Shown: positions 1 through 64,000 of the stretch, one piece after another | How the letters are laid out: each line of letters begins with the position of its first letter | Numbering within the stretch: position 1 is the stretch's first letter | Assembly (NCBI RefSeq): GCF_025642745.1 | Contig: NZ_JANZKP010000007.1 | Span: 1-64,000 of the forward strand | Origin: Cellulomonas sp. RIT-PI-Y | GTDB taxonomy: Bacteria > Actinomycetota > Actinomycetes > Actinomycetales > Cellulomonadaceae | DNA length: 64,000 bases | Direction of reading: 5' to 3' | Program-made: the position numbers and the translations under genes | The notes under the pieces: generated by a model | The model's input: only the letters and a program-made list of their open reading frames with translations | Database searches by the model: none | What the model was told of the DNA's origin: nothing

Positions 1-228
1 GTGGACCCGCTCGCCGGGGAGCTGCGGGTGGGGGCGCCCGCGCACCTCGCGGTGTGGGACGTCGACGAGTCGGCCTGGGCACACCGCGGGGCGGACCGGC
101 CGACCTGGAACCGGCCCGGCCGTCCCGCCCCGGACCCGGTGCTGCCGGAGCTCACCGGTGACGTCCCCGCACCGGTCTGCCGTCGGACGGTGCGCTCGGG
201 CGTGGTGATCTTCGACGCCCTCGGATGA
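1..228 (+). CDS. Amidohydrolase family protein, C-terminal end (partial)
   Basis: The last 75 residues of a gene entering from the left edge; the true start is outside the window. The visible part has the C-terminal signature of YtcJ-type metal-dependent amidohydrolases: G-x-L-x-V-G-x-x-A-x-L-A-V-W-D near the beginning, then a CRRTV-x-SG-x-VIFD ending that forms the closing beta-sandwich. The metal-binding barrel is not visible, so the substrate cannot be judged. The stop codon is followed by about 370 bases before lnt. Confidence 0.7.
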   Translation: MDPLAGELRVGAPAHLAVWDVDESAWAHRGADRPTWNRPGRPAPDPVLPELTGDVPAPVCRRTVRSGVVIFDALG

Positions 229-381
229 CGTCCGTGTGAATTCTTTCCGGGTCGTTCACCCGGGTGTCGCCGGGCGGCCACGACGACACGCCGCACGACA
301 CGCCAGGCGTCCGCGGGGAATCGCCACACAACGGGCGCGGGTGACCTGCTCGGAGGCCCATCACCGGCCCGAACGCCGACC

Positions 382-409
382 TTGACACCACCTGTGCACC
401 GGGTAGCGT
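382..409 (+). promoter_or_regulatory. Sigma-70-type promoter
   Basis: TTGACA at 382-387, a 16-base spacer and TAGCGT at 404-409. This is the best -35/-10 pair in the gap upstream of lnt. The -10 box ends 7 bases before a GTG at 417, the spacing used by leaderless genes elsewhere in this window, so it may drive the small frame at 417-587 and read on into lnt. Confidence 0.55.
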
Positions 410-416
410 CTCGGCA

Positions 417-587
417 GTGGCAGTGGTCGTGGTGCGGGAGCTCCCGCGGAGACACCCCTCCGATCACCCTCTGGCCCCGACCGGGCCCGCGTGTTCAGTA
501 GAAAACGTGCCACCCCTCGGGGCGCTGCGCGGTACGAAGGACACGCGGGCCGGTCGGTCGGACGAAGCGCTCATCCGCGTGCCGTAG
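417..587 (+). CDS. Candidate small leaderless ORF (56 aa) upstream of lnt
   Basis: A GTG start lies 7 bases after the TAGCGT -10 box and the frame stays open for 56 codons. Its TAG stop at 585-587 is also the first three bases of the presumed lnt -10 box (TAGCAT). The product starts with a short hydrophobic run of valines and is then arginine- and proline-rich; no family is recognised. It could be a leader peptide or only an open frame in an untranslated leader. Codon bias is not convincing. Confidence 0.3.
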   Translation: MAVVVVRELPRRHPSDHPLAPTGPACSVENVPPLGALRGTKDTRAGRSDEALIRVP

Positions 588-590
588 CAT
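585..590 (+). promoter_or_regulatory. -10 box for leaderless lnt
   Basis: TAGCAT followed by 7 bases and the GTG of lnt at 598. No Shine-Dalgarno sequence precedes that GTG, so the lnt message probably starts at its initiation codon. Confidence 0.5.
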
Positions 591-597
591 CGCCGAC

Positions 598-2166
598 GTG
601 CAGCCACGTGATCCCTCCCGCTGGTGGAGCGCGGTCCTGGCGGCGCTCGGCGGGGGACTGACCTGGACCGCCTTCCCGGACCTCGGCTGGTGGTTCGCCG
701 CCGCCCCGGGCGTCGGCCTGCTGTTCTGGGCGATGCGCCGGGACAGCGCCCGGTGGAACGCACTGCTCGGGCTGCTCTGGGGGCTCGCGTTCTTCCTGCC
801 GCTGATCACCTGGGCGGACGACGCGGTGGGCCTGGTGCCCTGGATCGCACTCTCGGTCGCCGAGGCAGGGTTCGTCGCGCTGTTCGGCGCCGCGTGGTCC
901 TGGGCCCGTCGTGGTGAGGCGGTCTGGCGGTCCGCCTGGCTGCAGGTGCCGGTGTTCGCGGTGCTCTGGGTCGCGATCGAGGAGGCACGCTCGGCGGTGC
1001 CCTTCGGCGGGTTCCCGTGGGGTCGGCTCGCCTTCTCCCAGAGCGACGCCCCGCTGATCGCCCTGGCCAGCATCGGTGGCGCGCCTCTGGTCTCGTTGCT
1101 GGTCGCGGGGGTGGGCGCACTGCTGGCCCTGACCTGGTCCGGCGCCCGCGGGTTCGCACTCGGTGCGGTGCTGACCCGGGTGGGCGCAGCGGTCGCGGTG
1201 GTGCTGATCGGCTTCCTGGTCCCGCTGCCGACCCAGGCGGAGAACGACTCGCTGCGGGTGGCCGCGATCCAGGGCAACGTCGAGCATCCGGGCCTGGACG
1301 CCTTCGACCAGCGCCGCGAGGTGCTGGACAACCACCTGGAGGGCACCGCCGCGGTGACCGCGGCGGTCGGCTCCGGCGGTGTCGACCTGGTGCTCTGGCC
1401 GGAGAACGGCACCGACATCGACCCGGCCGCCGACCCGTCGGTCTGGGCGGACATCGACGCCGCTGCGCAGGCCGCCGGAGCCCCGATGCTGATCGGCACG
1501 GTCGAATACCCCGAGGACTCCGACGGCCGGTACAACACCGCTCTGCTCTGGGAGCCGGGGGAGGGTCCGGTCGCGCGCTACTCCAAGCAGCACCCGGCGC
1601 CGTTCGCCGAGTACATCCCGATCCGGGACCTGGTGCGGCCGTTCTCCTCCGCGGTCGACCTGGTCACCCGGGACATGATCGCGGGCACCGAACCCGGGGT
1701 GCTGCCGATGCGATCCGACCGGCTGGGCCGGACCGTGACCATCGGCGACGTGATCTGCTTCGAGGTGGCCTACGACGCCCTGGTGCGCGAGTCGGTGACC
1801 GAGGGCGCGGAGTTCCTGGTCGTCCAGACCAACAACGCCTCCTTCGGCTGGTCCGCGGAGTCCACCCAGCAGCTCGCGATGTCCCGGTTCCGGGCGGTCG
1901 AGCACGGCCGGGCCACGGTGCAGGTGTCGACGGTCGGCGTGAGCGCGGTGATCGCCCCGAACGGTGCGGTCTCCGAGGCGACCGACCTGTTCACCGCCGA
2001 CCAGCTGGTGGCCACGTTGCCGCTGCGCGAGTCGCTCACGCTCGCCACCCGGATGGGGCCGTGGCCCGGCTGGGTGGTGTCGGGGCTCGGCCTCGTCATG
2101 GTGGGCGCGGGGATGGCCGGTGCACGACGGGTGCGCCGGGCCGACCGGCCGGAGGGAGCACGGTGA
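598..2166 (+). CDS. lnt: Apolipoprotein N-acyltransferase
   Basis: Membrane enzyme that transfers an acyl chain from phospholipid to the N-terminal cysteine of lipoproteins. The first 210 of 522 residues hold about six hydrophobic segments; the rest is a nitrilase-type domain outside the membrane. The nitrilase triad is visible as E269 (LVLWPENG), K330 (RYSKQHP) and C387 (GDVICFE). A final membrane segment follows near residue 490. The GTG start is supported by a TAGCAT box 7 bases upstream. The stop overlaps the GTG of the next gene (GTGA), so it is translationally coupled to the mannosyltransferase, the arrangement that is fused into one protein in mycobacteria. Confidence 0.93.
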   Translation: MQPRDPSRWWSAVLAALGGGLTWTAFPDLGWWFAAAPGVGLLFWAMRRDSARWNALLGLLWGLAFFLPLITWADDAVGLVPWIALSVAEAGFVALFGAAWSWARRGEAVWRSAWLQVPVFAVLWVAIEEARSAVPFGGFPWGRLAFSQSDAPLIALASIGGAPLVSLLVAGVGALLALTWSGARGFALGAVLTRVGAAVAVVLIGFLVPLPTQAENDSLRVAAIQGNVEHPGLDAFDQRREVLDNHLEGTAAVTAAVGSGGVDLVLWPENGTDIDPAADPSVWADIDAAAQAAGAPMLIGTVEYPEDSDGRYNTALLWEPGEGPVARYSKQHPAPFAEYIPIRDLVRPFSSAVDLVTRDMIAGTEPGVLPMRSDRLGRTVTIGDVICFEVAYDALVRESVTEGAEFLVVQTNNASFGWSAESTQQLAMSRFRAVEHGRATVQVSTVGVSAVIAPNGAVSEATDLFTADQLVATLPLRESLTLATRMGPWPGWVVSGLGLVMVGAGMAGARRVRRADRPEGAR

Positions 2167-2936
2167 GCGGGTCGACGACGCGGCCGCTGGTGGTGATGCC
2201 CACCTATGACGAACGCGACAGCCTGCCGCGCACCCTGGACGCGCTGCGCCGGCACGCGCCGGAGGCGGACGTCCTGGTGGTCGACGACGGGTCGCCGGAC
2301 GGCACCGGCGAGCTGGCCGAGCGGATCGCCGCCGAGGAGGAGGCCGAGCTGGGCCGCCGACGGATCCAGGTGATGCACCGGACCGGCAAGCAGGGACTCG
2401 GCACCGCGTACGTCGCCGGCTTCCGGTGGGCGCTGGAGCGGGGCTACCCGGCTGTGGTGGAGATGGACGCGGACGGCTCGCACCGGGCGGAGGATCTGCC
2501 CCGGCTGCTGGAGCGGCTCGACCGGCCGGACGCGCCCGCCCTGGTGATCGGGTCCCGGTGGGTGCGCGGCGGACGCGTCGTCAACTGGCCGCTGCACCGT
2601 CAGGTGCTCTCCCGCGGCGCGAACGTGTACGCGTGGCTCGCGATGGGCCTGCCCGTGCGGGACGCCACCGCCGGGTTCCGGGTCTACCGCCAGGACGTGC
2701 TGGGCCGGCTGGCGCTCGACGAGGTCGCCTCGCACGGGTACTGCTTCCAGATCGACATGGCCTGGCGGGTGATCCGGGCCGGCGGCAGCGTGGCGGAGGT
2801 GCCCATCACCTTTGTCGAGCGCGCCGAGGGCCGGTCGAAGATGAGCCGGAACATCGTGGTCGAGGCCCTGGTCCGGGTGACCGTGTGGGGCGCGCAGGAA
2901 CGCTGGCGGCAGCTGCGTTCCCTGGTCCGGCCCTGA
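2163..2936 (+). CDS. ppm1: Polyprenol monophosphomannose synthase
   Basis: GT2 glycosyltransferase of 257 residues that transfers mannose from GDP-mannose to polyprenyl phosphate on the inner membrane face; the product feeds lipomannan synthesis and protein O-mannosylation. Visible family features are VVMPTYDERDSLP at the N-terminus, LVVDDGSPDGT, the metal-binding DAD-like motif in VVEMDADGSH, and the late FVERAEGRSKM motif. It lacks the membrane anchor of longer DPM-like enzymes, as usual in actinobacteria. The GTG start overlaps the lnt stop by four bases, indicating coupled translation. A strong hairpin follows the stop. Confidence 0.92.
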   Translation: MSGSTTRPLVVMPTYDERDSLPRTLDALRRHAPEADVLVVDDGSPDGTGELAERIAAEEEAELGRRRIQVMHRTGKQGLGTAYVAGFRWALERGYPAVVEMDADGSHRAEDLPRLLERLDRPDAPALVIGSRWVRGGRVVNWPLHRQVLSRGANVYAWLAMGLPVRDATAGFRVYRQDVLGRLALDEVASHGYCFQIDMAWRVIRAGGSVAEVPITFVERAEGRSKMSRNIVVEALVRVTVWGAQERWRQLRSLVRP

Positions 2937-2942
2937 CACGAC

Positions 2943-2978
2943 CGAACGGGCCCCTCCCGGTGGGGAGGGACCCGTTCG
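2943..2978. terminator. Bidirectional terminator hairpin
   Basis: A 16-bp stem with one internal C-A mismatch and a GGTG loop lies between the convergent ppm1 and rbpA genes. Left arm 2943-2958, right arm 2963-2978. It has no T tract, as is common in high-GC actinobacteria. Confidence 0.75.
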
Positions 2979-2998
2979 TCGTCAAGGGCCGCCGGGGG

Positions 2999-3343
2999 TC
3001 AGGCGCTGCGGCGCAGCTTCCCCGCGCGGAGCAGGTCGAGCCGCTCGTCGAGGAGGTCCTCCAGCTCCTTGATGGTGCGCCGCTCCAGGAGCATGTCCCA
3101 GTGCGTGCGCGGCGGCTTGGTGGCCTTCGGCTCCGGCTTGGAGGCGTCGCGGAGCAGCGCCTCGGCGCCGCAGCGGCACTCCCACACCACCGGGACGTCG
3201 GCCTCGACCGAGAACGGCAGGATGATCGTGTGCCCGTTCGGGCAGTCGTAGTAGGCCTGGAGCCGGGGGGCGAAGTCGACGCCCTCATCCGACTCCATGC
3301 TGTGGGAACCGATGCGCATACCGCGCAGGGATCGGTTCGACAT
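2999..3343 (-). CDS. rbpA: RNA polymerase-binding protein RbpA
   Basis: A 114-residue actinobacterial transcription factor that binds the beta subunit and the principal sigma factor and stabilises open complexes. The sequence begins with the conserved MSNRSLRGMRIG core, then a zinc-type beta barrel with C-x-NGH and ECRCG cysteines, a basic linker, and the sigma-interacting C-terminal helix (TH-WDMLLERR-x4-LEDLL). Length and order match the family. An AGGTCCCACC stretch upstream of the ATG gives a plausible ribosome site. It is transcribed alone and faces ppm1 across the terminator. Confidence 0.95.
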   Translation of the reverse strand: MSNRSLRGMRIGSHSMESDEGVDFAPRLQAYYDCPNGHTIILPFSVEADVPVVWECRCGAEALLRDASKPEPKATKPPRTHWDMLLERRTIKELEDLLDERLDLLRAGKLRRSA

Positions 3344-3477
3344 GGTGGGACCTCCGTGCCTTGACGTGCAGAGCTTGCTGTTACTCAGGTTCGTTCAACG
3401 TCCGAGCTGCTCCGTGTGTTCCACTGTGCCGTGAAGGTCCGGTGAACGCCCGCCGAGCAGACCCATGATGCCCGGAA

Positions 3478-4575
3478 TCACCCGTGGGAGAGTGTCGCGT
3501 CCACCGCCCGGCGGACCAGCTCGGAGAAGTCCGCGCCCTCGGCCCGCCACTGTCGTTGCTGGTGAGCGCCGTTTCCGCGGGAGAACAACCGCTGGACACC
3601 CGCCTCGACGTGGGCGAGGTCACCTGCGTCCCGCAGCGCCGGGGTGATGTGCTCGACCAATTGGGCGACCACGTCGGCCGCCGGCGCCGGGGTGCCGGTG
3701 ACCGGGGAGACCAGGTCCTCGCCCAGTCCGGTGCGGGCCGCTCGCCACCCGGCGATCCGGATCAACTCGGTCCGGGTGGGGTCGGGTTCCTGGACCCCGG
3801 AGACGGCGGTGTCCGCGAGGCCGCGCACCAGGGCGCCGATCAGCACCGCGTCCTCCGGGTCCAGGCAGACGTCCGCGACCCGGACCTCCACCGTCGGGTA
3901 GTGCGCGGACAGCCGGGCGTCGAAGTAGACCATCCCGTCGTCGAGGATCGTGCCGGAGCCGACCAGCTCGGCGACCGTGCGGCGGTAGGTGGCGGCGTCG
4001 CCGAACGGGGCGGTGGGGCCCGCGGTCGGCCAGCGCCCCCAGATCTGGGAGCGGAAGGACTCGTACCCCGAGTCGTCGCCGTGCCAGAACGGGCTGTTGG
4101 CGGAGAGCGCGAGCAGCACCGGGTTCCACCGGCGCAGGTGGTCGACGATCCGCACGCCCTCCTCGTCGTCGGCGACCTGGACGTGCACGTGGCAGCCGGA
4201 GGTCAGCTGATCCCGCGCGGTCCGGGCGAACAGCGACATGATCCGCCGAGCCCGGGCGTCCACCACGACCGTCGGGTCGGCCACATGCGGGGAGGTCGCC
4301 AGCGCCACGACGTGGTTCCCGGTGTGCTGCGCGGAGGCGTCGGCCCGGGCGCGACCGGCCCGCACCTCGGCCAGCAGCTCGTCCAGGTCCTCGCACGGGT
4401 GGGTCGAGGTCTCGACCTGCTCCTGGGCGAACTCCTTCTCCAGGGCGCCGCCCGGGGTGTCGCCGTGGTCGGGGTGCTCCGCGGAGGCGTGTTGCAACAC
4501 GGCCGCGGCGACCGCGCGCGGGGCGCCGTCCGGGCCGACGATCAGGAACTCTTCTTCCACTCCGATGGTTCGCAC
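3478..4575 (-). CDS. Carboxylate-amine ligase (YbdK/GCS2 family)
   Basis: A 365-residue member of glutamate-cysteine ligase family 2. It starts VRTIGVEEEFLIVG, the family's hallmark opening with metal/ATP-binding glutamates; SGCHVHVQV and the SAHYPTVEVRVAD segment near the C-terminus also match. These enzymes join an amine to a glutamate-like carboxylate; in many actinobacteria the true substrate is unknown, so calling it a glutathione or mycothiol enzyme would be a guess. The GTG at 4575 was chosen because family homology starts there, although the frame stays open upstream. Confidence 0.85.
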   Translation of the reverse strand: MRTIGVEEEFLIVGPDGAPRAVAAAVLQHASAEHPDHGDTPGGALEKEFAQEQVETSTHPCEDLDELLAEVRAGRARADASAQHTGNHVVALATSPHVADPTVVVDARARRIMSLFARTARDQLTSGCHVHVQVADDEEGVRIVDHLRRWNPVLLALSANSPFWHGDDSGYESFRSQIWGRWPTAGPTAPFGDAATYRRTVAELVGSGTILDDGMVYFDARLSAHYPTVEVRVADVCLDPEDAVLIGALVRGLADTAVSGVQEPDPTRTELIRIAGWRAARTGLGEDLVSPVTGTPAPAADVVAQLVEHITPALRDAGDLAHVEAGVQRLFSRGNGAHQQRQWRAEGADFSELVRRAVDATLSHG

Positions 4576-4648
4576 CCGAGCAGTCTGGGGGCGTCCGGGG
4601 CGGTTGTCCTGCGCAGATGCGCGAGGTGACCAGGGACTCGACGGTGGT

Positions 4649-5356
4649 TCAGGCCGACTCGTGCGCGATCCGGCCCAGCAGCTGCGCCACCTCCGCCGGG
4701 CGGGACCACATCGGCCAGTGCCCGGTCGGCAGGTCCTCGTAGCGGACGTCCCGGAGCTCGGCCAGGCCGCCGATCCACGCCCAGCCCTCACTGATCGCCG
4801 CCCTGATCTGCTCACTGGTCAGCGAGGTGCACAGCACGGTGGTCGCCACGTCCAGCCGGCCGCCGCACGTCAGCTCCGGCCCCTCGCGGACCGGGCCGCC
4901 GGGCTCGGGCACCGCGCGCTCCCGGAACCGATCCAGCTGCTCGGGGGAGAGCCCGTCCAGGCTGTTGCCGTCCTCCTCCAGATCGGCCCAGGTCGGCAGC
5001 GGCATCTCCGGGGCGTCGAAGCCCGGGTTCAGCGGGCCGCTGGCCGGACCGGAGTCGACGTACACCGCGTGCGCGACCAGCTCCGGGCGCCGGTCGGTCG
5101 CCGCGTAACCCGGCACCCCCGCACCGGAGTGGACCGCCAGCACCACCGGCTCCCCGGCCGCCTCGATCGCGGCCACCACCGCGTCCACGTGGTCCGCCAG
5201 CGTCACCGACCCGCGGTCCGGGTGCTCGGGTTCCAGCCCGGGCAGGGTGACCGCCGTGACCCGGTGGCCCTCGGCGCGCAGCAGGTCGGCGACCTCGTCC
5301 CACGCCCATGCGCCGAGCCAGAATCCGGGGACCAGGACGATCGGTGCAGGTGTCAT
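4649..5356 (-). CDS. Alpha/beta hydrolase
   Basis: A 235-residue serine hydrolase of the esterase/EstC-like group. It begins with IVLVPGFWLGAWAW (oxyanion-hole HG-like loop), has the nucleophile elbow VHSGAGVPGY (S-x-G variant HSGAG) and the probable catalytic His in TGHWPMWS near the C-terminus. The ATG at 5356 is preferred over one ten codons upstream because TACTGT lies 7 bases before it, which fits a leaderless start. It sits alone between the ligase and a sigma-factor operon. Substrate unknown. Confidence 0.78.
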   Translation of the reverse strand: MTPAPIVLVPGFWLGAWAWDEVADLLRAEGHRVTAVTLPGLEPEHPDRGSVTLADHVDAVVAAIEAAGEPVVLAVHSGAGVPGYAATDRRPELVAHAVYVDSGPASGPLNPGFDAPEMPLPTWADLEEDGNSLDGLSPEQLDRFRERAVPEPGGPVREGPELTCGGRLDVATTVLCTSLTSEQIRAAISEGWAWIGGLAELRDVRYEDLPTGHWPMWSRPAEVAQLLGRIAHESA

Positions 5357-5403
5357 GGGCGTCACAGTAGGACGAGGGTCGGACATCGGCGATGGATGCG
5401 CGA

Positions 5404-6321
5404 TCAGTCGGCGTACGCCGGGCCGAAAGCTGGCGGCGCGATCGGCGGAGCGACGACTGCCTCGCCGAAGAACCGGTGTGCTGTGTCGTCAAGGCTCGAG
5501 GTGAACTGGAGCACCAGGAGTCGGTCCGGGTCGACCACATAGGACCCGGGCAGTTCGACATCGATCTGGGTCAGCACCAGACCCGGGCGCCCGACACCAT
5601 CGCTGCCGGGCTCCGTGACGATGTAGGGCGATGCCAGCAACAGATCCAATGCCGCCTGGCGAAGATCCGCAGGGGCCGCGCCACCCAACCTGAGAATGTC
5701 GACGGAGCGCATCATCACGTCGGTACCGCTCGCGTCGTCTCCGCTCGGAGTTCCTTGCAGGATCAGATCCTCGAGCCCCTGAGCATCATGCGGAAGGTCG
5801 GTGATCGCCACGTTCCCGAGCGGGTCGGTCAGCTCGGCCACCTCCTCACGGACCGAGCGCAGTCCGTACAGCGACTCGACCGTCCCACCGACCCAGGACA
5901 TGCCGGGTTGGTCGAGTGCGGTCCACTCCTCGTAGTAGGGCGGCGGGTGGCCCTCGGTCTCGGTCCTGATGTACCAGTAGGGCTCGTCGGCCGTGACCGA
6001 GGCGGGTCCGGATGACACGCGGGCTGGCGGTGTCGACTCGACGGCGGACGGCTCCGGTGTGTGGGTCGGCGTGGGAACAGGTGTCGGGGTGGGGCTCGGA
6101 CTGGAGGTCGGCGACGGAGTGGCGATCGGGTTCGGGGCGTCCTGCCAGGCCCAGCCGAGGCCTCCGGCGACCACGCCCAGGACGGCGATCACACCGATGG
6201 ACTGGGCGGTCCGGATGATCCGGCGTCGGCGGTGGGCGCGGGGGATGACCCGCTCGGTGTGCACCGGGACGTCGGGGACGGCCCGATCGGCGAAGGAACG
6301 GAGGAAGTCGTCGTCGTTCAT
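5404..6321 (-). CDS. Membrane-anchored CU044_5270-type protein, probable sigma-factor partner
   Basis: 305 residues. About 35 charged cytoplasmic residues (arginine-rich RRRRII just before the membrane) are followed by a single transmembrane helix near residues 38-60, a long Ser/Pro/Thr linker near 65-95 and an extracytoplasmic domain. The layout is typical of the CU044_5270-like proteins encoded directly after SigE-type ECF sigma factors. The gene begins one base after the sigma-factor stop, so the two are co-translated. Role as an anti-sigma or sensory partner is inferred from position; no ZAS zinc motif is seen. Confidence 0.7.
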   Translation of the reverse strand: MNDDDFLRSFADRAVPDVPVHTERVIPRAHRRRRIIRTAQSIGVIAVLGVVAGGLGWAWQDAPNPIATPSPTSSPSPTPTPVPTPTHTPEPSAVESTPPARVSSGPASVTADEPYWYIRTETEGHPPPYYEEWTALDQPGMSWVGGTVESLYGLRSVREEVAELTDPLGNVAITDLPHDAQGLEDLILQGTPSGDDASGTDVMMRSVDILRLGGAAPADLRQAALDLLLASPYIVTEPGSDGVGRPGLVLTQIDVELPGSYVVDPDRLLVLQFTSSLDDTAHRFFGEAVVAPPIAPPAFGPAYAD

Positions 6322-6322
6322 G

Positions 6323-6880
6323 TCAGCGGCTCCTCTCGGTCGTGGTGTCGGACGGTTCCAGGACGGCGCGCAGCTGGCCGAGGGCCCGGGAGGCGGTGGA
6401 CTTCACCGTGCCGACCGAGATGCCCAGGTCGTCGGCGACCTCGCGTTCGGACAGGCCGACGAAGTGCCGCAGGACGACGACCCTGCGCTGGCGGGCCGAG
6501 AGCAGGGCGAGCGCCCGGGTGAGCTGGTCGCGATCGTGACTGCGGGCCGCGTCGCGGTCGTCACCGTGGTCGGGGAGCGTGGTCGGGTCGCTCAGCACCT
6601 CGCGCCGCCGTCGGCGCCAGGTGTCGATCCGCAGGTTCGCCAGGGTGCGGCGGGCGTAGGCCAGCGGGTCGCCCTGGCGGGCCTGCGACCACGCGAGGTA
6701 GGTGCGGACCAGTGCCTGCTGCACCAGCTCGTCGGCCTGATGGACGTCACCGCACAACAGCCACGCGGTCCGGGCGAGCGCGGGACTCGCCTCGGTCATG
6801 AAACGGGTGAACTCGGTGTCCCGATCGGTCGGGGGCCCGGTGTCGACCAGGAGCTCGGTCCCGGGTGGTGCGTCGTCCAT
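6323..6880 (-). CDS. ECF RNA polymerase sigma factor (SigE family)
   Basis: 185 residues with the two core sigma domains. Region 2 includes ALARTAWLLCGD and HQADELVQQALVRTYLAW; region 4 is a helix-turn-helix with LSEREVADDLGISVGTVKS. Length is right for the SigE family of actinobacterial ECF factors. The ATG at 6880 was chosen over an upstream in-frame ATG because the conserved domain begins shortly after it. The downstream membrane protein starts one base past the stop, suggesting a sigma/partner operon. Confidence 0.85.
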   Translation of the reverse strand: MDDAPPGTELLVDTGPPTDRDTEFTRFMTEASPALARTAWLLCGDVHQADELVQQALVRTYLAWSQARQGDPLAYARRTLANLRIDTWRRRRREVLSDPTTLPDHGDDRDAARSHDRDQLTRALALLSARQRRVVVLRHFVGLSEREVADDLGISVGTVKSTASRALGQLRAVLEPSDTTTERSR

Positions 6881-6922
6881 GCCCTCTACACGTCTCAGCG
6901 CGCGCAAAGGTTGTGCCGCGGT

Positions 6923-7834
6923 TCAGACATGGTCGACGTGCTCGTGTCCGCGGTGCCCGACCGGCTCGATCTGAAAGGTGGAGTGCTCGACCGAGAGATC
7001 GAAGTGCTGGGCGACGCACTCCTGCAACTGATCCAGGATCCGCGCGGTGTGACCATCGGTGAAGCAGCTGTCGTCGACCACCACGTGCGCGGTGATCACG
7101 GGCAGCCCGGTGGCGATCAGGCTGGCGTGCAGGTCGTGCACGCCCCGCACGTGCTCCATCCGCTCCAGGTGTCCGCGCACGGCGTCCAGGTCCAGCCCGG
7201 GCGGGGTGGACTCCAGCAGGACGGCGCCGGTCTCACGCAGCAGGGTGACCGCGCGCGGGACGATCAGCACGCCGATCAGCAGACCGGCGACCGCGTCGGC
7301 CTGCTGCCAACCGGTCGTGGCGATCACGACCGCGGCCACGATCACGCCCAGCGACCCCAGCGCGTCGTTCGTCACCTCCAGGAAGGCTGCGCGCAGGTTG
7401 AAGGAGGCGGAACGGCGACCGGACAGGACGAGGAGCGAGGCGACGTTGGCGACCAGGCCGATCACACCGAAGACGATCAGCTCGGTGGACGGGATCTCCG
7501 GCGGGGCGGCGAATCGGCGGATCGCCTCCACCAGGACGTAGACACCGACCACCAGCAGCACCGCGGACTGGGCGAGCGCGGCCAGGACCTCCGCGCGACG
7601 CAGACCCCAGGTACGGCGGGCGGTCGCCGGACGACGGACCAGGTGCGCGGCGAACAGCGCCATCGCCAGCCCGGCGGTGTCGGTCAGCATGTGCGCCGTG
7701 TCGACCAGCAGGGCCAGTGAGCCGGTGAGCCAGGCGCCGATCGCCTGGGCGACCAGCACGGTGGCGGTCAGTCCGAAGGCGATCGAGAGCCGGCGGCGGT
7801 CGTCGGGGACCGCGTGGGTGTGGTCGTGGCTCAT
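6923..7834 (-). CDS. Cation diffusion facilitator (CzcD-type divalent metal exporter)
   Basis: 303 residues with six predicted membrane helices and a cytoplasmic C-terminal domain. The N-terminus is His-rich (MSHDHTHA) and the C-terminus ends with H-x2-HEHVDHV, typical of metal-binding tails. The TM2 metal site is present as AHMLTD; the TM5 site reads EVTND rather than the usual H-x3-D. Proton antiport of Zn, Co or Cd out of the cell is the family function. Its ATG overlaps the stop of the upstream ArsR gene (ATGA), so repressor and pump are one operon. Confidence 0.88.
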   Translation of the reverse strand: MSHDHTHAVPDDRRRLSIAFGLTATVLVAQAIGAWLTGSLALLVDTAHMLTDTAGLAMALFAAHLVRRPATARRTWGLRRAEVLAALAQSAVLLVVGVYVLVEAIRRFAAPPEIPSTELIVFGVIGLVANVASLLVLSGRRSASFNLRAAFLEVTNDALGSLGVIVAAVVIATTGWQQADAVAGLLIGVLIVPRAVTLLRETGAVLLESTPPGLDLDAVRGHLERMEHVRGVHDLHASLIATGLPVITAHVVVDDSCFTDGHTARILDQLQECVAQHFDLSVEHSTFQIEPVGHRGHEHVDHV

Positions 7835-8190
7835 CGGGCGTCCAGGTGGGTGCAGGTGGCGGCGTCGGCGCCGGGGCCGTGCACCAGCTCGTCCGCGCCT
7901 GCCAGCAGAGCGGCGAGCCGGGCCGGGTCGGCGACCGAGTACCGGGAGGAGCGCCCGACGCTGCGCAGCCGGACCAGGCCGCAGTCGCGCAGGCAGGCGA
8001 GGTGGACCGACACCGTGCTCTGGGCCAGGCCGAGGTGGTCGGTGAGCTCGCGGACCGAGTGCTCGCCGGTGAACAGGTGACGCAGGATGCTCAGTCGCGC
8101 GGGTTCGCCGAGCGCTCGGAACACCGCGGCCACCGGGGCGGCGAGGCTGGTGTCGCTGGGCTCCGGGGCGTCGTCGACCGTCGATGTCAT
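7831..8190 (-). CDS. ArsR-family metalloregulator
   Basis: 119 residues. The winged helix runs from ALGEPARLSILRHL through VRELTDHLGLAQSTVSVHL to a GRSSRYSV wing, standard for ArsR/SmtB. The C-terminus (CTHLDAR) supplies Cys/His candidates of the kind used by CmtR/NmtR-like sensors. Overlap with the CDF exporter indicates that it represses the pump until metal binds. The ATG at 8190 is used; a GTG two codons upstream is an alternative. Confidence 0.83.
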   Translation of the reverse strand: MTSTVDDAPEPSDTSLAAPVAAVFRALGEPARLSILRHLFTGEHSVRELTDHLGLAQSTVSVHLACLRDCGLVRLRSVGRSSRYSVADPARLAALLAGADELVHGPGADAATCTHLDAR

Positions 8191-8271
8191 CGTCACTCGG
8201 CGATGATAGGTCCGGGGAGGGCGGGAGGGAAGCCCTCTAACCTGGTCGGACGCCGACTTCCTGGAGCCTCG

Positions 8272-8886
8272 ATGGTCACCGTCTCCGCCGCCACCCGACC
8301 CGCCGACCTCGTGGCCGCGGCCGCCCTGCTCGCGGAGGGCTTCGCCGCCGACCCGCTGATCGCCGCCGTGCTGCCCGGTGCCGTGGCCGAGCGCCGTCGA
8401 CGGCTGGACCGGTTCTACCGCGCCTGGCTGGGCGCCTCGGAGGACGGGCGGGCGGTCGACCTGGCTCGGCGGGACGACGGCGAGGTGGTGGGCGTCGCGA
8501 TCTGGCACGCACCGAACGCGCCGGAGCACCGGCCCTCGCTCGCCCTCTCCCTCCGGGTGCTGCGCGCACTGGGCTGGACCGGCAGTCGGGCGTGGCAGCG
8601 GATGGAACGGACCTTCGCGGCGGTGCACCCGACCGCACCGCACTGGTACCTGTCGGACGTGGCCGTCTCCGGGCAGGCCCGGGGTGAGGGCGTCGGGTCC
8701 GCGCTGCTCGGCCACCGGTTGGCGAGGGTGGATGCAGAGGGAGCGGCGGCGTACCTGGAGGCGACGACCCCCGGCTCCCGGCGGATGTACGGGCGACTGG
8801 GCTTCGTGCCCCGCGGGCCGATCCGCGGGCTGCCGGGTGAGCAGGAGCCGCCGGAGGCGATGTGGCGGGCGGCGGCCGAGCGCTAG
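8272..8886 (+). CDS. GNAT-family N-acetyltransferase
   Basis: 204 residues. The acetyl-CoA fold is visible as HWYLSDVAVSGQARGEGVGSALL, containing the motif A pyrophosphate loop R-G-x-G-x-G, followed by YLEATTPGSRRMYGRLGF, the usual C-terminal strand and helix. Such proteins acetylate small molecules or protein termini, and the substrate here is unknown. Its TAG stop forms part of the -10 box of the next gene. Confidence 0.8.
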   Translation: MVTVSAATRPADLVAAAALLAEGFAADPLIAAVLPGAVAERRRRLDRFYRAWLGASEDGRAVDLARRDDGEVVGVAIWHAPNAPEHRPSLALSLRVLRALGWTGSRAWQRMERTFAAVHPTAPHWYLSDVAVSGQARGEGVGSALLGHRLARVDAEGAAAYLEATTPGSRRMYGRLGFVPRGPIRGLPGEQEPPEAMWRAAAER

Positions 8887-8889
8887 CCT
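8884..8889 (+). promoter_or_regulatory. -10 box (TAGCCT) overlapping the GNAT stop codon
   Basis: TAGCCT begins with the stop codon of the upstream GNAT gene and lies 6 bases before the ATG at 8896, consistent with a leaderless transcript for the serpin-like gene. Confidence 0.5.
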
Positions 8890-8895
8890 GCGCGG

Positions 8896-10011
8896 ATGAG
8901 CACGAACCAGCCCGCGGTCGACCTGCTCGATGTCGGCGCGGCGATGGCAGGTCGGCACCTGGACCGCCATGCGGCGATCAGCCCGCTGGGGTGGTGGCTG
9001 CTGGCGGCTCTGATCGGCACCCCGAACGGGCTCGGCGGGTCGGACGATGAGCTCGGGATGCCCGGGGCGGATGCAGCAGCACTCGCTCGCCAGGTACTGG
9101 CACACCCACATCCGGGACTCGCCCGGGCGGTGGCGGTGTGGACCGGGACCGCGAGTGAGCCGGACGCGGTCGCCCGGCTCGCCGACGTCGCGGGTACTGG
9201 ACCGATCCCGACCCAGGCACAGGCCGATGCCTGGGTGCGCGAGCACACCGACGGTCTGATCGAGGAGTTCCCGGTCGCCGTGGATCCCGGGCTGGCGATC
9301 CTGCTGGCGTCGGCGCTGTCCGTGCGGTCCGACTGGGACGACCCGTTCGAGCCGGCTGACGCGTTCACCGGGGAGTTCGCGGCAGCGACCGTGCTCGGCA
9401 CACCGCCGACCGGGCACCGGATCGAGGTGGTGGACACCGTGGCTGCCGGGCTGGTCGGTGTGCACGCAGCGACGGCACCCGGACTCACGGTCTGGTCGGT
9501 GATCGCCGCTCCGAGGATCGGACCCGAGTCGACCCATCGGGCGGCGGCCGAGGTGGTCCGGCTGGCCGGTGGACTGTCGGGTTCGGCCCGTCGGATCCCG
9601 CGTTCGGAACTGACCCGAGGCGAGGGTCACGCCTGGACGGTGTCGAAGCCGCGCGGGCGACCGCCCCGGGACCGGGCCCGCCTCCCGCAGTGGTCGGCCG
9701 CGACCACGATCGACCTGAGCGCAGAACCGGTGCTCTCGCTGCTCGGCCCCGCCTTGGATGAATTCCTGGTCCCGGCTGCCCGCCCGGCCGAGGTGTCCGC
9801 GACGCAGACCACGGTGGCGGCGTTCCACGCCGCGGGGTTCGACGCGGCCTCGATCAGTGCAGTCTGGTTGCGCGCGGCGACCGTCCAGGGCGGCACCGGG
9901 GAACTGGCGCTGCGCTTCGACCGGCCCTACGCGGTGCTGGCGATCGCCGAGCATCTGCCGGTGCTGCTGCCCGCCTTCTGCGCCTGGGTCGCCGACGTCA
10001 CTCCCCGGTGA
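8896..10011 (+). CDS. Divergent serpin-like protein
   Basis: 371 residues, the usual serpin length. Serpin-type landmarks are AWVREHTDGLIEEFP (helix F region), LLASALSVRSDWDDPF (the N-A-x-x-F-x-x-W-x-x-P-F segment after s3A) and a C-terminal FDRPYAVLAI strand. The region where the reactive-centre hinge should sit reads FDAASISAVWLRAAT, unlike the Glu-rich small-residue hinge of inhibitory serpins, so it may be non-inhibitory. No signal peptide is seen. A TAGCCT box 6 bases upstream indicates leaderless translation. The 3' end overlaps the convergent DinB-like gene by 14 bases. Confidence 0.6.
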   Translation: MSTNQPAVDLLDVGAAMAGRHLDRHAAISPLGWWLLAALIGTPNGLGGSDDELGMPGADAAALARQVLAHPHPGLARAVAVWTGTASEPDAVARLADVAGTGPIPTQAQADAWVREHTDGLIEEFPVAVDPGLAILLASALSVRSDWDDPFEPADAFTGEFAAATVLGTPPTGHRIEVVDTVAAGLVGVHAATAPGLTVWSVIAAPRIGPESTHRAAAEVVRLAGGLSGSARRIPRSELTRGEGHAWTVSKPRGRPPRDRARLPQWSAATTIDLSAEPVLSLLGPALDEFLVPAARPAEVSATQTTVAAFHAAGFDAASISAVWLRAATVQGGTGELALRFDRPYAVLAIAEHLPVLLPAFCAWVADVTPR

Positions 10012-10489
10012 CCCCGTCCAGGAGCTCCCGCAGCACGTCGAGCTGTCCCGCGTGCCGCGCGGTCTCCTCGATCAGGTGCAGCAGCACCCAGCGCAGCTGC
10101 GCCGGTGGGCCGCCCGTGCACTGCTCGTCCAGGTCGCGGCCGGTCAGGATCGTCCGGCTCTCTGCGCAGGCCGCCTGGTAGTCGGCGATCGCCTCGGCCA
10201 GCGAGTCGTCGGCGGTGACCCGCCACTCGCCGTCCGGGTCCTCGTCGCTGCCGTGCCGGCGGTCGTAGGAGAGCCCGGCGAAGGCCTCGGTGATCCAGCT
10301 GCGTTCGACGTCCGCCAGGTGCCGGAGCATCCCGGTCACGGTGGTCGCGGAAGGCAGGAGTCGTCGTGCCGCGTCCTGGTCGGAGAGGCCCTCCGCCTTG
10401 AGCACGACGGTCGCGCGCTGGTAGTCGAGGAAGACGTCCAGCAGCTCGCGTTCGCCACCCCAGATGTGGGTATCGGGTCGATTCGTCAT
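9998..10489 (-). CDS. DinB/DUF664-family protein
   Basis: 163 residues, mostly helical, with the spaced metal-binding histidines of the DinB four-helix bundle: MLRHLADVERSWI and LLHLIEETARHAGQLDVLRELLDG. Actinobacterial members include mycothiol-dependent isomerases and transferases, but most are uncharacterised. The ATG at 10489 has TACCCT 7 bases upstream and no ribosome site, so a leaderless start is likely. Confidence 0.8.
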   Translation of the reverse strand: MTNRPDTHIWGGERELLDVFLDYQRATVVLKAEGLSDQDAARRLLPSATTVTGMLRHLADVERSWITEAFAGLSYDRRHGSDEDPDGEWRVTADDSLAEAIADYQAACAESRTILTGRDLDEQCTGGPPAQLRWVLLHLIEETARHAGQLDVLRELLDGVTGE

Positions 10490-10541
10490 ACCGGGGAGGG
10501 TAGAACCGGGGTGTGACATGGGTCACCTAGGATGGTGCGCG

Positions 10542-11303
10542 ATGAACGAGATCCTGGACGGTGCCCGCCTGCTCGGACGAGGTTGGGGCTGGTGGCGGCG
10601 TCGGCCGGGCCTGATGCTGCTGGGGCTGGTACCCGCGGCGGTGGTGTCGCTCGCACTGCTGGCGGGCCTCCTCGTGCTGATCTGGCACCTCGACAGCCTG
10701 GGTGACGCCCTGACCCCGTTCGCCGACGACTGGAGCCCCGGCTGGGAGCGCGCGGCCGAGCTGACCGCGGGGGCGGTGGTGCTGGCAGCGGCCCTGGTGC
10801 TGATCGTGGTGACCTTCACCGGGCTGACGCTGGCGCTGGGGGAGCCCTGCTACGACCGGATCTGGCGGATGACCGAGCAGGACACCACCGGGGCAGTGCC
10901 GGAGGGGTCCACCGGGTTCTGGCGGGGTGCGGTCGACGGTGCGGCCCTGGTCGTGCGCGGGCTGGTGGTGGCGGTGCTCGCCGGGCTGCTCGGTCTGATC
11001 CCGGTGATCGGCACACCGCTCGGGTGGCTCGCGGGGGTGCTGCTGACCGGGTGGCTGCTGGCGGGCGAGCTCACCGCCCGGGCGCTGACCGCGCGCGGGA
11101 TCGGCCGGGCGGAGCGGGTTCGCCTGCTGCGGGCCCATCGGAGCCGGGCGCTCGGATTCGGGGTGGCGACGCAGCTCTGCTTCCTGGTGCCCGGCGGCGC
11201 GGTGGCGACGATGCCCGCGGCGGTGGTCGGGTCGACCCTGCTGGCGCAGTCGATGGTGCCGCCGGTCAGGCAGCCGGGGACGGGGCGGCCGCCCGTGCCG
11301 TGA
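10542..11303 (+). CDS. EI24/CysZ-like integral membrane protein
   Basis: 253 residues with about six hydrophobic segments. It opens with the EI24 signature: a soluble GARLLGRGWGWWRRRPGLM run into TM1. The family includes the sulfate transporter CysZ and uncharacterised actinobacterial proteins, so transport is only suggested. TAGGAT lies 8 bases before the ATG, pointing to a leaderless message. It overlaps the convergent acyltransferase by 38 bases. Confidence 0.75.
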   Translation: MNEILDGARLLGRGWGWWRRRPGLMLLGLVPAAVVSLALLAGLLVLIWHLDSLGDALTPFADDWSPGWERAAELTAGAVVLAAALVLIVVTFTGLTLALGEPCYDRIWRMTEQDTTGAVPEGSTGFWRGAVDGAALVVRGLVVAVLAGLLGLIPVIGTPLGWLAGVLLTGWLLAGELTARALTARGIGRAERVRLLRAHRSRALGFGVATQLCFLVPGGAVATMPAAVVGSTLLAQSMVPPVRQPGTGRPPVP

Positions 11304-12366
11304 GCCGTCGTCGCAGCCGGGCCGCCGGTCGCTCCACCAGCCACCAGCTCGCGGTGGCAGCGGCGATCGTCAGCGCCGCACCGATCACGCCACCGAGCAG
11401 GGTGCGCGGGTCGCCGATCCAGCTCTGGATCGGCAGGTTCCACAGGTAGGCCGCGTAGGAGATGGTGCCGAGCCGGGCGAACAGCCGGATCGCCGGGTGG
11501 GTGCCGAGCGCCGGACCGGCGGTCCAGGCCAGCAGCACCAGGACGCCCGAGCCGGCGGCGACGACGGGCAGGGTGATCAGGTAGGTCCACGGGTGATCGC
11601 CCTGAGCGGGCAGGACGGCGCCCGCGAGCAGGAGGGCGACCAGGGCGCCGCCGAGCAGCAGTCGAGCGCGCGGTGCGGTGGGCAGCAGGGCGGTGACGCG
11701 ATCCTGGGCCGCCCGGAGCCCGCAGCCGATCAGCAGGGCGCTGGCCCAAGAGGTCGGCAGCGCGTAGACCCGCGCGCTCTCCGCTCCCTGGTAGACGAGG
11801 GTGGCGGCGCAGGCCAGCAGCGCGAGGGCGATCCCGGTCACGATCACCCGGCCGACGGCGCGTCGTCGCCAGGCCAGGGCCAGCACCAGCGGCCAGACCA
11901 GGTAGAACTGCTCCTCGGTGGCCAGGGTCCACAGGTGGTACATCGACCCGGAACCGTGCGGCACGAACGGCAGGTTCATCGTGTAGGTCAGGCCGGTGAG
12001 CAGGGTGTCGCCGACGAGCGCCCGGCCTTCGCCGTGCTCGACGACGCCCTCGACCACGGCGTACCCGGCGAGCACCAGCAGCAGCGGGGGGAGCAGGCGC
12101 AGCAGACGGGCCAGGAAGAATCCGCCGTAGTGGACGCCGCCGGCGCGTTCCAGGTCGCGCAGCAGCAGCCCGGTGATCAGGAAGCCGGACAGGGTGAAGA
12201 ACAGCGTGACGCCCAGCATGCCGCCGGCGCCGAAGACGCCGGGGTGGGCGTGGTTGAGCATCACCAGCAGCAGGGCCAGACCGCGCAGGGCGTCGAGCCC
12301 GGGCAGGCGGGCCGCACGGGCCGGGCCGGCCTCGCGGCCCGTCGGGGGTGTGTCGGCAACTCTCAC
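11266..12366 (-). CDS. Acyltransferase 3 family membrane protein (OafA/YrhL-like), copy 1
   Basis: 366 residues, about ten transmembrane helices. Conserved opening LPGLDALRGLALLLVMLNHAH carries the family's essential His (NHAH), followed by GVTLFFTLSGFLITGLLLRD and the WTLATEEQFYLVWP loop. These enzymes O-acetylate or acylate cell-surface glycans or antibiotics. GTG at 12366 is chosen because TACCTT lies 7 bases upstream and the upstream sequence lacks a ribosome site. It is a close paralogue of the gene at 20830-21924. Confidence 0.87.
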   Translation of the reverse strand: MRVADTPPTGREAGPARAARLPGLDALRGLALLLVMLNHAHPGVFGAGGMLGVTLFFTLSGFLITGLLLRDLERAGGVHYGGFFLARLLRLLPPLLLVLAGYAVVEGVVEHGEGRALVGDTLLTGLTYTMNLPFVPHGSGSMYHLWTLATEEQFYLVWPLVLALAWRRRAVGRVIVTGIALALLACAATLVYQGAESARVYALPTSWASALLIGCGLRAAQDRVTALLPTAPRARLLLGGALVALLLAGAVLPAQGDHPWTYLITLPVVAAGSGVLVLLAWTAGPALGTHPAIRLFARLGTISYAAYLWNLPIQSWIGDPRTLLGGVIGAALTIAAATASWWLVERPAARLRRRLTARAAAPSPAA

Positions 12367-12541
12367 GTCACGTAAGGTACGAGCAACTCGACCGTTACGG
12401 GAGGGTTTGTCCGGAATGTTCACCCGGTGGACCACGGCGGGCGCCGGGCCGATCGGTGCTGCCCGACCCGCATTTCGCCTGGCTATGCTGGCCGGCGGAC
12501 CGCCGCCAGCGGCCGGTGCGGACGCGAGAGGTGGCACACGT

Positions 12542-12958
12542 ATGGACGAACATCGGATGCAGATCGGCGAGCTCGCCGACCGGATCAAGCTGTCCCTGCG
12601 CACCATCCGCTACTACGAGGAGGTCGGCCTGGTCCGGCCCTCGGCGCGCACCCCCGGCGGATTCCGGCTGTACACCGAGGCCGACGCGCTCCGGTTCGAG
12701 ACGATCAAGCGGATGAAGCCGCTCGACTTCTCGCTGGAGGAGATGGGTGACCTGCTGCACGTCCTCGACCGGCTCGGCGATCCGGCGCTGCCGGCCGAGG
12801 AGCGCGAGCAGCTGGTCGAGCGCCTGGAGATGTACCGGCTGGCGGTGGTGGAGCGGTCCCGGCGGTTGCAGGAGCAGCTCGCGGTGGCCGAGGACTTCCA
12901 GGCCACCCTGATCGCGGAGATCGGTCGGCACCGGCCCAGCCCGTCGGGCGCCCGCTGA
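12542..12958 (+). CDS. MerR-family transcriptional regulator
   Basis: 138 residues. The N-terminal MerR winged helix is clear: IGELADRIKLSLRTIRYYEEVGLVRPSA-x-T followed by GFRLYTEADALR. A dimerisation coiled coil follows, and there is no Cys cluster for metal. GAGAGGTG precedes the ATG at 12542, and TATGCT at 12484-12489 is a candidate -10. No obvious target lies beside it; the GH42 module downstream has its own TetR regulator. Confidence 0.85.
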   Translation: MDEHRMQIGELADRIKLSLRTIRYYEEVGLVRPSARTPGGFRLYTEADALRFETIKRMKPLDFSLEEMGDLLHVLDRLGDPALPAEEREQLVERLEMYRLAVVERSRRLQEQLAVAEDFQATLIAEIGRHRPSPSGAR

Positions 12959-13000
12959 CCCGACCGTCGGCGGGGCCCGTCGGCACCGCGCACCTGGACT

Positions 13001-13022
13001 CTACCTACCAACCAGTAGGTAG
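13001..13022. promoter_or_regulatory. TetR-type operator in front of the beta-galactosidase gene
   Basis: Perfect inverted repeat CTACCTAC-N6-GTAGGTAG, 57 bases before the GH42 start. A near-identical copy lies at 16672-16693 between the sugar transporter and the TetR gene. The TetR protein at 16761 is the likely ligand-responsive repressor at both. Confidence 0.75.
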
Positions 13023-13078
13023 ACTTGCCGGGACCACCCCGGTGACGACGCCGGGACTCGCGCGATGAAGGGTGAACG

Positions 13079-15121
13079 ATGGACAGGATGCTGTTCGGCG
13101 CGGCGTACTACGACGAGTACATGCCCACCGACCGGATCGACACCGACGTCCAGATGATGCTGGCCGCCGGGATCAACGTGGTGCGGATCGCCGAGTCGAC
13201 CTGGAGCACCCTGGAGCCGCAGCCCGGCGTCTTCGACTTCCGTCATGTCGACCGGGCACTGGACGCGTTCGAGGCCGCCGGGATCAGCGTGATCGTCGGC
13301 ACCCCGACCTACGCCGTCCCGTCCTGGCTGACCGCCTCGCACCCGGACGTGCTGGCCACCACCCGCCAGGGCGAGGGCCGGTACGGCGCACGGCAGATCA
13401 TGGACATCACCCACCCCACCTACCTGTTCCACGCCGAGCGGGTGATCCGGGAGCTGATGGCGCACACCGCGCACCGCTCGGCCGTGATCGGCTTCCAGAT
13501 CGACAACGAGACCAAGTTCCACGACACCGCCGGCCGGGGCGTGCAGCGTGCGTTCGTCAAGCACCTGCGCCAGGAGTTCGACGGCGACCTCACCGCCCTG
13601 AACGCCGCCTTCGGGCTGGACTACTGGTCCAACCGGATCGACGCCTGGGAGGACGTGCCGGACGTCCGCGGCACCATCAACGGCTCGCTCGGCGCCGCGT
13701 TCGACCGGTTCCGCCGCGGACTGGTCGAGGAGTTCCTCGGCTGGCAGGCCGGGATCGTGCGCGAGTACGCGCGGGACGACCAGTGGGTCACCCAGAACTT
13801 CGACTTCGACTGGACCCCCGGGTGGTCGTACGGCCTGCAGCCCTCGGTCGACCACTTCAAGGCCGCCCGCACGGTCGATCTGGCGGGAGTGGACATCTAC
13901 CACCCCACCCAGTCCCACCTGACCGGCAAGGAGATCGCCTTCGGCGGCGACATGACGCGCTCGATCAAGGGCGGCGCCAACTACCTCGTGCTGGAGACGC
14001 AGGCGCAGGGGCAGCTGGGCTGGCTGCCCTACCCGGGTCAGCTCCGGCTGCAGGCCTACAGCCACGTGGCCAGCGGCGCGGACGGCGTCATGTACTGGCA
14101 CTGGCACTCCACCCACAACGCCTTCGAGACCTACTGGAAGGGCCTGCTCTCCCACGACCTGGAGACCAACCCCACCTACGAGGAGGCCGGGGTCTTCGGT
14201 CGGGAGCTGGCCGCGCTGGGCGAGCGGTTCGGTCACCTGCGCAAGCAGAACCGGGTCGCGATCATGGTCAGCAACGAGGCGCTCACGGCGTTGCAGTGGT
14301 TCACCCTCGAGACCGGGTTCATCAACGGCGTCTTCGGCAGCTCGATCGGCTACAACGACGTGCTGCGCTGGGTCTACGACGCGCTGTTCGAGCTGAACGT
14401 GGAGGTGGACTTCGTGCCCGCCGACGACGCCGACCTGGCCCGCTACGACCTGGTGATCGCACCGGTGCTCTACACCGCGCCGCAGTCGACCGTCGACGCG
14501 CTGCGCGACTACGTCACCGGCGGCGGGCACCTGGTGACCACTTTCCGCAGCGTGGTGGCCGACGAGCACGTCCAGGTCTGGCACGACCGCGCGCCGCACG
14601 GGCTGGTGGACACCCTGGGGGTGACCTACAACCAGTTCACCCGGCCCGACGGCGTCGACCTGACCCTGCACGGCGATCTGGCCGGGGTCGAGCCGGCGGC
14701 ACTCGACGCGCGGCACTTCATGGAACTGCTGGTCCCGCAGGGCGCGGAGGTGCTGGCGTCCTACCGGCACGACGCCTACCGCGACCACGCGGCGATCACC
14801 CGGCACCGCGTCGGCGAGGGGTCCGCGCTGCATCTGGGCACGATGACCTCGCCGGAGCTGCTGCGCGCGGTGCTCGCCCTGGCCGTCCGGGACGCCGGGG
14901 TCGGCGACTGGGCGCAGGAGCTGGCCGGGACCGTGTCCGTGCGCCGCGGGCGGAACGCGGCGGGGAACGACGTGACGTACCTGCTGAACTACTCCGGGAC
15001 CGCGGTCGAGCTGGCCAGCCCGGTGTCCGGGCGGTCGGTGCTCGCCGACGACGCGGCGGTGACGCTGGGTGACACGGTGACCGTCGGCGCATGGGACCTG
15101 GTGGTGGTCGAGGGGGAGTGA
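13079..15121 (+). CDS. Beta-galactosidase, glycoside hydrolase family 42
   Basis: 680 residues, cytoplasmic (no signal peptide). Domain A is the catalytic TIM barrel, with the acid/base E144 in FQIDNETKF (the family N-E pair) and the nucleophile E306 in YLVLETQAQG. A Rossmann-like domain B (about 390-610) and a short beta domain C follow, the normal GH42 order. It cleaves terminal beta-galactosides, probably imported oligosaccharides. The TetR operator at 13001 and the convergent transporter at 15302 mark it as part of a local utilisation module. Confidence 0.92.
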   Translation: MDRMLFGAAYYDEYMPTDRIDTDVQMMLAAGINVVRIAESTWSTLEPQPGVFDFRHVDRALDAFEAAGISVIVGTPTYAVPSWLTASHPDVLATTRQGEGRYGARQIMDITHPTYLFHAERVIRELMAHTAHRSAVIGFQIDNETKFHDTAGRGVQRAFVKHLRQEFDGDLTALNAAFGLDYWSNRIDAWEDVPDVRGTINGSLGAAFDRFRRGLVEEFLGWQAGIVREYARDDQWVTQNFDFDWTPGWSYGLQPSVDHFKAARTVDLAGVDIYHPTQSHLTGKEIAFGGDMTRSIKGGANYLVLETQAQGQLGWLPYPGQLRLQAYSHVASGADGVMYWHWHSTHNAFETYWKGLLSHDLETNPTYEEAGVFGRELAALGERFGHLRKQNRVAIMVSNEALTALQWFTLETGFINGVFGSSIGYNDVLRWVYDALFELNVEVDFVPADDADLARYDLVIAPVLYTAPQSTVDALRDYVTGGGHLVTTFRSVVADEHVQVWHDRAPHGLVDTLGVTYNQFTRPDGVDLTLHGDLAGVEPAALDARHFMELLVPQGAEVLASYRHDAYRDHAAITRHRVGEGSALHLGTMTSPELLRAVLALAVRDAGVGDWAQELAGTVSVRRGRNAAGNDVTYLLNYSGTAVELASPVSGRSVLADDAAVTLGDTVTVGAWDLVVVEGE

Positions 15122-15131
15122 CCCCCGCACG

Positions 15132-15163
15132 ACGTGGCCCGGCCCCCAGGGGCCGGGCCACGT
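15132..15163. terminator. Perfect 15-bp terminator hairpin
   Basis: Arms 15132-15146 and 15149-15163 are exactly complementary with only CA between them. It lies 10 bases after the GH42 stop and probably ends transcription from both converging genes. Confidence 0.8.
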
Positions 15164-15244
15164 GTATGGGACCGGCCACCTCCCATGCTCTCGGACCGCT
15201 CCGTCCGACGGCGACCCGATCCCGCTCCGGGCCCGGACGCACCG

Positions 15245-15282
15245 CGGCCCCGGTCCAGAGCCCGAACTCCGAACCGGGGCCG
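15245..15282. terminator. Second hairpin, transporter side
   Basis: 9-bp perfect stem CGGCCCCGG (15245-15253) and CCGGGGCCG (15274-15282) with a 20-base loop, just past the stop of the minus-strand transporter. Likely a terminator for that gene. Confidence 0.5.
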
Positions 15283-15301
15283 TCCCCGCGGTGGTGCCCC
15301 G

Positions 15302-16594
15302 CTACTTGACCGCCTTGATCCGGGTGATGAAGAAGGCGCCCAGGAGCGCCGCCACGATCGACACCGGGAAGACCAGCCCGTAGCCACCGGTCGCCACGAC
15401 CAGGGCCGAGGTGATCAGCGGCCCCACGGTCTGACCGGCGGTGGTGGACAGGTTGAGGATGCCGAGGTCCTTGCCGGCCTCCTCCTCGTTCGGCAGCACG
15501 TCCACGTTCAGTGCCTGGTCGACCGAGGTGTAGACCCCGTAGCCGAAGCCGGCGATCCCGGCGAACAGGAACATGCCGGTCGGGGTCGGGTAGATCCACG
15601 GCATGGCGATGCCGACCGCGAACAGGACCGAGGAGATCACCACCGGCAGCTTGCGCCGCCCGATCAGGTCGGAGATCGGCCCGGAGAGCACCGAGCCGAC
15701 CAGCGACACCACCAGGAGGATCACCGACATCGTCGCGATCGTCTTGCCGGACTCGGCGACGGACTGACCGATGTGGTCCTGCACGATGTACAGCTGGTAC
15801 GCCATCACCATCTGGTAAGACACCAGCATGAACAGCCGGCCGGCGAACGCCCAGTAGAAGTCGGGCGCCTTGCGCGGCGGGCGGAACGACTTGAGCAGCT
15901 CCTTGAAGCCGCCGGCGGCCGGGGGCAGATCGACGGCGGAACGCTCCCGGGGCCAGACGATCAGCGCGATGATCGCGGACACGGCCATCAGCGCGCCGCC
16001 GAGCACGAAGCCCGGGAACGAGTTGACCAGGAACGCCGATCCGATCAGGGAACCGAGCGGCGCACCGGCGGCCAGGCCGCCGCCGTAGAAGGCGGACATG
16101 GTCCCGCGCAGTTTCATCGGCACCCGGTCGGCCAGCACGGCGACCGCCGGGGCGAGCATCATGTTCAGACCGACCATGCACAGGCAGTAGACCAGCGTGA
16201 TCAGGGTGGCGTTGGTGAGCACCCCGATCGCGAACAGGGTGACGCCGCCCAGGACGCCACCGGCCAGGATCCACGGTGCCCGGCGGCCGAACCGGCTGCG
16301 GGTGCGGTCGGACAGATTGCCGAACAGCAGGTTGGACACCAGGGACACCACGGCGGTGACGGCGCTGATCGTGCCGAGCAGGGCGACCGGGTCGGCCACG
16401 CCGATGTCGCGCAGGCGCTGGGGGAGCAGCACCGCCGCGACGATCTGCAGACCGATGATCCAGGCGAGTCCGAAGACGAAGAATCCGGCACCGAACCGCA
16501 GGGTGCGGCCACGGGTGAAGGGCATACGGGTGTCGGGCGCGAGCGAGTCGGCTTGGCCGGCCAGTTCTGCCGACGGTGCGGCTTGCGTGTCCAT
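15302..16594 (-). CDS. MFS sugar transporter (SLC45/GPH-like)
   Basis: 430 residues, 12 transmembrane helices. The first cytoplasmic loop, NLSDRTRSRFGRRAPWILAG, is close to that of sucrose-type SLC45 and GPH sugar/cation symporters, and a partial repeat SGPISDLIGRRKLP occurs in the second half. Its position opposite the GH42 enzyme, with a shared operator, suggests galactoside uptake. ATG at 16594 is preferred because GAAGG lies 5 bases upstream; an in-frame ATG at 16606 is an alternative. Confidence 0.85.
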   Translation of the reverse strand: MDTQAAPSAELAGQADSLAPDTRMPFTRGRTLRFGAGFFVFGLAWIIGLQIVAAVLLPQRLRDIGVADPVALLGTISAVTAVVSLVSNLLFGNLSDRTRSRFGRRAPWILAGGVLGGVTLFAIGVLTNATLITLVYCLCMVGLNMMLAPAVAVLADRVPMKLRGTMSAFYGGGLAAGAPLGSLIGSAFLVNSFPGFVLGGALMAVSAIIALIVWPRERSAVDLPPAAGGFKELLKSFRPPRKAPDFYWAFAGRLFMLVSYQMVMAYQLYIVQDHIGQSVAESGKTIATMSVILLVVSLVGSVLSGPISDLIGRRKLPVVISSVLFAVGIAMPWIYPTPTGMFLFAGIAGFGYGVYTSVDQALNVDVLPNEEEAGKDLGILNLSTTAGQTVGPLITSALVVATGGYGLVFPVSIVAALLGAFFITRIKAVK

Positions 16595-16671
16595 GTCAAC
16601 CTTCATTGGTCGTGGGAGACGGACGCTCCACAGTGAGTCGTCTGGTGGGTGCGCCCCCTCGCACACCGCCA

Positions 16672-16693
16672 CTACCTACCGAGTGGTTGGTAG
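16672..16693. promoter_or_regulatory. TetR-type operator between transporter and regulator
   Basis: CTACCTAC-N6-GTTGGTAG, one mismatch from the perfect copy at 13001-13022. It sits in the divergent promoter region of the MFS gene and the TetR gene, allowing joint control and autoregulation. Confidence 0.75.
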
Positions 16694-16760
16694 ATAGCTG
16701 GAAGGTAGAACTCCCGCCCGCGGATGTCAATGCGATGCCCGGGACGGGTAGGTTGCGGGG

Positions 16761-17408
16761 GTGAGCAGCACCTCGGAGTCCGCTGAGAAGCCCCGCCGCG
16801 TCCGGCTGAGCCGGGAGGAGCGGATCGGTCAGATCCTGGCGGTGAGCGCCCGGCTGGTGAGCCAGCACGGGTTCTACGGTCTCTCGCTGCAGGAGGTCGC
16901 CCGGGAGGTCGGGATCACCCAGGCCGGGCTGCTGCACTACGTGCACACCAAGGAGGGTCTGCTCCAGCTCATCATCGAGCAGGGCTACGACCAGCGGTTC
17001 GACCCGGAGGACTTCGCGGCGACCGGCGACCCGTCGGCGGTGCACCCGGACGGGATGTCCTTCCCGGCCTACTGCCGGTACCTGGTGGCGAACAACGCGC
17101 GCGATCCGCAGCTGATCCGGCTGTACATGGTGCTGAGCGCGGAGTCCATCAGCCCTGCGCACCCGGCGCACGCGTACTTCGACGACCGGCCGGACCGGGT
17201 GTGGGAGCTCTATTCCGGCACCCGGTGGCGGATCCCGCCGGAGGTCGGCGACTGGTCGGACATGCGGCCGCTGGTCGAGCTGGCGATCGCGGCGATGGAC
17301 GGGCTCCAGCTGCGGATGTTCCGGAGCCCGTCCCTCGACCTGCCGACCGCCTGGCGGACCGCCGAGCGGGTGCTGTTCCCGTCCCCGGTGTGGGACGACT
17401 TCCGCTGA
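16761..17408 (+). CDS. TetR/AcrR-family regulator of the GH42 module
   Basis: 215 residues. N-terminal helix-turn-helix LSLQEVAREVGITQAGLLHYVHTKEGLL is followed by a helical ligand domain, with the aromatic-rich end typical of sugar-module TetR proteins (RWRIPPEVGDW). The GTG start has TAGGTT 6 bases upstream, so it is probably leaderless. It is divergent from the transporter, with the shared operator in between, and is therefore the likely repressor of both transporter and GH42 genes. Confidence 0.85.
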   Translation: MSSTSESAEKPRRVRLSREERIGQILAVSARLVSQHGFYGLSLQEVAREVGITQAGLLHYVHTKEGLLQLIIEQGYDQRFDPEDFAATGDPSAVHPDGMSFPAYCRYLVANNARDPQLIRLYMVLSAESISPAHPAHAYFDDRPDRVWELYSGTRWRIPPEVGDWSDMRPLVELAIAAMDGLQLRMFRSPSLDLPTAWRTAERVLFPSPVWDDFR

Positions 17409-17411
17409 CGG

Positions 17412-17867
17412 TCAGCGCTGGGCGGGGAAGATCGCCCAGACGTGCTTGGTGTGTTCCGTGGCGTACCACCCGACCTGCTGCGAGAGCCGCCGGGCGATCT
17501 GCAGGCCGAAGCCGCCGGCACCGGGCGGGCGTTCCCCCGCGAGGAACGGCGTGCTGCCGATGTCGTGGTCGGCGACGTCCAGCAGGTAGTCGTCGCCGTC
17601 GGTGAACAGCCTCACCGTCGTCGGGGGCAGCCCGTGGGTCAGCGCGTTGGTGGCCAGCTCGGAGGCGACCAGGATCATCCGCTCCGGGACGTCGTCCAGC
17701 CGGCGCTGCGGACCGGCATCGCTGGCGGTGACCGCCTCCAGCAGCTCGCGTCGCACACCGCTCAGGTGGTCCACGTCGTGCAGCACCCACTCACGCACCA
17801 GCTCGAAGCGCTCGGGCGGCCGTGCGGTGACGAGTCCGTCGTCGGTGCGGGCGTTGTTCTCGCTCAT
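17412..17867 (-). CDS. HATPase_c anti-sigma-type protein (RsbW-like)
   Basis: 151 residues forming a single GHKL ATP-binding domain. N box: ILVASELATNALTHG; G1-like DVADHD; G2-like GAGGFGLQIARRLS. Such stand-alone kinases act as switch proteins (RsbW/SpoIIAB type) controlling sigma factors or anti-sigma antagonists in actinobacteria. Its ATG overlaps the stop of the upstream hydrolase by ATGA, so the two are translated together. No antagonist or sigma gene is adjacent. Confidence 0.82.
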   Translation of the reverse strand: MSENNARTDDGLVTARPPERFELVREWVLHDVDHLSGVRRELLEAVTASDAGPQRRLDDVPERMILVASELATNALTHGLPPTTVRLFTDGDDYLLDVADHDIGSTPFLAGERPPGAGGFGLQIARRLSQQVGWYATEHTKHVWAIFPAQR

Positions 17868-18700
17868 CGGGCGAGGAAGTCGATCAGGACCGTGTTCCAC
17901 TCGTCCGCGTGGCTCACGTTGACGCCGTGCGGGCCGCCCTGCACCACGTGCAGCGCCGAGCCGGGGATCGCCTCGTGCGTGCGCCGGCCGGACCCCTCGA
18001 AGGGCACGGTGGCGTCGGCGCTGCCGTGCAGGATCAGCGCCGGGACCTTGACCGCCGCCAGGTCGTCCCGGAAGTCGGTGTGGCCGAACGCGGCCATGCA
18101 GGCCAACGCTGCGCCCTTGCCGGCCTGGTGGCAGAGCGCCAACGCGTCCTGGCGCTGCTGCTCGGTGACCACGAGTTCTCCCTCGGCGGAGAAGAACTCG
18201 GTGGTGAACTCGTCGTAGAACGCCTCGGAGTTCGCGGTGAGCTTCGCCGCCATCGCGGTGGCCTGCGCCTCGGAGAGCGGGCCGTCCGGGTTGCCGGGCA
18301 GGTGCGCGAGGAACGGCGGCACCGCGGAGGCGAACACCACCGAGTGCAGCCGCTCCGCACCGTGCCGCGTGAAGTAGCGGGCGACCTCGCCGCCGCCCAT
18401 CGAGAAACCGACCAGGGTGACGTCGTGCAGGTCGAGCTCGACCAGGAGGGTGTGCAGGTCGTCGGTGAGGGTGTCGTAGGTGTAGCCGGTCAGCGGCTTG
18501 TCACTGCGGCCGAACCCGCGCCGGTCGTAGGTGACCACCCGGTATCCCTCGGCGACCAGCGCCGGCACCTGGTACTCGAAGGACTCACCGGACAGCGGCC
18601 AGCCGTGGATCAGGACCACCGGACGGCCGGGGCCACCCGTGTCGTCGACGTGCAGCCGGGTGTCCTTGAACAGACCGTGGTGTGCGGTGATCTCCGTCAT
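17864..18700 (-). CDS. Alpha/beta hydrolase, non-haem chloroperoxidase type
   Basis: 278 residues. Oxyanion loop HGWPLSGESFEYQ, nucleophile elbow VGFSMGGGEVARY (serine in G-x-S-x-G), catalytic Asp near LHGSADATVP and His in QGGPHGVNVSH. The sequence layout (YDRRGFGRSDKP) is that of the bacterial chloroperoxidase/arylesterase group, which hydrolyses esters and can make peracids. It overlaps the anti-sigma-type kinase gene by four bases, an unusual pairing that recalls the RsbQ hydrolase of Bacillus energy-stress signalling, though RsbQ is a different subfamily. Confidence 0.85.
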   Translation of the reverse strand: MTEITAHHGLFKDTRLHVDDTGGPGRPVVLIHGWPLSGESFEYQVPALVAEGYRVVTYDRRGFGRSDKPLTGYTYDTLTDDLHTLLVELDLHDVTLVGFSMGGGEVARYFTRHGAERLHSVVFASAVPPFLAHLPGNPDGPLSEAQATAMAAKLTANSEAFYDEFTTEFFSAEGELVVTEQQRQDALALCHQAGKGAALACMAAFGHTDFRDDLAAVKVPALILHGSADATVPFEGSGRRTHEAIPGSALHVVQGGPHGVNVSHADEWNTVLIDFLAR

Positions 18701-18738
18701 GCGGCCCTAGTCTTCGGTGCTCGGGCCGCCCGCGCATC

Positions 18739-20349
18739 TCAGTAGCGGAACCGGCTGACCCGGGCCTCCAGATCCGCGGACAACTGGGCCAACTCGACCA
18801 CGGACTGCCCGACCTGCCCAAGCACGTCGGACTGCGCCGCGGCGGCCGAGGCCACCCCGGTGATGTTGGTGGCGATCTCGCCCGAACCGGTGGCCGCCTC
18901 GGCGACCGACCGGGACATCTCGTTCGTGGTGGCGGTCTGCTCCTCCACGGCCGACGCGATGGTCAGCTGGTAGTCGTTGATCGAGGCGATGATGGTCGAG
19001 ATCTGCTCGATCGCCGAGACCGCGCCGGTGGTGTCGCCCTGGATGGCGTCCACCCGGCGGGCGATGTCCTCGGTCGCCTTGGCGGTCTCCTGCGCCAGCT
19101 CCTTGACCTCACCGGCGACGACGGCGAAGCCCTTGCCGGCCTCACCGGCACGAGCGGCCTCGATGGTGGCGTTCAGGGCCAGCAGGTTGGTCTGCTCCGC
19201 GATGGAGGTGATCACCTTCACCACGTTCCCGATCTCCTGGCTGGACACCCCGAGCCGTGCGACCTGGTCGTTGGTCACCGCGGCGGCGTCGGTCGCCTGC
19301 CCGGCGATCTTGGCGGCCTGCGAGGAGTTCTGCGCGATCTCCCGGATGGAGGCGCCCATCTGCTCGGCGCCCGCGGCGACGGTCTGCACGTTGCGGGAGA
19401 CCTGCTCCGCGGCCGCGGCCACCACACCGGCCTGGGTGGAGGTCTCGTCGGCGCCCGCGGACACCTGCGACGAGGCGGCGGACAGCTGCTCGGCGGATGC
19501 GGCGACCGCCTGCGCGGAGTCCTTCACCCCGCCGACCGTGGCCCGCAGCGCCTCCTGGGCGGTGCCCAGGGCGGTGGCCATGTCGCCGATCTCGTCCAGG
19601 GAACCGGCGCGGGCACCGACGGTCAGGTCACCGTCCGCCATCGCGACCAGGGACCGGCGGACGCCGGCGGCGGCGGTCCGGATCCGGCGGGCGACCACGA
19701 TCGCCACCCCGATGGCCAGCACCGCGCCGATGGACAGGCCGATCCAGGTGATCACGATGGAGCGCTCGGCGCGCGCGGAGACGTCGGCCGACTCCTGCGC
19801 GATGGTGTCCGCGATCTCCTCCTGCACGGTGGAGATGCTCGCCACCAGGGCACGGCCCTTCTCCCCGGCGCCGCCGTCGTCCCGGATCTGCATGAACGCG
19901 TCCTGGTCGTCCGCGAGGGCAGCGGGGATCAGCTCGTCGTCCAGCACCTGCCGGTACTCGTCCCAGGCGGTGCCGAACGCGTCCCAGGCCGCCGGGCTGC
20001 CGCCGAAGGCCGACTGGTAGGCCGCCTCCAGGCCGGTCGCGGCGTCGTCCACCGCGGTGTACCCGGCCTCGAGCGCGTCGACCTGGGACTGCTTGCCCTC
20101 ACCCGCGGGGTACGCGCCGACCATGCCCGCGGTCATCCGCACCTGCCAGAGCGAGGCCTGGAAGGTGGACAGCGCGGCGTTGACGGAGGCGTCGGCCTCG
20201 GCCATGTCGGTCGTCTCGGTGCGGATGGCGGACATCTGTCCGGCGGCGAAGGCACCCACGCCGACCGAGAACACGGTGGCGACGGCGGCGACGCCGATGA
20301 TCTGGGTGGCGAGCGGCAGGCGCAGTGCGCGCGTGCGGGTCACGGGCAT
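18739..20349 (-). CDS. Methyl-accepting chemotaxis protein
   Basis: 536 residues. TM1 near 12-32, a four-helix-bundle periplasm-side sensor (about 33-195), TM2 near 197-220, a HAMP domain, then the long cytoplasmic signalling coiled coil. The hairpin tip carries the conserved core [20 protein letters not shown], with [21 protein letters not shown] just before it. It senses an external ligand and signals through CheA/CheW. No other chemotaxis or flagellar gene is in the window, so it is an orphan receptor here. It could instead feed a non-motility pathway. Confidence 0.93.
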
Positions 20350-20496
20350 GGCAGGTCTCCTGTGGCGGCGTCCTCCCCCCTGCGGCCCGCGGCGCGGACC
20401 ACGTCATCAGGACGTGGTGCTCTCATCGGGTGACGGTCGGCGCTGCTGAGGCGGATCTGGGTCCCTGCACCCGGGTGAATCGCGGTCGATCACCGG

Positions 20497-20808
20497 TCAG
20501 CGCCGGGCGCGGAGCACCTGCCACAGCACGGCGTGGATCGCCACGTTCCACCAGGCCGCCCCCGCCGCGCACAGCACCAGCGTCTGCGAGGACCAGTCCG
20601 CCGGGGCCGCCGGCAGCAGGAAGGTCCACGGCACGCCGAAGGGCAGGCTCGCGAGGTAGGCGATCCCGCCGCCGATGTTCGCGTCCGCGGTCCGCTGGAG
20701 GCCGAGCGCGAGCAGCAGCACCGTGACCACCAGGACCACCGCGGCATGGGTGATCAGAGCGGCGGGCTGCCAGCTCCGGCGGCGGACACGGGACTCGGGT
20801 GCGGCCAT
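20497..20808 (-). CDS. Small integral membrane protein
   Basis: 103 residues with three hydrophobic segments (near 15-40, 45-65, 75-100). It matches SCO-type hypothetical actinobacterial membrane proteins by pattern only; no function is known. The ATG at 20808 is preferred over one three codons upstream because AGGA lies 8 bases before it. It begins shortly after the acyltransferase stop on the same strand and is probably co-transcribed. Confidence 0.6.
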   Translation of the reverse strand: MAAPESRVRRRSWQPAALITHAAVVLVVTVLLLALGLQRTADANIGGGIAYLASLPFGVPWTFLLPAAPADWSSQTLVLCAAGAAWWNVAIHAVLWQVLRARR

Positions 20809-20829
20809 GCGGGCCATCCTGGCAGCGGC

Positions 20830-21924
20830 TCAGCCGGTCGGCGCGGCCTCGCGGTCGATCGGCGCGGTCTGGCCGGACTGCCACCGCCGCCGGAGCGCGG
20901 CCACCGGCCGTTCGACCAGCCACCAGCTCGCGGTCGCCGCGGCCAGCGTCAGCGCCGCGCCGAGGAGTCCGCCGCCCAGGGTCATCGGGTCGCCGAGCCA
21001 CTGCTGGATCGGCAGGTTCCACAGGTACGCCGCGTAAGAGACCGTGCCGAGCGCGACCAGCACGCGCGGCGGGCGCCGCCACTCCATCGCCAGCAGGATC
21101 AGCACCCCCGACGCCACCGCGACCGCCGGGATCGCCACCAGGTACATCCACGGGGACCCGGAGATCCCCGGCGTCGCGGTGACCGTCAGGAACACCAGGA
21201 CGATCCCGCCGGCCAGGATGCGCCGTGCGGACGTCGAGCCGGGCAGGACGCGGCGTGCCCGGTCCAGCCCCAGCCGCAGGCCGCAGCCCAGGAACAGCGC
21301 GATCGACCAGGAGGTCGGCAGCGCGTAGACCCGGGCGGTGTCCGGCCACTCGTACCCGATGGAGAGCAGGCAGAGGGCCAGCGATCCCACGACCCCGGCG
21401 CCGACCGCGAGCCGGGTCCGGCCGCGTCGCCAGACGACGGCCAGCACCACCGGCCAGACCAGGTAGAACTGCTCCTCGGTGGCCAGGGTCCACAGGTGGA
21501 AGAACGAGCCGCTGCCGTGCGGGATCAGCGGCAGGTTCGAGGTGTAGGTCAGGGCCGCGGCGATGGTCAGACCGAGCATCGACGGTCCGCCGCGCAGCCC
21601 GATCACCCCCTCGACCACCGCGTAGGCCGCGAGCACCAGGACCAGCGGCGGGATCAGGCGCAGCGCACGGGAGCCGTAGAACCGGCCCCACCGCACCCGA
21701 CCGAACCGTTCCAGGTCCCGGGTGAGCAGGCCGGTGATCAGGAACCCGCTGAGCACGAAGAACAGCGTCACGCCGATCATCCCGCCCGAGCCGAACCGCT
21801 CGGAGTGGGCGTGGGTCAGCATGACCAGGGCGATCGCCAGACCGCGGAGAGCGTCCAGGCCCGGAAGCCGGGTGCCGGTCGACGGGACGGCGCGGACGTC
21901 GGCGGGCCGGGTCTGGAGGGTCAC
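20830..21924 (-). CDS. Acyltransferase 3 family membrane protein, copy 2
   Basis: 364 residues, about ten transmembrane helices. Shares the whole layout of the gene at 11266: LPGLDALRGLAIALVMLTHAH with the essential His, GVTLFFVLSGFLITGLLTRD, HLWTLATEEQFYLVWP and TVSYAAYLWNLPIQ. The GTG at 21924 has TACCCT 7 bases upstream, so it appears leaderless like its paralogue. Function is likely acylation of a surface polysaccharide or lipid. Confidence 0.87.
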   Translation of the reverse strand: MTLQTRPADVRAVPSTGTRLPGLDALRGLAIALVMLTHAHSERFGSGGMIGVTLFFVLSGFLITGLLTRDLERFGRVRWGRFYGSRALRLIPPLVLVLAAYAVVEGVIGLRGGPSMLGLTIAAALTYTSNLPLIPHGSGSFFHLWTLATEEQFYLVWPVVLAVVWRRGRTRLAVGAGVVGSLALCLLSIGYEWPDTARVYALPTSWSIALFLGCGLRLGLDRARRVLPGSTSARRILAGGIVLVFLTVTATPGISGSPWMYLVAIPAVAVASGVLILLAMEWRRPPRVLVALGTVSYAAYLWNLPIQQWLGDPMTLGGGLLGAALTLAAATASWWLVERPVAALRRRWQSGQTAPIDREAAPTG

Positions 21925-22046
21925 CCGAGCGAGGGTAGGCGGAAGCTGTCCGATATGTGTGGCATGCACGACATGTCACCCGGCCGGCGCAGATCGCTCG
22001 GACGCCGGGTCGAACGCCACCCGGCCGCGCTCCGTAGGCTGCCGGC

Positions 22047-22187
22047 ATGGACGACGGACAGAACCCGCTGCGGCCCGGCTTCGGCGACCCGCCGCGCCGG
22101 GAACCGCGGCCCACCCGGGCGATGCTGCTCGCCGTGGTGCCGGTGGTGGTCGCGGCACTGGTCGTCCTGGGCTTCGTCCTGATCTGA
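22047..22187 (+). CDS. Small single-pass membrane protein (46 aa)
   Basis: ATG at 22047 lies 6 bases after TAGGCT, giving a clear leaderless promoter. The product has a Pro/Arg-rich N-terminus and one C-terminal membrane helix rich in Val and Leu (about residues 25-46). Strong third-position GC bias supports coding. Function unknown. It is divergent from the acyltransferase. Confidence 0.6.
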   Translation: MDDGQNPLRPGFGDPPRREPRPTRAMLLAVVPVVVAALVVLGFVLI

Positions 22188-22291
22188 GCAGCGGAAGGGG
22201 GCGGCGCCTCCGGGAGTGCGGCGCCCGCCGGCGCGGGTTAGCGTTCCGGACGTCTCAAGCCATGGGGCCCACGTCGTGCCTCAGGAGAACC

Positions 22292-23308
22292 GTGCGCGCA
22301 CCTGCCCCCCGCGGGCCACTCAGCCAGACCGTCCTCACCGCCCTCACCTCCGGCTCGATCGACGCCGATCTCCCGGACCTCGCCGCGGCGCGGATCGCGG
22401 CGGTCCCGGACCTCGCCGGCGACGAGGACATCCAACTCAGCCTCACCCTGCTCTACGAACTCCACCACCAGGGTCTCGACGGCGTGGACGACGCCCTGGA
22501 GTGGCACCCCGACCTGCTGCGCACCCGCGCGGTGATCGAGCGGGAGTACGAGGTCCAGCTCCGTGCCGCGGTCACCGTCCCCGCCGACCTGCGCCCTGAG
22601 CCGACCCCGCAGTCGGTGGCCGCGGCGCTGTTCGACCTCACCGGCCGCGACGACGGGCCGAGCCTGTCGGCGTACGTCGGGAAGAAGGCGACCGACGACC
22701 AGCTGCACGAGCTGCTCAAGCACCGGTCGGTGTACCAGCTCAAGGAAGCGGACCCGCACACCTGGGCCATCCCGCGGCTGCTCGGGGAGCCCAAGGCCGC
22801 GCTGGTCGAGATCCAGGCGGACGAGTACGGCGGCGGACGCCCGGAGCGCATGCATGCGGCCCTGTTCGCCCGGACCATGCGCGGCCTCGGCCTGGACGAC
22901 ACCTACGGCCGGTACGTCGACGAGGTGCCGGCGCTCACCCTGGCCTCGGTGAACATGATGAGCATGTTCGGCCTGCACCGGCGGCTGCGCGGCTGCATCG
23001 TCGGGCACCTGGCGGCCTTCGAGATGACCTCCTCCCAGCCCAACCGCCAGTACGGGAACGGCTTCCGTCGGCACGGCTACGACGCGGACGTGACCTGGTA
23101 CTTCGACGAGCACGTCGAGGCGGACGCAGTGCACGAGCAGATCGCCGGGCGCGACCTCGCCGGCGGCCTCGTCGCCCAGCAGCCGGAGCTGCTGGACGAC
23201 GTGCTGTTCGGCGCTGCCGCCTGTCTGCACGCCGACGGCCGGGTGGGCGGGTACCTGATCGACCGGTGGTCGGCGGGGGAGACGTCGCTGCGGACGGTCG
23301 CGGCATGA
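22292..23308 (+). CDS. Iron-containing redox enzyme family protein (haem-oxygenase-like fold)
   Basis: 338 residues, helical. Matches the actinobacterial iron-containing redox enzyme group: LLYELHHQGLDG, QADEYGGGRPERMHAALFARTM and FDEHVEADAVHEQ provide the Glu/His residues expected for a non-haem iron centre in an HO-like dimetal fold. The substrate is unknown; relatives carry out oxidative N-O or C-C chemistry. AGGAG sits 5 bases before the GTG at 22292. The stop overlaps the ATG of the CDGSH gene (ATGA), implying joint function. Confidence 0.78.
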   Translation: MRAPAPRGPLSQTVLTALTSGSIDADLPDLAAARIAAVPDLAGDEDIQLSLTLLYELHHQGLDGVDDALEWHPDLLRTRAVIEREYEVQLRAAVTVPADLRPEPTPQSVAAALFDLTGRDDGPSLSAYVGKKATDDQLHELLKHRSVYQLKEADPHTWAIPRLLGEPKAALVEIQADEYGGGRPERMHAALFARTMRGLGLDDTYGRYVDEVPALTLASVNMMSMFGLHRRLRGCIVGHLAAFEMTSSQPNRQYGNGFRRHGYDADVTWYFDEHVEADAVHEQIAGRDLAGGLVAQQPELLDDVLFGAAACLHADGRVGGYLIDRWSAGETSLRTVAA

Positions 23309-23535
23309 CGGACGCCCCGGTGGTGCTGGTCGCGTGCCCGGACGGACCGATCCTGGTGCGCGGCGAGGTCGAGATCCGGGATGCCGACGGGGCGGTGGTG
23401 CCCCGTCGCCGGTCGACGGTCGCGCTGTGCCGGTGCGGGGCGTCGGCGATCAAGCCGTTCTGCGACGGCTCGCACAAGGCGATCGGCTTCCGGACGGACG
23501 ACGAGGGGAGCCGGCCACCGGAGCCGCTCACCTAG
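23305..23535 (+). CDS. CDGSH iron-sulfur domain protein
   Basis: 76 residues holding a single CDGSH zinc-finger-like domain that binds a [2Fe-2S] cluster through three Cys and one His: LCRCGASAIKPFCDGSH. It is translationally coupled to the upstream iron-dependent enzyme, so it probably donates electrons to it or senses redox state. The TAG stop is part of the -10 box for the next gene. Confidence 0.88.
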   Translation: MTDAPVVLVACPDGPILVRGEVEIRDADGAVVPRRRSTVALCRCGASAIKPFCDGSHKAIGFRTDDEGSRPPEPLT

Positions 23536-23538
23536 GCT
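23533..23538 (+). promoter_or_regulatory. -10 box (TAGGCT) overlapping the CDGSH stop codon
   Basis: TAGGCT starts with the stop codon of the CDGSH gene and ends 6 bases before the GTG at 23545, indicating an independent leaderless promoter for the transporter. Confidence 0.5.
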
Positions 23539-23544
23539 GAGCCG

Positions 23545-24513
23545 GTGATCGTCGCCTGGTGGGACCGCCATCAGGTCGCGCTGTACCTGGCCGCCATCGT
23601 GCTCGGTGCCGTCCTCGGGGGAGCACTGCCCGGCATCGCCCCGGCGCTCGAGCGCACGATCACCCCGGTGCTCGCGCTCCTGCTGTTCGCCACCTTCCTC
23701 GGCGTCCCGATCGTCCAGGTCGGCCGCGCGGTCCGCGACGTGCGGTTCCTGGCCGCGGCGCTGGCGGTGAACTTCCTGGCGGTGCCGGTGCTGGTCTGGG
23801 GGCTGTCCCGGTTCGTCGCCGACGACCGCGGACTGCTGCTCGGTCTGCTGCTGGTGCTGCTCACCCCGTGCGTGGACTACGTGATCGTCTTCACCGGTCT
23901 GGCCGGGGGAGCGGCCGACCGGTTGGTCGCCGTCGCGCCGGTGCTGATGCTGGTGCAGCTCCTGCTCCTGCCGGTGTTCCTGCCGCTGATCGCCGGGCCG
24001 GAGGTGGTCAGGGTGGTCGAGGCCGGGCCGTTCGCGCAGGCGTTCCTGGTGCTGATCGTGCTGCCGCTGACGGCCGCCTCGGTGCTGCAGCTGCTGTCCC
24101 GGCGGCACGGTGCGGCGCGCCGGGTCGAGTCCGTCACCTCGGCGGCGATGGTGCCGCTGATGATGCTCACGCTGGCGGTGGTGGTCGGGTCGCAGATCGC
24201 CGCGGTCGGGTCGCGGGCCGCCGACCTGGTGCGACTGGTGCCGCTCTACCTGGTGTTCGTGCTGGTCGCCGCACCACTGGGGCTGCTCGCTGGACGAGCG
24301 GCCCGGCTCGACGTCCCGGGAACCCGTGCGGTGCTGTTCTCCGCCAGCACCCGGAACTCGTTGGTGGTGCTGCCGCTGGCCCTGGCCCTGCCGACCGCCC
24401 TCGACCTCGCGCCCCTGGCGGTGGTCACCCAGACCCTGGTGGAGCTGGTCGCCCTGGTGCTGCTGGTCCGGGTGGTCAGCGCAGGGCGATCAGTCCCGCC
24501 GGTGCCGGCGTGA
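23545..24513 (+). CDS. Arsenic-resistance/bile-acid:Na symporter superfamily transporter (ACR3-like)
   Basis: 322 residues with about ten membrane helices. The half-repeat pattern and TPCVDYVIVFTGLAGG match the BART superfamily; actinobacterial members are usually annotated as arsenic resistance proteins. The Cys in TPCVDY occupies the helix-4 position of the functional cysteine in ACR3. No ArsR or arsenate reductase is adjacent, so arsenite export is only likely. The 3' end overlaps the convergent GNAT gene by 38 bases. Confidence 0.78.
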   Translation: MIVAWWDRHQVALYLAAIVLGAVLGGALPGIAPALERTITPVLALLLFATFLGVPIVQVGRAVRDVRFLAAALAVNFLAVPVLVWGLSRFVADDRGLLLGLLLVLLTPCVDYVIVFTGLAGGAADRLVAVAPVLMLVQLLLLPVFLPLIAGPEVVRVVEAGPFAQAFLVLIVLPLTAASVLQLLSRRHGAARRVESVTSAAMVPLMMLTLAVVVGSQIAAVGSRAADLVRLVPLYLVFVLVAAPLGLLAGRAARLDVPGTRAVLFSASTRNSLVVLPLALALPTALDLAPLAVVTQTLVELVALVLLVRVVSAGRSVPPVPA

Positions 24514-24880
24514 ACCCGCACGCCTCCTGGTAGAACGCCCGGTCCGACTCCTCGAAGTCGACATGCAGCCACTCGCACCCGGCCGCGGCGGCGCGATCGC
24601 GGGCCAGTCGCACCAGCGCGGTGCCGACCCCGCGCCGCCGGGCCCGGGTCGCCACCATGGTGTCGAGCAGGAAGGCGTGCACCTGGCCGTCCCACGGCAC
24701 GTTGACGAAGCCGATCAGCCCGTCGTCGTCCCGGGCGGTCACCCAGCCCAGGCTCCAGCGCTCCACCTGCGCCCGCCAGGTGTCGGTCACGACCCGGTGC
24801 CCGAAGGCCTCGGCGTGCAGGGCGTCGACCTCGGCGTCGTCGAACTCGCCGCGCCAGGTCACGGTCACAGGGGTGGGCAT
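24476..24880 (-). CDS. GNAT-family N-acetyltransferase
   Basis: 134 residues. FLLDTMVATRARRRGVGTALVRLARD contains the Q/R-x-x-G-x-G/A acetyl-CoA loop, followed by the AFYQEACGF ending, a minimal GNAT fold. Substrate not predictable. It converges on the transporter. Confidence 0.82.
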   Translation of the reverse strand: MPTPVTVTWRGEFDDAEVDALHAEAFGHRVVTDTWRAQVERWSLGWVTARDDDGLIGFVNVPWDGQVHAFLLDTMVATRARRRGVGTALVRLARDRAAAAGCEWLHVDFEESDRAFYQEACGFTPAPAGLIALR

Positions 24881-24964
24881 GCCGTCACTGTGGCAGGAGT
24901 CGGGGCGCCGCGCAGGCCTCGGCGTCGGCGCCGGGTCATCGCGGTGCGGGTGCGTGCGGCCGGG

Positions 24965-25429
24965 TCAGCGCTGCTCCTGCGCGCCGGCCCGTCGCACCAG
25001 GGCGCTGATCTGCTCCCACGCGTCCGCGGTCGGTCCGGTCAGCGCGTAGGAGGTCGGCCAGAAGCCGCTGGACTCGTCGAGCGCCGCCTGCGGGCTCACC
25101 CCGACGGTCGAGTAGCGCTGCTTGTCCGTCTGCCCGCTCCGGAAGAACACCACGACCTTCCCGCCTCGTGCGTATCCCGGCTGGCCGTAGTACAGCTTCG
25201 CGGTGAGCTCCGGCGCGACATCGGCGAGGATCGCGTGCAGCCGCTCAGCCATCTCGCGATCGCCGTCGGGCATCGCCGCGATCTTCGCCAGGACGTCCGC
25301 CTCCTCGGCGGCGACCTTGTCCGCGGTCGCGGCCCGCTTGACGTCCGCCCGCAGCTCGACGGCCCGGTCCTTGATCGCCGCCCGTTCCTGCCTCGAGAAA
25401 CCGCCTGCCGTGTCGTCCTTGGTGGTCAC
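24965..25429 (-). CDS. DUF1801/YdhG-like protein
   Basis: 154 residues. A helical, Ala/Asp/Glu-rich N-terminal half is followed by the YdhG-type fold LHAILADVAPELTAKLYYGQPGYAR-like region ending VVVFFRSGQTDKQRYSTVG. The family is structurally known but of unknown function. GTG at 25429 is chosen because GGAG lies 8 bases upstream. Confidence 0.7.
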   Translation of the reverse strand: MTTKDDTAGGFSRQERAAIKDRAVELRADVKRAATADKVAAEEADVLAKIAAMPDGDREMAERLHAILADVAPELTAKLYYGQPGYARGGKVVVFFRSGQTDKQRYSTVGVSPQAALDESSGFWPTSYALTGPTADAWEQISALVRRAGAQEQR

Positions 25430-25620
25430 TGCTCTGCTCCTCGGCGTGGAGAGTCGATGTGCCTCCACGCTACGGAGAAGCGCCACACCAGTGCTTCTCG
25501 ATTCCTGATCCCTTGTCCGATGCACTGCACCGGGGTGAACGCGGGGGAGGCCTCGTGAAGACCGTCCGACGGTGTGCCCCGCCCGGCCTAGGGTCGGCGT
25601 CGGGAGCGAGGGGGTCCGCC

Positions 25621-26037
25621 ATGCGCCGAAGTACTGCTGTGACACTCACCGTCGGACTGGTCGCGCTGATCGGCACGTTGCTGGTCGGGCAGACGGTGCT
25701 GCCGTCCTGGGGGCGGAGCGTCAGGGCGATGTACCCCGAGGCGCACCGGATCGTCACGCCCGCGGTGGTGTGGGGGATCGTCGTGCTGGCCTGCCTGCAG
25801 GCGGTGGCGGTGATCGCGCTGCGCCTGGTCGCGTCGGCCCGTGCCGGTCGGACCGCCACCGGCTCGGCCCGGGCCGGGCTCGTGTTGCTGGGCGCCGTAC
25901 TGGTGCAGGTGGTGGTCGGGTTCGTCGGCCTGTCCTGGCTGGGGTTCGGCCAGCCGGGGGTCATGCTCGGACTGATCGCGATCGGGCTGGTGTGTGCGGT
26001 GGGGATCGCGGTGCCTCTGGGGCGGCGGTCACCGTGA
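25621..26037 (+). CDS. Four-helix membrane protein (DUF2975-like)
   Basis: 138 residues with four predicted membrane helices (about 7-27, 47-70, 83-103, 112-132). The MYPEAHR loop after TM1 resembles DUF2975 proteins, which are often paired with a small helix-turn-helix regulator; none is present here. GAGGGGG precedes the ATG. Function unknown. Confidence 0.55.
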   Translation: MRRSTAVTLTVGLVALIGTLLVGQTVLPSWGRSVRAMYPEAHRIVTPAVVWGIVVLACLQAVAVIALRLVASARAGRTATGSARAGLVLLGAVLVQVVVGFVGLSWLGFGQPGVMLGLIAIGLVCAVGIAVPLGRRSP

Positions 26038-26063
26038 CGCCCTGACGCCCTGGCGGTGACCGG

Positions 26064-26600
26064 TCAGGGCACCACCCGCCGCGCGGCCCAGCCGTCGTCG
26101 CGGCGCATCAGGTGCCGTCGGTGACCCGGCACGCCCAGGTCCAGATGGTCGATCTCGTCCACCCGGATCCTCAGCCAGGCGAACCGGTCGAACAGGGTGG
26201 CGTCGTCGGTGTCCGGCGTGAGGTCGGTCGCCTCGTCGATCGGCGTCCCGGGGGCCAGCGGGGCGCTGAACAGCGCACGGGTCCCGGGGCCGAAGGAGTC
26301 CCAGGCCCGACGCCGGAGGACCGGGTCGTCGACCAGGTCGCCGACGCCGCGCAGCCGGACCTGGACACCGGCGTCGTCGTCCAGGACGGTGACGCCGATC
26401 CGTGGGTCCGCGGCCAGCTCCGCGCACTTGGCGGACCGGCGGTCGGTGGCGAGGAACAGCTCCGGGGCGTCGACCGCGCGCAGGATCATGGCGCGCGGGG
26501 CCGAGCCGGTGGCGACCCAGGCCAGCGTGAACGGGGTGCGTTGGTGGGTCGCGGCGGTGAGCTGGTCCCAGACGGTGCGGGCGAGGGTGGTCACCCGCAC
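26064..26600 (-). CDS. Pyridoxamine-5'-phosphate oxidase-like flavin-binding protein
   Basis: 178 residues with the split-barrel pattern: TPFTLAWVATGSAPRAMILRAV, LFLATDRRSAKCAELAADPRIGVTV and an RLRGVGDLVDD strand. It resembles the general-stress/PNPOx-like actinobacterial family binding FMN or F420. The GTG at 26600 follows GAAGG at a good distance. It begins about ten bases after the MATE stop and is probably the second gene of that operon. Confidence 0.78.
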   Translation of the reverse strand: MRVTTLARTVWDQLTAATHQRTPFTLAWVATGSAPRAMILRAVDAPELFLATDRRSAKCAELAADPRIGVTVLDDDAGVQVRLRGVGDLVDDPVLRRRAWDSFGPGTRALFSAPLAPGTPIDEATDLTPDTDDATLFDRFAWLRIRVDEIDHLDLGVPGHRRHLMRRDDGWAARRVVP

Positions 26601-26610
26601 CAGGGTGCCT

Positions 26611-28038
26611 TCAGCCCTCCGCCATCGCCAGTGCCTGCTCGGCGCGCTCCGGGCTGCCGTCGGCCAGGCCACGGTCGATCCGGCGCCGGGAGCCCAGCCA
26701 GAGCACGACCCCGGCGACCAGCACCGCGACCTCGGTCACGGTCAGCGCCCAGATGATGCCGGGCAGCCCGAACCAGAGGTTGCCGAGCAGGACCACCGGC
26801 AGGAAGAGCACGCCTTGGGTGACCGACATGATCGTGGCCGCGAGCGCCTGCCCGGTGGCCTGGAACAGCGAGGTGAGCAGTCCGGTGAAGCCGTTGGCGA
26901 TCATCGCGGTCAGCTGCGCGACCAGGATCGTGATCCCCACGGCCAGCACCGACCGGTCGGTGAGGAAGGCGGTCAGCACCTGGTGCCGGAAGAGGAACAC
27001 CGCCGCGGAGAAAAGCAGCGCCACGGCGCCGACCGCCACCGCCGATCCCCGCAGCGCCGCGGACAGCCGGTCCCGGTCGCCCTTGCCGTAGGCGTAGGCG
27101 AACAGCGGCAGCACGCCGAGGGTCACCCCCATCACCAGGAACTCCGGCACCTGCGCGATCCGCACCGCCACCCCCATCGCGGCCAGCGGCCCGTCTCCGT
27201 AGGCCGCGGCCAGGTTGTTCAGGACCAGGGCGGTCACGATCAGGAAGGCCGACTGCAGCAGGGTGCTGACCCCGACGCCGAGCACCGGCTTCAGCACGGT
27301 GGGCGCCAGGGTGAACCAGCGCGGCGCCAGGCTCATCTGCTCGCTGTTCCGGGTCAGCCAGATCGCGAAGTAGGCCACCGTCACCAGATTGGCCAGCCCG
27401 ACCGCGAGCGCGGCCCCGGCCACACCCCAACGCAGCACCAGGATGAAGAGGACGTCGAACAGGACGTTGGCTACCGTCGACGCGATCAGCCCGACCATCA
27501 CCTGCCGTGCGGCACCCGCCGCGCGGACCAGCTGCTCCAGGCAGACCGCCGCGGCCAGCACCGGGACGAAGCCGAGCAGCACCCCGACGAACAGGGTGGT
27601 GGCGTGCCGCGCCGTGGCGTCCGCGCCGAGCAGCGACACCAGCGGGTGCAGCAGCATCAGTCCGATCCCGCCGACCACGACGCCGACCACGACAGTGCCC
27701 CAGAGCGCGAAGGAGGACACCCGGCGGATCTCGCCGGACCGCCCGGCGTCATGCTCGCTCGCGCCCAGCAGGCGGGACACCAGTGCGCCGCCGCCTACCC
27801 CGAACACGTTGCCGATCGCCATCACCAGGGCCAGCACCGGCGAGCCCAGGGTGACGGCTGCCAGCAGGGCGTTGTCGTGCAGGGAACCGATGAAGCCCGC
27901 GTTGATCACGTTGTAGAGCGCGCCGACGATCATCGCCGCGGCCATCGGCACGCACAGGTGCACCAGGGCGCTCACGATCGGGGCGGAGGACAGGAACCAG
28001 CGGTCGTCACGGACCGCGGTGGTGGTGGGGGAGCTCAT
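26611..28038 (-). CDS. MATE-family efflux transporter
   Basis: 475 residues with 12 membrane helices in two repeats. VFGVGGGALVSRLLGA and LFAYAYGKGDRDRL are the matching amphipathic loop segments of MatE domains. It exports drugs or cationic metabolites using Na or proton gradients. The MarR gene 111 bases upstream on the same strand is the likely regulator, and the downstream PNPOx gene is co-directional. Confidence 0.88.
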   Translation of the reverse strand: MSSPTTTAVRDDRWFLSSAPIVSALVHLCVPMAAAMIVGALYNVINAGFIGSLHDNALLAAVTLGSPVLALVMAIGNVFGVGGGALVSRLLGASEHDAGRSGEIRRVSSFALWGTVVVGVVVGGIGLMLLHPLVSLLGADATARHATTLFVGVLLGFVPVLAAAVCLEQLVRAAGAARQVMVGLIASTVANVLFDVLFILVLRWGVAGAALAVGLANLVTVAYFAIWLTRNSEQMSLAPRWFTLAPTVLKPVLGVGVSTLLQSAFLIVTALVLNNLAAAYGDGPLAAMGVAVRIAQVPEFLVMGVTLGVLPLFAYAYGKGDRDRLSAALRGSAVAVGAVALLFSAAVFLFRHQVLTAFLTDRSVLAVGITILVAQLTAMIANGFTGLLTSLFQATGQALAATIMSVTQGVLFLPVVLLGNLWFGLPGIIWALTVTEVAVLVAGVVLWLGSRRRIDRGLADGSPERAEQALAMAEG

Positions 28039-28149
28039 GGCAGATCCGTTTCTGGGCAGGACGGAGCGCGCGGCGGATGCCGTGGAGGCCGGAGGGCAGG
28101 GGGTGCCGCCGCCGCGACCGGTCGGTCCGGCGGTGGGGAGGAGCGGAGC

Positions 28150-28590
28150 TCAGGTGCGGGTCGGCCGGGGGAGGGCCGCGGTCACCTTGGTCAGCAGGTG
28201 GTGCAGGGTCGCGCGCTCGTCGTCGTCGAGCGGCGCCAGGATCACGTCGTCGGCCGAGCTGATCGCCGTCTCGAAGCCGGAGATCAGCTCGGCGCCCTCG
28301 GAGGTGACGTACACCCGCTTGCTCCGTTCGTCGCCGAGTTCGGTGCGCCGCTCGACCAGTGCGCGGGCCTCGAGTCCCTTGAGCAGGCTGGAGACGCTGG
28401 CGGCACTCGTCCGGGTGATCGCGGCGATGTCGCGCTGGATCGCGCCGGGGCTCTGCACCAGATAGCCCAGCACGAAGGCCTGCTCGTGGCTGAGGCCGCG
28501 ATCCCGCACCCAGTCCTCGCCGGCCTTGCGCTGCGCCCACCCGATCCAGCGGACCTGGTCGAGGGTGGAGGAGAGCTCTGGCGTGTCCAT
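28150..28590 (-). CDS. MarR-family transcriptional regulator
   Basis: 146 residues. Winged helix: SPGAIQRDIAAITRTSAASVSSLLKGLEARALVERR followed by the wing DERSKRVYVTSEG. It lies directly upstream of the MATE transporter, so it probably represses that operon. Start chosen at MDTPELSS. Overlapping palindromes lie 9 bases upstream of its ATG. Confidence 0.85.
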   Translation of the reverse strand: MDTPELSSTLDQVRWIGWAQRKAGEDWVRDRGLSHEQAFVLGYLVQSPGAIQRDIAAITRTSAASVSSLLKGLEARALVERRTELGDERSKRVYVTSEGAELISGFETAISSADDVILAPLDDDERATLHHLLTKVTAALPRPTRT

Positions 28591-28598
28591 GCTGAGGA

Positions 28599-28619
28599 CT
28601 CTAACCATTAGAGATCTAA
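28599..28619. promoter_or_regulatory. Palindromic operator upstream of MarR
   Basis: Two overlapping perfect palindromes, CTCTAA-CCA-TTAGAG (28599-28613) and TTAGA-GA-TCTAA (28608-28619), in an AT-rich island between the divergent MarR and oxidoreductase genes. Likely autoregulatory site. Confidence 0.6.
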
Positions 28620-28646
28620 CTGGCAAGCGCAGTGCACGATGGGTCG

Positions 28647-29636
28647 ATGACCAGCATGCGGTGGGCCGTCCTCGGCACCGGCCAGATCGCCCGGACCTTC
28701 CACGCCGCGCTCGACGGGGTGCCCGGCATGCACGTCCAGGCGGTCGCGAGCTCCGACCCGGGACGCGCCAGGTCGTTCGCCGATCAGCACGGCATCTCCG
28801 AGGCCGGGCACTACGACGACGTGCTCGGGGCCGTGGATGCGGTGTACGTGGCCACCGTGCACACCACGCACGCCGACCTCGCCGTGCGCGCGCTGCGAGC
28901 CGGGCGACCGGTGCTGGTCGAGAAGCCGCTGGCCCTCGACGCCGCGTCCACCGACCGGGTGCTCGCAGCGGCCGAGTCCGCCGGCCTGCCGGTCGTCGAG
29001 GCGTACAAGTACCGGTTCACCCCGTTCGCCGAGGCCCTGCACGCGGCGATCCGGTCCGGCGGGATCGGGGCGGTGCGCGGCCTGCGAGCCGGCTTCGGCT
29101 TCACCGCACCGACCCGCACCGGCCGGCTCTTCGACCCCGCCCTCGCCGGTGGCGCGGTCTACGACGTCGGTGGCTACCCGGCCTCGCTGGCGGTCGCCGT
29201 CGCGCGGTGGTCCGGCGTGCCGCTCGACGCGCTGCGGGTCGCCGAGGCCGACGGGTCCCTGGTCCGGCGCACCGGCCTCGACAAGCGGACCACCGCCACC
29301 CTCACCGCCGACGGCTTCACGGCGCGGATCGAGGCGGCCATCACGCGCACGCTGAGCCGGTCCGTCGTGATCGAGGGCGAGGACGGCAGCATCCACGCCG
29401 AGGACGGCTGGGGGTCGCGCGGGGTGTCGGCGCGGGCGGTCGAGATCCGGCGCGGATCGCAGGTCGAGCGGGTCGAGGTCCCGGTGGTCGACGCCTTCGC
29501 GGCCGAGGCGCAGGCACTGGTCGACCCCGCAGCGGCCGGACGCACCGAGGCCGACGCGATGCCGTGGCAGGACAGCCGGACGACGGCCCGACTGCTCGAC
29601 GCATGGCGGTCTGCGCTGGGCGGGACGTCGCGATGA
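28647..29636 (+). CDS. Gfo/Idh/MocA-family oxidoreductase
   Basis: 329 residues. N-terminal Rossmann domain AVLGTGQIARTFHAAL (G-x-G-x-x-A) binds NAD(P); the EKPLALDA motif supplies the conserved Lys after the dinucleotide domain, and the C-terminal half is the alpha/beta substrate domain. Such enzymes oxidise sugars, inositols or polyols; no pathway partner is adjacent. The ATG at 28647 is used. Confidence 0.87.
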   Translation: MTSMRWAVLGTGQIARTFHAALDGVPGMHVQAVASSDPGRARSFADQHGISEAGHYDDVLGAVDAVYVATVHTTHADLAVRALRAGRPVLVEKPLALDAASTDRVLAAAESAGLPVVEAYKYRFTPFAEALHAAIRSGGIGAVRGLRAGFGFTAPTRTGRLFDPALAGGAVYDVGGYPASLAVAVARWSGVPLDALRVAEADGSLVRRTGLDKRTTATLTADGFTARIEAAITRTLSRSVVIEGEDGSIHAEDGWGSRGVSARAVEIRRGSQVERVEVPVVDAFAAEAQALVDPAAAGRTEADAMPWQDSRTTARLLDAWRSALGGTSR

Positions 29637-29712
29637 CCTCCGGGCCCGCGAGCCGTCGACCGCGGGGGTAGCGTCGGGCCCGGCCGACCCGTCCCCGATC
29701 GGAGCGCCCGCG

Positions 29713-30531
29713 ATGCCACTGCACCATCGTCCCGCCGTCCTGCACTTCGCCGGGAGGGCGGGGGACCGGAACGGCGGGGCGTCCCTCGCCGGCGCCCGGC
29801 TCGCCGCGGCGTGGGGTCCGGAGGTCACCACCGTCGGGACCCCGGGTCCGGCGCTCGGGCGCGGTTGGGCCGACGAGCTCGTCGCCGCGACGCCGGAGCT
29901 CCGGCTGCTGGCGGAACGACTGGGCGAGACGCTGAGCGCCGGACGGACACCGCTGATCGCGCTGAGCCGGTGCGCCGCGGCGCTCGCCACGCTGCCGGTC
30001 CTGGCCGATCGGTATCCCGGGGCGGCGATCGTCTGGTTCGACGCCCACGGCGATCTGCACACGCCGGACACCACCGGCAGCGGGTACCTGGGCGGCCTGA
30101 CACTCGCCGGTGCGTTCGGCTGGTGGGACTCCGGGCTCGGCGCGGGCGTCGACCCGGCCGACGTGATCCTGGTCGGTGCCCGTGACCTGGATCCGGCGGA
30201 GCAGGACCTGATCGAGGCCGGGGTGATCACGCGTCTCCCGGTCTCGGCGTCCCTGGCGGCCGACCTCGGGGCCCGGGTCGCGGGCCGCCCGGTGGTGGTG
30301 CACGTCGACTGCGACGTGCTGGAGCCCGGGTCCGTGCCGGTGGAGCTCCCGGTGCCGGCCGGCCTGAGCCTGGACCAGCTGCACGACTGCGCGGTCGTCC
30401 TGGCGGCGGGTGACGTGGTGGCGGTGCAGGTGGCCGAACTCGAGTTGCAGGACCCGTCGGACGACGACGCCGACGCTGCGGTCCGGCGCCTGACCACGGC
30501 GTTGGCGCCACTGCTGGGGAACCCGGGATGA
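29713..30531 (+). CDS. Arginase/ureohydrolase-family protein with altered metal site
   Basis: 272 residues of the ureohydrolase fold. The two C-terminal metal motifs are present, D110-A-H112-G-D114 (VWFDAHGDLHTPD) and D199-C-D201 (VVVHVDCDVLEPG). The first motif, normally GGDHS, reads LSRCA at 84-88, so the metal-binding His is replaced by Cys87. It may use one metal, use the Cys as a ligand, or be catalytically altered. GGAG precedes the ATG. Substrate unknown. Confidence 0.75.
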   Translation: MPLHHRPAVLHFAGRAGDRNGGASLAGARLAAAWGPEVTTVGTPGPALGRGWADELVAATPELRLLAERLGETLSAGRTPLIALSRCAAALATLPVLADRYPGAAIVWFDAHGDLHTPDTTGSGYLGGLTLAGAFGWWDSGLGAGVDPADVILVGARDLDPAEQDLIEAGVITRLPVSASLAADLGARVAGRPVVVHVDCDVLEPGSVPVELPVPAGLSLDQLHDCAVVLAAGDVVAVQVAELELQDPSDDDADAAVRRLTTALAPLLGNPG

Positions 30532-30562
30532 GCCGACGGTCGCCCGCCGTGCTCGGGCGACC

Positions 30563-31129
30563 TCAGCCCCGCCGCACCCCGTAGCGCAACCAGAGCGTCC
30601 CGTTGCCGAACCGGCGCTCGTCGAGCAGCTCCAGGTCCAGCCGCAGGTCCGCCGGCAGGAACCGTAGTCCGCCGCCCACCGACACCGGCGCCAGGTAGGA
30701 CTGCACCTCGTCCACGATCCCGGCGCGCAGCGCATGGCCGGCCAGCGTCGGACCGTCGATCGTCACGTCGTGGTCGAGGCCGTCCACCCAGGCGCGCACC
30801 GCGACCGGGTCGAAGGATCGTTCCAGCCGGGTCCGCGCACTGCTGACCTGCTCCAGGGTCGTCGAGTAGACGACCTTGTCGGCCGCCTGCCACACCGCGG
30901 CGTAGGTGCGCACGAACTCCGGGGCGTCCGGCAGGTCGAGTGCCGTCTCCCAGAACGTCATCGTCTGGTACATCCGGCGCCCGTACAGATAGGTGCCGAC
31001 CGTCCGGGTCTGCTCGGAAACGAAGTCGTGCAGCGCCGGATCGAGCGCGCCGCCCCAGTCGCTGCTGCCGGAGGTGTCCGACGCGTAGCCGTCGAGCGAG
31101 CTGAACATCGAATACACCAGGCGCCCCAT
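30563..31129 (-). CDS. Dihydrofolate reductase-like (RibD C-terminal) protein
   Basis: 188 residues. Starts MGRLVYSMFSSLDGYASD, the opening of actinobacterial RibD_C/DHFR-like reductases, and has VGTYLYGRRMYQTM (G-R-x-T/M-like loop) and DGPTLAGHALRAGIVDEV late in the domain. NADPH-dependent reductase fold; true folate reduction is unlikely as the catalytic pattern is that of the RibD-like group. It stands alone, divergent from the AraC gene. Confidence 0.85.
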   Translation of the reverse strand: MGRLVYSMFSSLDGYASDTSGSSDWGGALDPALHDFVSEQTRTVGTYLYGRRMYQTMTFWETALDLPDAPEFVRTYAAVWQAADKVVYSTTLEQVSSARTRLERSFDPVAVRAWVDGLDHDVTIDGPTLAGHALRAGIVDEVQSYLAPVSVGGGLRFLPADLRLDLELLDERRFGNGTLWLRYGVRRG

Positions 31130-31232
31130 CCGGTCACGCTAGAGCGACCGGGCGCGCTCGTCGAGGGCTGGGCCGGCGCACGTCCCGCTCCGGCGAGCGC
31201 CGGAAGTCCTCCTCCGCTGGCAGGATGAGCGC

Positions 31233-31664
31233 ATGACCGGACCGGTGGATCGCCGCGACCTCGTCACCATCCGGCGGGTGCGCGACCGGATCGACCGGGA
31301 GTATGCGCAGCCGCTCGACGTCGAGGACCTGGCCCGTGGCGTGCACCTGTCCGCCGGACACCTGAGCCGCGAGTTCCGCCGGGTCTACGGTGAGTCGCCC
31401 TACGCCTACCTGATGACCCGACGGATCGAGCGTGCGATGACCCTGCTCCGCCGCGGCGACCTCTCGGTGACCGACATCTGCTTCGCCGTGGGCTTCAGCT
31501 CGCTGGGCACGTTCAGCTCCCGGTTCTCCGAGCTGGTCGGGGTGTCGCCCAGCGCCTACCGGGCCGACCCGTCCCGGTCGGTGGCCGGGATCCCTCCCTG
31601 CCTCGCCCGGCAGGTCACCAGACCGGTCAGGAATCGAGAAGCCACCGCCGGGACACGCGCCTAG
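31233..31664 (+). CDS. AraC-type DNA-binding protein (short)
   Basis: 143 residues made of little more than the double helix-turn-helix domain: VEDLARGVHLSAGHLSREFRRVYGESPYAYL and VTDICFAVGFSSLGTFSSRFSELVGVSP. It has no cupin sensor domain, so it probably responds through expression level or a partner. The TAG stop is part of the -10 box of the next gene, which it may regulate. Confidence 0.85.
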   Translation: MTGPVDRRDLVTIRRVRDRIDREYAQPLDVEDLARGVHLSAGHLSREFRRVYGESPYAYLMTRRIERAMTLLRRGDLSVTDICFAVGFSSLGTFSSRFSELVGVSPSAYRADPSRSVAGIPPCLARQVTRPVRNREATAGTRA

Positions 31665-31667
31665 CGT
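31662..31667 (+). promoter_or_regulatory. -10 box (TAGCGT) overlapping the AraC stop codon
   Basis: Begins with the AraC stop codon and ends 7 bases before the ATG at 31675; no ribosome site, so the VOC gene is probably leaderless. Confidence 0.45.
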
Positions 31668-31674
31668 GATCGTC

Positions 31675-32079
31675 ATGGACATCGACATTCATCACGCGTT
31701 CCTCCCGCACACCGGCGCCGAGGCAGCTCTCGGCTTCTACCGTGACCTGCTCGGCTTCGAGCTCCGGCAGGACGTCGGCTACCAGGACATGCGGTGGCTC
31801 ACGGTCGCCCCGGCCGGTGGCTCCACCTCGATCGTGCTGCACCCGCCGGCCGTCGACCCGGGCATCACCGACACTGAGCGGCAGACCATCCTCGATCTGA
31901 TCGCCAAGGGCGCCTACGGTGCGATCACCCTGTCCACCGACGACCTCGAAGCCCTGTTCGACCGGGTCCAGGCCGGTGGCGCCGACATCGTCCAGGAGCC
32001 CACCGACCAGGACTACGGCGTGCGGGACTGCGCGTTCCGCGACCCCGCCGGCAACCTGATCCGGGTCAACCAGCGGTGA
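31675..32079 (+). CDS. VOC-family (glyoxalase/bleomycin-resistance fold) protein
   Basis: 134 residues with the paired beta-alpha-beta-beta-beta modules of vicinal-oxygen-chelate proteins: GAEAALGFYRDLLGFELRQDVG and DYGVRDCAFRDPAGNLIRVNQ, the latter carrying the C-terminal metal-site strand. AraC-VOC pairs of this kind are common in actinobacteria; function unknown. The stop overlaps the GTG of the serine hydrolase (GTGA). Confidence 0.85.
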   Translation: MDIDIHHAFLPHTGAEAALGFYRDLLGFELRQDVGYQDMRWLTVAPAGGSTSIVLHPPAVDPGITDTERQTILDLIAKGAYGAITLSTDDLEALFDRVQAGGADIVQEPTDQDYGVRDCAFRDPAGNLIRVNQR

Positions 32080-32954
32080 CGGCCGGCGTCGTCCTCGATC
32101 GCCTCGTCCGTGCCGTCGACGCCGAACGCCTGGGCGCCTACGGCGTGCACGTGCTGATCGGCGACGACGAGGCCGAGCACCGGTGGCGCAGTGATGACCG
32201 GGTCAACGTGTACTCGGCGTCCAAGGGCGTCAGCGCGCTGGCCGCGGGGATCGCGATCGACGCCGGGTTGCTGACCCTGGACTCCGCCGTGGGGGAGTCG
32301 CTGCCGGGCCTGCGCCTCGGTGACGGCGTGCCGGAGGTGACCCTGCGACACCTGCTCACCATGACCAGCGGCATCGACTTCGCCTGGTTCGGGCACGAGG
32401 AGGTGCCGTGGCCGGATCTCGCCCAGGAGATGCTCGGCCGGCCGACGCGTGGACCGGGGGAGGTGTTCCAGTACTCCGACGCCAGCACCTACGTCGCCCT
32501 GCGGATGATCGGCGCGGCGGTCGGCGACGTGCGCGACTGGCTGATGCCCCGACTGTTCGACCCGCTCGGCATCCACAACCCGCAGTGGCACCGCTGTCCG
32601 CAGGGCTGGATCGTCGGCGGCACCGGCCTGGAGCTGCGCACCGAGGAACTCGCCCGGATCGGGCGGGTGCTGCGTGATCGCGGACTCTGGCACGGTGACC
32701 GCATCGTCGATGCCGGATGGGTCGACCGGATGCACAGCGACTGGGTGACGACCGGCTGGGACGGCGATCTCGCGCGCTACGGCATCGCCGCGTGGGGCGG
32801 CCCCGGCGACGGCTGGCGACTCGACGGGCTCTACGGCCAGTACGTGTACGTCGACCGGGCACGGGACGCCGTGGTCACGATCACCGCCCACGAGGAGACC
32901 CGCGACCACCGGCTCGTCGAGCTCGCCGCGGAGGCGCTGACCGCCCCGGAGTGA
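32076..32954 (+). CDS. Serine hydrolase (class C beta-lactamase/esterase fold)
   Basis: 292 residues. Active-site S-x-x-K is SASK in VYSASKGVSALAAG, and the Y-x-N equivalent is YSDAS. The C-terminal KTG-type strand is not obvious. RHLLTMTSGIDF is the usual family segment. No signal peptide, so it is probably a cytoplasmic esterase or peptidase-like enzyme rather than a beta-lactamase. It overlaps and is coupled to the VOC gene. Confidence 0.85.
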   Translation: MTAGVVLDRLVRAVDAERLGAYGVHVLIGDDEAEHRWRSDDRVNVYSASKGVSALAAGIAIDAGLLTLDSAVGESLPGLRLGDGVPEVTLRHLLTMTSGIDFAWFGHEEVPWPDLAQEMLGRPTRGPGEVFQYSDASTYVALRMIGAAVGDVRDWLMPRLFDPLGIHNPQWHRCPQGWIVGGTGLELRTEELARIGRVLRDRGLWHGDRIVDAGWVDRMHSDWVTTGWDGDLARYGIAAWGGPGDGWRLDGLYGQYVYVDRARDAVVTITAHEETRDHRLVELAAEALTAPE

Positions 32955-32975
32955 CCCCGACCAGCGGTCGGGCGG

Positions 32976-33344
32976 TCAGCCGCGATCGTGCAGCGTGATC
33001 CGGTAGCCGTCGGGATCGGCGAAGGTGAACGTCCGCCCGAAGGGTCCGTCGACGGGGGCGGCGACGATCGTGTGGCCGTCCGCCACCAGGGCGTCGTGGA
33101 TCGCCTGCACCTCGGTCGCGTGCAACCAGATCGCGGTGCCGATCCCCGGCTGCGGCGCGGCGTCCAGATCGGTGCCCGGCACCAGGTCGCGCAGCGCGAA
33201 GGCGATCGGCGAGGTCTGGAACACCACGGCGTGCGGCGGGCCGGCAGGGGAGCGGACCAGGCCGAGATACCTCTCGTAGAACGTCTGGGACGCGTCGAGG
33301 TCACGGGTCTGCAACGAGACGAAATCGGGTCCGGTGACGGGCAT
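32976..33344 (-). CDS. VOC-family protein
   Basis: 122 residues with the VOC pattern VSLQTRDLDASQTFYERYLGLV and GRTFTFADPDGYRITLHD. An AGGAGGAGC site lies just before the ATG at 33344. It is divergent from a MarR gene and separated from it by two palindromes, so it is probably the regulated target. Confidence 0.87.
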   Translation of the reverse strand: MPVTGPDFVSLQTRDLDASQTFYERYLGLVRSPAGPPHAVVFQTSPIAFALRDLVPGTDLDAAPQPGIGTAIWLHATEVQAIHDALVADGHTIVAAPVDGPFGRTFTFADPDGYRITLHDRG

Positions 33345-33364
33345 GGTGCTCCTCCTGAGATTCG

Positions 33365-33380
33365 TGTCAGCTTCCTGACA
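33365..33380. promoter_or_regulatory. MarR operator 1
   Basis: TGTCAG-CTTC-CTGACA, perfect 6-bp arms, in the 60-base divergent region between the VOC and MarR genes. Confidence 0.65.
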
Positions 33381-33388
33381 CACAACCT

Positions 33389-33406
33389 ATGTCAGGATAT
33401 TGACAT
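33389..33406. promoter_or_regulatory. MarR operator 2, overlapping the MarR start codon
   Basis: ATGTCA-GGATAT-TGACAT, perfect 6-bp arms sharing the TGTCA/TGACA core of operator 1. The right arm includes the first two bases of the MarR ATG at 33405, so binding would block its own expression. Confidence 0.65.
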
Positions 33407-33866
33407 GAGTCAAGACGGCATCGACCTCAGGACCTCGCTGGGTTACCTGCTCAAGGAGGCGTCCAGCGCGCTGCGCGCCGCCATGGAGGACGCGCTGCGG
33501 CCGCTCGGGATGACCGTGACGCATTATTCCTGCCTCGAACTGCTGGCCCAGCGACCCGGCCTGTCGGCGTCCGACCTGGCGCGCGGCACCTTCGTGACCC
33601 GGCAGTCGATGAACGTGCTGCTGCAGACGCTGGAACGCGACGGCTACGTGCTGCGCGACACCGACGCCGCGGTCGGCAAGACGCTGCCGACGCGCCTGAC
33701 GCCGTACGGGCAGGACGAGCTGGCGAAGGCCACGGTGGCCGTGCGGTCCGTCGAGGTCCGGATGTTGAGCGGGATGACCGAGACACAGCAAGACGAGGTG
33801 TTCCGGGGGTTGCGGAGCATGGTGTGGGCGCTGCGGCACGGTCCGGAAGCTTCTGTCGGCGACTAG
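33405..33866 (+). CDS. MarR-family transcriptional regulator
   Basis: 153 residues. DNA-binding region RPGLSASDLARGTFVTRQSMNVLLQTLERDGYVLR with a short wing containing GKTLPTRLTPYG. The two palindromes upstream share one core motif, supporting autoregulation and control of the divergent VOC gene. It is the last chromosomal gene before the left end of the prophage. Confidence 0.87.
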   Translation: MSQDGIDLRTSLGYLLKEASSALRAAMEDALRPLGMTVTHYSCLELLAQRPGLSASDLARGTFVTRQSMNVLLQTLERDGYVLRDTDAAVGKTLPTRLTPYGQDELAKATVAVRSVEVRMLSGMTETQQDEVFRGLRSMVWALRHGPEASVGD

Positions 33867-33871
33867 GGGCG

Positions 33872-33979
33872 TCACGCTGGTGGTGTGGCGCGGTCGCACT
33901 GGTGGACTACGTGCCGATAATGGACGTTGGCCCGCGAGTCGCTCTTGCACTTGCCCGTTTCCGGTCCCATGATGGTCAT
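33872..33979 (-). pseudogene. 5' part of a phage gene split by integration
   Basis: ATG at 33979 has GGAGG 7 bases upstream. The frame encodes 17 residues beginning MTIMGPETG, then six residues (NVHYRH) encoded by the att repeat. In the prophage it runs into chromosomal DNA and stops after 12 more codons at 33872. In the circular phage the same frame continues at 41974 into the 3' part (41651-41974), giving a 130-residue protein. Reading frames match exactly across the 18-bp (six-codon) core. Confidence 0.75.
33910..33937 (+). other. attL, left phage-chromosome junction
   Basis: XerC-type arm CGTGCCGATAA, centre TGGACG, then a degenerate right arm TTGGCCCGCGA. Compared with attR, the first 18 bases are shared and the XerD side differs, as expected if chromosomal left arm and phage right arm are joined here. 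Confidence 0.75.
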
Positions 33980-34019
33980 CAGGTGGCCTCCACTTCCTGT
34001 CTAGGTGGTGGTCGCTAGA

Positions 34020-34068
34020 CGCCCCCGGTAGCCGTTGGCGCGGCCCGGGGGCGCAGCTCTATCTGCGC
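34020..34068. other. Tandem hairpins between ssb and the split gene
   Basis: Stem CGCCCCCGG/CCGGGGGCG (34020-34028 and 34045-34053) followed by GCGCAG-CTCTAT-CTGCGC (34051-34068). In phage orientation they lie just downstream of ssb, where they could attenuate transcription into the structural operon. Confidence 0.5.
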
Positions 34069-34086
34069 CGCGTAACTTCTGAACTG

Positions 34087-34527
34087 TCAGAACGGCGGAG
34101 CGTCCGGCGAGGCCGGAGCAGCGTGCGCGGCGACCGACGCCGACGCGGGGGAGTCGCCGGGCTCAGAGCGGAGCACCTTAGCGATGCGGAGCTGAGCGGA
34201 TCGGGTGGACGCCGCGATCTCGCTGGCGGTCACCTCGACCCGGGACCGCTTGTCACCCTCCGGCGTCTCCCAGTTCGCCGTCCGCGTGCGACCCAGCACG
34301 ATCACACGCGTGCCCTTGACGATGTTCGACTGAATAACATTCTCCGTCGAATCGCCCCAGAGCGTCACCGGCCAGAACGTGGCGTCATCCTCGACCCACT
34401 CGCCGGAATTGCGGTCCCGGTGGCCCTGGTTTTCTGCGACGGTCAGCCGAACGAAACGGCGACCGGAGGGCGTGACGCCCATTTCCGGGGCAGCTACCAC
34501 ATTGCCCACAACGGTGATCGCACTCAT
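34087..34527 (-). CDS. ssb: Phage single-stranded DNA-binding protein (pV functional analogue)
   Basis: 146 residues with one OB-fold domain: MSAITVVGNVVAAPEM, RFVRLTVAENQ, FWPVTLWGD and GTRVIVLGRTRTANWE match bacterial-type SSB. The C-terminal tail is short, Ala/Pro/Ser-rich and ends DAPPF, resembling the acidic DIPF-type tip for protein contacts. In a filamentous phage it would coat the single-stranded genome before assembly. Upstream lie a CGGCGCGCCAACGCCG element and TAGACAGG, both also found before the rep gene. Confidence 0.9.
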   Translation of the reverse strand: MSAITVVGNVVAAPEMGVTPSGRRFVRLTVAENQGHRDRNSGEWVEDDATFWPVTLWGDSTENVIQSNIVKGTRVIVLGRTRTANWETPEGDKRSRVEVTASEIAASTRSAQLRIAKVLRSEPGDSPASASVAAHAAPASPDAPPF

Positions 34528-34537
34528 TGCGAAAGTC

Positions 34538-34569
34538 CCTGTCTATGGTGAATCGGCGTTGGCGCGCCG
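34538..34569 (-). repeat. Upstream element shared by ssb and rep (copy 1)
   Basis: Read on the minus strand: CGGCGCGCCAACGCCG (34554-34569), eight bases, then TAGACAGG (34538-34545), about ten bases before the ssb ATG. The first block is an imperfect palindrome with CGGCG/CGCCG arms. The same two blocks occur at 36806-36829 before rep. Probably an operator or translational control site. Confidence 0.6.
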
Positions 34570-34681
34570 ACGAACACGAGAACCATCTACCGCGAACGAC
34601 ACGCGTGTCAACGTGCGACACTACGCCGAACGGGTGAACTATCGAACAGATGTCCGATTTGACCGAGCGAAGTTCCTGCCG

Positions 34682-35056
34682 ATGATGAAGGACATGAGCG
34701 CTGCCGCACCACGACGATCCCCGCACCACGGACTCACCGGGTCAGAAGTCCTAGAACTACAAGACGCCGAATCGACGCCCGAGCGACTGGCAATGACGCC
34801 CCTCGACCGATTCCGCGACGTGGCAGCCGAATACGCACACCGCACCGTGAACCTCCTCATCACCAACGACCTCATGGGCGCACTCCGCGCCGCGCAGATC
34901 GCCACCGCCGCCCTCAACTCCGCCCAGGCCGAAGAGGACTACCGCGAACGCGCCCGCCAGATGCGCGAGCAGTGGGCACGCGAAGGCGTATTCGTCCCGA
35001 AGGGACGCCGCCGCGCGATCACCCCACCGACACCGATCACCTCCGGCAGGAGATGA
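34682..35056 (+). CDS. Phage protein of unknown function, divergent from ssb
   Basis: 124 residues from the ATG at 34682; an in-frame GTG at 34613 would add 23. Helical and charged, with a central MTPLDRFRDVAAEYAHRTV segment and a basic tail (PKGRRRA). Strong third-position GC bias supports coding. It is the only plus-strand gene in the prophage and is divergent from ssb, the place where CTX-type phages keep their repressor RstR. No helix-turn-helix is obvious, so the regulatory role is a guess. Confidence 0.55.
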   Translation: MMKDMSAAAPRRSPHHGLTGSEVLELQDAESTPERLAMTPLDRFRDVAAEYAHRTVNLLITNDLMGALRAAQIATAALNSAQAEEDYRERARQMREQWAREGVFVPKGRRRAITPPTPITSGRR

Positions 35057-35471
35057 GCAGGTCAGCGCCTCCTACGCGCTGTGTGGAGCGCGTCGTTCTG
35101 AGTCAAGACGCGCTCCGCGCGAACGACCCGCCCGGCCACCGGAGCGATCATCGGACAGCCGACGCGCACCCGGATTGGACGACGAGGCCGGGGACGACCG
35201 GTGGGCGACGCCCACTACTGCGAGTCGCTCGCAGTAAGCGGCCGCAGCAGCCCGAAACCACCGTGCCTATTGCGTCGCCGTGACCGAAGCCGTTCGCGCG
35301 CGATTACAGCGGCCGGGGGCGCACACGCAGGGCGAGCGCCCCTTTGTGCGAATCGTCAAGACCCCGGGCGCTACCGATACGTCGCACGTGCCTGACCTGC
35401 ACAAACAGGTCCGAGTTCCGCCGGCCGGCGCCGCGGCGCTCCCGCGTCGGCTTGTGGGAATCGGCAACCGG
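35057..35471. other. Phage intergenic region with hairpins, candidate origin and packaging signal
   Basis: 415 bases without a convincing gene. Perfect hairpins: GGAGCGCGTC/GACGCGCTCC (35085-35094 and 35107-35116), GTGGGCG-A-CGCCCAC (35201-35215) and ACTGCGAG-TCG-CTCGCAGT (35217-35235). This is the largest gap of the element and lies downstream of the rep/81-codon genes, as the intergenic region of Ff phages does. Confidence 0.5.
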
Positions 35472-35717
35472 CTACACGCCGGCCATCACCTGAGAGAACT
35501 GCACCGCGAAGCCGATGACCCAGAGCGCCAGCACGATCCCGCCCGCGATGTTCGCGCGCAGAACGACGCGCTTCAGCTTCTTCACCTCCGCACGGGCCGC
35601 GCCCAGCTCCGAGGTCAGGAACGCGATGTGCTGATCACGCGGGTCGGGTACCTGCACCGGAGCACCGCCGTAAGAGCCGAACCGAGGATCGGGCGTGTAG
35701 CCCCCGTCGAACGCCAT
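35472..35717 (-). CDS. Small phage membrane protein with coiled coil
   Basis: 81 residues. An N-terminal Gly/Pro-rich stretch (MAFDGGYTPDPRFGSYGG) precedes a charged helix (TSELGAARAEVKKLKRVVL) that probably forms a coiled coil, then one membrane helix (about 56-76). It follows rep on the same strand. Family not recognised. Confidence 0.6.
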   Translation of the reverse strand: MAFDGGYTPDPRFGSYGGAPVQVPDPRDQHIAFLTSELGAARAEVKKLKRVVLRANIAGGIVLALWVIGFAVQFSQVMAGV

Positions 35718-35772
35718 GCCAGAGCCATCGGCAACGTCGCGCGAGTACTTGACCGCACTTCGCCCGGACGGA

Positions 35773-36792
35773 CTAGCAGTCGGGCCGGTCCGGCACCGAC
35801 GCTCGACCCCAGCCCTCGACCGCCGAGCGCACCGCCGCCCAGCCCTCACCCTCGCGCATGCCCCAGATCGGCAGCGCCGCGACGACCAGCGTCCAGTGCT
35901 GCTGAGCGGCGAGCACGTCGCGCATGCGGTCGCCCCACGTCCAGGACGCGGCCCAAGTGCGGAACGTCGGCATCGACACCAGCGCGCGAGCAGCGGGGGA
36001 GACCAGTTCACCGGTCCGCGTATCGATCACCGAGCGCTCAGCGACCTGCCGCCCGGTTTCGTCGACGAACGGCACCCGCACCACCTTGTGCGCACGCAGC
36101 TTCGGCCGGACCCATCGTTCAGCCGACCAGGGCACGACCTTGCGGTCGTTGGACGACTTCGCGACGTACTTCGCGACGTACGTCGCGTGCCCGGGCTGCA
36201 CCGCCTGGACGTCCACCGAGTGCCCGAACCCGTGCCGGATCGCCAGACGGCGGAAGTCGTGCACGGTGATCGCCAGCGGCGCGCCGTCCCGGCGACGCAT
36301 CAGCACGTGGAAGTGCAGCGCACCACGGCGCTGGACCTCCACCGCGCGGAAGTAGACCAAACCCTGACGGCGATGCCGCTTGCCAGCGGCGTCGTAGGTC
36401 ACCTGATCCGCGCCCACGAACCGCGACAACTCTTGCAGGAACCGGGACCACCGCCGCGACGCGTCCGCGTTCCACTTCCCGAGGTCCACACCGCCCTCCG
36501 GCGTGCACCGGCACCGATTGCCCCACTGGTCATGGTGAACCGCCCGACCGGGTGAAGTCAGGGTGACGAACAGCCCGTCACGTCCTAGCCGCAACCCTGA
36601 CCCGGCCACACGGGCCACACGCTGGCGGTACTTCGCCGCACACGGCCCGCACCGGTCCGAGCGGGACGTGCCGCACGCAATCCGCCGCTCCTCGCCGCAG
36701 ACCCCGCAAACGAGCCGCAGCGGAGCCTCGCAGCCCGGCCCGGACGGCCCGTCCCACAGCCCGACAACATGCCACTCATGAGCACACGACAC
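35773..36792 (-). CDS. Phage rolling-circle replication initiator (HUH endonuclease, pII analogue)
   Basis: 339 residues. An N-terminal Cys-rich region (C21, C29, C32, C40, C48, C51) is a probable zinc finger, as in actinobacterial replication initiators. RCR motif 1 is LFVTLTSPG (74-82), the HUH motif is ALHFHVLM (H160, H162), and the catalytic motif is YVAKYVAKS with Y205 and Y209. It would nick the phage plus strand to start replication. The GTG at 36792 has AAGGGG upstream, and the shared ssb/rep upstream element precedes it. Confidence 0.88.
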   Translation of the reverse strand: MSCAHEWHVVGLWDGPSGPGCEAPLRLVCGVCGEERRIACGTSRSDRCGPCAAKYRQRVARVAGSGLRLGRDGLFVTLTSPGRAVHHDQWGNRCRCTPEGGVDLGKWNADASRRWSRFLQELSRFVGADQVTYDAAGKRHRRQGLVYFRAVEVQRRGALHFHVLMRRRDGAPLAITVHDFRRLAIRHGFGHSVDVQAVQPGHATYVAKYVAKSSNDRKVVPWSAERWVRPKLRAHKVVRVPFVDETGRQVAERSVIDTRTGELVSPAARALVSMPTFRTWAASWTWGDRMRDVLAAQQHWTLVVAALPIWGMREGEGWAAVRSAVEGWGRASVPDRPDC

Positions 36793-36805
36793 ACCCAGCC
36801 CCTTG

Positions 36806-36829
36806 CCTGTCTACGGCGTTGGCGCGCCG
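36806..36829 (-). repeat. Upstream element shared by ssb and rep (copy 2)
   Basis: Read on the minus strand: CGGCGCGCCAACGCCG (36814-36829) directly joined to TAGACAGG (36806-36813), 13 bases before the rep GTG. Identical blocks occur before ssb. A third TAGACAGG (33996-34003) lies before the split gene. Confidence 0.6.
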
Positions 36830-36858
36830 TCTGATCTGATCCGCTGAGCGGGGAACTT

Positions 36859-37920
36859 CTACGCGGTCGCGGCTCCGTCGCCGTCGACCGGGTGCAGCTC
36901 GAACCTGCGCCGACGCCCGCCCGTGGCCGTGATCGTCTCCACCACGCCAGGCGGCAGCCGGTCCGGGTCGGGCGGGCAGGTGCACGACGGCGCGGACCGA
37001 CGCCCGCCGCACGACAGGCACATGCCGCCCTCCGCAGCCGCGCCGAGCTGAGTCACCGCCGCCGCCGTGTCGTAGACCTGCTGCGCGATGTGCCCAGGAC
37101 GCCAGAACGTCTGCCGGGCCACCGGCACCAGGCGCTCACGACGACCGACCGTGAACCGGTCGAACTCCGACGCGTCGAACATCGTCCAGCGGAACAACCG
37201 AGCCTGAGCCCACACGCCCCGCTTCTCCACCGCGAACCGGCCCCGGCACAGCACCACACCACGGGTCACCGACCGGATACGCACATCCGCGTTGCCGTAG
37301 TCGGGCGTCGTCCAGAGCAGCCGCGCGTCCCGCCGCCTGAGCTGCTGCACCAGGTTTTCCACCTGGACCGGGAGCGACATGGATGACCGCGACGACGCGA
37401 CACCGGTCACCTCGTCCATCAGCACGTCCGTGTGCTCGACCGCGAGCAACTGCACGAACGACCGCAGCCGGTCGTAGTACGGGCTGACCCGCAACGGGTC
37501 ATCCACATCACGCAGCTCGACCGTCGACAGCACGCGCCGCCAGCCCGTGACGATGCCGCCGTCAGCGAGCTCGGTCACGACCCGCCCCTGCTCGGCCGTC
37601 TCCCACTGCGTAGGGCAGTCGCAGACCGCCGTGGGCTCGGTCGACAGCAGACGCCGGGCCGCGCAGTCCGTCCCGTGAGTGTGCAGGTGGTCCGGGTTCG
37701 CGCAGTCCCACCGCTGGCCCGCCAGGGTCGGGAGGACCGCGTACACCGCAGCGAGCGTCTTCCCTCCGCCGTTCCCGCCGACGAACGCGCAGATCGGTGT
37801 CCCAGCGATGACCGCGATGGCGTCGAGCGACTTGCGGCCGTCCACCCCAGCACGCCACACCCGCCAGCGATCCCGCCACCCGGTCGGCCGCTCGCACGGG
37901 AAGTCCGGCAGCTCCTTCAC
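36859..37920 (-). CDS. Zot/pI-type phage assembly ATPase
   Basis: 353 residues. Walker A FVGGNGGGKT (46-55) and Walker B DVLMDEV (D169, E170) place it in the FtsK-like Zot family that extrudes filamentous phage through the inner membrane. A Cys cluster (CLSCGG...CTC) near the C-terminus may bind zinc. Unlike Gram-negative pI proteins, it shows no clear transmembrane helix; the membrane protein encoded by the overlapping upstream gene may anchor it. GTG start overlaps that gene's TGA. Confidence 0.85.
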   Translation of the reverse strand: MKELPDFPCERPTGWRDRWRVWRAGVDGRKSLDAIAVIAGTPICAFVGGNGGGKTLAAVYAVLPTLAGQRWDCANPDHLHTHGTDCAARRLLSTEPTAVCDCPTQWETAEQGRVVTELADGGIVTGWRRVLSTVELRDVDDPLRVSPYYDRLRSFVQLLAVEHTDVLMDEVTGVASSRSSMSLPVQVENLVQQLRRRDARLLWTTPDYGNADVRIRSVTRGVVLCRGRFAVEKRGVWAQARLFRWTMFDASEFDRFTVGRRERLVPVARQTFWRPGHIAQQVYDTAAAVTQLGAAAEGGMCLSCGGRRSAPSCTCPPDPDRLPPGVVETITATGGRRRRFELHPVDGDGAATA

Positions 37921-38078
37921 AGCAGCTCACCCGTCTCCGGGTCCCGCAGCCGAGACGGCAGCACCGCCGCGACCTCCACCACCGGGCCTGAGGCGGACTC
38001 ACGCCGCCGCCGCCGCTTCACCACGGCCCGGGCAACACCGAGCGCGAACCCCACAGCGACCATCACCACGATGAACAC
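37917..38078 (-). CDS. Small phage membrane protein overlapping the Zot gene
   Basis: 53 residues from a GTG at 38078, which has AGGAGG 6 bases upstream; an adjacent GTG at 38081 is too close. One membrane helix (FIVVMVAVGFALGVARAVV) is followed by a run of basic residues (KRRRRR) and a cytoplasmic tail. The stop overlaps the Zot start (GTGA). It may serve as the membrane anchor or partner of the ATPase, like pXI. Confidence 0.65.
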   Translation of the reverse strand: MFIVVMVAVGFALGVARAVVKRRRRRESASGPVVEVAAVLPSRLRDPETGELL

Positions 38079-38088
38079 CACGAACCTC

Positions 38089-38331
38089 CTACGGGTAGAT
38101 CAGATTCCAGACGGTGAGGATCAGCCGGACCACCACGAACGCCACGACCGCGCTGAGCAGGCCGAGCATCACGACGACCGGACCCATGACCGGGATCAGC
38201 GAGTCGAACTGCCGCACCGCCGTCCACAGGCCATCGACAGGCCCCAACGACAAGGGCTCACCGGTCGGGAGCATGTCGACCACCCACTGCACGACTGCCA
38301 GGAGCGGAGCGAGGATCGCATCGGTCACCAT
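38089..38331 (-). CDS. pVI-like phage minor coat protein
   Basis: 80 residues with two long hydrophobic segments (about 5-20 and 45-78) and a short loop (LPTGEPLSLGPVDG). Its position directly after the spike gene and before the ATPase matches gene VI of Ff phages. AGGAGG lies 5 bases before the ATG. Assignment is by position and topology. Confidence 0.65.
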   Translation of the reverse strand: MVTDAILAPLLAVVQWVVDMLPTGEPLSLGPVDGLWTAVRQFDSLIPVMGPVVVMLGLLSAVVAFVVVRLILTVWNLIYP

Positions 38332-38416
38332 GCGGGCCTCCTGATGGGGTAGGGGGTGGCCGCGCGGCGGCGCGCACCTGCGGTGCGTGCCACCACCCGA
38401 CGCACCTCCTGCCCGC

Positions 38417-40369
38417 TCACGCGGTCCCCGTGGAGCCCGGGGCGTACGTCTTCCACGCCCACCACGCGAACGGCGCGAGGGTCATGACCCACATCGCGAT
38501 GCTGAACAGAGGCCGGTAGTCACGCAGGAGCCGCGACACCGGGTCCGACCAGGTGCACGAGTCCAGCAACGGCTGGTCGTGCCCGATCACGAACGTCAAC
38601 GGGAGGCTCAGCTGCAAGCACAGCGAGCCGCCCTGCGGGGGCGTCAGAACCCCAACGATCGACCCGAGCTGAGGCAGCGGCGTCTTGGTCTGCAACGTCG
38701 TCGTGATCTGCGTGATCTTGGCCTGCGTCTTAACCGGCACGAATGCCTCCTGCAACGCACACACGCTCGCCTTGTAGTAGTACCAGGGGTTGAATGCGGA
38801 GGTCCAGGAGAACGGGGGAGGGCAGCTATTGCTCTGCGTTCCCCCTCCGGGCTGCGGACTAGTGCCGGTGCCGGGGGTGGTGTCGATCTTGCCGTCAGGG
38901 TCCGCGTAGTCGATGGCCTCGCCTGCGCCGTTCGTCACACCCGGGTCGAAGGTCGGCCGGTACACGTTGCACTCCGCGAGGTCGACCACAGCGCCGCCGT
39001 AGGTGCACCGGTAGGTCTCGGTCTTGGCCGGATCGTTGAACCAGTCCGTGCAGAGCGTCGGATTGTCGAAGCACGAGTACCGGGCACCGGTTACTGCGTC
39101 GAGCCGTTCCAGCAGCAGCGTGCAGCCACCGCCGACGCACTGCGGGTACTGCGTGACGAAGTCCGTGAGCTGCTGATCGGCTTCCCAGGTGTAGATCGTC
39201 TCCCCGGCCGTCAGACCCTCCGTGATCTGCTCGACCAGCACCGACGTAACGACCGCCGACGCGTCGCACTGCGCCTGCGGGATCGCGGGCCACTGTTCAT
39301 CGGCTTCGGTGAACGCGGCCGAGCGGGTGACCCCGCCCGGCGTCCCGGTCGAGCACTTCCAGGTGGTCTGCCACCATCGCTGCGGGTTCGCGAGCGTCCC
39401 GGGTGTGTAGCTCGGGTGCCCCTCTGGGACCCAGCGCATCGTGCCGACCGGAGTCTGAGTCCAGGTGGAGCTGGACGAAACGAGCCACTGAACACCGGCG
39501 AACACCCAGTCCGACCGGTACGAATTGCTAGGCGCGTCGATAGTCGCTGACGCGACGCCGCTGGCCCCACAGCTCGCCGGAGCCGTCGGGTAGAGCACCT
39601 TCGCGCTCACCGTGTTCGTCGGGTCCTTCGGGTCCTGAAAGAGCGCCGACAACTGGGGCTGCGGAGCCGCTGTGGTGGTCGAGCTGCCACGGGAGATGCA
39701 CTGCCCGCTATAGGCCATCTGAACCGCGACCTGCTGCCCCACCGCCTGAGTCCAGGTCGTCGCGTAAGTCATCGACGTGTCGACCCGGTAGCTGATCGTC
39801 GCGGACTGCCAGTAGTTGTACGAAAACGTCGTGTTCGCCTGAAACGTCGTGGAGGAGACCCCGCCCTGCCAACCGCCCTGTAGCCCGCTGAAGCCCGCGT
39901 TCACCTCGTAGCCGGTCGCAGGACCCAGCGCACAATCCGACGTGGCCAGCGCCGTCCCGAGGTCACACCAGAAGTTCCCCGTAGTCGGCAGGCCCATCGC
40001 GGTCGAGACGCCTGTGCCGAGGTCGAGCGCCATGTTGAGCCCGGTCACCGCAGAGAAAGCGAAGTTGCCCGCGCTCATCCCGCCCGCGCCCAGCTTGGAC
40101 GTGCCGGTCGAACTACCCGACGACGAAGCGACCGTGCCCGCGCCCGTGTTGCTGATGACCCGATTCGGGTTGCTGTTGAACGTGGCGTTCCACTGATTCG
40201 GCGTGAGCGTGTTGCTCTGCGTCGTCTGAGCAGGCATGTAACTCAGCGGGGGAGCGGGCACCGTCGTGTACGCCATCGCGGACGGCCCAGACGGATCGAG
40301 GACCACCAGGCCCAGACCGACGAGAACGACGGCGACGACAGCGGCAACGCGTCGCAGATGCACCAGCAC
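38417..40369 (-). CDS. pIII-like phage adsorption/spike protein
   Basis: 650 residues. A signal peptide (hydrophobic run 9-24, likely cleavage after SAMA near 33) leads to a large Ser/Thr/Gly-rich exported domain with many cysteines, a Pro/Gly linker (PGTGTSPQPGGGTQSN, near 530) and a C-terminal membrane helix (SIAMWVMTLAPFAWWAW, about 622-640). This is the architecture of pIII, which binds the host and caps the particle. GTG at 40369 has AAAGGAG 8 bases upstream. The receptor is unknown. Confidence 0.75.
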   Translation of the reverse strand: MLVHLRRVAAVVAVVLVGLGLVVLDPSGPSAMAYTTVPAPPLSYMPAQTTQSNTLTPNQWNATFNSNPNRVISNTGAGTVASSSGSSTGTSKLGAGGMSAGNFAFSAVTGLNMALDLGTGVSTAMGLPTTGNFWCDLGTALATSDCALGPATGYEVNAGFSGLQGGWQGGVSSTTFQANTTFSYNYWQSATISYRVDTSMTYATTWTQAVGQQVAVQMAYSGQCISRGSSTTTAAPQPQLSALFQDPKDPTNTVSAKVLYPTAPASCGASGVASATIDAPSNSYRSDWVFAGVQWLVSSSSTWTQTPVGTMRWVPEGHPSYTPGTLANPQRWWQTTWKCSTGTPGGVTRSAAFTEADEQWPAIPQAQCDASAVVTSVLVEQITEGLTAGETIYTWEADQQLTDFVTQYPQCVGGGCTLLLERLDAVTGARYSCFDNPTLCTDWFNDPAKTETYRCTYGGAVVDLAECNVYRPTFDPGVTNGAGEAIDYADPDGKIDTTPGTGTSPQPGGGTQSNSCPPPFSWTSAFNPWYYYKASVCALQEAFVPVKTQAKITQITTTLQTKTPLPQLGSIVGVLTPPQGGSLCLQLSLPLTFVIGHDQPLLDSCTWSDPVSRLLRDYRPLFSIAMWVMTLAPFAWWAWKTYAPGSTGTA

Positions 40370-40399
40370 AGTCCGGGCTCCTTTCGTACGGTAGAAGTC

Positions 40400-40440
40400 C
40401 TGCCGGGTGGCCCCGAGGTCGAGACGGGGCCACCCAGCAG
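40400..40440 (-). terminator. Hairpin between coat and spike genes
   Basis: A 16-bp stem with one mismatch (arms 40400-40415 and 40425-40440, 9-base loop) lies just downstream of the coat gene and upstream of the pIII-like gene. Ff phages have a terminator at exactly this place, lowering spike expression relative to coat. Confidence 0.65.
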
Positions 40441-40449
40441 GGGAGTAGG

Positions 40450-40650
40450 TCAGGAACCGATCTGGTTCGAGGCCTTCTTCGCGGCCTTGTTCGCGATGAA
40501 GATCGACCGGATCACCCAGGCCAGGCCCAGGATCACGGCGACGCCGCCGACGATGGCCGGGACCGCGACGTTCAGCTCGCCGCTGGCGGACGAGAACACC
40601 GAGTCGACGCCGGAACCGGGCTCGACCGCGGCGGCCAGAAGGTTGAACAT
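40450..40650 (-). CDS. pVIII-like major coat protein
   Basis: 66 residues: a short N-terminal segment, a region with Glu/Asp (EPGSGVDSVFSSASGE), one membrane helix (AIVGGVAVILGLAWVI) and a basic end (ANKAAKKASNQIGS). This is the pVIII layout in which the basic tail faces DNA. GAGGT lies 6 bases before the ATG. A cleavable signal is weak, so processing is uncertain. Confidence 0.75.
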   Translation of the reverse strand: MFNLLAAAVEPGSGVDSVFSSASGELNVAVPAIVGGVAVILGLAWVIRSIFIANKAAKKASNQIGS

Positions 40651-40688
40651 GGCATTACCTCTCTGTTGAGTGACGGGGGAGCGGTTGC

Positions 40689-40811
40689 TCACCCGTGCGC
40701 GCCGGACCACTCGCGCACCTTGTACGCGAGGGCCACGGCAGTACCGACCGCGACAGCGACGGCAGTTCCAGTGACCATCTGGCCGAACAACTCGACCCCG
40801 GTCAGATCCAT
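40689..40811 (-). CDS. pIX-like tiny phage membrane protein (40 aa)
   Basis: One membrane helix (MVTGTAVAVAVGTAVALAY) and a short charged tail. GGAGGG lies 7 bases before the ATG. The start overlaps the end of the 33-codon gene. Position immediately upstream of the coat gene corresponds to gene IX of Ff phages. Confidence 0.6.
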   Translation of the reverse strand: MDLTGVELFGQMVTGTAVAVAVGTAVALAYKVREWSGAHG

Positions 40812-40903
40812 CGGGCAGCCCTCCCAGCCGCGTCAGCCGCCCAGACGACGGCGAGCGGAGCCACGAGGAACACACCCACGGCGACGACGAACTCAGCGAT
40901 CAC
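40802..40903 (-). CDS. pVII-like tiny phage membrane protein (33 aa)
   Basis: 33 residues, nearly all one membrane helix (FVVAVGVFLVAPLAVVWA). The GTG start lies 17 bases after the stop of the previous gene and its end overlaps the 40-codon gene. Ff pVII is also 33 residues and lies at the same place in the operon. Confidence 0.55.
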   Translation of the reverse strand: MIAEFVVAVGVFLVAPLAVVWAADAAGRAARWI

Positions 40904-40919
40904 GACGGCACCACCCACG

Positions 40920-41231
40920 TCACCGCGTCAGCAGCCGGACGGCGATCACTGCGAGCAGCAGCACCGACACCACGCCCACCGTCGCGAACCCGAGCGCCAG
41001 CGCCATCGCGTCCGGGCTCAGCGACACGAAGCACGGCGACTCCTGCGTCCCGCAGACGGCGGCGGGCACGTCGTCCGAAGGCGACTGCGAGGCCTCCGGC
41101 GACGGCTCCGGCGACGAAGATTCGACCGGGACCGGTGAGAGCGTGGATTCCGGTTCCGACGACGCCGACGAGTCCGGCGAGACCGAGGCCGACCAGGCCC
41201 AGCCCGGCAACGAAGCGGGTCCCCATGTCAC
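40920..41231 (-). CDS. Phage membrane protein with Ser/Pro-rich stalk
   Basis: 103 residues. An N-terminal Ser/Pro/Glu-rich region (VESSSPEPSPEASQSPSDD) and two cysteines precede one membrane helix (LALGFATVGVVSVLLLAVI) and a short basic end. The GTG start overlaps the stop of the upstream 79-codon gene (GTGA), which supports this frame. A second frame over the same DNA also looks protein-like in its first half (signal-like MGTRFVAGLGLVGLGLAG). Confidence 0.55.
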   Translation of the reverse strand: MTWGPASLPGWAWSASVSPDSSASSEPESTLSPVPVESSSPEPSPEASQSPSDDVPAAVCGTQESPCFVSLSPDAMALALGFATVGVVSVLLLAVIAVRLLTR

Positions 41232-41467
41232 GCGTCACCCCCGACACGTGCGACCGCGAACCGGCCAGCGGCCTCGGCCCGGCCACCACCACGGCCGTGC
41301 CACAGCTCCCGACCGTGCACCGTGCACGCGGAATCCACGAACAGCGCCGGATCGATGAACCGAACAGCCACAGGGGACAGGCACCCGGTGCGGTAGCAGC
41401 GCCCGTCACGAGTCGCCGCCGCCGTCTGCTCCCGATGCTCAGCCAATGCCGACACCCGCGCCGTCAC
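41228..41467 (-). CDS. Small phage protein, unknown
   Basis: 79 residues. Basic, with CYRTGC and CTVHG cysteine pairs that might bind a metal. Both ends overlap neighbours by GTGA, placing it firmly in the phage operon. No family recognised. Confidence 0.5.
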   Translation of the reverse strand: MTARVSALAEHREQTAAATRDGRCYRTGCLSPVAVRFIDPALFVDSACTVHGRELWHGRGGGRAEAAGRFAVARVGGDA

Positions 41468-41658
41468 AGGACGCCCCTGAGCACGAGCCGGTAAATGACC
41501 GACACACGGGGACTCAGCACCTCATCCAGAGCGTGACCGCCGCCAAGCTCCAGCAGCTCCCGAGCGGCCTCGGCCGTCAGGTTGAACTCACCGGCGATCT
41601 GCCGAAGTGTCGCGGCGTCGGACGGCTCCGCGATGACCGTCGATTCGTGCTCACGCAT
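41464..41658 (-). CDS. Small phage protein with possible helix-turn-helix
   Basis: 64 residues. ATLRQIAGEFNLTAEAARELL has helix-turn-helix spacing. Its stop overlaps the next gene by GTGA, and its start lies inside the end of the split gene. It might regulate the operon; weak evidence. Confidence 0.5.
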   Translation of the reverse strand: MREHESTVIAEPSDAATLRQIAGEFNLTAEAARELLELGGGHALDEVLSPRVSVIYRLVLRGVL

Positions 41659-41992
41659 GCTGCACCGCCGCGACTCCGGCGTCGGTCAGCAGGTACGGCA
41701 CCGGCTCGTCCCACGCACGAGCGACCACGGCGGCGTCCGCCAGACGGACCCGCAGCAGCACGAGCACCGCATCCAGGAACGCCAGGCCGCCAGGCTCGAT
41801 CACGCACCCGAGCGCCACACCGCGCCCGGACGCCGCGTCGTCGCGGTCCGTCTCGACCGCCGACACGGCCAGCAGAACGGCCCGAACATCGTCGCCGCCC
41901 GTGATCGCCTGGAAATTGCCGATCAGCCGGTCGCAATAGGCCCCGGCGTCGAACCAGGAATGCCGATCCGTGCAGTGCCGATAATGGACGTT
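41651..41992 (-). pseudogene. 3' part of a phage gene split by integration
   Basis: The frame is open from the attR core down to 41651. Residues encoded inside the phage begin CTDRHSWFDAGAYCDRLIGNF and end in TDAGVAAVQHA. No ATG, GTG or TTG precedes GTG 41866, so in the prophage at most a 71-residue fragment is made. With the 5' part at 33979-33911 it forms a continuous 130-codon gene in circular phage DNA. Cys/His residues near the junction (K-C-K, H-Y-R-H-C) could bind metal. Function unknown. Confidence 0.75.
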
Positions 41993-42001
41993 ATGTCAGA
42001 C
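41974..42001 (+). other. attR and regenerated dif-like Xer recombination site
   Basis: XerC-type arm AGTGCCGATAA, centre TGGACG, XerD-type arm TTATGTCAGAC. Against E. coli dif, each 11-base arm matches at 8 positions, including ATAA and TTATGT flanking the 6-base centre. The left side comes from the phage and the right arm from the chromosome, so a complete site is kept after integration. Confidence 0.75.
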
Positions 42002-42239
42002 TGTCGCCTGCGCGCTGCTTTGATCAGTACCCCTGAGGCACCCAGGTTCGTTGAGCCACCCCTTCTCCATGCGCACGTGAGCGGCTTCGACCAAGGCAGA
42101 CCATGGGGATCGCCGCCCTGCTGCCTCGACGCCCGGCTGCGGTGGGCCGCGAGCAGGCGCCGGTGCCGTAGCTCTGCCGTGCGGGTGTTTCCCCGATAGG
42201 CGCCGACCTTCCGACCTCACGCGTGACACCGTCTCGCGT

Positions 42240-42665
42240 GTGCAGCATCGCGGCGTCTACGGGATCTGGCTCGACAAAGGCGGCCGGATCCCCTTGATCC
42301 GGAAGTCCCGGGGACCGTACACAGGACTGCTCGATCTTCCGGGTGGCACTCCTGAGGTCGGTGAGACTCCGGAGCAGACGCTGCGGCGAGAGCTGATCGA
42401 GGAATGCGGAGTGACGGTGGCGCACGTGCCGTCGTGGCACGAGTTCGACCTCGTCGTCGTCCGCGACAGCTCGGGCGACCCGATCGGCTTCCGGCACTCC
42501 GGTCTCATCGCAGTCCTCGACGTATCGCAAGCCCCCTCCCCTGTCCATGACGTCGAAGACATCGCGATGGTCGAGCTGCATGGCCCGCGCTGGCTCGCTG
42601 CGGCGGAGTGCAGCGCACTGCTCGTCGAAGGTCTTACCCACCTGGGAGTGATGCTCGACGGCTGA
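42240..42665 (+). CDS. Nudix hydrolase
   Basis: 141 residues with a full Nudix box, GGTPEVGETPEQTLRRELIEECGV (split here over residues about 36-59: G-x5-E-x7-R-E-L-x-E-E-x-G). It hydrolyses nucleoside diphosphate-type substrates. The GTG start has no clear ribosome site. First chromosomal gene to the right of the prophage. Confidence 0.83.
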   Translation: MQHRGVYGIWLDKGGRIPLIRKSRGPYTGLLDLPGGTPEVGETPEQTLRRELIEECGVTVAHVPSWHEFDLVVVRDSSGDPIGFRHSGLIAVLDVSQAPSPVHDVEDIAMVELHGPRWLAAAECSALLVEGLTHLGVMLDG

Positions 42666-42993
42666 AGTCCGACGGCAGTGCCTCCTAGGCGGTCGTTCCG
42701 GGCGGATGATGCAACGTCGCTGAAGACCCTCTCACGACGAAGCACGACCAACCCTGATATGCAAGAGGTGCCAGTAATGGTCTGGACGCTGCTCTGATCC
42801 GCGGTCGGCCGAGGAACGCGTCGTGCGGCTCCGGTACCTCGCGGGCGATGCCAGCGTCGAACCGATCCTGCATCCAGGAGGTCGGCGCTCCCCAGCCGAC
42901 GGCCAGGTCCGTGCACAGCGGTGGCCCGCATTGCGGCGAGCACCGCCAACCTTGACTGGACCGGCTGGAGGATGAACGGTGCACGAGCACCGA
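42666..42993. other. 328-base gap without a recognised gene
   Basis: Between the Nudix gene and the convergent TetR gene. Only short, unbiased frames are present and no clear hairpin or promoter was found. Confidence 0.5.
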
Positions 42994-43701
42994 TCAGCCC
43001 GGCGGAGTGTCTGACGGGACGGGCGTCGCGAGGATGCCGTTGAGGATCACATTGATTCCCCACTCCGCACGCTCCTCATCGCCTCCGCTCAACAAGAGGT
43101 CCCGCATGCCGAGGATGGTCGGGTACACCGCCGGGTCCAGCGTGTCGTAGTACTCGTTGATCCGCTTGAGGTAGCCCGCCTCGACCTCGCCCCGGGCTGC
43201 GCGTTCGTCGTTGATGGTCTGCTCGGCGGCGGTCGCGCTCGTCCACACGCCGATGAGGTCCACTGCCCACGCCGCCGTGCGGCGGTCGATCCCGGACTCG
43301 AGCAGTGCGCTCAGCAGGTGTTCGGCCAGCCGGCTCACGTTCGTCGATATCGGGATGGCCCCGAGGGCCGCGACCGCGAGGCTTCGGTGACGGGTCAGCG
43401 CGGCGACCTGAGACCGGACCAGGGCGGTGACCTTCTCCTGCCAGCTGCCCTCCGTCGGGACGACAACGGCGGCGAGCTCGCTGTCGATCATGGCCGCGAG
43501 GAGGTCGTCCCGGTTGTCGACGTAGACGTACAGCGATGCGGCACCGGTGTCGAGCTCGCGCGCGACCCTGCGCATCGTGAGGGCGCTCAGGCCCTCGGAG
43601 TCGACGACACGGAGTCCCGCAGCCGCGATCGACTCCCTGCTCAGCGGCGGCTTGGCCGGCCGCCCACGACGGCTCACCGGTTGCGGTTCTCGACTGCGCA
43701 T
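42994..43701 (-). CDS. TetR-family regulator with TetR_C domain
   Basis: 235 residues. HTH: AAGLRVVDSEGLSALTMRRVARELDTGAASLYVYVDNRDDLL, the class that controls drug pumps; the C-terminal ligand domain matches TetR_C. It is divergent from an MFS exporter, with three CGAAC-N3-GTTCG palindromes in between. Start MRSREPQ chosen because the sites lie immediately upstream. Confidence 0.87.
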   Translation of the reverse strand: MRSREPQPVSRRGRPAKPPLSRESIAAAGLRVVDSEGLSALTMRRVARELDTGAASLYVYVDNRDDLLAAMIDSELAAVVVPTEGSWQEKVTALVRSQVAALTRHRSLAVAALGAIPISTNVSRLAEHLLSALLESGIDRRTAAWAVDLIGVWTSATAAEQTINDERAARGEVEAGYLKRINEYYDTLDPAVYPTILGMRDLLLSGGDEERAEWGINVILNGILATPVPSDTPPG

Positions 43702-43714
43702 GACGCGAGTGTAT

Positions 43715-43785
43715 CGAACGATGTTTGCCACGAACGACGTTCGACCGTATCGTCGACGAACATCGGTCGTGACGAACCGTGTTCG
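43715..43785. promoter_or_regulatory. Three tandem TetR operators
   Basis: CGAAC-GAT-GTTTG (43715-43727, one mismatch), CGAAC-GAC-GTTCG (43731-43743) and CGAAC-CGT-GTTCG (43773-43785), between the divergent TetR and MFS genes. Likely binding sites for the adjacent TetR protein. Confidence 0.7.
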
Positions 43786-43804
43786 TTCCAGGTCAGGAGC
43801 CCTC

Positions 43805-45220
43805 ATGCCCACCATCACTGCCACAACCCCGCGGGTCACCCCGCCGTTGCGGCGCACCCTCATCCTCATGGTCGTGCTCGTGGCCGACATCCTCGACCTC
43901 CTGGACGCCACGATCACGAACATCGCCGCCCCATCGATCTCCGCCGGACTCAGTGGCGGCCAGGGCCTGATCCAGTGGGCCGGCGCGAGCTACTCCCTGA
44001 CGCTCGGAGTGCTCCTCGTCGTGGGTGGCCGGCTAGGTGACCGCTTCGGACGCCGTCGGATGTTCCTCATCGGCCTGATCGGCTTCACGGTGGCATCCGC
44101 GGCGTGCGGGCTCGCCTTCGGGCCGATGATGTTCATCGTCAGCCGGCTCCTCCAGGGGACGTTCGGTGCCCTCCTCATCCCCCAGGGGTTCGGGCTGCTG
44201 CTCGCGGCCTACTCCAAGGAGGAGGTCGGCAAAGCCTTCAGCGCCTTCGGCCCGGTCATGGGTGTGGCCGCAGTCGGCGGCCCGATCCTCGCCGGGTTCG
44301 TCATCCAGGCCGACCTGTTCGGGCTGGGCTGGCGCCCGATGTTCTTGATCAACATCGTCATCGGGCTGCTCACGGTCGCCCTCGCCCTGACAGTCCTCCC
44401 GCAGGACGCCGGGGAGCGGTCCGTCGTGATCGATGGCGTCGGCGCCGGTTTGCTCGGTGTCGCGATGCTCGGGCTGCTCGGTGGTCTGATCCAGGGCTCG
44501 TCCTCCGGCTGGGGTGCGATGCCGTTCGCGTCCCTGGGCCTCGGAGTGATCGGGGCATTCCTGTTCGTCTGGCGCCAGCGAGTGGCGAAGGCTCCGATCA
44601 TCACTCCCTCACTGCTGAAGAACCGCGGCTTCGCCTCGGGTCTGCTCATGGGCGTGCTGTACTTCGCCGCTGTCTCGGGCGTGACCTACACGGTTTCCCT
44701 GTTCCTCCAAAGCGTGTTGCACTACGACGCCTTCAGGGCCTCGCTGGGGCTCGCGCCGGTCGCTATCGGTCTGATCATCGCGTCGATCGCCGGCGCTGTG
44801 GTCATGGCGAGGCTCGGTCGCACGCTGGTGCTGATCGGGCTCCTGCTCACACTGGCCGGAACAGCGTGGCTCGGCGTCCTCGTCCACCTGGCGGGCGCCG
44901 GCGTCGGCCTGTGGTCGCTCACCACTCCCCTGGTGGTCATCGGACTCGGCATGGGCGCGTGCTTCGGCACGATCTTCAGCTTCGCCCTCGGAGACGTCGA
45001 CCCTCACGAGACGGGCAGTGCGAGCGGATCGCTCAACGCCGTGCAGCAACTCTCCAACGCCGGTGGGAGCGCTGCGATCACGACGGTGTTCTTCGCGGGC
45101 TCCGGCGCAGCTTCGATCGGCGGCATGTCGGCCAGCGTCGCGGTCGTCGGCGCCATCGTGTTGCTCTGCTGCCTCCTCGTCCCGTTGCTCCCGCGGACGG
45201 CTCGGCCTCAGGAGCACTGA
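43805..45220 (+). CDS. MFS drug exporter (DHA2/EmrB-QacA type)
   Basis: 471 residues with 14 predicted helices. TM1 motif LDATITNIAAPSI (D1 motif LDxTVxNVAxP) and motif A GGRLGDRFGRRRMFLIG are clear. Expels hydrophobic or cationic toxicants with protons. AGGAG lies 5 bases before the ATG. The divergent TetR and its operators point to substrate-induced expression. Confidence 0.9.
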   Translation: MPTITATTPRVTPPLRRTLILMVVLVADILDLLDATITNIAAPSISAGLSGGQGLIQWAGASYSLTLGVLLVVGGRLGDRFGRRRMFLIGLIGFTVASAACGLAFGPMMFIVSRLLQGTFGALLIPQGFGLLLAAYSKEEVGKAFSAFGPVMGVAAVGGPILAGFVIQADLFGLGWRPMFLINIVIGLLTVALALTVLPQDAGERSVVIDGVGAGLLGVAMLGLLGGLIQGSSSGWGAMPFASLGLGVIGAFLFVWRQRVAKAPIITPSLLKNRGFASGLLMGVLYFAAVSGVTYTVSLFLQSVLHYDAFRASLGLAPVAIGLIIASIAGAVVMARLGRTLVLIGLLLTLAGTAWLGVLVHLAGAGVGLWSLTTPLVVIGLGMGACFGTIFSFALGDVDPHETGSASGSLNAVQQLSNAGGSAAITTVFFAGSGAASIGGMSASVAVVGAIVLLCCLLVPLLPRTARPQEH

Positions 45221-45820
45221 ATCGTCCCGGGTATCGGCCCGGCGGAGGATGCCGAGCAGGCTCCTCGAGGACGACCGGTGTCGATACCCGGCGACGCCGG
45301 TCGAACAGTGACCCGGGCAGGTCGGTGCGGTCCGAGACGAAAACGTCGACCGACGCCGACCCGTACACCACGACCTCGCCCATCAGGGATTCTCTCCTTC
45401 GGACGACTCCCGATCGGCCGTTCGATCAACCACGGTATTGGTCCGTCGACGGCATCACAGCGACGGCCGAGGTGGCCCTGCCGTGCTGAGCGGGGTCGGG
45501 GGGCCCGGCCCGTCTTGGTGCTGGCGATGAGCGATGAGCTGGCGCTCGGAGCGCGCTCAGCGGTGGGTCGTACCCAGGCGGAGGTGGCGCTCTCCGGGTG
45601 GGACGGGTCACGAGAGGCGACAGACTCAGGCGTCTGGTGGTGGCTCCGTTGCGCGACCAGGGCCGGGCGTGCGCGCGAGCGGCCGTGGCGGGTGAGTCCG
45701 GCGGACACCAGACCCCGTGGGTCGTGGTCGGACCCGAAAGACGGCTCTCGTGTACGGCCGACGGTGAGACGCATTCAGTGTGCGCCCCTGACCGGGCCGA
45801 AAACCCGGATCCGGAGTGTT
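45221..45820. other. 600-base region without a confident gene
   Basis: Frames here are short or low-complexity and lack ribosome sites. A minus-strand ATG at 45383 starts MGEVVVYGSASVDVF and fades into Arg/Pro-rich sequence within about 30 codons, so it may be a remnant of a lost gene. No tRNA or strong hairpin was found. Confidence 0.5.
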
Positions 45821-46717
45821 TCAGCCCGGTCCGTCGCTCGTCGCCGCCAGCAGCGGCACGAGGACGTCGCTGATCGGGGTGGGGATGCCCAGGGCCCGGC
45901 CCCGCCGTTGCACGACACCGTTGCGGATGTCCCACTCGAGGGGCCGTCCCTGGTCGCGGTCTGCCAGGATCGACGTCCCTCGGTCGGGCGGGGAGGCGCG
46001 GAACGACTCGAGGATCCGCTGCGGCTCGTCGTCGTCCAGCCGGGCTCCGTCGGCCCGGGCGATCACCAGGCACTCGGCGAGGTAGTCGAGCGTGAGGTCG
46101 CCGATGTCGTCCCGCGCGAACATGCCCGAGCGCCGGCCGGTCACCGCCATGAGTCCCGCAGCCGCGTTCTGCAGCAGCTTCCGCCAGGCGACGGTCGGGA
46201 AATCGTTCGAGATCTCCACCCGGCAGCGGGTCCCCCGCAAGGCATTCTCCACCGTCGCTCCGCCGGGGGTGTCCGGCACCGTGAGACGCGGGTCGGCGAG
46301 CAGGCGGACCGCGTCGTCGGCCTCTCGCACCGCCGGGAACCAGACGACGGCCGGCACGACCTCGCCGGCGGGGACGAGCGGAGCGACCTGCTCGCGCTGC
46401 TCGACGCCGTTCTGCAGCACGCACACCACGGTGCCCGGTCCGCACAGTGCCGCCAGCCAGTCGCCGGCCGCCGCGGTCTGGGTCGCCTTGACCGCGAGGA
46501 AGACCAGATCGGACATCGGCTGCACTCCCCCGGCGTCCGTGGCGACGGGTCCGGGCACAGCCACGGTTCCCCGCTCGGACCGGAGCCGCAGCTCCGCCCG
46601 CGCCGATCGTCCGGCGATGAACGGGGTCCGGCCCGCATCGTGCAGCAGGGCTGCCACGGTCGTTCCGATCGCGCCGGGGCCGATGACGGCGATCCGCGGC
46701 TCCGGTAGGGGCGTCAT
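45821..46717 (-). CDS. Ketopantoate reductase family oxidoreductase
   Basis: 298 residues. Rossmann motif IAVIGPGAIGTTVAALL binds NADP; VFLAVKATQT and LQNGVEQ are the family's conserved loops, with Asn in QNG and Lys in the NDFPTVAWRKLLQNAA segment as catalytic candidates. Likely reduces ketopantoate or a similar 2-keto acid. No pantothenate gene is adjacent, so panE is not assigned. Confidence 0.85.
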   Translation of the reverse strand: MTPLPEPRIAVIGPGAIGTTVAALLHDAGRTPFIAGRSARAELRLRSERGTVAVPGPVATDAGGVQPMSDLVFLAVKATQTAAAGDWLAALCGPGTVVCVLQNGVEQREQVAPLVPAGEVVPAVVWFPAVREADDAVRLLADPRLTVPDTPGGATVENALRGTRCRVEISNDFPTVAWRKLLQNAAAGLMAVTGRRSGMFARDDIGDLTLDYLAECLVIARADGARLDDDEPQRILESFRASPPDRGTSILADRDQGRPLEWDIRNGVVQRRGRALGIPTPISDVLVPLLAATSDGPG

Positions 46718-46737
46718 GCTGCTGACCCGACCTTCCT

Positions 46738-46774
46738 GTCCTGGCTGTCGCGAGACCGTCCTGGCTGTCGCGAG
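46738..46774. repeat. 17-bp direct repeat upstream of the reductase
   Basis: GTCCTGGCTGTCGCGAG occurs at 46738-46754 and 46758-46774, a 20-base period, starting 21 bases before the reductase ATG. Two turns of helix apart, it could be a double binding site. Confidence 0.6.
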
Positions 46775-46891
46775 GTCGTTGCGCGGGTCAGCGCACCGCC
46801 GGGAACGAGTTCGACGGGAGTCGCGCCGGTATGCGACTGGCCCGATCGGCAGCGTACCGACCGGGCGAGCGGTCCACGATCAGATCACCGC

Positions 46892-47107
46892 TCATTCACC
46901 AGGTGCGCGCGGCTCGACGTCGTCGGGATCCGGGCCCGGGCTCGACGTCGGATTCCGGGGCGTGTCACCGACTTCCTCGTCTTGGTCGTGCTCGTCGGAC
47001 GTGTTGATGTCGTCGGGGTTCGCTCCCGGGTTACCCCCCGGTGTCGACGCCGGGTCCGGGGATCCTTCAGGACGGTGCGGGTGCGGTACGGGGCTGGATG
47101 CGGTCAT
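46892..47107 (-). CDS. Small disordered acidic protein
   Basis: 71 residues rich in Pro, Asp, Glu and Gly (DDINTSDEHDQDEEVGD). AGGAG lies 9 bases before the ATG at 47107. No fold or family recognised; reminiscent of small stress-associated proteins in actinobacterial desaturase/SpoIIE clusters. Confidence 0.5.
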   Translation of the reverse strand: MTASSPVPHPHRPEGSPDPASTPGGNPGANPDDINTSDEHDQDEEVGDTPRNPTSSPGPDPDDVEPRAPGE

Positions 47108-47174
47108 GGCGATGGCTCCTCTCCGGCCGCTGGGGCCGGGACGGGTCGCGGATGGAGGAATGGACTGGATCACG

Positions 47175-48266
47175 TCACCGTGCCGAGCGGTACTCCGTGG
47201 CGAGAGGGCACTGGAAGGGATCGGTCGCGGAGAGTCCGACCGTGTTGAGGTGGCGGATGACGATCCCGTACGACGTGTGCAGGCTCGTCTCGGTGTAGGT
47301 GATCCCGTGCGCGGCGCAGAAGGCGCGCACGGTGGGCTGGATCTTGCGGAGGTTGGGGCGCGGCATGCTGGGGAACAGGTGGTGTTCGATCTGGTAGTTC
47401 AGGCCCCCCATGAACGTGTCGATCACACGGTTGCCCCGGACGTTGCGGCTCATGAGGACCTGTCGACGCAGGAAGTCGATCCGCGCGTCGCGCGGTACGA
47501 GCGGCATCCCCTTGTGGTTGGGGGCGAAGACGGCTCCCATGTACAGCCCGAACAGGCCGAGCTGGACGCCCAGGAACGCGGCGGCCATCCCGATCGGCAG
47601 GAGCCAGAACACCAGGGCGAGGTAGCCGCCGAGGCGCAATGTGATGAACGCGATCTCCACCGGCCGTCGCTTCACCGGCCCCCGCCCGAAGATCGTCTTG
47701 ACACCCGAGACGTGCAGGTTGAGCCCTTCGAGCAGGAGGACGGGGAAGAACAGCCAGCCCTGACGGCGGGTGAGCCAGCCCTTCAGACCGGTGCGAGCGG
47801 CCGGGAGGTCCTCGGTGTGGAAGACGATGACGTCGGTGGCGATGTCGGGGTCGGCGCCGACCTGGTTCGGTTTGGCGTGGTGCCGGGAGTGCTTGTGCTG
47901 CCACCACCCGTAGCTCATCCCTGCGTAGAGGTTCGCGATCACCAGGCTGGACCAGTCGTTCCACCGACCGGACTCGAAGATCTGCCGATGGGCGGCGTCA
48001 TGCCCCAGGAACATGACCTGACCGAGCAGCACCGCCAGCACCGCGGCCGTGAGCAGTTGCCACCAGGACGGCCCGAGGACGACGAACGCGGCGAACGTCC
48101 CTGCCAGCAGGGCGGTGAGCAGCACGAAACGGGTCCAGTAGTACCCGTAGCGGCGGCGCATCAGGCCGGACTGCTGCACGCTGTGGCTCAGTTCGGTGAA
48201 CTCGCTGACCTGCCGCTCGCGTGCCGGTCGGCGCGACGCGGCGGCGGCTGACGTGGGGGGCTCCAT
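47175..48266 (-). CDS. Fatty-acid desaturase
   Basis: 363 residues with four membrane helices and the three His boxes for the di-iron site: GHDAAH, HSRHH and QIEHHLFP. The QIEHH box and length fit the actinobacterial acyl-lipid/front-end desaturases of the DesA3/linoleoyl-CoA type. Acts on membrane lipid acyl chains, altering fluidity under cold or other stress. It is followed by a small gene and heads a same-strand cluster with LapA-like and phosphatase genes. Confidence 0.88.
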   Translation of the reverse strand: MEPPTSAAAASRRPARERQVSEFTELSHSVQQSGLMRRRYGYYWTRFVLLTALLAGTFAAFVVLGPSWWQLLTAAVLAVLLGQVMFLGHDAAHRQIFESGRWNDWSSLVIANLYAGMSYGWWQHKHSRHHAKPNQVGADPDIATDVIVFHTEDLPAARTGLKGWLTRRQGWLFFPVLLLEGLNLHVSGVKTIFGRGPVKRRPVEIAFITLRLGGYLALVFWLLPIGMAAAFLGVQLGLFGLYMGAVFAPNHKGMPLVPRDARIDFLRRQVLMSRNVRGNRVIDTFMGGLNYQIEHHLFPSMPRPNLRKIQPTVRAFCAAHGITYTETSLHTSYGIVIRHLNTVGLSATDPFQCPLATEYRSAR

Positions 48267-48272
48267 GGTGGC

Positions 48273-48737
48273 CTAGTCGAATCTGATCGTGGCGACCGTC
48301 GCATGGACGGCGGCGGACCGCTGTTGCTCGTGGGCGGTTCGGGCCTCGGCGGCGACCTCACGCTCGGCGCTGGCTCGCCGCAGTTCGGTCCCGAGGTCGA
48401 GCAGCATGGTGGACAGGGCGTCGGCGAGTCCGTCGCGCAGTTCCTCCAGCGTGGTGGACTCCACGAGCAGCCGCCGGTCGGAGACCGAGAGCCGGAGGTC
48501 GGGGCCGGTGCGGCCGGTCTGCTCCGTCAGGCGACGCGCGGTGTCGGGGTCCTCGATCCTGAGTCGTTCGGCGGGCGACACCTGCCGGGAGAAGACCAGC
48601 GGGACCGTGTAGGCGGCCGGCTCCTCCGGAGTGCCCAGCCGGGCGGGCAGCCCGGATTCGAGGACCGACATGAGGCGCAGATCGGTGGTGCGGTCTTCCG
48701 CGGGAGTGCGTGCGGGCGTGCGAATGAGAGCGGACAT
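48273..48737 (-). CDS. Hypothetical protein in the desaturase cluster
   Basis: 154 residues, helical and charged, with a central RIEDPDTARRLTEQTGR segment and a coiled-coil-like C-terminal part (RRASAEREVAAEARTAHEQQ). GAGGT lies upstream of the ATG at 48737. No known domain recognised. It ends 7 bases before the desaturase start on the same strand, so the two are probably co-expressed. Confidence 0.6.
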   Translation of the reverse strand: MSALIRTPARTPAEDRTTDLRLMSVLESGLPARLGTPEEPAAYTVPLVFSRQVSPAERLRIEDPDTARRLTEQTGRTGPDLRLSVSDRRLLVESTTLEELRDGLADALSTMLLDLGTELRRASAEREVAAEARTAHEQQRSAAVHATVATIRFD

Positions 48738-48795
48738 AACGGTCAACCTCTGTCTGTGGGAGTCCGGCACCTGCGTATGCGGCGCCGGGGGGCGC

Positions 48796-49200
48796 TCAGA
48801 GCGTCGAGCGAGACGGCGCTGCGGTGGGCCGGCGGCCGGCGCGAAGGCGGCGCCGGAGCTGACCGATGCGCAAGGCGCCGACGACCAGAGCGACGACACC
48901 GACACCCAGACCGGCGACGAGCAGGACCAGAGCCAGGGGCGCGGTCCCGGTCATCCCGAGGAAGGTCACGTCGACCGGCTCGGTGTTCTGGAGCATGAAC
49001 ACCACGAGCGCGACCAGGACGAGCGCGCCGACGCAGATGCCGACCCACGCCGATCCGGTCCGCGTGCGGGCGGGTCGGTCGAGACGGTCCTGACGGCCGG
49101 TGCCGGCCGAACCGCCGGGAGATGCCACCTCGGCGATCGGGTCCGCCGGGTCGTACCCGGTCTGACCGGGTTGACGAGTGGTGCGCGATGGGACGGGCAT
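48796..49200 (-). CDS. LapA-domain (DUF1049) membrane protein
   Basis: 134 residues. A disordered N-terminus of about 48 residues precedes two helices with the LapA pattern: ALVLVALVVFMLQNTEPVDVTFLG and LVLLVAGLGVGVVALVVGALR, then a basic tail. LapA/YciS proteins help lipid or envelope assembly in other bacteria. Confidence 0.82.
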   Translation of the reverse strand: MPVPSRTTRQPGQTGYDPADPIAEVASPGGSAGTGRQDRLDRPARTRTGSAWVGICVGALVLVALVVFMLQNTEPVDVTFLGMTGTAPLALVLLVAGLGVGVVALVVGALRIGQLRRRLRAGRRPTAAPSRSTL

Positions 49201-49308
49201 GATGCCCTCCTCTGCCGTGCCGGGACGCAGGTCGTCAGGTGACGGCCGTTGATCTCGGGGCTGGGACGATCGTACGCCTGTTCGGGTGAAAGCGACCTCT
49301 GAGGACCA

Positions 49309-50676
49309 TCAGGTCTGGAGGTCACGGCGTAGCCGCATCGCGAGCAGGGCGACGTCGTCCTCGCCCGCAGCGGCGGGCAGGTCCGTCAGGAGACGGTCGC
49401 ACAGGTGATCGAGATCCTCCCGCCGGGCTCCGTCGAGGGCGGCACGGAGCAGGGCGAGCCCGTCGTGCAGGGAACGCGTGCGGTTCTCGATCAAGCCGTC
49501 GGTGTAGAGCAGGACGGTGGAGCCGCGGTCCAGCACCACCTCGTATTCCTCACGGCCCTTGTCCGGCAGAAGGCCCAGCAGTGTTCCGGGGACGCGACCG
49601 GTCAGTGTCCGCACCGATCCGCCGGATCCGACGACCAGAGGCGGAAGATGTCCGGCGTTCGACCACCGCAGACGGGCCTCTCCGCGCTGGTGTTCGTCGC
49701 GGGTCTGTTCCACGCGGGCGACCACCACGGTGGCCATGGTCGAGATCCGCAGAGTGCGCATGGCGCGGTCCAGCGCCTCGAGGATGCCGGCGGGCCCTGC
49801 CTCGGTGACCACGGCGATCGTGCGCAGCATCGAACGCAGCTGCGACATCACGGCAGCGGCCTCGAGGTCGTGCCCGGCGACGTCCCCGATGACCAGGATC
49901 GTCGCGCCGTCGGGTTGGACGAACGCGTCGTACCAGTCGCCGCCGACGCGCGCACCCTCGGAGGCGGGGCGGTAGCGCACCACGATCTGCACGTGGTCCG
50001 GCTCGACCGGAGGGGTGAGCAGTGCCTGTTGCAGCGTCGTCGCCACGTCACGCTGCCGCCGGAACCGGCGGGCATTGTCGAGGGCCAGCGCGGCCGCCCC
50101 GGTCACCTCACGCAGGGTGCGCAGTTCCGCCGGCGTCAGTGGGCTGCGGGCGGCGTCGCGGAACAGGCTCAGCGCGCCGATGGTGCGCTCGTCGCGGACC
50201 AGCGGCAGCACCGCCAGAGACTCGGGTGCCAGCTGCCCGACGAGTGCGTGCACCGGTCCTGGGTGCAGGACGGCCTGCAGGGCGTCACGCGCACCGTGGC
50301 GGACCTCGACGGTCTGGCCGTCGGCGATCGCCCGGCTGAGGAACGCCTGGGGGGTGAGCGCCGCGATCCGAGCATCGGCGTAGTCCTGCACGACGGGTCG
50401 CAGCTGCTCCTCGCGGTGCCAGGCGGCGATGTCCCGCAGTCGCCGACGCCCGGGGCGCGACTCGTCGTCGTCCACCAGTGTGACCACGCACCAGTCCGCG
50501 AGTGCCGGGACCAGGATCTGTGTCAGTCGTTCGGCGGCCACCTCGGCCACCATCGTGTCGGCCAACTGCGAGCCGACCTGTCCCAGCAAGCGAGCGCGCG
50601 ACGCGCCCGCGTCCCCCTCCCGATCCGCATCGGCCAGGTGCGTGGCCGTGTCTCCTGGACTGTCCTGCGGCTTCAC
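49309..50676 (-). CDS. GAF-SpoIIE protein serine/threonine phosphatase
   Basis: 455 residues: a GAF domain (about 30-205) and a PP2C-type SpoIIE phosphatase (about 225-450). Metal-binding motifs are GARVGGDWYDAF, VIGDVAGHDLEAA, LLYTDGLIENR and AGEDDVALLAMRL. Such proteins dephosphorylate anti-sigma antagonists in RsbU-like stress pathways. The substrate is not adjacent; the stand-alone RsbW-like kinase at 17412 is far away. Confidence 0.9.
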   Translation of the reverse strand: MKPQDSPGDTATHLADADREGDAGASRARLLGQVGSQLADTMVAEVAAERLTQILVPALADWCVVTLVDDDESRPGRRRLRDIAAWHREEQLRPVVQDYADARIAALTPQAFLSRAIADGQTVEVRHGARDALQAVLHPGPVHALVGQLAPESLAVLPLVRDERTIGALSLFRDAARSPLTPAELRTLREVTGAAALALDNARRFRRQRDVATTLQQALLTPPVEPDHVQIVVRYRPASEGARVGGDWYDAFVQPDGATILVIGDVAGHDLEAAAVMSQLRSMLRTIAVVTEAGPAGILEALDRAMRTLRISTMATVVVARVEQTRDEHQRGEARLRWSNAGHLPPLVVGSGGSVRTLTGRVPGTLLGLLPDKGREEYEVVLDRGSTVLLYTDGLIENRTRSLHDGLALLRAALDGARREDLDHLCDRLLTDLPAAAGEDDVALLAMRLRRDLQT

Positions 50677-50754
50677 CGGAACAAGGTACGGCAGCGCGCG
50701 CTCCGCGACGTCGGCGTCGGTGACCTCGGCGGCACGACGTCCTTGATCGTCGGG

Positions 50755-51378
50755 CTACGCCCTGCTGGCCAGCACGGCGTCCCATCCCTCCGGCAGCGCC
50801 TGGCGCAGCCCGCCGACCAGCAGGGTCACCATGTGCCGGACGTCGTACTCCGGGTCGGTCGGCGCCCAGGCGACCAGGTCGCCGACGGCCCGCAGCAACT
50901 GGTACGGCGTCACGGGTGCGACCACCTCCCCGGCTGCGCGGGAGGCGTCCAGCAGCTCGCCGAGCACGGGAACCAGGCGCTCGACGAACAGGGTGTGCAG
51001 CGCGGTGAATCCGGCGGCGTCGCCTTCCCACACCCGGCCGAGTCCGTGTTTGGTGCCGAGGAAGTCGACGAACTGGTGCACCCAGGCCAGGGTCGCGGCG
51101 AACGGCGAGGACGCCGAGGCCAGCAGGTCCGGCCCGGCGGCGGCGCACGCGTCGATCTGGTGGCGGTACACGGCGACGACCAGCTCCGCACGGGTCGGGA
51201 AGTGCCGGTACAGCGTGGCCACTCCCACCCCGGCGGCGGCGGCGACCTCACGGACCGGTGCGTCCACGCCGGAGGTCGCGAACACCGCGCCCGCGGCGTC
51301 GAGGAGCGCGCGCTGGTTGCGCACCGCATCGCGCCGACGGCCCGGAGCGGCCCGGTGGAGGTCCTCGGAGGGCGTCAC
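50755..51378 (-). CDS. TetR-family regulator
   Basis: 207 residues. HTH region VREVAAAAGVGVATLYRHFPTRAELV followed by a helical ligand domain. GTG at 51378 was taken as start (an upstream TTG also fits). It is divergent from an alpha/beta hydrolase, and two CGGAAC-type palindromes lie between. Confidence 0.85.
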   Translation of the reverse strand: MTPSEDLHRAAPGRRRDAVRNQRALLDAAGAVFATSGVDAPVREVAAAAGVGVATLYRHFPTRAELVVAVYRHQIDACAAAGPDLLASASSPFAATLAWVHQFVDFLGTKHGLGRVWEGDAAGFTALHTLFVERLVPVLGELLDASRAAGEVVAPVTPYQLLRAVGDLVAWAPTDPEYDVRHMVTLLVGGLRQALPEGWDAVLASRA

Positions 51379-51409
51379 GTCCCGATGATGGCACAACCCA
51401 CCGCCCTAT

Positions 51410-51476
51410 CGGAACGACGTTCCGTATCGACTGGTAACCGGAGCACGGTTCCACTACGGTTCGGAACGTCGCTCCG
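51410..51476. promoter_or_regulatory. TetR operators between regulator and hydrolase
   Basis: CGGAAC-GAC-GTTCCG (51410-51424, perfect) and CGGAAC-GTC-GCTCCG (51462-51476, one mismatch). They flank the divergent promoters. Confidence 0.7.
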
Positions 51477-51516
51477 TTTCGTTGCGGCAGCCCCTCTCCC
51501 GCTCGGAAGGTCCTCG

Positions 51517-52437
51517 ATGTCGACTCCTCCCCTCGCCCCTCCCCGTATCCCCCAGGTGATCAGCGTGCGGCCCGTCACGCTCGACTCCCCGGGCCGCGGC
51601 GCCGACCTGGAGGTCCGGATCACCGCGCCGACCGCGGGCTCGGATCTCCCGGTGATCGTCTTCGCGCACGGCTTCGGCCAGTCGATGACCGCGGCCGATC
51701 CGCTGGTGGATCACTGGACCGCGCACGGCTTCGTCGTCGTGCAGCCCACCTTCCTGGACTCCGTGAGTCTGGGGCTGACACCGGACGATCCGCGCTACAC
51801 CGACATCTGGCGGACCCGCGTCGACGACCTCGAACGCGTGATCGACGAGCTCGACACGCTCCTCGCGGCCGTCCCCGGACTCCCCGGCCGGGTGGCGGTC
51901 GACCGCCTGGCGGTGGCCGGTCACTCGTGGGGTGGTCAGTCCGTCGGGATGCTGCTCGGTGCGCGCGTCCTGGACGCCGACGGACGGCCCGGCGAGGACC
52001 GGACGGATCACCGGGTGAAGGCCGGCGTCCTGCTCTCGACCACCGGTCTCTCCCGCGGCGACCTCACGCCCTTCGCCCAGCAGAACTTCGCCTTCATGAA
52101 CCCGGACTTCACCCGGCTGTCGACCCCCACGATCGTCGTCGCCGGGGATCACGACCAGTCGCTGCTGTCGACGCGCGGTCCGGACTGGTTCACCGACGTC
52201 TACCACCACAGCCCGGGCGCGCGGCACCTCGTGACGCTGTTCGGCGGGGAGCACACCCTCGGCGGGATCCAGGACTACGGCTCCACCGCCACCACGGACG
52301 AGAGCCCGGAGCGGGTGCAGCTGGTGCGCCGCACCACGACGGCGTTCCTGCAGACCGCTCTCGGTGTCGACCCGGACGCGTGGGCCGCGGTCGCCGCCTC
52401 CGCGACCGAACCTGTCGGGCGGGTCGACTCCCAGTAG
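51517..52437 (+). CDS. Alpha/beta hydrolase (chlorophyllase/dienelactone-hydrolase-like)
   Basis: 306 residues, no signal peptide. Oxyanion loop VFAHGFGQSMT, nucleophile elbow VAGHSWGGQSVG, catalytic Asp in VVAGDHDQSLL and His in LFGGEHTLGG. GGAAGG precedes the ATG. Divergent TetR with operators suggests induction by its substrate. Confidence 0.83.
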   Translation: MSTPPLAPPRIPQVISVRPVTLDSPGRGADLEVRITAPTAGSDLPVIVFAHGFGQSMTAADPLVDHWTAHGFVVVQPTFLDSVSLGLTPDDPRYTDIWRTRVDDLERVIDELDTLLAAVPGLPGRVAVDRLAVAGHSWGGQSVGMLLGARVLDADGRPGEDRTDHRVKAGVLLSTTGLSRGDLTPFAQQNFAFMNPDFTRLSTPTIVVAGDHDQSLLSTRGPDWFTDVYHHSPGARHLVTLFGGEHTLGGIQDYGSTATTDESPERVQLVRRTTTAFLQTALGVDPDAWAAVAASATEPVGRVDSQ

Positions 52438-52537
52438 CCCGGTCCACCGGCCGGAGGGGGTGCCGCTCACCACTCGTCGGCGCCGACTCCGGCCCCGCCG
52501 GGCTCCACACCCGGGTAGTACCCGACCAGCGTCAGCC

Positions 52538-53145
52538 GGTCGGCACCGTTGAGCGCCAGGTGGTGCTGGCGAATTCGCGGGGGCCGCACGCCCTGTCCGG
52601 CCTGATCGCCGAGCTGCGTCCGCAGGCCCGGGCCGCCATCCTCGCGCAGGCGGACGTCGTCTTCCTCGCCTTCCCGTACGCGCTGTCCCAGGTCCTGCCG
52701 GCCGAGGAACCCGCGGGATCGATCGTGCTGGACAACAACAAGGACATGCCCTGGCGAGACGGGCACTTGTCCGAGGCGGACGCCGGCGGCGTGACGATCC
52801 AGGAGCTACGGCAACGGCAGCTGCCCGCCTCCCTGCTCAGCCATATCCAGTTCCACGGACGGGTCCCGATGCACGTGCCCGGTGACGCGCTCCCCCGCCC
52901 TCCTGCGGCCGGCCCGACCGCGGGGCGCATCGGACCGTCAGGCGCTGGTGGTGTCCAGCGATGATCCGGTGGCGGTCGCGTTCGTGACCCGCCTGTACGA
53001 CCAGCTGGGATTCGACCCGGTGAACAACGGGCCGCCGGCGGAGTCCTGGCGGAGTGCTCCGGGCACCCCGGTGTGGGCGGCGTCCGTCGACGGACAGAGC
53101 CGCGACCAGCTCATCCGGAACCTCGCCCTGGCACGGCGGCCCTGA
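52538..53145 (+). pseudogene. Decayed NADPH-dependent F420 reductase-like gene
   Basis: Two pieces of a COG2085-type reductase in different frames. The first (about 52538-52880) reads VVLANSRGPHALSGLIAEL, VVFLAFPYALSQ and IVLDNNKDM; the second (about 52920-53145) reads ALVVSSDDPVAVAFVTRLYDQLGFDPV and ESWRSAPGTPVW. The first piece has no start codon and lacks the G-x-G-x-x-G nucleotide-binding opening; a frameshift lies between about 52880 and 52935. It is non-functional as written. Confidence 0.7.
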
Positions 53146-53154
53146 CGACCGGGA

Positions 53155-53637
53155 CTACCGGTAGAACCCCTCCCGTAGCACGACGCCGTGCTCGAGCCAT
53201 GCCTTCAACGCGTTGAGCATGCTCGTCCACCCCTCGCAGTTGCCGAAGGCGCTGGTCGCCCCCGACGGCGTGGCGCGCCAGGACGACTCGGAGATGGTCA
53301 GCAACGTACGGGTGCCGCCGTCCACCGGCTCGAACTCGAAGGTGGTCACGGTGTACCCGGAGCCGTCGGCGGCCTCCTCCGACCCCCAGCGCACGACGAT
53401 CCGGTGCGGGGCGTCCGCCTCCACCACGTGCACCGGGACGTCACCGGGGAAGTCGTGGAAGGCCCAGGTCACCGTCTCCCCCGCCACGAGCCGGCCACGG
53501 GCGCCACCGGTGGTGAAGTACCGGGACAGCTGCGCCGGATCGGCGACCGCCTCGTACACCTGCTGGACGGGTCGGCCGATCCGCCCCGACACCGCGAAGG
53601 ACAGTTCGGTGAGTGCCTGCGTCGCCTCGTCGCTCAT
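53155..53637 (-). CDS. SRPBCC/AHSA1-family protein
   Basis: 160 residues with the START-like helix-grip pattern: GRIGRPVQQVYEAVADPAQLSRYF, VTWAFHDFPGDV and a final helix with GWTSMLNALKAWLEHG. Members bind hydrophobic ligands. It is divergent from an ArsR gene, a very common actinobacterial pair, and the start codons are only 16 bases apart. Confidence 0.87.
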   Translation of the reverse strand: MSDEATQALTELSFAVSGRIGRPVQQVYEAVADPAQLSRYFTTGGARGRLVAGETVTWAFHDFPGDVPVHVVEADAPHRIVVRWGSEEAADGSGYTVTTFEFEPVDGGTRTLLTISESSWRATPSGATSAFGNCEGWTSMLNALKAWLEHGVVLREGFYR

Positions 53638-53653
53638 GTGATAGTTTTACAAC

Positions 53654-53980
53654 ATGTCGGAGCCGGGCGTCAACGATCGCGACGACCTGGTGTTCAAAGC
53701 CCTCGCCTCGCCGGTCCGGCGCCGGATGCTCGACACCCTCAAGGCGGGGTCCTGCACCACGGGTGAGCTCTGCGCGGCCTTCCCGGACCTCGACCGCACC
53801 ACGGTCCTGCAGCACCTGCGGGTGCTCGAACGGGCCGAGCTGGTGACCGGTCGGCGGATCGGCCGGGAGCGGCACCTCACCCTGGCCCCGCTCCCGATCA
53901 AGCGCCTGCACGACCGGTGGATCGGCGACTACGCGCGCGCCGCCGTCGACCTGCTCGACGAGCTGGACCGCGAGGGCTGA
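53654..53980 (+). CDS. ArsR-family regulator paired with SRPBCC protein
   Basis: 108 residues. ALASPVRRRMLDTLKAG, TTGELCAAFPDLDRTTVLQHLRVLERAELV and GRERHLTLAP form the winged helix. No metal-binding Cys cluster, so it is of the non-metal ArsR group. TAGTTT lies 6 bases before the ATG, giving a leaderless start. It probably controls the divergent SRPBCC gene. Confidence 0.87.
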   Translation: MSEPGVNDRDDLVFKALASPVRRRMLDTLKAGSCTTGELCAAFPDLDRTTVLQHLRVLERAELVTGRRIGRERHLTLAPLPIKRLHDRWIGDYARAAVDLLDELDREG

Positions 53981-54031
53981 CGCCGGCCGGCGCGGTCCGG
54001 CCCGCCACGCCGTTCACCCGACGCCGGACCG

Positions 54032-54891
54032 TCAGCGGGGCTCGGCGGGCACGGCGGCGCGCCGCATCCGGTCCGCGGTCTCCCGCATCAGGTCGCGCAG
54101 CTCGTCCGGGGTCTCGACCACCACCTCGCACCCGAGGGCCGCGATGACCGCGGGGATCCAGTCCAGGCGCTCGGCGTGGATCTCCGCGCGGTGCCAGCGC
54201 CGGTCCGGGTCGGGCTCCCCCGGCCCGGCCGCCAGCGGTTCGATCCGGGCCACGCTCGACGGGAGGTGGTCGCGCAGCCGGGCCGCACTCGCGTCGACGT
54301 GCAGCACGACCCGCCAGCGGTAGTCGGCGTCGGCGAAGCGATCGGTCAACCCGGCCTCCGAGACGGGCTCGGCGCGGGCGGGGAACGTCGTGCAGCGGGC
54401 GCGGGCCGTGCGGATCCGGTCCACCCGGAACGTCCGGTCCTCCCCCGCGTCCGCGTCCGTGGCCACCAGGTACCACCGGCCCACGTTCGCGGCCAGGCCG
54501 TGCGGGTGGATGTCACGTCGAGAGGGTGCGCCCCGACGGTCCTGGTAGCGCAGGTCCACCACCCGACGGGATTCGACCGCCTCGGCCAGGGTCAGCAGCA
54601 CGCCGGGATCCGGCAGCCCGTCGCCCGTGCCTGGGCGAGCCCGAGGAACACCGCGACCGTCTCCTCCGCGGTGAACACGATCGGCAGCACCCGCGACCCC
54701 GTCGCGAGGCGATAGCCGCCGTACCTGCCCCGGTCGGACTCCACCCGCACACCGGCCGCGGTCAGCCGCTGGACGTCGCGCCGGATCGTGCGTTCGTCGA
54801 CGCCCAGCCGCTCCGCCCGCTCGGCGACACCACGCCGCTCGGCGGACTGCAGCAGATCGAGCAGGCGCAACGTCCGTGCGGTCGGATCGGC
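54032..54891 (-). pseudogene. WYL-domain regulator with internal deletion and frameshift
   Basis: The 5' part encodes the HTH_11 domain (RTLRLLDLLQSAERRGVAERAERLGVDERTIRRDV) up to VAVFLGLAQARA. The 3' part, in another frame, starts PGVLLTLAEAVESRR and holds the WYL-type domain (GRWYLVATD and FRVDRI). Relatives have about 80 more residues between these parts. The join at about 54600 therefore marks an internal deletion that also shifts the frame. Confidence 0.7.
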
Positions 54892-55005
54892 CATGACCAC
54901 CATGATCCTCCTCTACCGGACGGATTCCGCCCGGTATCCGCCCTAGCGTCCGCGACGACCGCCCCCGCGACCAGCGCGGGAGGTGACCAGCGGAGGAGAC
55001 ACACC

Positions 55006-55386
55006 ATGCAGCTGTCGGCCACCCGGCTCTTCACCGACGACGTCGACGCCCTCGTCGCGTTCTACGAGGCCACCACCGGCCTGCGAGCCACCCGGCTGCA
55101 CCCGATGTTCGCCGAGCTGCGCACCCCGGCCGGCACCCTCGCGATCGCGAGCACCGCGACGGTGCCCGCGCTCGGTGCCGGGGTCGCGCAGGCCCGGGCG
55201 AATCGCAGCGTCGTCCTCGACTTCCTGGTCGACGACGTCGACGCGACCTTCGCCGTGCTCCGCGAGATCGTCCACACCGTCGTGGGCGAGCCGGCCGACA
55301 TGCCGTGGGGCAATCGCTCCTTGCTGATCCGGGACCCGGACGGCACCCTGGTCAACTTCTTCACGCCCCTGCACCACGACGCCTGA
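55006..55386 (+). CDS. VOC-family protein
   Basis: 126 residues. LFTDDVDALVAFYEATTGL and NRSLLIRDPDGTLVNFFTP are the paired VOC modules. GGAGGAG lies 8 bases before the ATG. It is divergent from the broken WYL regulator, which may once have controlled it. Confidence 0.85.
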   Translation: MQLSATRLFTDDVDALVAFYEATTGLRATRLHPMFAELRTPAGTLAIASTATVPALGAGVAQARANRSVVLDFLVDDVDATFAVLREIVHTVVGEPADMPWGNRSLLIRDPDGTLVNFFTPLHHDA

Positions 55387-55513
55387 CGCGCGTCGCCAGC
55401 GCACCGCGTCCCACGGAGTACAGTGCTCGGCGAAGGCAAAACGCCGGATCCGTCCGGCGCGCACACGCGCACTCGAGGGAGTCGCCACTTCTTCCCCCGG
55501 AGGAGTGCCCCTC

Positions 55514-56875
55514 GTGCGCCACGCCTGGATCGCCCTGACCGGCCTGTCCGCTGTCTTCCTGGTCGAGATGCTGGACAACTCGATCCTCACGGTCGCCCTG
55601 CCGACCATCGGGCGGGACCTCGACGCGTCGGCCGACCAGCTCCAGCTGGTCACCAGTGCCTATGCCGTGCTGTTCGGCGGCCTGATGCTGACCCTGAGCG
55701 CCCTCGCCGACCGGGTCGGCCGCCGGCGGATCATGCTGGTCGGACTGGTGCTGCTCGGCGTGGCCGGTCTCGCGACCGCGTTCGTGCGGTCGGCGGACCA
55801 GCTGATCGGGGTCCGGGCGCTGATGGGGGTGGCGGCCGCGATGACCACGCCGGGATCGATGGCGCTGGCGTTCCGGCTGTTCGACGACGACGAGCGACGG
55901 GTGCGGGCCACCACGCTGATCTCCACCGTCGGCCTGGTGGGGCTGGCGATCGGCCCGACCGCCGGTGGATTCGTGCTCTCCTTCGCGCCCTGGCAGGTGC
56001 TGCTGCTGGTGAACGTACCGGTGGCGGCGCTGGCCTTCGGCTGCATCCGGCGCGGGGTCGCGGTCGACGACCCGGAGCAGCTGCACCGCGATCCGGTGGA
56101 CGTGCCCGGCGGCCTGCTCGGCACCGTGGCGGTCGTGCTGGCGCTGGTCGCGCCCGCCCGCGGATCGTGGTGGTGGGCCGGGGCCGCGGGGCTGGCCGTG
56201 ATCGCCTTCGTCCTGCGGGAACGGACCGCGCGGCACCCGCTGCTGGACCTCGGTCTGGTGCTCCGTCCTCTGGTCGCCAGCGGGCTGGCCTACAAGGCGG
56301 CGACCGGACTGGTGACCGCGGGGATGGGCTACCTGGTCACGCTCCAGTTCCAGCTCGCCTGGGGGTGGAGTCCCGCGCGGTCGGCGCTCGGGATGCTGCC
56401 CCAGGTCGCCGTGCTGATCGCGGGGGGCTCGCTGATCGGGCCGCTGATGCGCCGACTCGGTCTGGAGCGCGCCGCCTGGCTCAGCGCGCTGACGGTGGTG
56501 CTCGGGATCGCCGTCTACACGGTGCGCGGCTCCACGGGCTACGGCTGGGTCGTGGCGGCGCTGGTGCTGGTCGCCGCCGGGATGCGGGTCAACGGCGTGG
56601 TCGCGGGCACCAACGTGCTGCGGGGACTGCCCGCCGACCGGACCACCATCGGCGCGGCCCTGGTGGACACCTCCGCCGAGGTCGCGACCGCGGTGGGTAT
56701 CGCGATCGCCGGGACGGCACTGGCCCGGCGGTTCCCCGGCGAGCTCGCCGACTGGGGCCCGGCTCAGGTGGACGCTTTCGGCCGGGTGGTGACCGTCGCC
56801 GGGTCGGTGCTCACGGCCCTGGCCGGCGTCCTCGTGCTGGTGGGCCTTCTCCGGGCACGGCACCGGACCGCCTAG
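55514..56875 (+). CDS. MFS drug exporter (DHA2-like)
   Basis: 453 residues with 12-14 membrane helices. TM1 MLDNSILTVALPTI (D1-like motif) and motif A LSALADRVGRRRIMLVG mark the EmrB/QacA group. GTG at 55514 is chosen because AGGAG lies 8 bases upstream; a GTG at 55505 overlaps that site. The TAG stop is part of the -10 box of the next gene. Confidence 0.88.
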   Translation: MRHAWIALTGLSAVFLVEMLDNSILTVALPTIGRDLDASADQLQLVTSAYAVLFGGLMLTLSALADRVGRRRIMLVGLVLLGVAGLATAFVRSADQLIGVRALMGVAAAMTTPGSMALAFRLFDDDERRVRATTLISTVGLVGLAIGPTAGGFVLSFAPWQVLLLVNVPVAALAFGCIRRGVAVDDPEQLHRDPVDVPGGLLGTVAVVLALVAPARGSWWWAGAAGLAVIAFVLRERTARHPLLDLGLVLRPLVASGLAYKAATGLVTAGMGYLVTLQFQLAWGWSPARSALGMLPQVAVLIAGGSLIGPLMRRLGLERAAWLSALTVVLGIAVYTVRGSTGYGWVVAALVLVAAGMRVNGVVAGTNVLRGLPADRTTIGAALVDTSAEVATAVGIAIAGTALARRFPGELADWGPAQVDAFGRVVTVAGSVLTALAGVLVLVGLLRARHRTA

Positions 56876-56878
56876 GCT
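56873..56878 (+). promoter_or_regulatory. -10 box (TAGGCT) overlapping the MFS stop codon
   Basis: Starts with the stop codon of the MFS gene and ends 7 bases before the ATG at 56886; leaderless promoter for the methyltransferase. Confidence 0.5.
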
Positions 56879-56885
56879 GCGAGCC

Positions 56886-57713
56886 ATGTCCACCGCAGCC
56901 CAGCCGGTCTCCACGCGCAACGCGCGCTTCCAGCAGTGGCAGGCGCTGCTCACCAACCGCACCAAGCGCCAGCGACTCGGCGCGTTCCTGGTCCAGGGCG
57001 TCCGGCCGATCACCCTCGCACTGGAACAGGGCTGGACGGTCCGGTCCCTGCTGTTCGACGGCGACCGTGAGCTCTCCGGCTGGGCGCGGGACGTGCTCGG
57101 GTCGGTCGACGCGCACCGGTACGCGCTGACCCGGGAACTGATGGCGGAGCTGGGCGAGAAGAACACGGACGCACCGGAACTGATCGCCGAACTGGCCCTG
57201 CCGGACGACGACCTGGCACGGATCCCGGTGCCGGCGGACTTCCTCGGGGTGGTCTTCGACCGGCCGACCAGCCCGGGCAACCTCGGCTCGATCATCCGCT
57301 CCGCCGACGCGTTCGGCGCGCACGCGGTGATCGTGACCGGCCATGCCGCCGACCCCTACGACAGCGCGGCCGTCCGGGCCTCCACCGGATCGCTGTTCGC
57401 CCTGCCCACCGTGCGCCGGTCCTCCCCCGCGGACGTGCTCGACTGGCTGCGGGACCAGGACGTCCCGGTCCGGGTGCTCGGCACCGACGAGCGAGGCGAC
57501 GCCGACGTCTTCGACACCGATCTCACCGGACCCACGCTGCTGCTGGTCGGCAACGAGACCACCGGCCTCAGCGCGGGCTGGCGAGAGGCGGTGGACCGGA
57601 TGGTCAGCATCCCGATCACCGGATCGGCCAGCTCGCTCAACGCCGCCAACGCGGCGAGCGTGGTGCTGTACGAGGCCGCGCGTCAGCGGCTGCGGGCCGC
57701 CACCCGCGGCTGA
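56886..57713 (+). CDS. TrmH/SpoU-family RNA 2'-O-methyltransferase
   Basis: 275 residues. An N-terminal substrate-binding part (TNRTKRQRLGAFLVQGVR) precedes the knotted SPOUT domain: FDRPTSPGNLGSIIRSADAFG (motif 1 with the catalytic Arg), LLLVGNETTGLS (motif 2) and ITGSASSLNAANAASVVLYE (motif 3). It methylates a ribose in rRNA or tRNA; the target is unknown. Leaderless start after TAGGCT. Confidence 0.9.
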   Translation: MSTAAQPVSTRNARFQQWQALLTNRTKRQRLGAFLVQGVRPITLALEQGWTVRSLLFDGDRELSGWARDVLGSVDAHRYALTRELMAELGEKNTDAPELIAELALPDDDLARIPVPADFLGVVFDRPTSPGNLGSIIRSADAFGAHAVIVTGHAADPYDSAAVRASTGSLFALPTVRRSSPADVLDWLRDQDVPVRVLGTDERGDADVFDTDLTGPTLLLVGNETTGLSAGWREAVDRMVSIPITGSASSLNAANAASVVLYEAARQRLRAATRG

Positions 57714-57722
57714 ACGCAGCGC

Positions 57723-57893
57723 TCAGGCCGGCACCATCGCGGCACGGACCTGGTCGACCAGGGCGTCCGGCACCTCGACCAGACCGTGGTCCTGCCGTGC
57801 GTGCTGGTCCACCTGGGCCAGGATCTCGTCCTCGGTGCCGGTGAACGCGCGCGCGCAGCCGGGAACGACGTCGCCGCAACGGAATGCCTTCAT
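57723..57893 (-). CDS. DUF1059 small protein
   Basis: 56 residues: MKAFRCGDVVPGC at the N-terminus with the two family cysteines, a central EILAQVDQHARQDHG helix (the conserved H-A-x-x-x-H-G pattern) and a short end. GAGAGGA lies 7 bases before the ATG. Family length and order match; function unknown. Convergent with the methyltransferase. Confidence 0.75.
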   Translation of the reverse strand: MKAFRCGDVVPGCARAFTGTEDEILAQVDQHARQDHGLVEVPDALVDQVRAAMVPA

Positions 57894-57938
57894 CAGTCTG
57901 TCCTCTCGTCGGTGTCCACGACCCGGACCGGGTCGTTC

Positions 57939-59012
57939 CTAGCTCCCCGCTGCGTCGCAGAGTGCGAGCATCAGGACGTCCATCGCCACGGTGCCCACCA
58001 CGGAGCCGTTCATGTCGGTGCAGACCAGGGGGTCCCAGCGGCGCTGCTCGGGGCGGAGCATCGCCCGGCGTGCCACCTCGGTCAGCGACGAGCTGGGCGC
58101 CACCGTCATCGCGGGCACCCACCGTCCGGCACCGTCCCGCACCTCGACGGCCTTCCCGTTGTCCGCCAGCAGCACCTCGCACCCGTCGCGGTGGCGCCCG
58201 GCCCGCGCCGGCCGGACCACGCTGGCGATGTTGCCGGTCAGGGAGGTGCGCAAGGCCGTGGCACGGATGTGTGCGGCGTCCTCGGCGGGCAGCGCGGTGA
58301 GCATCTGCGCCTGCGGCCGGCCCAGCGCCCAGCCCTGTCCGAGCGGGACACCCATGGAGATCAGCGCCTCCAGCTCGGGCCGGGTCTCGATGCCCTCGGC
58401 GAGCAGCCACCCGTCCATCCGGCCGACCAGATCGCCGAAGACCTCGACCAGGGTGCGCTTGACCGGGTCGGTGTCGATCCCGGTGACCAGGGCACGGTCC
58501 AGCTTGACGATGTCCGGCCGCAGATCCAGCAGCAGCTGGAGCCCGGCGTACCCGGTGCCCGCGTCGTCCATCGCGATCAACGCCCCGGCGGACCGGACGC
58601 GGTCCAGCACCGCCAACGCACGGCCCGCCTCGTCCACCCGGGTGTGCTCGGTGAGCTCCAGGACCAGCCGGGACAGATCACCGGTGGACAGCAGCGCCTC
58701 CGCGACGACGTCGTCCGCCAGCAGATGCGGGTCGACGTTGACGGTCAGGAAGGTGTTCGGCGGCAGGGTGTCCCGGGTCGCGATCGCCTTGTGCAGCACC
58801 CGGGCCTGCAACGACGGGTTGTGCCCCCACCGGTGCGCCGCGGCGAACCAGACGTCCGGCGCGGCCCGCCACGGACCGGCGAACCGGGACAGCAGCTCGT
58901 AGCCGGTGACGAATCCCGTGACCAGCTCGACGATCGGCTGGGCGTGCAGCGTGTGCGTCGAGGGGTCGTCGAGCGCGCCCCGCAGCACGGCCTCCCAGCG
59001 AGGGTCGTCCAC
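57939..59012 (-). CDS. EAL-domain protein (cyclic di-GMP phosphodiesterase-like) with C-terminal CBS-like region
   Basis: About 357 residues. The EAL motif is degenerate, YELLSRF in place of E-A-L-x-R; other catalytic segments are kept: NVDPHLL, LVLELTEHT, IAMDDAGTGYAGLQLL, IVKLDRALV and LLAEGIET. A CBS/FIST-like regulatory region follows (about 245-357). It would hydrolyse or only bind c-di-GMP. The start is unclear: GTG 59012 is used, but homology-like sequence begins about nine codons earlier at a non-standard ATC preceded by GAGGGGG. Confidence 0.8.
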   Translation of the reverse strand: MDDPRWEAVLRGALDDPSTHTLHAQPIVELVTGFVTGYELLSRFAGPWRAAPDVWFAAAHRWGHNPSLQARVLHKAIATRDTLPPNTFLTVNVDPHLLADDVVAEALLSTGDLSRLVLELTEHTRVDEAGRALAVLDRVRSAGALIAMDDAGTGYAGLQLLLDLRPDIVKLDRALVTGIDTDPVKRTLVEVFGDLVGRMDGWLLAEGIETRPELEALISMGVPLGQGWALGRPQAQMLTALPAEDAAHIRATALRTSLTGNIASVVRPARAGRHRDGCEVLLADNGKAVEVRDGAGRWVPAMTVAPSSSLTEVARRAMLRPEQRRWDPLVCTDMNGSVVGTVAMDVLMLALCDAAGS

Positions 59013-59142
59013 CGGGGGCGCCTGCAGCTCGACGTCGATGGTTCCCCCTCGGCTCTCCGGACGCCCGGGTGCTCCCGGGCATCCACCCCATCGACCGGCA
59101 CCCCGGTCGTCTGTAGCGAAACAGGGCGAATCGCCCAGCCTT

Positions 59143-59508
59143 TCACCCGGCTCCGGGCTCCTCGGCCTGCCACAGCTCGATCCGGCGGCCCTCCGGGTCC
59201 AGCACCCAGCCGAACCGCCCGATGCCCGGCAGGTCCTGGACCCCGGGCAGCACCCGGGTCCCCGCGGCACGCAGCTGCGCCAGCATGGCGTCCAGGTCCC
59301 GCACCCGGAAGTTCAGCATCACCTGTTGGTCCGCGGAGCCGAAGTAGTCGGTGTCCTGGTCGAAGCCCGCGACCACCGTGGGCCCGGCCGCCTGCGGCCA
59401 GGCCGGGTCGCCGTCGACGCCGAGCGCCTCGCGGTACCAGGCGGTCAGTGCCGTGGGGTCGGCCGAGCGGACGAAGTAGCCCCCGATGCCCTCGACCCGC
59501 TCGGTCAT
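59143..59508 (-). CDS. VOC-family protein
   Basis: 121 residues: IGGYFVRSADPTALTAWYREALGV and GWVLDPEGRRIELWQ. The ATG overlaps the stop of the upstream VOC gene (ATGA), so the two VOC proteins are made together and may form a pair. Confidence 0.83.
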   Translation of the reverse strand: MTERVEGIGGYFVRSADPTALTAWYREALGVDGDPAWPQAAGPTVVAGFDQDTDYFGSADQQVMLNFRVRDLDAMLAQLRAAGTRVLPGVQDLPGIGRFGWVLDPEGRRIELWQAEEPGAG

Positions 59509-59894
59509 GCCTGCGCCGACCGGTCGAGCCGGGTCCGGAGCAGGCAGAACGCGTTGCCCTCCGGATCCTGCAGGACGTGCCAGGACTCGTCGCCGGTCTG
59601 GCCCACGTCGGCGTGCCGGGCACCGAGCGCCAGCAGCCGGTCGAGCTCCTGGTCGTGGTCGCGGTCGGTGGGACTGAGATCCAGGTGCAGGCGGCCCTTC
59701 CCCGGCTGCGGGGCGTCGTGCCGGCTCAGGATGATCGTGGGTTGCAGTCCGCCGAAGCCCGTCCGCGGGCCGATCTCCAGGGTGCCGTCGTCCTCCCGGT
59801 CGAGGACCACGAAGTCGAGCACCGCGCACCAGAACTCGGCGAGGGCGGCGGGGTCACGGGTCTCCAGCACGAGCTCGCTCAGTCGACTGGCCAT
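59505..59894 (-). CDS. VOC-family protein
   Basis: 129 residues: SELVLETRDPAALAEFWCAVLDF and SWHVLQDPEGNAFCLLR, with RLHLDLSPTDRD in the middle as in actinobacterial glyoxalase-like proteins. GGAGGTG lies 8 bases before the ATG. Coupled to the next VOC gene. Confidence 0.83.
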   Translation of the reverse strand: MASRLSELVLETRDPAALAEFWCAVLDFVVLDREDDGTLEIGPRTGFGGLQPTIILSRHDAPQPGKGRLHLDLSPTDRDHDQELDRLLALGARHADVGQTGDESWHVLQDPEGNAFCLLRTRLDRSAQA

Positions 59895-59990
59895 CGGGAC
59901 GCACCTCCGGGTCGGGAGTCCGACGGTACCCGCGCGCGCCCTGGGCGCACGTCGGGTTGACTCGGGCCGTCCCCGACCGGAAGTGAGCAG

Positions 59991-60896
59991 ATGCGCCTCG
60001 ACGGATCCGACCCGTCCCTGATCGACGACGTCCGTGCCCGGGCCGCCCGGGACGACCCGCCGCGGTCCTACCCCTACGACCTGGCCGCCGTCGGCGCCCT
60101 GGGGCGGGCCGGGCTGCGTGCGATCGGGGCGATCGCGGCGATCGACCTGGTGCTGATCGCCCTGATCGTCTGGCGTCGCAGCCTGTTCGTGTCGATCGTC
60201 GGCGGGCTGGCCCTGCTGGTCGGGGTGGTCTACCTGGTGCTGATGGTCCGGCTCCGCGCCGCCACGCTCCGCCAGGTGGACCCGCACCGGCCCGTGGTCG
60301 CCGTCGGTCCGGTGGCGCTGGAGGCCCACGGCGTCGGCGCGGTGCCCTGGTCGTCGGTGGTCGGCGTGTTCGTCACCGACGTGACCGAGCGCGAGCTCGA
60401 GACGACCGCCCGGACCCGGGGCGTGGCCGCGCTCGGGCGCCGATTGACCCGCTCCGGGTCGAACGGCTGGGTCGGGATCCATCTGTTCTTCCGCGAGCAC
60501 CCGGTCCGGAGCGCACCTGCGGTGAGCAGCCTTCCCCGCTGGACGCCGGGCGGCAAGGACCGCAAGGAGCGCCCGGTCGAGCACTGGGGCACCGCGGTGC
60601 TGCAGATCGACCGGATCATGGCGCCGGAGCACCAGCGCGACCTGGCCCGCGACCTGGAGGCCCGAGCCCACCGGCACGGCGTCGCATGGGCGGAGCTGCC
60701 GGAGTACGGGCCGGTCGCGGACTGGTTGCAGTCGAACGGCCTGGAGGCGCTGAACCCGGCCCGGATGGGTGCGTGGATCGCCGACGAGTACGTGCCGCCC
60801 GCCCCGACCGTCCCGTTCCCGACCGGGGTGACCGTTCCGTCCTGGGCAGAGGTGATCGCCGGTCGGCGCGAGCGCGCGGGCAAGCCGCCGCTGTGA
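59991..60896 (+). CDS. Hypothetical two-helix membrane protein
   Basis: 301 residues. A short cytoplasmic N-terminus, two membrane helices (about 42-60 and 66-86), then a soluble domain of some 210 residues with a PH-like VEVGPVALEAHGVG-type beginning and a C-terminal Pro-rich tail. No family recognised. Converges on the dehydratase, with only one base between stops. Confidence 0.6.
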   Translation: MRLDGSDPSLIDDVRARAARDDPPRSYPYDLAAVGALGRAGLRAIGAIAAIDLVLIALIVWRRSLFVSIVGGLALLVGVVYLVLMVRLRAATLRQVDPHRPVVAVGPVALEAHGVGAVPWSSVVGVFVTDVTERELETTARTRGVAALGRRLTRSGSNGWVGIHLFFREHPVRSAPAVSSLPRWTPGGKDRKERPVEHWGTAVLQIDRIMAPEHQRDLARDLEARAHRHGVAWAELPEYGPVADWLQSNGLEALNPARMGAWIADEYVPPAPTVPFPTGVTVPSWAEVIAGRRERAGKPPL

Positions 60897-60897
60897 C

Positions 60898-62124
60898 TCA
60901 CCAGTCGTGCACGCTCCCGTCCAGCAGCCGGTTCACCGGCAGATAGGCGGGTGCGTAGGGGTGCGCGGCGGCCAGCTCCTCGTCCAGCTCCACCCCCAGA
61001 CCGGGCTGCTCCCCCGGGTGCAGGTGGCCGTCGGTGAAGGTGTACGCGTGCCGGAACACCCGGTCGGTCAGCGCGGTGTGCCCGCTGAACTCCTGGATGC
61101 CGAAGTTGTGGATCGCCAGGTCCAGGTGCACGGCGGCGGCCATCCCCACCGGGGAGATGTCCTCCGGTCCGTGGATGGCGCTGCGGATCTGGTGCTGGGC
61201 GGCGTAGTCGAACAGCTTGCGCAGCGGTGACACCCCGCCGAAGTGCGTCACCGCGGAGCGCACGTAGTCGATCAGGTGCTCGTCGATCAGGGTCTGGTAG
61301 TCGAAGACCGTGTTGAAGACCTCGCCGATCGCCAGGGGGGTGGTGCTGTGCTGACGGACCAGACGCAGCGCGGCCTGGTTCTCCGCCGGCGTGACGTCCT
61401 CCAGCCAGAACAGGTCGTAGGGCTCGACGGTCGCGGCCAGGCGCGCGGCCTCCTGCGGGCTCAGCCGGTGGTGCGCGTCGTGCAGCAGCGGCAGCTCGGG
61501 TCCGAACTCCGAGCGGACCGCCTCCAGCACGGTCGGCACGTGCCGGAGGTAGGCGGCGGTGTCCCAGTCCTCCTCGACCGGCAGCGCACGCTGGTCGAGC
61601 CGCACGCCGCCGTCCTCGGCGGCGATGGCGGTGCCCTGGTGCACGCCGTACACCCGCTGGAGCCCGGGCACGCCGGTCTGCACCCGGATCGCGGTGTAGC
61701 CCTCCGCCAGCCGGGCGCGCACCGAGTCGAGCAGCTCCGGGATGTCCGCGCCGTTCGCGTGCCCGTAGGTCCGCACCCGGTCGCGGGAGGCCCCGCCGAG
61801 CAGCTGGTAGAGCGGCAGCCCGGCGGTCTTCGCCTTGATGTCCCAGAGCGCGACGTCGACCGCGGCGATCGCGGCCATGGTCACCGGACCCCGCCGCCAG
61901 TACGCGCCGCGGTAGAGCGACTGCCAGGTGTGCTCGATCCGCTGCGGGTCGGTGCCGATCAGCAGCGGCACCACGTGGTCGCGCAGGTAGGAGACCACGG
62001 CGAGCTCCCGGCCGTTCAGCGTGGCGTCGCCGAGCCCGGTCACCCCCTCGTCGGTGGTGAGCTTCAGGGTGACGAAGTTGCGGCCGGGGCTGGTGACGAC
62101 GACATCGGCGCTGACGATCCTCAT
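60898..62124 (-). CDS. Mannonate dehydratase-like enolase superfamily enzyme (ManD/RspA)
   Basis: 408 residues: an N-terminal capping domain and a TIM barrel. Metal and catalytic residues of the ManD subgroup are visible: LLHDAHHRL (first ligand and His), [16 protein letters not shown] and [11 protein letters not shown]. The loop [11 protein letters not shown] early on also fits. It dehydrates D-mannonate or a related acid sugar to the 2-keto-3-deoxy acid. It is followed upstream by a PTS IIA gene, linking it to sugar-acid uptake. Confidence 0.87.
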
Positions 62125-62157
62125 GGCGTCATCATGTCAGCGCGCCGGGGTCCTCTC

Positions 62158-62595
62158 TCAGTCGTTCACCGCGGCCAGCAGCGCGTGCAGTTCGACCGAC
62201 GTCGGCACCGCCTTGAGCCGTTCGACGTCGTCCTGGTCGGAGAACAGCACGGCGATCCGGGCCAGCAGGCCCAGGTGGTCGTCACCTCTCCCGGCGATGC
62301 CGACCACGAACCGCACCGTCTCGCCGCCCCAGTCCACCCCGCCGTCGTAGCGGTGCACCACCAACGCGGACCGCTGCACCGTCCCCTTCGCCGCCGTGGT
62401 GCCGTGCGGGATGGCCAGCTCGTTGCCCATGTAGGTGGACACCGTCCGCTCGCGCTCCAGCATCGCCGCGAGGTAGTCCCCGGTCACCGCACCCACGGAC
62501 TCCAACAGGGCGGCGGCCTCGGCGATCGCCTCCCCCTGCGTGACGGATCCCGGACGGATCCGGACCTGGTCCGGGCCCAGCACATCGGCGGTCAT
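62158..62595 (-). CDS. PTS EIIA component, mannitol/fructose type
   Basis: 145 residues forming one EIIA(Mtl)-like domain. The phosphorylated His is H64 in NELAIPHGT; the SVTQGEAIAEAAALL start and YMGNELA segment match. It passes phosphate from HPr to an EIIB. GAGGAG lies before the ATG at 62595. It shares its operon with the ManD gene 33 bases downstream and is divergent from the EIIC permease. Confidence 0.85.
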   Translation of the reverse strand: MTADVLGPDQVRIRPGSVTQGEAIAEAAALLESVGAVTGDYLAAMLERERTVSTYMGNELAIPHGTTAAKGTVQRSALVVHRYDGGVDWGGETVRFVVGIAGRGDDHLGLLARIAVLFSDQDDVERLKAVPTSVELHALLAAVND

Positions 62596-62615
62596 CGGCT
62601 CTCCTCGGGAGGGAT

Positions 62616-62627
62616 TGGTATGTACCA
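62616..62627. promoter_or_regulatory. GntR-like operator in the PTS divergent region
   Basis: TGGTA-TG-TACCA, perfect arms resembling FadR-subfamily GntR sites (TGGTnnnACCA). It lies between the divergent EIIA and EIIC genes, and a TATACCA half-site follows at 62674-62680. The regulator is not in the window. Confidence 0.6.
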
Positions 62628-62711
62628 CCAGTCAATCGGGTCTGGTGCTCGCTCGCAAGTGGGCTATACCATTCTGCCTACTCTCCCGCTCCGATCCCGT
62701 GAGGTGCGTGC

Positions 62712-64000
62712 ATGTCATCCTTCGAGAGCTTGATCGAGCTCATCACGAACAACCTGTTCAGCCAGGTCGCCGTCCTGATCGGCATCATCGCCATCGTCGG
62801 CCTGGCCCTGCAGCGCAAACCTTTCGAGCAGGTCGTGGCGGGAGGGCTGCGCGCCACCATCGGCGTGGTGGTGCTGAACATCGGCGTCGAGATCTTCGTC
62901 GGCGGCCTGGTCAGCTTCCAGACCATCGTGGCCAGCGCCCTCGGTCTGGACCCGCCCACCTCCGACGCCACCCTGGCGGACTTCGGCTCCGGCAGCGGGT
63001 CGGTCGTGCCGCTGATCATCGCCGGTGGATTCGTGATCCACCTGATCATGGTCCGGCTGTTCACGGCCGCCCGCTTCGTCTACCTCACCGGCCACCTGAT
63101 GTACTGGATGAGCGTCGTGATCGCCGCCAGCCTGGTCGAGGCGTTCGGCGACGTGAACCGCTGGGTGCTCGCCGCGGTCGGCTCCCTGCTGATTGCCTGC
63201 TACTGGGTGCTGCAGCCGCTGTGGACCGCGCCGCTCATGCGCAAGGTGATGGGCGACGACGAGGTCGGCTTGGCGCACACCGATTCGACGATCGCGATCG
63301 CCGCGGGCTACGGGGCGAAGGCGCTCAAGCTCGGCGACCCGGAGAAGCACGATTCCGAGCACCTCAAGCTGCCCCGCGCGCTGTCGTTCTTCAAGGACAT
63401 CAACGTGTCCACCGCCTTCGTGATCGGCGTGATCATGCTCATCGCGGTGCTCTTCGCCGATGCAGGGGTGGTCGAGGCACAGATGGCCGACGCCACCGTG
63501 CTGCCCTGGGTCTGGGCGCTCCTGCAAGCACTGCGCTTCGCCGCCGGGATCGCGATCCTGCTGTTCGGTGTCCGGATGTTCCTGGCGGAGATCGTCCCCG
63601 CGTTCAAGGGGCTGTCCGAGCGGGCGCTCCCCGGGTCGAAGCCGGCGCTGGATCTGCCGGTGACCTTCACCCGCGCGCCCACCGCGGTGATGATCGGATT
63701 CCTCACCTCCACCGTGGTGTTCCTGGTGCTGATGGGCGTGTTCGCGGCCACCGGCTGGTTCGTGCTGGTGCCGCCGATGATCATGCTCTTCTTCGGCGGT
63801 GGTGCCGGTGGAGTCTTCGGCAACGCGGTCGCGGGGTGGCGTGGGGCGGTTTTCGGAGGCGTCGTGAACGGCGTGGTCCTCGCCTTCGGCCAGTGGATCG
63901 GCTGGAGTGTCTGGGGGCACACCGCGCCGGAGCTGGCGACACTGGCCGACTCCGACTGGTTCGCCGTGGGCTGGGCCCTGCGCTGGGTCGGCGAGCCGCT
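62712..64000 (+). CDS. PTS EIIC permease, ascorbate/UlaA type (partial, cut by right edge)
   Basis: 429 codons are visible and the frame is still open at the right edge. Many membrane helices (ten or more), with the UlaA/SgaT-type opening LFSQVAVLIGIIAIVGLALQRK and IGVVVLNIGVEIFVGG. It would import and phosphorylate a sugar acid such as ascorbate or a hexuronate with the divergent EIIA; EIIB is expected beyond the edge. GAGGTG lies 5 bases before the ATG. Confidence 0.87.
   Translation, partial: MSSFESLIELITNNLFSQVAVLIGIIAIVGLALQRKPFEQVVAGGLRATIGVVVLNIGVEIFVGGLVSFQTIVASALGLDPPTSDATLADFGSGSGSVVPLIIAGGFVIHLIMVRLFTAARFVYLTGHLMYWMSVVIAASLVEAFGDVNRWVLAAVGSLLIACYWVLQPLWTAPLMRKVMGDDEVGLAHTDSTIAIAAGYGAKALKLGDPEKHDSEHLKLPRALSFFKDINVSTAFVIGVIMLIAVLFADAGVVEAQMADATVLPWVWALLQALRFAAGIAILLFGVRMFLAEIVPAFKGLSERALPGSKPALDLPVTFTRAPTAVMIGFLTSTVVFLVLMGVFAATGWFVLVPPMIMLFFGGGAGGVFGNAVAGWRGAVFGGVVNGVVLAFGQWIGWSVWGHTAPELATLADSDWFAVGWALRWVGEP

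What the first reader, a model, noticed from the sequence alone, without database searches (positions are those of the whole stretch)
41651..41992. The phage att core lies inside a gene that is rebuilt only in the circular phage
Seen: the ORF entering attR from the phage side (codons through WFDAGAYC) has no start in the prophage. At attL an ATG at 33979 with GGAGG 7 bases before it encodes 17 codons that enter the 18-bp repeat in frame (six codons, NVHYRH). Joining the ends gives one 130-codon gene, exactly in frame, starting downstream of ssb and ending inside the next phage gene. Inference: integration breaks this gene and uncouples the structural genes from the ssb promoter, so integration state would switch the phage operon off and excision would restore it, a recombination-based genetic switch.
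Basis: partly seen in the sequence, partly recalled or inferred. Interest (0 to 1): 0.9.

Follow-up and report, generated by a model that had tools for sequence, protein, structure and literature searches.

The report
Phage gene split by integration site
In a group of filamentous phages of actinobacteria, the site used to insert into the host chromosome lies inside the start of the first gene of the virus-particle operon, so inserting cuts that gene off from its start signal and only the circular phage has it whole.

Summary
The 18-bp repeat is the XerC arm plus spacer of the host dif site, so this is a dif-integrated filamentous prophage of Cellulomonas. On the phage strand an SD and ATG after ssb open a frame that enters the core; the frame leaving the core at the other end has no start with an SD and stops inside the next gene. 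At this locus alone that is not beyond chance (shuffles: 88% for an open frame, 29% with SD and stop overlap). But 7 of 7 same-orientation dif prophages from four genera share the layout, the seventh as a prospective test, and one natural 127-aa database protein carries leader, core and body uninterrupted. Different phages read the core in three different frames, so openness is kept, not residues. Integration thus beheads the first gene of the structural operon and parts it from ssb. That this works as a genetic switch is plausible but untested. XacF1 ORF12 is a precedent with another geometry. New variant of a known kind.

The parts
33911..33928 (+). att core copy at attL: host XerC arm + spacer + 1 nt; the phage side continues TGGCCCGCGAG (from the last repeat base), not an XerD arm
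   Evidence: exact 18-bp repeat; arms listed
41975..42002 (+). attR: phage XerC arm GTGCCGATAAT, spacer GGACGT, host XerD arm TATGTCAGACT = a complete 28-bp dif site
   Evidence: dif pattern found exactly once in each of 43 of 81 genomes of the genus and not at all in the other 38; reversed-pattern control 0 of 81
33929..33979 (-). 5' piece of the split gene: ATG and 16 further codons (MTIMGPETGKCKSDSRA), running in frame into the core
33987..33991 (-). Shine-Dalgarno-like GGAGG, 7 nt before the ATG
   Evidence: an SD motif at 7 of 7 such starts
41651..41992 (-). core and 3' piece of the split gene (113 codons and stop), without an SD-bearing start in the prophage
   Evidence: homologues P0001-P0003
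41464..41658 (-). next ORF of the operon (64 aa); its ATG overlaps the split gene's stop by 8 nt
41228..41467 (-). third ORF of the structural operon (79 aa), overlaps the previous stop
40920..41231 (-). operon ORF, 103 aa, membrane-like C terminus (by eye)
40689..40811 (-). operon ORF, 40 aa, hydrophobic (by eye)
40450..40650 (-). putative major coat protein (MFNLLAAAVEP..., about 66 aa)
   Evidence: frame; look-alike in L006; name is inference
38417..40369 (-). large secreted/adsorption-like protein, 650 aa
   Evidence: no family hit; role inferred from place and size
36859..37920 (-). pI/Zot-type morphogenesis ATPase
   Evidence: PHROG head morphogenesis E 2.2e-33, Zot-like 5e-6; no Pfam hit; phage B5 relatives
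35773..36792 (-). rolling-circle replication initiator
   Evidence: RepSA 2e-13, REP_ORF2-G2P 4.5e-9
34087..34527 (-). ssb, last gene before the split gene
   Evidence: Pfam SSB 2.6e-21
34022..34068 (-). GC-rich hairpin(s) between ssb and the split gene; packaging-signal candidate (inference)

Best explanation
The window holds a filamentous phage integrated, most likely by the host's XerC/XerD, at the chromosomal dif site. Its attP (XerC arm and spacer, no XerD arm) lies 9-18 codons into the first gene of the structural operon, just after ssb and a hairpin. In the circle, ribosomes start at the SD/ATG, read through the att core in whatever frame is open, finish the gene and pass to the next by overlapping stop and start codons. 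Integration cuts the operon right after that start: the leader stays with ssb at attL, the body lies start-less at attR behind host DNA. SHOWN from sequence: the dif nature of the site, the split, its recurrence in 7 of 7 comparable prophages, SDs only at the upstream starts, and one natural uninterrupted predicted protein. INFERRED: that the host's Xer enzymes do it, that ssb and the structural genes share a transcript in the circle, that the prophage operon is therefore low or off, and that excision restores it, so that recombination state gates virion production.
For: dif: pattern once in each of 43 of 81 genus genomes, control 0; it fits the Frankia alni dif quoted in PMC3025954 (passages). 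No PF00589 recombinase on the window's contig; four elsewhere in the genome. Split frame. Recurrence: window, L006, L007, L073, L074, L075 and L095 as prospective test; starts 9-18 codons before the 17-nt core, totals 130, 130, 121, 100, 117, 33, 81 codons. SD at 7 of 7 upstream starts, 0 of 21 internal ATG/GTG, background 0.14-0.19. Stop in RTGA context in 7 of 7; in 6 of 7 the overlapping start opens an ORF of 29-148 codons, five of them hydrophobic by eye, and in the window the next gene overlaps by its ATG instead. Product of shuffle probabilities for open+SD+RTGA 5.5e-9 (loci related, criteria set after six, length floor of 30 chosen knowing L075). Codon-position GC: pooled 5' pieces 0.52/0.60/0.74, permutation p 0.0054; first 35 codons after the core p 0.0024 (six phages). 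P0006: MTTVPEVRSERTTT-RPLSA-..., leader 13 of 14 identical to L006's attL piece, body 68% identical to its attR piece over 94% of the query. VGJphi-class phages with this kind of attP are described as reversible, with phage production depending on excision (PMC4246890, passages).
Against: At single loci an open frame through the core is common by chance (27-88%). L075's spanning ORF has only 33 codons. L076, also dif-integrated, has its phage genes on the other strand and no such ORF. The upstream neighbour is SSB by Pfam only in the window and L075; L006, L007, L073 and L095 gave no hit, L074 was not tested. Codon-position GC of single 5' pieces is weak (L006 0.62/0.69/0.69, L074 0.50/0.40/0.50). 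In L007 and L073 a host gene reads toward the phage, so the prophage operon may still be transcribed; in L007 and L074 the host frame offers GTG or TTG starts. No sigma-70-like promoter was found before ssb on the phage strand or in the operon's 5' part (weak test in actinobacteria). P0006 is one predicted protein on a 5685-bp contig whose DNA I could not read. Serine recombinases were not searched for. No expression data.
Confidence: 0.62

Rival explanations
1. Passive layout: attP sits in the only loose stretch of a compact genome, between the packaging hairpin and the structural genes. The first gene was extended over it, and its loss in the prophage has no regulatory meaning because phage production follows excision anyway.
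For: The leader is short and differs between most of the phages, the core is read in any frame, and L075's spanning ORF is only 33 codons. Free relatives without a core (L008, L097) keep a plain gene there.
Against: Upstream start with SD, openness through the core and RTGA stop are kept in 7 of 7; the leader of P0006 and L006 is 13 of 14 identical while the bodies are 68% identical.
Confidence: 0.3
2. Two-isoform regulator, as in integration-dependent immunity: the circle makes the long protein, the prophage makes a shorter one from an internal start, and the two differ in activity (lysogeny control, as proposed for XacF1 ORF12).
For: Database homologues are mostly short forms lacking the 5' part (P0001-P0003, P0005, P0007, P0008, P0010-P0012). 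XacF1 with the 5' major portion of ORF12 removed has an unstable integrated state (PMC5666396, passages).
Against: 0 of 21 internal ATG/GTG starts carry an SD; no regulator domain hit in the body (only a sub-threshold DUF7374 match, 17 bits against a cut-off of 27).
Confidence: 0.15
3. Chance: the ORF through the core is noise of a GC-rich genome, and the true gene begins at GTG 41866 or elsewhere in the body.
For: Shuffles give an open frame in 27-88% of cases.
Against: SD and stop pattern in 7 of 7, prospective L095 (null 0.034), natural contiguous P0006, codon-position GC before the core.
Confidence: 0.04

Closest known systems
Inovirus XacF1 ORF12 (and Cf1c) of Xanthomonas
   Same: dif/XerCD-integrated filamentous phage with attP inside an ORF that is split on integration (PMC5666396, PMC4076744; abstracts and passages)
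   Different: There the ORF is a possible HTH-type regulator on the - strand (ORF9, 10 and 13 in the rows seen are +), and by the coordinates given attP (6504-6518) lies about four fifths along ORF12 (6885 to 6427). Here it lies in the first codons of the first structural-operon gene, so start and SD are lost.
VGJphi-class IMEX (Xer-exploiting phages)
   Same: one double-stranded attP with XerC arm and spacer, no XerD arm, no tyrosine recombinase on the contig, complete dif recreated at one end (class features from PMC4246890 passages)
   Different: actinobacterial hosts; attP inside a coding gene; order of strand exchange and excision not tested here
Integration-dependent immunity of mycobacteriophage BPs
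   Same: attP inside a phage gene; integration changes the gene product (PMC4557955 passages)
   Different: BPs loses 33 C-terminal residues of a repressor; here the N terminus is lost from a gene of unknown function
SSV-type archaeal integrase genes split by integration (recalled, no call)
   Same: a viral gene whole only in the circle
   Different: the split gene there is the integrase itself; here host Xer enzymes are the likely recombinases

Membership tests
Filamentous phages (Inoviridae-like) | pI/Zot-type assembly ATPase | tested here: met
   phrog_20922 2.2e-33, phrog_197 5e-6; B5 and Philemon relatives
Filamentous phages (Inoviridae-like) | rolling-circle replication initiator and ssb in a small (about 8 kb) genome | tested here: met
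   element length 8064
Filamentous phages (Inoviridae-like) | filamentous virion | not testable with these tools
   needs microscopy
Xer-exploiting elements, VGJphi class | integration in the chromosomal dif site with XerC arm and spacer shared by both ends | tested here: met
Xer-exploiting elements, VGJphi class | no phage tyrosine recombinase | tested here: met
   four PF00589 matches in the genome, none on contig C67
Xer-exploiting elements, VGJphi class | XerC-first exchange and reversible excision | not testable with these tools
   biochemistry or junction reads needed
XacF1 ORF12 type | attP inside an ORF that is split on integration | tested here: met
XacF1 ORF12 type | split ORF is a regulator-like gene | tested here: inconclusive
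   no PHROG hit, only sub-threshold DUF7374; first gene of the structural operon
Integration-dependent immunity (BPs) | attP inside the repressor gene, prophage product truncated at the C terminus | tested here: not met
   here the 5' end is lost; the gene is not known to be a repressor
Integration-dependent immunity (BPs) | short prophage form is the active repressor | not testable with these tools
   needs expression and immunity assays

The most novel reading that the evidence does not exclude
A lineage of dif-integrating actinobacterial filamentous phages, spread over several genera, uses host Xer recombination as an on/off switch for its virion operon: the dif core is a translated, frame-indifferent linker just after the operon's first start codon, so each integration removes and each excision restores ribosome entry and the link to the ssb transcript. 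No dedicated integrase is needed.
Probability: 0.4. Interest if true: 0.78.

Novelty: new variant of a known kind. Interest (0 to 1): 0.6.

Why it matters
It gives a simple rule for how integrase-less filamentous phages might keep virion genes quiet as prophages. It would explain why start-less fragments of this gene are what databases mostly hold, shows that a host dif sequence can be held open inside a phage gene in any reading frame, and is directly testable with junction PCR and RNA-seq in Cellulomonas strains. It extends a case known from Xanthomonas (XacF1) to actinobacteria, with a different and more switch-like geometry.

Tried and rejected
Rejected: the 18-bp repeat as an ordinary int/att core. 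It is the XerC arm plus spacer of dif. Rejected: the single-locus argument as sufficient; the shuffles showed it is not.

Led nowhere: the 3' piece against phages (no match); related loci of the 3' piece in genome contigs and viral contigs (none); ATPase, 3'-piece and L095 queries in viral contigs (none; one search gave only L057, which has no usable core); profile A2 in the family of G524, no new phage; AlphaFold of P0006, mean pLDDT 50.8, too poor, so no fold search was run; promoter scans; PHROGs and Pfam for the split gene.

Loci scanned for a core: 17, not all with the same mismatch limits (window, L006, L007, L008; L006, L007, L008, L054, L057, L065, L066, L072-L076; L094-L096; L097). 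L066 is a part of L094, so 16 distinct elements. Paired XerC-arm/spacer copies in 8; of these 7 have phage genes in the window's orientation and 7 of 7 show the spanning ORF; L076 has the other orientation and does not. L072 has a complete dif and an XerD-side repeat and was not analysed further. L008, L054, L057, L065, L066/L094, L096, L097 show no usable core (L057 only weak unpaired matches; L065 is a 2605-base piece, L096 a 5478-base contig). Other weak ATPase matches were not fetched as regions: G162, G256, G322, G383, G395, G401, G421, G336, G252, G295, G344, G304, G814.

Full report
What is there. The window lies on contig C67 of a 3.52-Mb genome. One genome of the same genus, G001, has a 7069-bp contig C5 (L008) that appears in the named collection as Cellulomonas alba MW4 contig 5 with the same length (L056), so the genus is taken to be Cellulomonas. 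Between two exact copies of GTGCCGATAATGGACGTT (33911-33928, 41975-41992) lies an 8064-bp element with, on the - strand, a pI/Zot-type ATPase, a rolling-circle Rep, an SSB, a 650-aa secreted-looking protein and small hydrophobic proteins. The nearest annotated phages by the ATPase are Propionibacterium phages B5 and Philemon, 34-37% identical. It is a filamentous prophage.

The repeat is dif. At the right end the repeat continues into host DNA as GTGCCGATAAT-GGACGT-TATGTCAGACT. The pattern CGATAATNNNCNTTATGTCA occurs exactly once in each of 43 of 81 genomes of the genus, not at all in the other 38, and the backwards control never. The Frankia alni dif quoted by Kono et al. is CACGCCGATAATGCACATTATGTCAAGT (PMC3025954, passages). 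The left end has XerC arm and spacer but no XerD arm. No PF00589 recombinase lies on the window's contig; four lie elsewhere in the genome; serine recombinases were not searched for. The element therefore fits the VGJphi class of Xer-exploiting phages, for which a review states that integration is reversible, that excision is initiated by XerC and that phage production depends on excision (PMC4246890, passages). Which recombinase acts here, and in which order, was not tested.

The split frame. Reading the - strand, ssb (34527-34087) is followed by GC-rich hairpins (34068-34022), then GGAGG-7 nt-ATG at 33979, 17 codons, and the core in frame (NVHYRH). At the other end the same frame leaves the core and stops at 41651, overlapping the ATG of the next ORF by 8 nt. 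Total 130 codons, counted on the pieces. In the prophage the frame is closed by TGA 3 codons before the core.

Is it more than chance? Alone, no. With dinucleotide-preserving shuffles of the two flanks, at least one frame with a start within 20 codons, open through the core and 30 or more codons long arises in 88% of cases at this locus, and in 29% with an SD and an RTGA stop. The core is stop-free in all three frames of this strand.

Relatives. Searches with the ATPase (own genome included in each count) found matches in 4 of 81 genomes of the genus, 5 of 221 of the family, 14 of 396 of the order with each of two profiles (several of them weak) and 6 of 394 of the class. Of 16 distinct elements scanned for cores, 8 have paired copies. 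In 7 of the 8 the phage genes have the window's orientation, and all 7 show the same order: an ORF of about 100-150 codons that ends 105-159 nt before the core, a GC-rich inverted repeat (by eye), an SD, a start 9-18 codons before the 17-nt core, an open frame through the core and a stop in RTGA context: window 130, L006 130, L007 121, L073 100, L074 117, L075 33 and L095 81 codons. The upstream ORF is SSB by Pfam in the window and L075, gave no hit in L006, L007, L073 and L095, and was not tested in L074; calling it ssb there rests on place and look. In 6 of 7 the RTG overlapping the stop opens an ORF of 29-148 codons, in L006, L007, L073, L074 and L095 a short hydrophobic one by eye; in the window that GTG is out of frame and the next gene overlaps by its ATG instead. 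L095, from another order, was fetched after the pattern had been noted and met it (null probability 0.034 for open+SD+RTGA). L076 is dif-integrated with genes on the other strand and lacks the feature. SDs: 7 of 7 upstream starts, 0 of 21 internal ATG/GTG within 70 codons in the bodies, background 14-19%. Pooled GC by codon position is coding-like on both sides of the core (first six phages), though weak in single 5' pieces. The product of the shuffle probabilities for open+SD+RTGA is 5.5e-9; the loci are related, the criteria were set after the first six and the 30-codon floor knowing L075, so this is a guide, not a p-value.

A natural whole copy. The body of L006 finds P0006, 127 aa on a 5685-bp contig: MTTVPEVRSERTTT-RPLSA-SSRAADL.... 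Its first 14 residues match L006's attL piece (MTTVPEVRSARTTT, start read as M) in 13 of 14 positions; the rest matches the attR piece at 68% identity. RPLSA is what the core gives in the third frame; the window reads it as NVHYRH, L006 and L007 as (T/P)SIIG. Thus an uninterrupted gene is predicted in a natural sequence, and different phages read through the same recombination core in all three frames: openness is preserved while residues are not. Of the 11 homologues found by three searches, P0006 alone is whole; nine are short forms lacking the 5' part (P0001-P0003, P0005, P0007, P0008, P0010-P0012; P0007 begins with V and may be a fragment), and P0009 also begins internally but has another C-terminal extension. 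That is what one expects where the 5' end is missing, but contig ends and gene-caller choices can give the same picture.

Free relatives. L008 has a 123-bp terminal overlap (circular), no dif core, and an ssb-like end, hairpin and an uninterrupted 61-aa ORF with GTGA overlap. CP041768.1 of Ornithinimicrobium sufpigmenti, listed as a plasmid, is a roughly 9.1-kb phage unit repeated about five times, with an ssb-like ORF (by place) followed by the first structural-side gene and no dif core. In these free forms the ssb place and the structural genes are contiguous on one strand; in the dif prophages integration cuts exactly there.

Function. Integration leaves ssb, SD and start at attL, and a start-less body with the virion operon at attR. 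This would reduce translation of the first gene, and of the overlapping second, and would part the operon from anything transcribing ssb. Whether the operon is silent is unknown: in L007 a same-strand host gene ends at the edge of the core, and in L073 about 42 nt before it (distances recalculated from its reference point 5 nt past the core). Promoter scans were empty on the relevant strand. The split protein has no family assignment and no usable model.

Precedent. In the Xanthomonas inovirus XacF1, attP lies within ORF12, a possible regulator, which is split on integration; removing its 5' major portion makes the integrated state unstable (PMC5666396, abstract and passages; PMC4076744, abstract and passages). 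From the coordinates given there, attP lies about four fifths along that gene. In BPs-type mycobacteriophages attP truncates the repressor's C terminus (PMC4557955, passages). So a phage gene split by att is known. A conserved cut just behind the first start codon of the structural operon was not seen in the listings of six literature searches of the open library, which miss most subscription papers; of the listed papers only six were opened, for passages. Roux et al. 2019 (PMC6813254) was searched for a few terms and the passages did not mention it.

Noticed in passing
window 34022-34068 and the same place in L006, L007, L073, L074, L075, L095, L008: GC-rich inverted repeat between the ssb place and the first structural gene in all eight phages (by eye), with a compensating stem change between the window (CCCCCGG/CCGGGGG) and L006 (CCCCGAG/CTCGGGG); the minimum-energy fold of L006 and L095 pairs it partly otherwise. 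Packaging-signal candidate; no covariation test was run.
   Followed up: partly
CP041768.1 (L097), 46843 bases: A record listed as a plasmid of Ornithinimicrobium sufpigmenti consists of about five copies of a roughly 9.1-kb filamentous phage; probably a free replicative form or a multimer/assembly product.
   Followed up: partly
L008 (Cellulomonas alba MW4 contig 5): 7069-base contig with 123-base terminal overlap: a circular free filamentous phage without a dif core.
   Followed up: partly
window 34379-35056 (+), with look-alikes in L006 and L007: A gene on the opposite strand between rep and ssb, possibly a divergent regulator; no PHROG hit, only a sub-threshold Pfam match to NaeI.
   Followed up: no
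L072 4303-4319 and 12303-12319: A phage at dif whose repeated stretch is part of the spacer plus XerD arm rather than the XerC arm, with phage genes on the other strand: perhaps another Xer class.
   Followed up: no
L076 (G394): A dif-integrated phage in opposite orientation without the spanning gene, but with a similar GC-rich stretch near attR.
   Followed up: partly
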